From a virus, in the IMG/VR virus record IMGVR_UViG_3300010151_006606, positions 1 to 21,098 of that record: a stretch of 21,098 nucleotides of DNA, one strand, 5' to 3'. Position numbers and translations under genes: made by a program. The notes under the pieces were generated by a model, which had not been told where the DNA came from, made no database searches, and saw nothing but the letters and a program-made list of their open reading frames with translations. Every line of letters starts with the position of its first letter. The first letter of the stretch is position 1. Shown here piece by piece: positions 1-21,098 of this stretch.

Positions 1-177
1 AAGACCTCCCCCGAGAATCGAATCCAGAGTTTTTAAACCTACAGGTATTCGATCAACCTCAAGGGAACTGTCTCCCGGTAGAAATATGACCTTTTCACTG
101 GTGCTATTCTGGTTAATTAGTTCCACTACTTCTGTAGCAGACTTGAGTGGAGCTACACTAATAGCTTTCTTGGCCAT
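1..177 (-). CDS. RecA/UvsX-type recombinase, N-terminal fragment (cut by window edge)
   Basis: Only the first 59 residues are inside the window; the gene continues past base 1. The segment ending in VDRIPVGLKTLDSILGGGL matches the conserved stretch just before the Walker A loop in RecA, RadA and phage UvsX (compare the RecA pattern I-x-T/S-G-x-x-x-L-D-x-x-L-G-x-G-G-L). Such proteins form ATP-dependent filaments on ssDNA and catalyse strand exchange. The ATG at 177-175 has AGGA seven bases upstream. It is the last gene seen of the run polymerase, coiled-coil protein, UvsY-like, SSB, recombinase, which supports a recombination role. The catalytic core is not visible, so RecA-like versus UvsX-like cannot be settled here. 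Confidence 0.8.
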   Translation of the reverse strand, partial: MAKKAISVAPLKSATEVVELINQNSTSEKVIFLPGDSSLEVDRIPVGLKTLDSILGGGL

Positions 178-193
178 TGTTATATCCTATATA

Positions 194-1270
194 TTAAAAG
201 GGAATATCATCTGCAGAGATTTTACCACGCAAGGCGTCACGGTATTCATCTACAGACCACTTAATGCTAGTTCTAAGTCCTCTCTCCTTACATAAAGAAG
301 CGAGTTCTTTTTTTGTCATAGAGTCGTAGTTGTCTTCTTCAGAAAGGGTGGCTTCCTCTACGAAGTGATTTCCTTGTAAAAGTTCTTTCCATTCGCTGAT
401 ACCAGTATCATCAGGAACGAAACCGTGGTCATCGATAGCACTTTGGTTTGCAGTTCGGAAAAAATCTTTGTCCCCTCCTTGGAGGATAGTCCTCAGTTGG
501 GGGTTGGTGTATAGAGTTCCTGGTTCTGTCCATTGGTGGTCTTCAGAAACAAACGTCCAAACGTCTGGAGCTTTCTCAAGTATAATATCGATAGCCTCAT
601 CACTCTTTGCAATAGGACCTGCTTCGGAGTTAGAGTAGGTAACCTTATATTCCACATCAAAAATCTGAGGTCCGGTTTTCTCTTTCTGTACGTAAACAGG
701 AAAACCTTCTTTAGGGTGATTAAAACAACCTCCAAAGCGTCCGTTCATGAAACATTCTTCAAGTTGTTTTCTAACCATAGCCCCATAGATGAAAACCATT
801 AACTCCCCATTATAGATAACAGGGGAAAAATATTTCTTTTTAGCTAAGTAAAACTGGTTTTCTCGCTTGTTTCTTTCTTGAGAGCGGTAGTCTCTCTTCT
901 CCTGCCAGTCTGAACCGGGTGCCATATCCATTAACTTTTTCCACTCGGTACAGATATAGCACTCTTTTCCGTATTTTTCTGAGCACGTAGTGACAACTGT
1001 CAGAGGTTTTCCGTCAGTACGTTTCATGGTGGGGTGTGCGATATAATGATAGGCAATATCAGCATAAAACCAATTTTCAGTTTCCGTTGACGGTATAAAC
1101 CGTAGTTTGTATTCCTGAGAAAAATCCTTGATTCCTAGAATGGGGGCTCCCATTACTGTTCCACCAGCAGGTTTTTTCTTATTTCCCGCTTTTTCCTCTT
1201 CAAGTTTTTCGTTTAGATATTTAACTTTTTGTGCGTAAGATGTTCCATACTTGGCATATTTGTCGCTCAT
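194..1270 (-). CDS. gp32-like single-stranded DNA-binding protein with SAP-like helix pair and DDIPF tip
   Basis: A 358-residue protein that probably coats ssDNA during replication and recombination. The central region resembles the zinc subdomain of T4 gp32: candidate ligands are H75 or H79, C96, C104 and C107 (C-X7-C-X2-C), within an aromatic- and lysine-rich region likely to be the OB fold. Residues 318-349 (MTKKELASLCKERGL followed by a second helix) look like a SAP/HeH DNA-binding helix pair. The last five residues are DDIPF, the same as the protein-docking tip of bacterial SSB, preceded by an acidic stretch near 309-317. The ATG has AAGGAA about nine bases upstream. It lies between the UvsY-like gene and the recombinase, as expected of a recombination loading unit. 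The SSB call is from motifs and context, not alignment. Confidence 0.75.
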   Translation of the reverse strand: MSDKYAKYGTSYAQKVKYLNEKLEEEKAGNKKKPAGGTVMGAPILGIKDFSQEYKLRFIPSTETENWFYADIAYHYIAHPTMKRTDGKPLTVVTTCSEKYGKECYICTEWKKLMDMAPGSDWQEKRDYRSQERNKRENQFYLAKKKYFSPVIYNGELMVFIYGAMVRKQLEECFMNGRFGGCFNHPKEGFPVYVQKEKTGPQIFDVEYKVTYSNSEAGPIAKSDEAIDIILEKAPDVWTFVSEDHQWTEPGTLYTNPQLRTILQGGDKDFFRTANQSAIDDHGFVPDDTGISEWKELLQGNHFVEEATLSEEDNYDSMTKKELASLCKERGLRTSIKWSVDEYRDALRGKISADDIPF

Positions 1271-1287
1271 TTTTTTAATTCCTTTTT

Positions 1288-1689
1288 TTAGTCTAGAAAT
1301 GACAATTCGCTTCGTTTAAGTGCGCCATAGGATTGAATCATCCCACCTTTGATGCTGAACGAATCGAAAACTTTTGTCCAAAATTCCACTTCTTGTTTTT
1401 TTAGTTCCACTTTTTCCTCCACCGGAACCATATCGACCAGAACCTTAGCTTTTATCCGGTCTACCGTCCATTTCTCCCCTGTAGCTTCCAAAATTTTCCT
1501 CAAATCAAGAACTTTCTGTGCCTCCATTCGTTTATACATCGTTTCCAACTTACGAAATTCCGCTCTAATCTGGTTCAGTTTCAGACCGTAACTAAATACT
1601 GTAGTTGCATGTCTTTCAAATTCCCATCTCAGGTTCTCTCCGTCAAACTGGAGTTCCTCTTCTATTTTAGCTATCACATCGCCATCCAT
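1288..1689 (-). CDS. UvsY-like recombination mediator
   Basis: A 133-residue mostly helical protein. Its length and pattern resemble T4 UvsY (137 residues), which loads UvsX onto gp32-coated ssDNA. Shared features, judged from memory of UvsY, are an N-terminal EEEL helix, a D-x-x-x-L-x-x-E helix continuing into Y-x-x-x-L, a central charged region with V-D-R-I, and a C-terminal helix with EFWTKVFDSF where UvsY has a similar Y-W-x-x-x-x-D segment, then an I-x-S-x-G step. It sits directly between polymerase-linked genes and the SSB and recombinase genes, which are its expected partners. The ATG at 1689 follows the upstream stop by three bases, with GAGG about nine bases before it. The similarity is low and needs profile confirmation. 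Confidence 0.6.
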   Translation of the reverse strand: MDGDVIAKIEEELQFDGENLRWEFERHATTVFSYGLKLNQIRAEFRKLETMYKRMEAQKVLDLRKILEATGEKWTVDRIKAKVLVDMVPVEEKVELKKQEVEFWTKVFDSFSIKGGMIQSYGALKRSELSFLD

Positions 1690-1692
1690 CGC

Positions 1693-2043
1693 TTACACCC
1701 TCTGAATTAAGGAAGGTTCAGTCTCCTCCTGCGCCTCAGCAATAAGCGTATTTATCGCTGTAAACACAGATTTCTCTGACTCGCTAAATCCAGGGTTTTC
1801 TAAATGCACCTGAACATAGGAATCGAACGTTATCTGAATCTCTTCCAACGTTATTCCACTACCCGCTCCTCCGGTTACAACCTGCCTCAGATTATTTATA
1901 ATATCTAAGGCAGGTTTCATAAATAGACCACTGGTGGTGAGTTGAACAATCATAGCCCCTTGGAGACCTTGAAACTGTTTTTCCAGATTGTCGTACTTCC
2001 CTTTCAACTCTTCATTCTCTTTAGTCAATTCTTCTACTGTCAT
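1693..2043 (-). CDS. Unknown small protein with N-terminal coiled coil
   Basis: A 116-residue protein not recognised as a known family. Residues 2-27 (VEELTKENEELKGKYDNLEK) form a clear heptad-type coiled coil, so it probably oligomerises. A short hydrophobic segment follows around 30-45, then a glycine-rich turn and an amphipathic, acidic C-terminal half. I place the start at the ATG at 2043 rather than at an in-frame ATG 15 bases earlier, because GGGAGG lies seven bases upstream and the ATG overlaps the polymerase stop as ATGA, the usual sign of translational coupling. Lying between the polymerase and the UvsY-like gene, it may be a replisome accessory factor, but nothing in the sequence proves it. 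Confidence 0.75.
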   Translation of the reverse strand: MTVEELTKENEELKGKYDNLEKQFQGLQGAMIVQLTTSGLFMKPALDIINNLRQVVTGGAGSGITLEEIQITFDSYVQVHLENPGFSESEKSVFTAINTLIAEAQEETEPSLIQRV

Positions 2044-4091
2044 TTTGCATCCTCCCATGTAAAGGCTATGTCCCCATCAACTTCTAGGGGTACATTTAAA
2101 ACGTCGCTATAGGCATTCACCATAAGTTCACACATTAGGGTTTTACACTCCTCTGCGTGACGTATAGGAGCCTCAGCGACCAACTCATCGTGAATCTGTA
2201 ATAACTGTTTAAAACCCATTCTTCGTAAGTCGGCATTTTGATAAATGTCAACTTGCGCTTTCTTGATCAGATCTCCTGCGCTCCCTTGGATGGGAGTATT
2301 ATAACTCACACGTTTGGCGTGGGAAACAGCTTTGAAGACCTTTCTCTGAGAATCCGTCGCCTTATCATAATGAACTTTAGGTATCGGTAGTTTAATCTCT
2401 GGAAGATACCGTCGGCGTCCCGATAGTGTGAGAACATAACCGTAGGTTTTAGCAAACGCTATCTGACTATCCATATAATTTTTTACATCTGGATAGGCTT
2501 CAAACCAATTTGCGATAAACAGCTTGGCATTCTCTTCAGAACAACCAATTGTTTTTGAAACTCTGTGCCAGGAAGTTCCGTAAGGTATCCCAAAGTTTAA
2601 AATTTTAGCTGTGGATCTTTTGTCATTATGTAGCTTTTTTACATCCTCCACAGCACACGGGAGGTTAAATGCTTTTTTCGCGGTAAAGCTATGAAGGTCA
2701 AAACCTTCTTGAAAGGCTGTAAGTAAGTTTGCATCACAGGAAAAATGGGCAAGAATTCTGAGTTCTAACTGGCTGTAGTCAGCAACAAGCAATGCATGTC
2801 CGGGACGAGCAACGAAAGCTTTACGGACACGATAAGGGTCTTTAGTAGCATCTCTTGGAACATTCTGGAGGGTGCCACACAAACCCCGAGAATTTTTACG
2901 TCCACTAATCCTCCCTGTACGGAGAATTGGATTCCAACTAGTATGAGCCACGAATATTGGTTCATCGTTACAAAATTCCGGTTCGCCACTGCCTAAGTAG
3001 CGATCAATAAAGTTGCGCTTTAACGTCTGGTTTTGCTTGCCTTGCACGATGATTTCGGCTGCACGGCAATTTTCTTCGGAAAGCTTTCGTAACACTTCTG
3101 TATTTACAGAGGGTACTCCCTCGTTCCACCCCTGCTTAGGGTCGGGTTTACCTAATTTAAATGGTACATGAGGTTTAGAGCATCCGCAACTTTTATCTAC
3201 TCCTGTCGCCTCATTTAGCCCATGACGGAAAAACAAGTGTGCTAGTTGTTTGTTACTAGTCATCATCACATCCGGTGAAATATCTGAATCCCAAAGATGT
3301 TGATTCCTTAGTATGGATACTTCCATCTCTTTATTCGTTTTTTCAAGGAAATCCATATCCAGCCTAATTCCTGTCTCCTCTAACTCATCCCATAACAACC
3401 AGAGAAATGGTCGATCTACCTTTAAGTAGGTGCTCCAATAACCTCGGTTTTTTAAACGTTCTTTTAAAGACTGATAAAGATGGAACGTTCCCCACGCATC
3501 GAGTCCAGCATAATGGATGGCGTCCGAGCGGTTAAAGCCCGGAGAATCAGGCTTCTCCAAAACATCCCACATAGGTAGTTTAACGGGGGTTTTTCTATCT
3601 GGTAGGCGATAAAACCACACGTCTGCAAAATCAGTAGTCTTTATCCCGAATTTAGATGCCAATTGGTGTTTTAAACCAAGTGATCCTTTTTTCTGATCCT
3701 GTTCGCAATCCTCCAGCCATGCAAGATAAAGGGTGTCAGCGTAGTAACCCTGAAAATCCATTGGGAAGTGTTTATTTTTTAAAATGACTTTCGCGTCAAA
3801 GAGTAGATTATGACCGATCTTTTTATGATCGTTTGACGCAAACCAGGGGGAGAGATATCTGATCAGATCACCCTTTACTACAAAAGCTCTTTCTGGAGAA
3901 AACGTGAAGGAGGAGAGTATGATTTCACAATTATCAGGACATATGGTAGGGAATCCTGTTACAGGGTCAGAAATTTCTGTGTCAAAGGCAGCTACTTCGG
4001 ACTCCATGAGGTCTTCGAGAAGTAGTTTAACGCCTTCTATCGTATCTAAATAGATACAATCCCACTGTAAACTCATCGCATGATTTGACAC
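2040..4091 (-). CDS. Family A DNA polymerase with 3'-5' exonuclease domain
   Basis: A 683-residue replicative polymerase of the Pol I/T7 type. The proofreading exonuclease motifs are intact: D37-x-E39 (Exo I), N95-xxx-D99 (Exo II) and Y194-xxx-D198 (Exo III). The polymerase motifs are intact: motif A DYSQLELR at 438-445, the O-helix R492-xxx-K496-xxx-F500-xxx-Y504-G, and motif C H634-D635-E636. There is no 5' nuclease domain, as usual for phage enzymes. F500 at the position equivalent to E. coli F762 predicts discrimination against dideoxynucleotides. A cysteine- and proline-containing insertion (about 301-325, with CGC) lies in the thumb region. The start is a GTG at 4091 with GAGG ten bases upstream; an ATG at 4076 is the alternative. 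It starts five bases after the Cys4 gene and overlaps the next gene by four bases. Confidence 0.96.
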   Translation of the reverse strand: MSNHAMSLQWDCIYLDTIEGVKLLLEDLMESEVAAFDTEISDPVTGFPTICPDNCEIILSSFTFSPERAFVVKGDLIRYLSPWFASNDHKKIGHNLLFDAKVILKNKHFPMDFQGYYADTLYLAWLEDCEQDQKKGSLGLKHQLASKFGIKTTDFADVWFYRLPDRKTPVKLPMWDVLEKPDSPGFNRSDAIHYAGLDAWGTFHLYQSLKERLKNRGYWSTYLKVDRPFLWLLWDELEETGIRLDMDFLEKTNKEMEVSILRNQHLWDSDISPDVMMTSNKQLAHLFFRHGLNEATGVDKSCGCSKPHVPFKLGKPDPKQGWNEGVPSVNTEVLRKLSEENCRAAEIIVQGKQNQTLKRNFIDRYLGSGEPEFCNDEPIFVAHTSWNPILRTGRISGRKNSRGLCGTLQNVPRDATKDPYRVRKAFVARPGHALLVADYSQLELRILAHFSCDANLLTAFQEGFDLHSFTAKKAFNLPCAVEDVKKLHNDKRSTAKILNFGIPYGTSWHRVSKTIGCSEENAKLFIANWFEAYPDVKNYMDSQIAFAKTYGYVLTLSGRRRYLPEIKLPIPKVHYDKATDSQRKVFKAVSHAKRVSYNTPIQGSAGDLIKKAQVDIYQNADLRRMGFKQLLQIHDELVAEAPIRHAEECKTLMCELMVNAYSDVLNVPLEVDGDIAFTWEDAK
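2051..2056 (-). promoter_or_regulatory. Ribosome binding site deciding the start at 2043
   Basis: GGGAGG on the minus strand, seven bases before the ATG at 2043, lies inside the last codons of the polymerase gene. It supports the short start and the ATGA stop/start overlap over the longer reading from 2058. Confidence 0.7.
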
Positions 4092-4096
4092 TTCTT

Positions 4097-4729
4097 TTAC
4101 GCCTCTTCAATCACTTTTCCCATTATCTGGTCTATTACACACATCGTAGTGGCTATTAAACCTGAAAAAGGGATTTCCACTTCTAACACTTCTTTTACAT
4201 ACTTTGTCACGTCTTTTGCTTTTACTGTAAAAAGGTGGCTTTGTAAAATTTTTCTCGAAACTTTTTCTAAAACACCTTCTCCTTGTATACTAACTCCCTG
4301 CTTAATATTAAACTTTTGAGTAGCATCAAAGAACTCTAACAGGCTGAAATACTGTTCTCTGTTCTCCATAAAAAACCGATCCTCAAAAACGATCTTTTGA
4401 GTTGAACTACTTTTTTTCTTCCATAACGTAGACTTCTGTACCAGTTCAGATAAACATTTAGGTCGAACTCTACATTGTTTACACATAACGTTATTCGGTG
4501 TGTAATAAGTCCCAAGGCACGACAGTTGAAGTGACGAGGGGTAAAAGGTGGGGAGAAAAGAAGAAAGTTCATCATCTATGTTGCTAGAATCAGTTGGAGA
4601 CAACCCAATGTTTTGAAAGAGGGTTTGTTTAAAAGCTGTCTCCCCTAGAGGTTTAAACTGGATGCACTGGTCTCCATTGGTGGCAATCCCTATAGAAAAA
4701 CGTTTTCTTCTTCTCTTCCCCATAACCAT
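4097..4729 (-). CDS. Unknown protein with a C-X11-C-X2-C-X5-C cluster
   Basis: A 210-residue protein of unknown function. The N-terminus is strongly basic (KRRRKR). Residues 71-92 hold four cysteines, C71, C83, C86 and C92, in the context SCLGTYYTPNN then CKQCRVRPKC. This compact arrangement suggests a zinc site or a [4Fe-4S] site; the C-X2-C-X5-C end resembles clusters in AddB/Cas4-type nucleases, but no nuclease motif is evident, so I do not infer that activity. The C-terminal third is amphipathic helix. It starts with an ATG overlapping the upstream stop (TAATG) and immediately precedes the DNA polymerase, so a link to DNA replication is plausible from position only. Confidence 0.75.
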   Translation of the reverse strand: MVMGKRRRKRFSIGIATNGDQCIQFKPLGETAFKQTLFQNIGLSPTDSSNIDDELSSFLPTFYPSSLQLSCLGTYYTPNNVMCKQCRVRPKCLSELVQKSTLWKKKSSSTQKIVFEDRFFMENREQYFSLLEFFDATQKFNIKQGVSIQGEGVLEKVSRKILQSHLFTVKAKDVTKYVKEVLEVEIPFSGLIATTMCVIDQIMGKVIEEA

Positions 4730-5778
4730 TACGAAACAATATCACTATCCATTAGTAATTCTACTAACGGGGGATACTCAGTACTACCATACATAAACCC
4801 ATCCAGAAGTCTATTAATCTGAGTAGGTGTAAGATCGAAAGTCCTTTCTAAACGAAAAGCGATCTCTTCATTGTCGCGACTCCCGTAAATGGAAGTAATT
4901 ATTTTTAGATCCTGTCCACTGAAAGATTGTTCTATTTCTTCCATAGAGAATTTCCAGTTATAACCTTTTGCTTTATCCATAAGCTCTTCCACAGATAAGA
5001 AATTTACCTCTTTAGGAGTTTCTTCCTCTACCGGGGGTGTTACGTCTGCAGATATAGAGGGGGTTGTCTCCGTTTGTTCTACCATTTGTTTGGCTACTTC
5101 CCTTACTAGTTGTGTGGCTTCTGCGGTTGTAGGTTCATCTACAGGAGCAGTCTTTTCGCCGTTTAAAGATTCAACCGAAGAATGCGCCTTAATGAGATCC
5201 CATTCTGCATTATCCGCATGGTGAATAATGTCAATTAGTGTGTTCTCCTCGACACCACGTCGCACTTTTATTTTGTGTTTTCGAAGATGGTGTAAGAGTG
5301 TTTGACGAGATACCTTACTATAGTCATTAGTTGTTGATTGAGGGGTAGGTTTTGCTTCCTCGACAACCGCTTCAGGCGTTTCAACATGTTGCATAGCTGT
5401 CTCTACTTCAACAGCAGTTTCAATCTCCTCATTTTCCAACTCATCCTCTAGAATAGGCTGACCTTCTTCGTAACTATAATAGATGATCGATCCGACAGGG
5501 TATTCCTGAATCTCTTGAGCTAACCCCTGGATAGCTTTAACACTCTCTGTTTCACCTACCTGAGTAAACTCCTTGTAGATAGAAGCTAACTCCTCCGTAG
5601 TAGAGAGAGATTGCTTGATTGATCCTGCATTAAGTCCGGCATCACCCACATGGAAACCCTCGGAGTCAACCCACTGAAGACTACCGTCAACAGGGACTAA
5701 AAAGACTGGTCTCTCTTCTGAATACATCCACACAAAATCTGTCACTTCTTTTTTAACTTCTCTTTTTCGTAAAGCCAT
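4729..5778 (-). CDS. Unknown multidomain protein with acidic linkers and a SAP-like segment
   Basis: A 349-residue protein not recognised. Seen in order: an N-terminal domain (about 1-105) with a basic start and aromatic-rich strands; an acidic glutamate/valine-rich linker (about 109-150); a SAP/HeH-like helix pair (about 153-188, with SRQTLLHHLRKHKIKVRR); a Thr/Pro/Glu-rich linker (about 205-258); and a helical C-terminal domain (about 260-349). The layout suggests a flexible DNA-binding adaptor. The start is the ATG at 5778, because AAGGAG lies six bases upstream; the longer reading from 5817 has no convincing site. It is the first gene of the run leading through the Cys4 protein to the polymerase, and is divergent from the RHH regulator. 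Confidence 0.75.
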   Translation of the reverse strand: MALRKREVKKEVTDFVWMYSEERPVFLVPVDGSLQWVDSEGFHVGDAGLNAGSIKQSLSTTEELASIYKEFTQVGETESVKAIQGLAQEIQEYPVGSIIYYSYEEGQPILEDELENEEIETAVEVETAMQHVETPEAVVEEAKPTPQSTTNDYSKVSRQTLLHHLRKHKIKVRRGVEENTLIDIIHHADNAEWDLIKAHSSVESLNGEKTAPVDEPTTAEATQLVREVAKQMVEQTETTPSISADVTPPVEEETPKEVNFLSVEELMDKAKGYNWKFSMEEIEQSFSGQDLKIITSIYGSRDNEEIAFRLERTFDLTPTQINRLLDGFMYGSTEYPPLVELLMDSDIVS

Positions 5779-5784
5779 TAGCTT

Positions 5785-5790
5785 CTCCTT
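5785..5790 (-). promoter_or_regulatory. Strong ribosome binding site deciding the start at 5778
   Basis: AAGGAG on the minus strand with a six-base spacer to the ATG at 5778. The next upstream in-frame ATG (5817) lacks such a site, so translation very likely begins 13 codons later than the longest reading frame. Confidence 0.8.
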
Positions 5791-5810
5791 ATTCTTAATA
5801 ATATCTCTTC

Positions 5811-5840
5811 TTGACATGTCTAGTTTAACTCTGGTATATA
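5811..5840 (+). promoter_or_regulatory. Sigma70-like promoter for the plus-strand regulator gene
   Basis: A perfect TTGACA at 5811-5816 is followed after 18 bases by TATATA at 5835-5840. It points at the only plus-strand gene, whose ATG is at 5880, leaving a leader of about 30 bases. The -35 overlaps the perfect 8-base palindrome GACATGTC (5813-5820). The TATATATA core is symmetric and could also serve as -10 for the divergent minus-strand operon, though no good minus-strand -35 is seen. Confidence 0.65.
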
Positions 5841-5869
5841 TAACTCAGACGCCATCTCGAACAGATTAT

Positions 5870-5873
5870 GGAG
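5870..5873 (+). promoter_or_regulatory. Ribosome binding site deciding the start at 5880
   Basis: GGAG six bases before the ATG at 5880. It overlaps an in-frame ATG at 5868, which is therefore unlikely to be the start. Confidence 0.7.
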
Positions 5874-5879
5874 ATAAAA

Positions 5880-6119
5880 ATGAAATTTGTCAAGCTAATT
5901 TCTCTAAAGGTTAATGATAAGGAAAAACCTAAAGAAAAACGGTCAGTTGGAAGACCTAAAATTTTTGAAGAGTTGAAAACATACGGTTTCACCTTCCCTC
6001 CTCTATACAGAAAAATCCTAGAATTGGTAGCTAAAGATCAGAAAACTTCAGCCTCCGCACTTATTAGAAATTGGATTGATGAGACATATAAAGATGAGTA
6101 CGAAGATAAAGTGAATTAG
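5880..6119 (+). CDS. Probable ribbon-helix-helix DNA-binding regulator
   Basis: A 79-residue basic protein, the only gene on the plus strand. After a lysine-rich N-terminus and a GRPK motif (24-27), residues 34-69 fit the ribbon-helix-helix (Arc/MetJ/CopG) pattern: a short strand TYGFTF, helix A (LYRKILELVAKDQ), a turn with small residues (KTSAS), and helix B (ALIRNWIDETYK). Such proteins bind operators as dimers through the paired strands. The ATG at 5880 has GGAG six bases upstream and a sigma70-like promoter at 5811-5840. It is divergent from the polymerase operon and convergent with the gene ending at 6116, overlapping its end by four bases. Control of the flanking operon or of itself is an inference. 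Confidence 0.7.
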   Translation: MKFVKLISLKVNDKEKPKEKRSVGRPKIFEELKTYGFTFPPLYRKILELVAKDQKTSASALIRNWIDETYKDEYEDKVN

Positions 6120-6376
6120 ACATCTAAACTCTCCGACCTGACTTCTACCAGACGTTTAAGTACAGCCAACGTATAATGGATGGCTGCTGCCCAATCTTCC
6201 CCCTCATTTGTCTCCACCAAGGCTTTAGCGCAATGTTGAAGATGGTCTTTTGAGATCTCGGTAAACGTGTTTATTCTCATATTTCGATCTACATTGAATG
6301 TATCGAAACGATTAACAATAGCGTGAATCTGTTCATGACTGACCAGACCCTTTTCAATAAATTTATTAGAAAACAT
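6116..6376 (-). CDS. Unknown 86-residue protein
   Basis: A small helical protein with no recognised domain. It has alternating hydrophobic and charged segments and several histidines and aspartates (for example SKDHLQHCAKALVETNEG), but no clear motif. Its ATG lies inside the end of the primase gene (11-base overlap) and has AGGA about six bases upstream, so translation is likely coupled to the primase. It is the last gene of replication block 1, ending against the convergent regulator gene. The tight packing argues for a real gene; the function is unknown. Confidence 0.7.
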   Translation of the reverse strand: MFSNKFIEKGLVSHEQIHAIVNRFDTFNVDRNMRINTFTEISKDHLQHCAKALVETNEGEDWAAAIHYTLAVLKRLVEVRSESLDV

Positions 6377-7361
6377 CTTTAATCCTTTCAGCTAGGGACA
6401 CTAGTTTTAACGGAGACACCTGAGTAGCTGTTCTCATGTACTCTTTTAATTCCGTCTCTTTGAAGGAACCAGGATCTCCGAAAGGTAAATTAACCAAATA
6501 AACGTTTAAACAACTTTCAGCTAAACGTTTAGCTAATCCTTTAGCGTCCTCATAAGCATCATTATCTAGCATAATATAAACCCTTCTAGGTTTTTTTCTT
6601 CGAATAAGCTCTTCTTGGAAATTCGACATATGTTTCCCAAATAAAGCCACACCTCTTTTACCACATCTTAAAGCATCAAATATACCCTCCGTTATAATCA
6701 TTTCCTCATCAATATTGTCGTAGTTAAAGATCAATCTGCTGGAATTAAAGCCTTTAGGATTTAAGACCTTGATATAACGGTTCATGCGTGACCATATTTT
6801 TTTCCCTGTTTTAGAAAGATCAGCCGGAGGATCATAAATTGATCGCGCCACAAATCCACGCAAAACAGACTCCATAAAAATAGGTACAATTAATCTGTCG
6901 CGCCATCTCCCCTCTTTACAGAAACCCATTCCGTAATTACACGAAATATCATAGGATATTTTACGTTTTTCTAAATAAGGGAAAATATAATCTCCAGAGG
7001 AAAACGGTATAAAACCTTCTGGAAGTTGAATAAACGTGTCTTCTTCTTTTTCCTCACGTTTTAAAAGTCCATCTTTTGAAAGCTTTTTTATCTTAGAAAA
7101 TAACATTTCAGCCTTTTTTTGGCCTGTTCCGTTAATAATTAACTCAGCTTCCTTAAAAGATACTCCTTTATGATAAGCTATTAAATTTTTAATATTTGTG
7201 GGACGGTTACACCTATGACAGAACCCAATACCTTTTTCTGTATTAAAATATAAATGTTTAAAGGGATTGGGGCAATCGCTGTAAATACAGTTTATACGTA
7301 TTTCTTTTTTTATTCTTTCTCCTATCTGCGGTATAATCTCTTCAATAATTTCTTCATACAT
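6366..7361 (-). CDS. DnaG-type primase (zinc finger plus TOPRIM)
   Basis: A 331-residue primase that should make RNA primers for the lagging strand. The N-terminal zinc ribbon uses C25, C30, C48 and C51 (C-X4-C, then C-X2-C in FCHRC). The middle part (about 126-200) carries the primase core with GMGFCKEGRWRDRLIVPIF. The TOPRIM domain shows the conserved glutamate E225 in IITEGIFDA and the metal-binding D266-x-D268 in IMLDNDAYEDAKG. It is shorter than bacterial DnaG and lacks a clear C-terminal helicase-binding domain, as in many phages. The ATG overlaps the upstream gene by eight bases, with GAGGA about eight bases before it. It should act with the DnaB-like helicase two genes upstream. Confidence 0.92.
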   Translation of the reverse strand: MYEEIIEEIIPQIGERIKKEIRINCIYSDCPNPFKHLYFNTEKGIGFCHRCNRPTNIKNLIAYHKGVSFKEAELIINGTGQKKAEMLFSKIKKLSKDGLLKREEKEEDTFIQLPEGFIPFSSGDYIFPYLEKRKISYDISCNYGMGFCKEGRWRDRLIVPIFMESVLRGFVARSIYDPPADLSKTGKKIWSRMNRYIKVLNPKGFNSSRLIFNYDNIDEEMIITEGIFDALRCGKRGVALFGKHMSNFQEELIRRKKPRRVYIMLDNDAYEDAKGLAKRLAESCLNVYLVNLPFGDPGSFKETELKEYMRTATQVSPLKLVSLAERIKDVF

Positions 7362-7686
7362 AAGGTAGTTCCTCTTGGATTCCTGTCAACTTATCTTCCA
7401 CTTCTCGTAAACGTCCTTCTATTATATTTTTTTTAATAGTATATAATCTCTTTAATTCCATTAAAGCTTTTACTTTACTTTTGTATATATTCTTTAAACT
7501 GTGGATAACAACCTCTCCATCAAGATCCCCATAACAAACGGTTGGAGTTACCTTTCGGGCGCAAAACTCTAATAACGCATACTCCTCATCTTCTTTTCTC
7601 ACTAGAGGGTTGGCGTTCGATTTTATGATATAATAGACATCCCCCGCTTCCAGAGGGTTAGCTAATCGTGTGTACATCGTCCACAT
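7354..7686 (-). CDS. Unknown protein between helicase and primase
   Basis: A 110-residue protein with no recognised family. The N-terminal half is probably beta-rich (AGDVYYIIKSNANPLV), includes two cysteines (42 and 51), and is followed by a long charged helical or coiled-coil C-terminus (about 62-105). Its start lies inside the last codons of the helicase gene; ATGs at 7686 and 7677 are both possible and neither has an ideal ribosome binding site, so coupling to the helicase is likely. Placed between the two halves of the primosome, it might adapt helicase to primase or load the helicase, but this rests on position alone. Confidence 0.65.
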   Translation of the reverse strand: MWTMYTRLANPLEAGDVYYIIKSNANPLVRKEDEEYALLEFCARKVTPTVCYGDLDGEVVIHSLKNIYKSKVKALMELKRLYTIKKNIIEGRLREVEDKLTGIQEELPYV

Positions 7687-9040
7687 CGCCTATAGGTACG
7701 ATTCTCTGTCTTTCCCAACGATAATAAACCTTTTCCATAATATTTTTCCTACCCCATCTATTTTTTGCTAAATATAGGCGTCCTTGCATCGGGGTACACA
7801 TACTTTCTTGGAAACTCTGACAAAGAGCCACTACAAAGGATGCTCTTTGAACTTTCTTTAAGCTGTCTCCTACCATACGTAATGTTACGGTTTCGGCTTC
7901 CATAGCGTCTCTGTTTGCTTGAGATGATGTCCACAGGACAACATTGTATTCCTCCGCAATTTGAATCAGACCTAAGTAGACCTGATCCATATCCGCATAA
8001 GGACGATCCGTATTCCCGCTATTTGGTATCATGTCGTCAGCACTATCAACGATTAAAACGTCAGGTCTGTTTCCGTCTGCTATTAACTGATTAAGCCAAT
8101 GTCTGATACGTAAAGGGGTAAGTGCTCCAGGACTAAATCTTTCATAATGAAGGGGATCTCCTGTCTTTTCCTTCATTTTTAAGGCAGTCTCTCTAACGAG
8201 CCAATCATTTTGGGGAATCATATGCATTGGCATGTCACAAAAAGCAGCATCATAGCGCAGACGTAATTCTTCTTTAGGACTCTCTAAAACGATATGAGCT
8301 ACAGTGTGTCCCGCTTCTACAGCACTTGCTCCGATATGAACCAAAGCTGAAGTTTTCCCTACGTTTGTTGCGGCTAAAACCACACACACATGCTGTTTTG
8401 ACATACCTCCGTACTGCGTATGAGTATCAAGAGGTAAGCCTGAAGGAACTACCTCGGAGTTAGCTGATTTTCTATGTAAAAGCGCATTGTCCGTAGACTC
8501 AACATAGCTCTCCGCTGTCTGCCCAAAGTTTAAACCGATAGAACAGATCCCTACCGCTTCCTCCTGCAAACCAGTACGGTCTCTGGAAGTAGCGCAGATT
8601 TCCACCATACGTGTAAGACGTTTCAGAATAGTTTGGTGACTCATCCAGTTCTGTATCATATCAATTGCAAAGTTCTCGTCAGACACAGGGTTATCTATTT
8701 CGTCGATAAACTCTGTTACAGTCCGGTAAACAGGGTCCGATAGCTCATTTTGGTTATAGCTCGTTTCTAATACAGTTAAAATAGATCTTTTTTCAGGACA
8801 GATCTTATAGATGTTGTAAAAGTCCATAGCAGATCTAGCCAACCACTTTAAGTGAGCGAAATCAAAGTGTTCTTCAGGTTTTAAATATACAGCTATTTTA
8901 GATAAAAAAGATCTGTTTTGATACAATAATCTTACTAAGTCTTCTTGATATCCTGGAGTTAATGCTTCAGGAACTAGGGCAGGTATTACCTCATGTGAGG
9001 ATTTTGAAGTCCTCTTCCGTTTTTTTAGGTACATAGACAT
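7658..9040 (-). CDS. DnaB/gp41-like replicative helicase
   Basis: A 460-residue RecA-fold hexameric helicase that should unwind DNA ahead of the fork. The helical N-terminal domain (about 1-180) is followed by a RecA-type core: Walker A ATNVGKTS (224-231), Walker B VLIVDS with D332, motif 3 TSSQANRDA (371-379), and the arginine-containing KNRWGR near 426-431, equivalent to the KNRxGP motif of DnaB. This is closest in style to T4 gp41 and other phage DnaB proteins. The ATG at 9040 is chosen over an in-frame ATG 30 bases upstream, because AGGG lies six bases before it and it leaves the preceding SF2 helicase gene without overlap. Confidence 0.92.
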   Translation of the reverse strand: MSMYLKKRKRTSKSSHEVIPALVPEALTPGYQEDLVRLLYQNRSFLSKIAVYLKPEEHFDFAHLKWLARSAMDFYNIYKICPEKRSILTVLETSYNQNELSDPVYRTVTEFIDEIDNPVSDENFAIDMIQNWMSHQTILKRLTRMVEICATSRDRTGLQEEAVGICSIGLNFGQTAESYVESTDNALLHRKSANSEVVPSGLPLDTHTQYGGMSKQHVCVVLAATNVGKTSALVHIGASAVEAGHTVAHIVLESPKEELRLRYDAAFCDMPMHMIPQNDWLVRETALKMKEKTGDPLHYERFSPGALTPLRIRHWLNQLIADGNRPDVLIVDSADDMIPNSGNTDRPYADMDQVYLGLIQIAEEYNVVLWTSSQANRDAMEAETVTLRMVGDSLKKVQRASFVVALCQSFQESMCTPMQGRLYLAKNRWGRKNIMEKVYYRWERQRIVPIGDVDDVHTIS

Positions 9041-9050
9041 GGAATTCCCT

Positions 9051-10502
9051 TTACAGTAATTTAACCTCAAATTTCTCTTTTCTATATATGTTCAGGCGTT
9101 CCACTGAGTGTTTTTTCAGGTATTTATGGTTGTCATCTACAAAGTCGTGGACTGATAGTATGCGATTACCTTTTCGTAGAACCCTACCTACCTTTTGCAA
9201 TAAGTTTATAGGAGCTTTTTTAGCATCAGCAACGATTAGACAATCAACCGCCGCATCAAAATCGATACCTTCACCTAGAACTGGTGATCCTATTAAGATC
9301 GGTACCGCACCTGATTCAAACGCACTCTGTAGTGTATCCTGTTTATAGGGGTCCTGATTACCGTAGATAAACACACATTGAGAGCTTGTTCTCGTTGCTA
9401 GTAAGTTTTTTAAATTTAGACCATGACTGATTTCAAATACACTTATAAATACTTTCTTTCCGCTTTCTGCAGCCTTTATAGCAATCTCTACTATTTGATT
9501 ATTACGCGAAGCGTTATGTACGATACCTTTTTTGTATACAACAACCCAATCACTAGCCTTCACCTCTATATTTGCCTTCACAGGATGAAAATAAACAATA
9601 GGCTTCGCCGAAATACCTCGATCTATCAGTTCTTTGTTTGTGACTTTAATAATCTCTGGACCTACTAGTGCTTCGACTACTATGTTTTTACCGTCGGAGC
9701 GAGAAAAAGGTGTTCCTGAAAAACCGAATCTACAATAGGCATATTTACAACACTTTAGGACTTCCTCGAATTGCTTAGAGGCTACATGATGAACTTCATC
9801 GATGCAAATTAATCGCACGTTTTCAAATAAACTCTTCAAAATAAAGACTTTTTTCTTATTCTTATTCTTTGTGATCTTTAAAGATCCCGGCATTCCTATG
9901 ATGATCTGCGTATTGTGATCAAAAAATCCCGATCCGATCATACCTACAGGTTCGTCGAGAAAGAACTCTAACTTTTCTTTCAATTGTCTGGCCAGTTTTG
10001 AAGAGTGTACTAATATTAACGTTTTAGGAACCTTAAAGGCTTTAATGATCCCTCCCATGATCGCTGTCTTTCCTCCATTGGTAGCTACATGAATCACACC
10101 TCTCTGGTGAATAAGAGCCTGCTCTATCGCATCTACCTGATAATCTCGGAAAGAAATGTCATTTAGCTTTACTTTTTCAGCAATTAGACGAGGGAAAGCA
10201 GGGTTTAAGAGAATGAACTTGTTTATGAGTTGAACAGGAAGACCTCTTTTTTTTAGGAGGTTCTTTACAAGAGGAACAAGTCCTGTAAAGACCACATAAC
10301 CCTTACTGGTTTTACGGAAAAGGTGGCGTTTACCATCCCATCCATGCTCTCCGTTGGACCTTAAATATAACTTATAGCTTGGGTGGTTACGGAAGTTTTG
10401 AAGATAAAAAGAACACTTCTCATCTAAGAATTCTATGAGCTTATCTGCTGTTGCAGGAAGCTGGACAAGAGAATCCACAGGAAAGATTTTAATCGTAATC
10501 AT
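9051..10502 (-). CDS. UvsW-like SF2 helicase
   Basis: A 483-residue superfamily 2 DNA helicase. The N-terminal region with GWDGKRHLF (about 54-62) resembles the DNA-binding domain of T4 UvsW. The core has a FRDYQ motif (118-122), Walker A ATNGGKT (140-146), the DEVHH box (235-239), SGTPF (262-266), GEGIDF (410-415) and QKVGRVLR (436-443). UvsW reverses forks, migrates branches and resolves R-loops, moving replication from origins to recombination. Here it would pair with the recombinase, UvsY-like and SSB genes of block 2. It is the first gene of block 1. The ATG has GAGG six bases upstream, within a possible hairpin (10508-10537). Confidence 0.9.
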   Translation of the reverse strand: MITIKIFPVDSLVQLPATADKLIEFLDEKCSFYLQNFRNHPSYKLYLRSNGEHGWDGKRHLFRKTSKGYVVFTGLVPLVKNLLKKRGLPVQLINKFILLNPAFPRLIAEKVKLNDISFRDYQVDAIEQALIHQRGVIHVATNGGKTAIMGGIIKAFKVPKTLILVHSSKLARQLKEKLEFFLDEPVGMIGSGFFDHNTQIIIGMPGSLKITKNKNKKKVFILKSLFENVRLICIDEVHHVASKQFEEVLKCCKYAYCRFGFSGTPFSRSDGKNIVVEALVGPEIIKVTNKELIDRGISAKPIVYFHPVKANIEVKASDWVVVYKKGIVHNASRNNQIVEIAIKAAESGKKVFISVFEISHGLNLKNLLATRTSSQCVFIYGNQDPYKQDTLQSAFESGAVPILIGSPVLGEGIDFDAAVDCLIVADAKKAPINLLQKVGRVLRKGNRILSVHDFVDDNHKYLKKHSVERLNIYRKEKFEVKLL

Positions 10503-10507
10503 TCATC

Positions 10508-10537
10508 ACCTCATAAACTTTTATAGTGAAATGAGGT
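10508..10537. promoter_or_regulatory. 7-bp inverted repeat covering the ribosome binding site of the UvsW-like gene
   Basis: ACCTCAT at 10508-10514 and ATGAGGT at 10531-10537 are perfectly complementary, separated by 16 bases. On the minus-strand transcript the 3' arm contains the GAGG ribosome binding site of the gene starting at 10502. The spacer has a TATAAA (-10-like, minus strand), but no good -35. It could be an RNA hairpin hiding the site or a DNA operator; the sequence cannot tell which. Confidence 0.45.
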
Positions 10538-10572
10538 TACACTAAAATTGAAGTAGAGTAAAATAGTTTTTT

Positions 10573-10590
10573 ATAAAACTTGAGTTTTAT
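10573..10590. repeat. Perfect 8-bp inverted repeat at the end of the fibre module
   Basis: ATAAAACT and AGTTTTAT flank two bases and include the stop codon of the 172-residue gene. A second overlapping repeat uses the AAAACT arm with AGTTTT at 10566-10571. Stems are AT-only and no clear U-tract follows on the minus transcript, so it is at best a weak terminator. Confidence 0.4.
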
Positions 10591-11105
10591 GCTTGGTAAC
10601 CACAAGCAAAAATACGGACGTTAGCTTGATTTCCAGACATATTTTTAATCGTTACACTTGTAATATCTTTTCCTTTGATAACCGCAATACCTACTTTTCT
10701 TATATTAGTATCTACTAGTTGCCCTGTAGGATCATCACTAGGCGGTGTCACCCACATATAATTAAAGCCTGCTAGTTGAAACCCGTTGGGTACTAGAGGA
10801 GGACCTCCCCCCACTGTTATCCCGAAAAGAGTACTAGACATGTATTCGACAACCACTTCTTGATCTGATTCTATATAAACAAACCTACAATCGCTTACAC
10901 CAAGAGACCCCAAATTAAAAGCGGCTCCTGTGGAATTGTAAATATCCGTCGCTTCAGTGTCAATAACACGGGAAAGCATCCCTGAACTTTCTGCCATTTT
11001 GTCGTCAATAACCTGAAGGTTCTTCAGAATACTAAGGTCAGTTAGCGTAAGGTTACCTTGTTTTATTAGGAGATCTACGTTTAATCTTCCCGGATCGATA
11101 GCCAT
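10587..11105 (-). CDS. Putative virion/adsorption-associated protein
   Basis: A 172-residue protein of unknown family. The N-terminal third is helical (LSILKNLQVIDDKMAESSGM), and the rest is beta-rich with glycine and proline turns (GITVGGGPPLVPNGF), typical of small phage surface or fibre-tip proteins. No signal peptide, membrane segment or catalytic motif is visible. A good AAGGAG site lies about ten bases before the ATG. It is the last gene of the fibre group and is followed by an 84-base gap to the replication genes. A virion role is inferred from composition and neighbours only. Confidence 0.6.
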   Translation of the reverse strand: MAIDPGRLNVDLLIKQGNLTLTDLSILKNLQVIDDKMAESSGMLSRVIDTEATDIYNSTGAAFNLGSLGVSDCRFVYIESDQEVVVEYMSSTLFGITVGGGPPLVPNGFQLAGFNYMWVTPPSDDPTGQLVDTNIRKVGIAVIKGKDITSVTIKNMSGNQANVRIFACGYQA

Positions 11106-11131
11106 TTTATTTTATCTCCTTTAAATATATT

Positions 11132-11533
11132 TTATGAGTTGTCTGAAATATTAATCCACGTACCACCACCACTAGCTAGAGTAACCGCGCCCATGTTTGT
11201 ATTAATCGGAAGGGAACTTAATGCACCGTCAATAGTTTCCGTCCCATCTGGATAAATAGTAATATTTTTTACGAGAGCGTTCCCTCCCATATCTTTTATA
11301 ATTACTTGTTGGCCGAAACTAGAAGCCAAGGAAGGTAGCGAAACATTACAGGCCAACCCGTAAGCAGAGGATGCCACCATAATAATAATATCCGTATTAA
11401 CTACCGTTGCAGTTGCCCCTGAAATAGGTCCTTGTATCGTTCCAAAAGACGACCCGAGATAACCATTAGGTAAAGTAAGTGAATCTAGAGTTAACCCATT
11501 CATAAAAGCTTTGCCGTTTACATAAGCACCCAT
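11132..11533 (-). CDS. Putative tail fibre/adsorption protein with the MGAYVNGKA signature
   Basis: A 133-residue beta-rich protein. The pattern NITIYPDGTETIDG near 97-110 is common at the ends of phage fibre or decoration proteins. The N-terminus MGAYVNGKA is nearly the same as that of the LamG-like protein (MGGYINGKA), suggesting a shared docking peptide for two different distal domains. The ATG overlaps the stop of the 35-residue gene as TAATG, and the upstream GGGG that serves as a weak ribosome binding site is made by that gene's last glycine and arginine codons. A virion location is inferred. Confidence 0.65.
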   Translation of the reverse strand: MGAYVNGKAFMNGLTLDSLTLPNGYLGSSFGTIQGPISGATATVVNTDIIIMVASSAYGLACNVSLPSLASSFGQQVIIKDMGGNALVKNITIYPDGTETIDGALSSLPINTNMGAVTLASGGGTWINISDNS

Positions 11534-11550
11534 TACATACCCCGTCCACC
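11507..11550 (-). repeat. Gene-junction repeat, copy 1
   Basis: About 44 bases spanning a TAATG stop/start junction are similar to 12456-12499, with roughly eight mismatches. It covers the end of the 35-residue gene (GGRGM stop) and the start of the next gene (MGAYVNGKA). A 13-base identical core surrounds the overlap. Confidence 0.7.
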
Positions 11551-11640
11551 TGCCTGAAATTGTACGGCACCCTCTGTTCTATCTTCTGGAGGCAGTCCTC
11601 CTAAAATTGTGTGCTCATGCAATGATTTATATGATGACAT
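11533..11640 (-). CDS. 35-residue microprotein ending in GGRGM
   Basis: A very short gene. Its ATG at 11640 has AGGAG about seven bases upstream and it ends in TAA overlapping the next ATG. The protein starts MSSYKSLHEHTILGGLPP and ends in QAGGRGM, matching the GRGRGM end of the 124-residue protein further upstream. It could be a shortened copy of a larger fibre-associated protein, a small structural peptide, or mainly a translated leader for the next gene. A strong ribosome site and exact packing support translation. No domain is known. Confidence 0.6.
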   Translation of the reverse strand: MSSYKSLHEHTILGGLPPEDRTEGAVQFQAGGRGM

Positions 11641-11666
11641 TTTTTTCTCCTATTAATTATATTATT

Positions 11667-12482
11667 TTACGTCGCAATACCAGCCACATCCGAAGCTTTA
11701 CCCGCACCAGAATTATATAGGTCTGAGATGATCGCCGCTGACAGCGGATAGTTACAATACATATAATCATCTAAATAAAATAGACCTCCGCCAGAAGCTT
11801 CCCCATATATATTAATAGCTCCCGCTTTTACCGGACCATGAGTGCAGGTGATCGGACTGTTCAAGCTAGTTGTTTCCGTTCCATTATACCAAACCCTCGC
11901 AAAAGTTTGATCAGTTGTTGTGCCGGATCCCGTATATCTCCGAAATACCACTGCAATGTGATACCATGTCGGAGTAGCATTAATGATTTGGTATGAGGAG
12001 TTTTCTAATAACCTGGTTGTACTAGTGCCGTGTCTAGTCCAGACTAGATCTCCTGCCGTAGAAGAACCATCGCCGGGTGAGATTTTTATTCCCATACTCC
12101 CCGCCGCCCATGTGCCGTCGTCTCTAGATATTATTGAAGGCCATGAAAGTGCTGGCGGTACGGCAGCTTTTTGAAGCCAACAACTAATGCTCCATCCGTT
12201 TGTGTCTCCAATCAGTCGGATTTGATCTTGGGTGTCAAATGTCAAGTACCCATCCGCGGATACTAATAGGGAGCCAGATCCTAGTTTTTTAGTACCAGTG
12301 CTTATTGTCGGTGGCACATTTCCCATTGCTGTAGCTGTTCTCCCAAAACCACTTGAATCACTAAAATCAGAATCGAATTTATAATATACTTCTGGTGACC
12401 ATATCTTTGATACAGGGTCAGCAGGTTTGTCGTATGTTTTAGGTACAGGTATTGTAGCTTTACCGTTAATATAACCGCCCAT
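11667..12482 (-). CDS. LamG/concanavalin-like lectin protein, probable adsorption protein
   Basis: A 271-residue protein. After the MGGYINGKA signature and a proline-rich linker, residues about 30-265 have the LamG-like jelly-roll pattern: YYKFDSDFSDSSGFGRTAT at the start, WSISCWLQ in the middle, WYHIAVVFRR followed by VWYNGTETT, and a final LDDYMYCNYPLS strand before a helix with ISDLYNSG. Such domains bind sugars in many phage fibres, so host-surface glycan binding is likely. It starts at an ATG overlapping the upstream stop (TAATG), as does the related 133-residue gene. No peptidase or glycosidase motif is seen. Confidence 0.8.
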   Translation of the reverse strand: MGGYINGKATIPVPKTYDKPADPVSKIWSPEVYYKFDSDFSDSSGFGRTATAMGNVPPTISTGTKKLGSGSLLVSADGYLTFDTQDQIRLIGDTNGWSISCWLQKAAVPPALSWPSIISRDDGTWAAGSMGIKISPGDGSSTAGDLVWTRHGTSTTRLLENSSYQIINATPTWYHIAVVFRRYTGSGTTTDQTFARVWYNGTETTSLNSPITCTHGPVKAGAINIYGEASGGGLFYLDDYMYCNYPLSAAIISDLYNSGAGKASDVAGIAT

Positions 12483-12499
12483 TACATACCACGTCCACG
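12456..12499 (-). repeat. Gene-junction repeat, copy 2
   Basis: The partner of 11507-11550. It covers the end of the 124-residue gene (GRGRGM stop) and the start of the LamG-like gene (MGGYINGKA). The identical core includes the TAATG overlap. Confidence 0.7.
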
Positions 12500-12856
12500 T
12501 CCTGGAAGAACTCGCGCATAAACCGTAATACCTTTATCTCCGGCGATGCCTCCTGTTGTTAACAACTCTAGTCTTCCTCCTGATTTCAACGGAGTAGGAT
12601 CTTGAAAATGAAGCATTGTATCCGCCGCGCCTAAAGCTGAATTCCCTAACGTAACACTAGGATTACCAATACTGTTAGGATCGGGATCAATTGTTACTGA
12701 TAAGGTCCCACCACCCGCAGGTTTCATACCAAAGACACTAAAAATCTCAGCATCCTGGTTAAACACAATATCCTCGTCAATATCATTGACTCCTGTAGCT
12801 GTGTAAGTAACTACAGTAATTCCGTAAGTATTCAATGTGAAAGAATTAAAAGCCAT
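12482..12856 (-). CDS. Putative small virion protein ending in GRGRGM
   Basis: A 124-residue beta-rich protein of unknown family, rich in Gly, Thr, Asp and Pro, with no membrane segment or signal peptide. The C-terminal region, LKSGGRLELLTTGGIAGDKG followed by ITVYARVLPG, looks like paired beta strands of a small phage surface or decoration domain. Its last residues GRGRGM resemble the GGRGM end of the 35-residue protein, and both stops overlap a following ATG. An AAGGAA site lies about eight bases before the ATG. Function is inferred only from composition and position between lysis and fibre genes. Confidence 0.6.
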   Translation of the reverse strand: MAFNSFTLNTYGITVVTYTATGVNDIDEDIVFNQDAEIFSVFGMKPAGGGTLSVTIDPDPNSIGNPSVTLGNSALGAADTMLHFQDPTPLKSGGRLELLTTGGIAGDKGITVYARVLPGRGRGM

Positions 12857-12869
12857 AATTTTTTCCTTC

Positions 12870-13325
12870 TTATTTGTTGTATACGACCACGATAGTGGTT
12901 ACTGTAGCTGCGAGTATAAGTGACCCACCAACACCAATAAGTATACCTGTAACCAGTGCTTTCCTGCTATCTTTTTTTGCCGCAGTTTTTAAATCTTGAG
13001 TTATTGCGGTTATTCTTTTTTCGTACAGTTGACGTTCTTTTTGGATTTTCTCCAACAGAATCCTGCTCTTAAGTTTTAACGCATCTTTCTGTATTTTGCA
13101 ATCCCTAGTTATACGTTTTACCTTGTTAAGTGCTCTTATACATAGATCTCTAGTAGTTTTTTTAATACATGTGTGATCTGAAGGGCAAGGTTTATTGATT
13201 GTTGCGTTTGAATTCCTCGGCCAGCTTATCAAGATGATCATTAAGGGAAGCATCAGATTTAGAATCGATAAGAGAGTTGTCTTCCTTCTCTTTTTTCTCA
13301 CTAAGGGATAGAAGGGTTTTTTCAT
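12870..13325 (-). CDS. Putative spanin-like membrane protein (second gene of overlapping pair)
   Basis: A 151-residue protein with a basic N-terminus, a hydrophobic segment (about 18-35) that looks like a signal peptide or anchor, a Cys-containing region (C47, C53, C62, C76), a charged coiled coil (about 64-120), and a C-terminal membrane segment (about 123-148). Hydrophobic ends joined by a periplasmic-type coiled coil resemble spanin topology, but no lipobox is evident, so this is not a typical Rz1 lipoprotein. It starts inside the upstream gene in another frame (134-base overlap) with GAGG nine bases before the ATG, which recalls Rz/Rz1 nesting. A disruption role for the outer membrane is inferred. 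Confidence 0.6.
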   Translation of the reverse strand: MKKPFYPLVRKKRRKTTLLSILNLMLPLMIILISWPRNSNATINKPCPSDHTCIKKTTRDLCIRALNKVKRITRDCKIQKDALKLKSRILLEKIQKERQLYEKRITAITQDLKTAAKKDSRKALVTGILIGVGGSLILAATVTTIVVVYNK

Positions 13326-13533
13326 TTCTGTCTACCTCATTCTGTTTCTTTAAAGCGTCATCATCTATTTTTTGCTTATCGCCACGGAATTTCTGATCTT
13401 TCTTTAACCAGGAAGCTAACGCTGATACTATACCTCCTCCTGCCAATGACGCTGTTAACCACCAGCTAAACGCTAAGCTTATAAGGAGAAGTAGCAGGAT
13501 TCCTATCGTATAATACAAAGTTTTAGTGCTCAA
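13192..13533 (-). CDS. Putative inner-membrane lysis protein (i-spanin or holin-like), TTG start
   Basis: A 113-residue protein with a strong N-terminal membrane segment (about 7-27), a short hydrophobic glycine-rich stretch (about 28-42), then a long, highly charged, probably coiled-coil tail (about 44-113). This fits an Rz-type inner-membrane spanin with a periplasmic tail, or a small holin with two segments. The start codon is TTG at 13533, overlapping the stop of the previous gene; no in-frame ATG exists near it, and GGGAGAGG lies just upstream. Its 3' part overlaps the next gene in another frame. The lysis role comes from topology and neighbours. Confidence 0.6.
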   Translation of the reverse strand: MSTKTLYYTIGILLLLLISLAFSWWLTASLAGGGIVSALASWLKKDQKFRGDKQKIDDDALKKQNEVDRNEKTLLSLSEKKEKEDNSLIDSKSDASLNDHLDKLAEEFKRNNQ

Positions 13534-14057
13534 TGACCCTCTCCCGGTGATCCGATCTTAGAGGTAGCCTTCTCATACATGGACTTTACAACGTCTGGTA
13601 ATGGTTTACTTAGTACACCATCAGTCCCATGCTTAACCTCTGAAATCATTTTCCCTAACTGAATAGCTCTATCAAGGTCCTGTTTTCTCCTAAAGAGAGA
13701 AAAGGCTACACCCACAAGTAATATAAGAGATGCTAAGAAAACAATAGGCCACTCAATGGTGACTGGTTTAGGAAACGTCACTGGTGAGGAACGAACTCGC
13801 CTTGTTTTAGTTGCTACGGGTTTTATGCTGGCTTTTAATTCTTTTTTTATACTCACAGAAGTAAAGACAAGATTAAACGCTACCGAGAAAACTAATGTAA
13901 AAGCGGGTAACATACAAAAAAGCATGACTGTGGCTCCCCATGACCTTTTCCTTTTTCCGGGAGTACTGGCGTCCGAGTCGGAGACCCTACCTATAGTAAT
14001 GTCTAAATAGTCTAAAAGACCTCTAACAGGAGCTTCTTTTTTTTTATTTTTTGACAT
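13530..14057 (-). CDS. Two-TM membrane protein, holin candidate
   Basis: A 175-residue protein. A basic, soluble N-terminus is followed by a first membrane segment (about 40-63, ATVMLFCMLPAFTLVFSVAF), a basic linker, a second membrane segment (about 103-122, WPIVFLASLILLVGVAFSLF) and a charged C-terminus. Two segments with basic flanks just downstream of an endolysin candidate suggest a holin, although it is larger than many. I place the start at the ATG at 14057, seven bases after the upstream stop, with a modest TAGG site; an earlier in-frame ATG (14090) would overlap the previous gene. No family is recognised. Confidence 0.6.
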   Translation of the reverse strand: MSKNKKKEAPVRGLLDYLDITIGRVSDSDASTPGKRKRSWGATVMLFCMLPAFTLVFSVAFNLVFTSVSIKKELKASIKPVATKTRRVRSSPVTFPKPVTIEWPIVFLASLILLVGVAFSLFRRKQDLDRAIQLGKMISEVKHGTDGVLSKPLPDVVKSMYEKATSKIGSPGEGH

Positions 14058-14064
14058 TTTTTGC

Positions 14065-14916
14065 CTACTCAAAGCTAAGGGTGAAAACACCGGAAAAGTT
14101 AAAGAATCCCTTTATACTTGGAACCTTTGAAGAATCTTCTTTCTCTCTTACACTCCCAAAGTGTAAAACCCTTTTAAACCCACTACTATATTTCTCAATC
14201 CAATACCAGGAAAGACCAATACCACTACCATAACCATAACCGTTACCACTCTCGGTATTAGAGTTGAACACACGAACAACATCCTCCATTTTTCCGTTTC
14301 TTTCCATCTTTTCTAGACTAAGGAAAATAGCTGAGTGTCCCCCTTGCATAGGGTCTTCATACGGCTGTAAAGAAATGTAATCTCCAAACTTAGCTGTATA
14401 GGGGTCTGTATGATACACAAAATCAAGATCAAACCCATTGTCGAACGTAGCAGGTTCGCTCGATTTACTCTTAGCTTCCTCCCACCGTTTTGTTATGTGC
14501 TCACCGAGAAACTCTATGCCTCCTGCTGAGCCGTATTTATACTTTTGCTCTGGTGGGTCATCATAACAAAAGAAGTAGGCTCTTAGTTCCCTACAAGCAC
14601 TCTCTGTCATGTCAATCTCAGATTCGTAGTCACCTTCCATCCAACCTTTCCAACAGTGCAGAAAGTGCTCTAGGGTCACCCCACAGCAATAAGTCCAGCT
14701 AGGGGTACCTTTATGTGCGTTTAAAACCCTATAGTCTTTATACCAGAAGTCTTCCAACGAGCCACTATGACCAGCTACCCACTTATAAATACCATCAGTA
14801 GCATTTTGCTTTTCAGCCATATCCACCATCTTGTCATACTGTAGCTTTTGCCAATCCTCTAAGGATTCTCTGTCTGGTAAAAATGACTTAAACTCTTCTA
14901 TGTCAATCTGGCTCAT
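14065..14916 (-). CDS. NlpC/P60-type cysteine hydrolase, endolysin candidate
   Basis: A 283-residue protein with features of the NlpC/P60 papain-like fold, which cleaves peptide bonds in peptidoglycan. The candidate nucleophile is C77 in YCCGVTLEHFLHCW (aligned to the usual DCSG helix), the histidine is H194 in GGHSAIFLSLE after a GDYISL strand (178-183), and the third residue may be N218 in VVRVFNSNT. No signal peptide is seen, so release would depend on a holin, and a two-TM gene follows immediately. The spacing between C77 and H194 (117 residues) is long, with a large insertion. GAGAGGG lies seven bases before the ATG. A virion-associated or unrelated hydrolase remains possible. Confidence 0.6.
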   Translation of the reverse strand: MSQIDIEEFKSFLPDRESLEDWQKLQYDKMVDMAEKQNATDGIYKWVAGHSGSLEDFWYKDYRVLNAHKGTPSWTYCCGVTLEHFLHCWKGWMEGDYESEIDMTESACRELRAYFFCYDDPPEQKYKYGSAGGIEFLGEHITKRWEEAKSKSSEPATFDNGFDLDFVYHTDPYTAKFGDYISLQPYEDPMQGGHSAIFLSLEKMERNGKMEDVVRVFNSNTESGNGYGYGSGIGLSWYWIEKYSSGFKRVLHFGSVREKEDSSKVPSIKGFFNFSGVFTLSFE

Positions 14917-14928
14917 CGTATAACCCTC

Positions 14929-15693
14929 TCAACTTATCTTAAACAACACGCCCTGATAGAATATCTTTTTATCCACAATACAGATCTGATCTAAGATCAC
15001 CCTTTGACTGGCTTCTAACCAGTAACCTACTGTGAATCCCTGCTGCCAGTCGGGGACGCCTATAATGTATTCAGGATCAGTTTGGCACAAACAACCATTC
15101 TCATACCACACAAAAGTTCTGTCTCTATATGATTTGTAGTGGGAACCTAACCTATGTGTGTGTCCTGAAATACCTGATTTCACACGTTTTGCAAGCATCG
15201 CTGCTGCTGTATAGGCAGAATTTTTTCTTACTACGTCTCCGTGTTCAACTGAAAAATTGTTATGAAAAAGATCATCTCGGTAACTGTAATGTTTAATATC
15301 AAACTTGTCTAACTTCAGTAGGCTTTTCATCGTTAAAGCCCGTAGGTTAAATATCTCCGGGTGGGCTTTTAAATATCGGCTCAATCTGTCTTCGTGGTTT
15401 CCTTCTCTGAAGTAAATATGAGCGTCAGGGCAAGCTTTTCGGAGAGTTCCTAAAAAAGAAACAGCCATGTCCAGTTCAGTCTGTAGTTCTAATGCCCTGT
15501 TGGGGTCTTTAGAGAACGAAGACAGTGCATAAAAATCTACTAAATCTCCGATAAGGTAAACATACTCAGGTTCAAACCATCTAACAAAAGACAAAGCTAA
15601 GTTAATAGCGTCAGGATCATGATGAGGAAAATGAAGATCACTTAAAAAAATTACTTTTTCAACAGTAGGTACAGTTCGTCTAACTCGCGGCAT
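14929..15693 (-). CDS. Calcineurin-like metallophosphoesterase
   Basis: A 254-residue protein with all main metallophosphoesterase motifs: SDLHFPHHD (D19, H21), GDLVD (D50), GNHED (N99, H100), HGD (H151) and GHTHR (H178, H180). These residues bind two metal ions and hydrolyse phosphate mono- or diesters. The substrate is unknown: it could be nucleic acid ends, cyclic nucleotides or phosphoprotein. The order and spacing suggest an intact enzyme. GAGGAG lies seven bases before the ATG. It is located just before the endolysin candidate rather than in the replication block, away from the nucleic acid genes, which makes its role uncertain. Confidence 0.92.
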   Translation of the reverse strand: MPRVRRTVPTVEKVIFLSDLHFPHHDPDAINLALSFVRWFEPEYVYLIGDLVDFYALSSFSKDPNRALELQTELDMAVSFLGTLRKACPDAHIYFREGNHEDRLSRYLKAHPEIFNLRALTMKSLLKLDKFDIKHYSYRDDLFHNNFSVEHGDVVRKNSAYTAAAMLAKRVKSGISGHTHRLGSHYKSYRDRTFVWYENGCLCQTDPEYIIGVPDWQQGFTVGYWLEASQRVILDQICIVDKKIFYQGVLFKIS

Positions 15694-15755
15694 AGGGATG
15701 CTCCTCTAAAAGGACTAACCACCCACCATACACATGAATTAACTTGCATGAGTGT

Positions 15756-16031
15756 TTAGTCAACTAAGTCCTGCATAGCATGATCTTTTAGGAACATCTG
15801 TACATCCTCTGGATTCTTCTTTGCCCGATCAATCGCACGTTCAAGCTCTTGGGGAGTTAGTAGTATTACTGTCTCCTCCGAAGCCTTTTTCTCATCGTCA
15901 TAATCCTTGGGCCATTCTAACTGAACAGCCCAATACTGACTACTGGCACCAAACTTTGCTTTTAAATTGTGTATCAGATAAGGCTTACCTAATAACCCTA
16001 ATGATTTACCCAACATAGTCCATAAACTCAT
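15756..16031 (-). CDS. Unknown 91-residue protein
   Basis: A small protein with no recognised domain. An amphipathic N-terminus (MSLWTMLGKSLGLLGKPYL) could touch a membrane but is not a strong TM segment. Then come a strand with QYWAVQLEW and a helical, acidic C-terminus with LTPQELERAIDRAKKNP. AAGG lies about seven bases before the ATG. It follows the metallopeptidase gene and is separated by 62 bases from the phosphoesterase. The good ribosome site and the packing support it as real. Confidence 0.65.
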   Translation of the reverse strand: MSLWTMLGKSLGLLGKPYLIHNLKAKFGASSQYWAVQLEWPKDYDDEKKASEETVILLTPQELERAIDRAKKNPEDVQMFLKDHAMQDLVD

Positions 16032-16058
16032 CTTTAGACCTTTTTTTGCAAGACTTCG

Positions 16059-16721
16059 TTATCCAAATCTCAATCTGTTCTCTGCATACGCCTTCTTAAC
16101 GTCTTCTACTTCCTTCTGAATTAATTCATCTGCTCTTTTTTTAGTGGCCATCCACACATAGTTTGCAGAAGTAAACTGATGAAAAATAAAAAGGATGAGG
16201 TATTCTTGAACCTCACCAAACATCTGAATGTTAACCTCTATATTTCTCCGGTAACCTTTTATCTCAATATCCTGACGCCCATATGCGTATAAAATAGGCA
16301 GAGGCCAGAATAGATATTTAAAATTATACCATAGTTTCCAATACCAGGGAGCTTCCAGATCTTTCCAATTTTTTATCTCTGTGTGATCTTCATCACGAAT
16401 ATCCGATCTTCCGAAATAGCAATAGTCCATATGATCAAGTTCGTGAGATACTAAAGCATACTGTTGCCACCATGTAAATTCATCCCAAAGACTACCATCC
16501 CCTGGTAACCATATGGTGCGACCTATAACAGTAAAAAACCGATCATATATCGCAGGGGCTTTACCAAAGGTAAGAACCTTTAAAATAAACTGCAACATTT
16601 TCCAGAACCACTTAAGTTCTGATTTTGGCTTTATTTTTATCTTCCCTTGATGTCTTTCTCTCGCTTTTTCAAGAAGACACAGGTAAAGAATATCCCAATC
16701 AGGTAATTTTTCTTCGCTCAT
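16059..16721 (-). CDS. Putative HExxH zinc metallopeptidase
   Basis: A 220-residue protein with HELDH at about 93-97 in the helix YALVSHELDHMDY, the gluzincin HExxH signature in which both histidines bind zinc and the glutamate is catalytic. A downstream glutamate (E153 in DIEIKGYRRN) is a good third ligand. Before it, FFTVIGRTIWLPGD resembles the strand and loop that precede the active helix in small phage and toxin metallopeptidases. Two aromatic hydrophobic stretches (about 37-53 and 126-147) could be amphipathic or membrane-near. I prefer the ATG at 16721; a TTG at 16733 is possible but has no better site. It is adjacent to the spike gene. Substrate unknown. Confidence 0.65.
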   Translation of the reverse strand: MSEEKLPDWDILYLCLLEKARERHQGKIKIKPKSELKWFWKMLQFILKVLTFGKAPAIYDRFFTVIGRTIWLPGDGSLWDEFTWWQQYALVSHELDHMDYCYFGRSDIRDEDHTEIKNWKDLEAPWYWKLWYNFKYLFWPLPILYAYGRQDIEIKGYRRNIEVNIQMFGEVQEYLILFIFHQFTSANYVWMATKKRADELIQKEVEDVKKAYAENRLRFG

Positions 16722-16757
16722 GAAAAAACTCAACTCTTCTCAATTTTCTCTTCGATC

Positions 16758-19622
16758 TTAAGTATAATTCAAATTATCCCCGTCAGTCTTTGAAGACCCT
16801 ACTACTGTAATGTTAATTGCAGTAAGGGGATCGGAGGTACGTGTTAAATTAGCACTAGCAACAATATTGTTTGCTTCTGCACTAATACCTTTCATATGGG
16901 GAGCACCAACTGAGTTCACAACTTCAACTACATTATTATTAATGATCATATCCGCATTAAAGGAGATAGGAGTTATTCCCGTAGAAGGTTCTTGAAACTC
17001 AATACCTGATTGTGAGTACAATAGAGTTCCATTCGCAAGATTCGATAACCTTACCGTATTAGAACTACAAACTAGTCGAGTGACACCATCTGCCGTCCAA
17101 CTAGCCGTAAAACAACCCCCTATTGTTATTCCCCCTATAACCATGTTTGTGGTGCAACTATTTAATACAGTATTACTGTTTAATATTATACTTTCGAATC
17201 CTACCACCCCTGGCGAGATACTTGGGTCTATATAGATCCCAGATCCTGCGCCTGAATAATTAATATTATTATTACATACTGAAAGACTCTGTTCGTAACC
17301 TTCTCGGTTCACTAATATAATCCCCCCTGAAGCTTTTTGATTCGCAGCAGTAATTGCAACACTATTATCAACACCAAGATTACTTATTTGATTTCCACTT
17401 ACAGAACCTTGTATACCCGCATGAACTAGAATACCTTGAACGGCTGTAGATGTTAATGCTATTGCCCAATCTTTTATCATATTATTGGACAAGGTTAAAT
17501 TTTTAAAATCGACATCGGCACCTGTAAGGTTAATAGCTGCACACACAGCACTTATACCATTCCCAAAAACAACCGTACTACCCGCAACAGTACCTCCTCC
17601 TAATATCTGATTATTAGAAATAGAAACATCGTCACTAAATGTTGAAACAGTAACAACTAAATCAATAGCAGAGATTTTAGCATCTAAAATAGAATTGTCA
17701 CAAATTCCGAGTCCACCATAACCTGCACTTGTATTGATATAAATACCTCTGTTGAGATTTTTAATTGTATTCCCATTCAAAAGAAGTCCTAGCAATCCTT
17801 TTGTTCCAACAGTAACAAGGTCATGGTTCGTAATATAAATTCCACTACCCTCACCAGCAAAATCAAAAGAATTGCCTGAAATAGTTCCCCCTCTACAAGC
17901 TGTGTGTGCGCCGTAATGAATTTGTTTGACCCCCCACAACTCATTAAAGCCTACAACGGGAAATGTCTTATCTGTACTAAAAACGTTATTCGTCACTGAA
18001 ACTGGATCTTTCCAGTTCCCTACTGTAATCGCGCCCCGTGGAGAAGTGTTTGCAGCGACAGATACACCTCCGAAATCTAAAAAATAATTATCATTTATCA
18101 TTATTGTATTCTTCAAGGTGGTATCGACAGGGGTAGCTGAAGTAGATAGTGCAGACTGAATATTTAAAAAATTTAAAAGATAGTCATTATCAGCACCATC
18201 TTTAAACTTATTGTTGTTTATAAGAGTACAGGTATCCCCTGTCGATCCTGCCATATTTATATCAATAAGATCATAAACTGCCGTTCCTGAATTTTCAACC
18301 GTTTCAAAATTACAGTTCTGTATAGATAAAAGTTCTATTTCTCCAGTAACCAAAGCCGTACTTGTAGATCTTAAAAAAGTACCTTCTGAATAAATACGAC
18401 AGTTTTCAAAAGATAAAGCAGTATTTACTGCAGTATTTGTTGTAGAATCTGTCTCTATCATTCCATATGTTGGAGTAGAAACATAATTTTCAAAATGACA
18501 ATCCGTGAAATAAATACCGTAACAAGTAGATTTAAACTTTATAAGGGGGTGTACTTTATCTGCAGGGTTAGTAAAAAAACAATTCTCAAACCTTATATTA
18601 AAACAGTCTTCAAGAACAAGAGCAAAAGTTCCAAGCCCTGCGCTGGTAGCAAACGTCAAATTTCTAAAAGTAATCCCCTCGCAACTGTCAAATACCAAGT
18701 TTATAGCAGCGGGTAAAAATTCTAATCTTGAGCCACCAAGCGTAGTTGATGAGGTAGGAACGCCTTCAAATAGAGTGCTTTCTTTACTCGTAATAGTTGC
18801 TCCTGACAGTCCCGTATAAGCTCCAGAATGTATAAAAATTTTCTTATTACTAATGTCGTGATATGTAGCATCTATAACATCCTGCATACCTGCTGCATTT
18901 ACATAATCCCCTTGACTCCCTGGAAAAAATCCTACTGTAATATCGGCAGGGCGAGCAGATTCTATTTGTGTTTTTAAATCTACTTTTGCCGTTAAAGAAA
19001 GACTTGGAAAGGGTTGCCTTGCTGCAATAACTTCCTCATCTATCTCATTTACAGGACGTAGCATATTCCGGTCATCAGTGACCAGTAGAGAAGTAATAGG
19101 ACCACCCCCCGTAAGGTCTACACTATAAAGTTTAATAAGAGGAACAGTCTCGCCCAAGACGGATAAAGAAGTTATAATGGGTGAAGTATCGACATGAAAT
19201 CCCACTACAGGCGTATAGCGAGTAAAATCATTAATAGCCACCTCGGCACCTATACCTCTATCCCATTTACGTCTATTGTCTAAAATATCACCAGCGTCCA
19301 CCGCATACGCATAAATGTAATTAGTTACGCCTGCTGTTAAGGTAAGATCGACGCTTTGCGTAGTGGGCTTAATGATTACACGACCAAGATTATTAATACC
19401 TATCCCAAGGGAGGTATCCATTTGAAATACCAAACCGCCGGGAAGAGCATAAGTAAACCCTTGCAGTACCCACCCCTCTTCTGAGGGATTTAAGCCCATA
19501 GTACAAGTCGTTACTGTACTAACAAGGTCTCTGCCAAGGTTCTGAAGGGCTTGTATATCTAAAAGTTCAAGTCTTTCGTCGGGAAAGAATCTTACATATT
19601 TAGGTAAATTAGTAATAGGCAT
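16758..19622 (-). CDS. Parallel beta-helix tail spike
   Basis: A 954-residue virion protein, probably trimeric. Residues about 1-205 form a head domain for attachment to the particle, ending in NEIDEEVIAARQPFPSLS, similar to a linker in many phage fibres. From about 228 to the C-terminus the sequence is a right-handed parallel beta-helix of the pectate-lyase type: repeated short strands with Asn-rich turns such as ISNNQI, LSNNMI, VSGNQI, CNNNI and INNNVV, roughly every 25-50 residues. Such spikes bind or cut capsule or LPS polysaccharide. The active site, if any, cannot be located by eye. AGGG lies seven bases before the ATG. Confidence 0.88.
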   Translation of the reverse strand: MPITNLPKYVRFFPDERLELLDIQALQNLGRDLVSTVTTCTMGLNPSEEGWVLQGFTYALPGGLVFQMDTSLGIGINNLGRVIIKPTTQSVDLTLTAGVTNYIYAYAVDAGDILDNRRKWDRGIGAEVAINDFTRYTPVVGFHVDTSPIITSLSVLGETVPLIKLYSVDLTGGGPITSLLVTDDRNMLRPVNEIDEEVIAARQPFPSLSLTAKVDLKTQIESARPADITVGFFPGSQGDYVNAAGMQDVIDATYHDISNKKIFIHSGAYTGLSGATITSKESTLFEGVPTSSTTLGGSRLEFLPAAINLVFDSCEGITFRNLTFATSAGLGTFALVLEDCFNIRFENCFFTNPADKVHPLIKFKSTCYGIYFTDCHFENYVSTPTYGMIETDSTTNTAVNTALSFENCRIYSEGTFLRSTSTALVTGEIELLSIQNCNFETVENSGTAVYDLIDINMAGSTGDTCTLINNNKFKDGADNDYLLNFLNIQSALSTSATPVDTTLKNTIMINDNYFLDFGGVSVAANTSPRGAITVGNWKDPVSVTNNVFSTDKTFPVVGFNELWGVKQIHYGAHTACRGGTISGNSFDFAGEGSGIYITNHDLVTVGTKGLLGLLLNGNTIKNLNRGIYINTSAGYGGLGICDNSILDAKISAIDLVVTVSTFSDDVSISNNQILGGGTVAGSTVVFGNGISAVCAAINLTGADVDFKNLTLSNNMIKDWAIALTSTAVQGILVHAGIQGSVSGNQISNLGVDNSVAITAANQKASGGIILVNREGYEQSLSVCNNNINYSGAGSGIYIDPSISPGVVGFESIILNSNTVLNSCTTNMVIGGITIGGCFTASWTADGVTRLVCSSNTVRLSNLANGTLLYSQSGIEFQEPSTGITPISFNADMIINNNVVEVVNSVGAPHMKGISAEANNIVASANLTRTSDPLTAINITVVGSSKTDGDNLNYT

Positions 19623-19634
19623 ATTAGTTCCCTT

Positions 19635-21098
19635 TTATATAGGTACAAATTCAACGTCAACCCCTGCAGCTTTAACGAGATCGAAAAATTGTTTTATATG
19701 TGTGGTTTTCGTTCCAGAACCATCTGTTAAAATAACAGGCGAATTTCCATTTACTGTAAGAGAACTCGGTTCATTAACTGACGCTAGTATATTAACATAA
19801 GTAACTGTTGAGCCTGCAAGGAAACTATTCTGGAAAGTATAAGGAATAATTTTATAAGGCGTTCCGAGAGGGGCTATTTGAGGGGGCTCAGGAGACAAGA
19901 CCTGTTGAATAGTTAATCGGTCTACACCAAGTACCGTAGACTTAATACAGTACAATTCCTCGTGGTTCACACCATCCGAAAAAGTAAAAAACCCTTCGCT
20001 AGGAAATGTCGCCACAGAAGTTACTGTCACAAAATCAGTTACACCCGCAGTAGTAGGTCCTGTAGTTGTGGTAGAAGTAGGAGTACCTACAAAATAATCA
20101 CCTAAGTAAGTATCCGCAGGAGCCGCCTCTACCGTATATTGAGCAGCTAACGTGGAGTTAAAACCAGTCGGAAATAGGTCATCGTTAGAGGCCGTATAAA
20201 AATGAGCAGGTGTCGGGTAAAATGTATAATCGTGAGCAGGTCCAGCAACAACCACACTACTTTGAGCTTTAAGGGTCATCGTCGTAGAAGAAGATCTTAC
20301 TAATAATTCCACAGCAGATCCTGTTGGCATATCAACAGGTAGCCCCCCTGGATGTTCAATAACAAAACGTCCTGTCGCTTTGTTTAACTGCGCCACACCA
20401 AAAACATAGGATACACCAGTAGTGGCATGTGTTACTTTTATTTCATAATTTTTTGGTGCACCACCGAATGTGCCATCAAGGGACGTATCGGGAAAAGTCA
20501 AACTTTCTGCCACACTTACATCTAAATTTGTAGTTGAATGAAAGACACTAGTTATCGTCGTAGCAAGTGCTCTTCCATGATGTTGAGTAAGAGTTGCCCC
20601 GACTTCAATAGTTCCCGAAAAATCAGCCACTAGAGGTGGGGCAGCTTGATCCATAATAGGATAGGCTACTCCCATAGGGAGTAAGTCGGTAGTAGCAACA
20701 CTCTGAGAAACAAACTGATCCGTGCTAAGTGGGAACTGAAAATAAGTCGCACCTTGAGAAGTTGAAGATACAGGTAACCCTTTATGCATTATAGTAATTT
20801 GACCCGGAAAATACTCAAAGGCATCCCACTCAGGTTGGCGATAAGCCAGTTTATACTCACCGGGAGATGGTTGGGTGGGGTCGGGCGACTCTGTGGATGG
20901 AAAAGCATACTTTAAAGTTAAATCCTGAAAAGTATTATCCCTTATAATCCAATAATTTCCATCCGAATCAATAGCATAATTCCCAATTAAAGAAGAAGGT
21001 ACCCAAGCTTTAGTCGTGTCTTCAAGAGTAGGTAAAGGTGTACTCGCTACAGAAGTCGTAGTACCGTCTTCAAAAGTCTTATATTTATTCCCCAAAAT
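19635..21098 (-). CDS. Large structural/fibre protein, 5' end beyond the window
   Basis: At least 487 residues, open to the right edge. The first possible start seen is a TTG three bases from the edge with no room for a ribosome binding site, so the true start is probably outside. The protein is rich in Thr, Ser, Pro and Gly, without membrane segments or cysteine clusters, and has strand patterns such as DSDGNYWIIRDNTF and several Thr-rich linkers (for example TSTTTTGPTT). This is typical of tail fibre or baseplate-peripheral proteins. It ends in IKQFFDLVKAAGVDVEFVPI and is followed by the spike gene after 12 bases. No enzyme motif is recognised. Confidence 0.7.
   Translation of the reverse strand: MLGNKYKTFEDGTTTSVASTPLPTLEDTTKAWVPSSLIGNYAIDSDGNYWIIRDNTFQDLTLKYAFPSTESPDPTQPSPGEYKLAYRQPEWDAFEYFPGQITIMHKGLPVSSTSQGATYFQFPLSTDQFVSQSVATTDLLPMGVAYPIMDQAAPPLVADFSGTIEVGATLTQHHGRALATTITSVFHSTTNLDVSVAESLTFPDTSLDGTFGGAPKNYEIKVTHATTGVSYVFGVAQLNKATGRFVIEHPGGLPVDMPTGSAVELLVRSSSTTMTLKAQSSVVVAGPAHDYTFYPTPAHFYTASNDDLFPTGFNSTLAAQYTVEAAPADTYLGDYFVGTPTSTTTTGPTTAGVTDFVTVTSVATFPSEGFFTFSDGVNHEELYCIKSTVLGVDRLTIQQVLSPEPPQIAPLGTPYKIIPYTFQNSFLAGSTVTYVNILASVNEPSSLTVNGNSPVILTDGSGTKTTHIKQFFDLVKAAGVDVEFVPI

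Follow-up and report, generated by a model that had tools for sequence, protein, structure and literature searches.

Gene organization of the locus

The window, by which we mean the whole stretch of DNA analysed here, is a virus fragment of 21,098 bases. Its replication genes, the SSB gene included, share the minus strand, and the gene series comprises a UvsW-like helicase, a DnaB-like helicase, a primase, a family A polymerase, a 121-aa protein, a 133-aa protein, the SSB and a gene cut by the contig end (Table 1). The open reading frame that the first-pass annotation had assigned to the SSB is real and lies on the minus strand, ending in ...RGKISADDIPF followed by the stop codon. Another public contig, 8,425 bp long, has 100% identity to the window over bases 1 to 8,394 and therefore adds no independent variation. 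The cut gene begins like a RecA/UvsX-type ATPase, a resemblance that is suggestive only: searches with its 59 residues returned no significant match.

Table 1. Features of the SSB locus, with positions in the window.
Feature	Position	Strand	Details and basis
gp32-like SSB gene (P0001)	194..1270	(-)	358 aa, stop codon included in the positions; ATG start; phrog_1192, family profile, AlphaFold2
gp32-like OB core, residues 45-268	467..1138	(-)	AlphaFold2 model, best PDB match RB69 gp32 core; family profile matches gp32 crystal structures
Putative zinc site, H75-x20-C96-x7-C104-x2-C107	950..1048	(-)	H75 kept in relatives
Acidic linker, residues 269-313	332..466	(-)	12 D/E, 2 K/R; pLDDT mostly low from 278 to 313
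HeH (helix-extended-helix, SAP/HeH-like) segment, about residues 314-349	224..331	(-)	Pfam SAP, AlphaFold2, HeH HMM
Terminal DDIPF, residues 354-358	197..211	(-)	Same residues as at the C-terminal tip of bacterial SSB
UvsY-like recombination mediator	1288..1689	(-)	133 aa, directly upstream of the SSB gene; family profile, AlphaFold2, Foldseek
Family A DNA polymerase with 3'-5' exonuclease domain	2040..4091	(-)	Context
Start of the next gene, truncated by the contig end	1..177	(-)	RIPVGLKTLDSILGGGL resembles the RecA/UvsX N-terminus

The gp32-like core and its putative zinc site

PHROG, a family profile and an AlphaFold2 model of modest quality all support placing the window SSB in the gp32 superfamily. 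The protein matches phrog_1192 (single-strand DNA-binding protein) at E=9.2e-10, and on its own gives no Pfam gp32 match. A profile of 80 family members reaches crystal structures of gp32 from RB69 and T4, at E values between 1.7e-7 and 1.7e-5, and Pfam gp32 is matched by 57 of these 80. The AlphaFold2 model has a mean pLDDT of 66 and finds the RB69 gp32 core as its best PDB match (probability 1.00, E=5.4e-3, TM 0.35/0.53), which is supportive but modest evidence for a gp32-like OB fold. His75 is invariant in all 80 aligned relatives, although it lies outside the search pattern, while Cys104 and Cys107 are part of that pattern and their conservation holds by construction. The zinc-containing gp32-like core proposed by the first-pass annotation is thus borne out by the profile searches, the model and the putative zinc residues His75, Cys96, Cys104 and Cys107, and profile search and structure prediction, the two checks it had named for the OB fold, lead to gp32 profiles and to RB69 gp32, respectively. 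A bacterial-type SSB was also considered and rejected, as no Pfam SSB-domain match was found up to E=10 and the core is of the gp32 type. The N-terminus is basic (9 K/R, 5 D/E), with a modelled helix at residues 4-28 and no clear KRKST-type (LAST) motif.

The gp32 of T4 and RB69 (Pfam PF08804, PHROG 1192/224) has an OB core, an H-C-C-C structural zinc, an acidic C-terminal part and a UvsY mediator, features with seen or predicted counterparts in the window SSB and its neighbor. The zinc spacing differs, being H-x12-C-x9-C-x2-C in T4/RB69 gp32 and H-x20-C-x7-C-x2-C in the window SSB, and T4 gp32 has neither an HeH segment nor an IPF tip. Its terminus is DLDDLLNDL (DDTDLDDLLNDL), in agreement with the earlier statement that T4 gp32 lacks DDIPF. 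The nearest named relative is the SSB gp098 of Pseudomonas phage nickie (about 24% identity), which shares the core, the histidine and an FGKPCEVC zinc motif, but shows no HeH segment and ends in DELDDLLED. The gp32-like SSB of the cultured Vibrio phage PVA3 (Mardecavirus) combines a gp32 core with an HeH-type segment, but has neither the zinc cysteines nor an IPF tip. Bacterial SSB, as in E. coli, has a terminal DDIPF identical to that of the window protein; the core is not shared.

The acidic linker and the HeH segment

Between the core and the tip, an acidic linker leads into a small HeH segment, which the first-pass annotation had described as SAP/HeH-like and placed at residues 318-349. 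Three lines of evidence place it at about 314-349. The Pfam SAP match at residues 314-335 (E=0.0046) is below threshold, with 17.0 bits against a gathering score of 23.9. Two helices are modelled by AlphaFold2 at 320-329 and 340-347 (pLDDT 55-74), and an HMM built only on the HeH segments of relatives (12 family members and one Vibrio phage SSB, with the window protein left out) finds the window segment at E=2.2e-4. The segment may bind DNA. At least 12 further zinc-bearing family members have an HeH segment, as does the cultured Vibrio phage gp32-like SSB. In the family they usually precede a C-terminal cysteine-rich module, which the window SSB lacks, and at the L065/L164, L165 and L168 loci a different acidic protein, whose gene lies downstream of that for the SSB, carries similar segments.

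The tails of the family are varied in other ways. Many of its SSBs terminate in a cysteine module of the form CPxGHxFGxDx..CxxCxxWxxC, and SH3/KOW-like stretches and DnaJ-like CxxCxGxG motifs are visible by eye as modules inserted in the tails of L075, L091, L070 and L127 and of L032, L108, L114 and L076. Elsewhere in the window, a 210-aa protein (4097-4729, minus strand) carries a four-cysteine motif, CLGTYYTPNNVMCKQCRVRPKC, that resembles the C-terminal cysteine module of other family SSBs, and a 362-aa protein (4729-5817, minus strand) contains a stretch, SRQTLLHHLRKHKIKVRRGVEENTLIDIIHHA, that looks HeH-like by eye and is absent from the HeH HMM matches shown.

Recurrence of the DDIPF tip among relatives

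We searched for relatives in viral contigs with a DNA pattern for the zinc motif [FY]GKxCxhC. Two such DNA patterns gave a survey set of at least 113 usable complete zinc-bearing sequences, the window SSB included, to which a follow-up scan with L065 contributed L164-L169; the non-redundant set among the matches listed has 94 members. No relatives at intermediate identity to the window SSB were found among the matches listed from viral contigs, and scans of genome contigs and plasmids found no relatives. Single-protein scans with the window SSB, the polymerase and the UvsY-like protein found only one contig, of identical sequence.

The last five residues of the window SSB match the bacterial SSB tip exactly, as the first-pass annotation had claimed. 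Ends of the form [DE][ILVM]PF occur in five of the 94 non-redundant members listed, the window SSB included, where composition shuffles predict 0.004. The bearers are P0001 (the window SSB), L028, L065/L164, L165 and L112; P0001, L065, L028 and L112 end in [DE][DE][ILVM]PF and L165 in EADIPF. The window SSB prompted the survey and has to be set aside in counting, which leaves three other lineages (at least three besides its own carry the tip) and a Poisson probability of about 1e-8 for three. A tree of the core, in which the window SSB sits on a very long branch, requires four changes for the five tip rows, at least three of them forced by starred branches. On this tree we dropped the idea that the family shares the tip through common descent; the tip looks convergent, having arisen independently in several lineages.

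A comparison of L065 and L165 shows how the tip behaves when the rest of the tail does not last. Their cores are 73% identical and their tails are unrelated, that of L065 being acidic and that of L165 Lys-rich; DIPF is present in both, encoded by GAC ATA CCA TTT in L065 and by GAC ATC CCG TTT in L165, with synonymous differences at ATA/ATC and CCA/CCG. The close kin of L065, L167 and L168, are without the tip, as are the majority of the listed relatives, so the tip is dispensable and is not a family trait. Conservation of the last five residues, which the first-pass annotation had taken as the measure of its proposal, is therefore not found across homologues; what does stand is recurrent gain, together with retention during tail replacement, which argues for a function of the tip. 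From these sequence patterns, the tip seems to be gained and lost, and selected where present, and the recurrence of the DDIPF ending suggests a real docking tag.

The first-pass annotation had also described the protein as joining parts not usually found together. The combination is indeed uncommon, but it is not unique: L028 has all three parts (core, HeH segment and DDIPF), and the HeH segment and the tip each recur in other members, as counted above. Among the papers searched, none combines gp32 with DDIPF. DDIPF-like motifs also lie inside the acidic linker, rather than at the terminus, in the family SSBs L136, L158, L075 and L123. Terminal PF tails (DDLPF, NDLPF, INLPF, DHDIPF and similar) are present on other proteins of related phages, namely family A polymerases, split polymerases (on their exonuclease part) and a clamp loader (L022:5321-7993, L128:1108-3774, L020:8625-11015, L041:3938-6604; L036, L039, L056, L058, L076; L108:281-1243).

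A UvsY-like neighbor

The 133-aa protein encoded next to the SSB belongs to PHROG 2058/1069, which is annotated as unknown function. Its family profile matches the T4 UvsY crystal structures at E=1e-7, and its AlphaFold2 model (pLDDT 96.5) returns UvsY for all of the top 21 PDB matches in Foldseek, with TM values, normalized by query length, reaching 0.76. By profile and predicted fold, the neighbor is UvsY-like. Such a gene is present at 100 of the 113 listed SSB loci, in 94 cases within 1.3 kb upstream and in 81 within 250 nt, and it is equally present at loci whose SSB lacks the tip. These results link a widespread unannotated family to UvsY and identify it as a standing neighbor of gp32-like SSBs.

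Proposed function of the tip

We read the window protein as an SSB for replication and recombination that belongs to the T4 gp32 superfamily, probably produced from the same gene block as a UvsY-like mediator of its own. By homology, the zinc-bearing OB core would coat ssDNA, and the acidic linker would bear the small HeH module and leave DDIPF exposed as the free C-terminus. The peptide, apparently acquired by convergence in several phage lineages, would most likely work like the bacterial SSB tip, which is highly conserved among eubacteria and whose IPF end is needed for proper functioning and binds partners (PMC10143822). The Ile-Pro-Phe end would then dock in the pockets of SSB-interacting proteins, bringing them to the coated ssDNA of the phage. 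Host SSB-interactors are the likeliest receptors, because phage tails with no relation to one another appear to have arrived at exactly the peptide that nearly all bacteria carry, which points to a receptor already existing in every host. We give this leading reading, a docking peptide for host SSB-interacting proteins, a probability of about 0.5. It is in line with the HK620 SSB, discussed below, whose tip recruits a partner. Several observations count against it. Most relatives, close kin of L065 among them, do without the tip, and the window SSB lies on a very long branch. The bacterial tip gains affinity also from its proximal acidic DFDD part (PMC10143822), whereas the window SSB ends in ISADDIPF, with two acids only. 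In addition, the PF-type ends that polymerases, exonucleases and clamp loaders carry in related phages hint at another shared receptor.

A phage partner is a serious alternative for the C-terminus, given the UvsY-like gene directly upstream and given that in T4 the A-domain at the C-terminus of gp32 is where UvsX and UvsY bind (PMC3016280). The tip and the HeH segment would in that case form the phage's own partner-docking end, a counterpart of the A-domain, and bind the UvsY-like neighbor, a RecA/UvsX-like recombinase or a phage helicase. There is precedent for a phage SSB whose tip recruits a partner: the NDYPPF tip of the HK620 SSB recruits Sak4, itself a phage protein, and this SSB, compared here by description only, is described as a tetramer with a tip resembling that of E. 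coli SSB (PMC5928155). However, a UvsY-like gene equally present without the tip cannot alone explain it, and a phage partner leaves the exact convergence on a bacterial sequence unexplained. We regard this alternative as possible but on the unlikely side. The PF ends of related phages raise another reading, that a PF-terminal docking peptide common to several replisome proteins binds one hub, for example the sliding clamp, and that the SSB tip is one instance of it. At related loci, for example, polymerases end in SADDLPF and VDDLPF, the exonuclease parts of split polymerases in NYNDLPF and GINLPF, and a clamp loader in DHDIPF; we take these ends to resemble clamp-binding hexapeptides. However, the window's own polymerase ends in FTWEDAK and the majority of the group's polymerases have no PF end, which makes a common hub improbable.

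T4 gp32 and T7 gp2.5 bind DNA with higher affinity once their acidic tails are removed (PMC5686142), and the window SSB has an acidic linker, so that the tail could be mainly autoinhibitory, with linker and tip covering the DNA-binding groove until ssDNA displaces them. This would account for the acidity, but not for convergence on IPF, and the L165 tail is Lys-rich and yet keeps DIPF; we consider it quite improbable that autoinhibition is the main role. That the tip is simply the neutral end of a variable tail would fit the different ends of most relatives. Against this stand the four other bearers observed, compared with 0.004 expected in composition shuffles, and the synonymous retention in L065 and L165; a chance origin was dropped on the shuffle expectation and is the least credible of the explanations considered.

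Docking of host SSB-interacting proteins has a further possible consequence. If the exact bacterial tip has evolved repeatedly on an unrelated gp32-type fold, host SSB-interacting enzymes may read phage ssDNA as SSB-coated, a form of hub-peptide mimicry that we put forward tentatively. Defence systems that read SSB might possibly also read mimic-coated phage ssDNA. A natural experiment is offered by pairs of close relatives of which one has the tip and the other lacks it. If the host-docking reading is true, gp32-type phages, so far credited with recruiting partners of their own, would in addition draw on the host SSB interactome through one short peptide mimicked by convergence.
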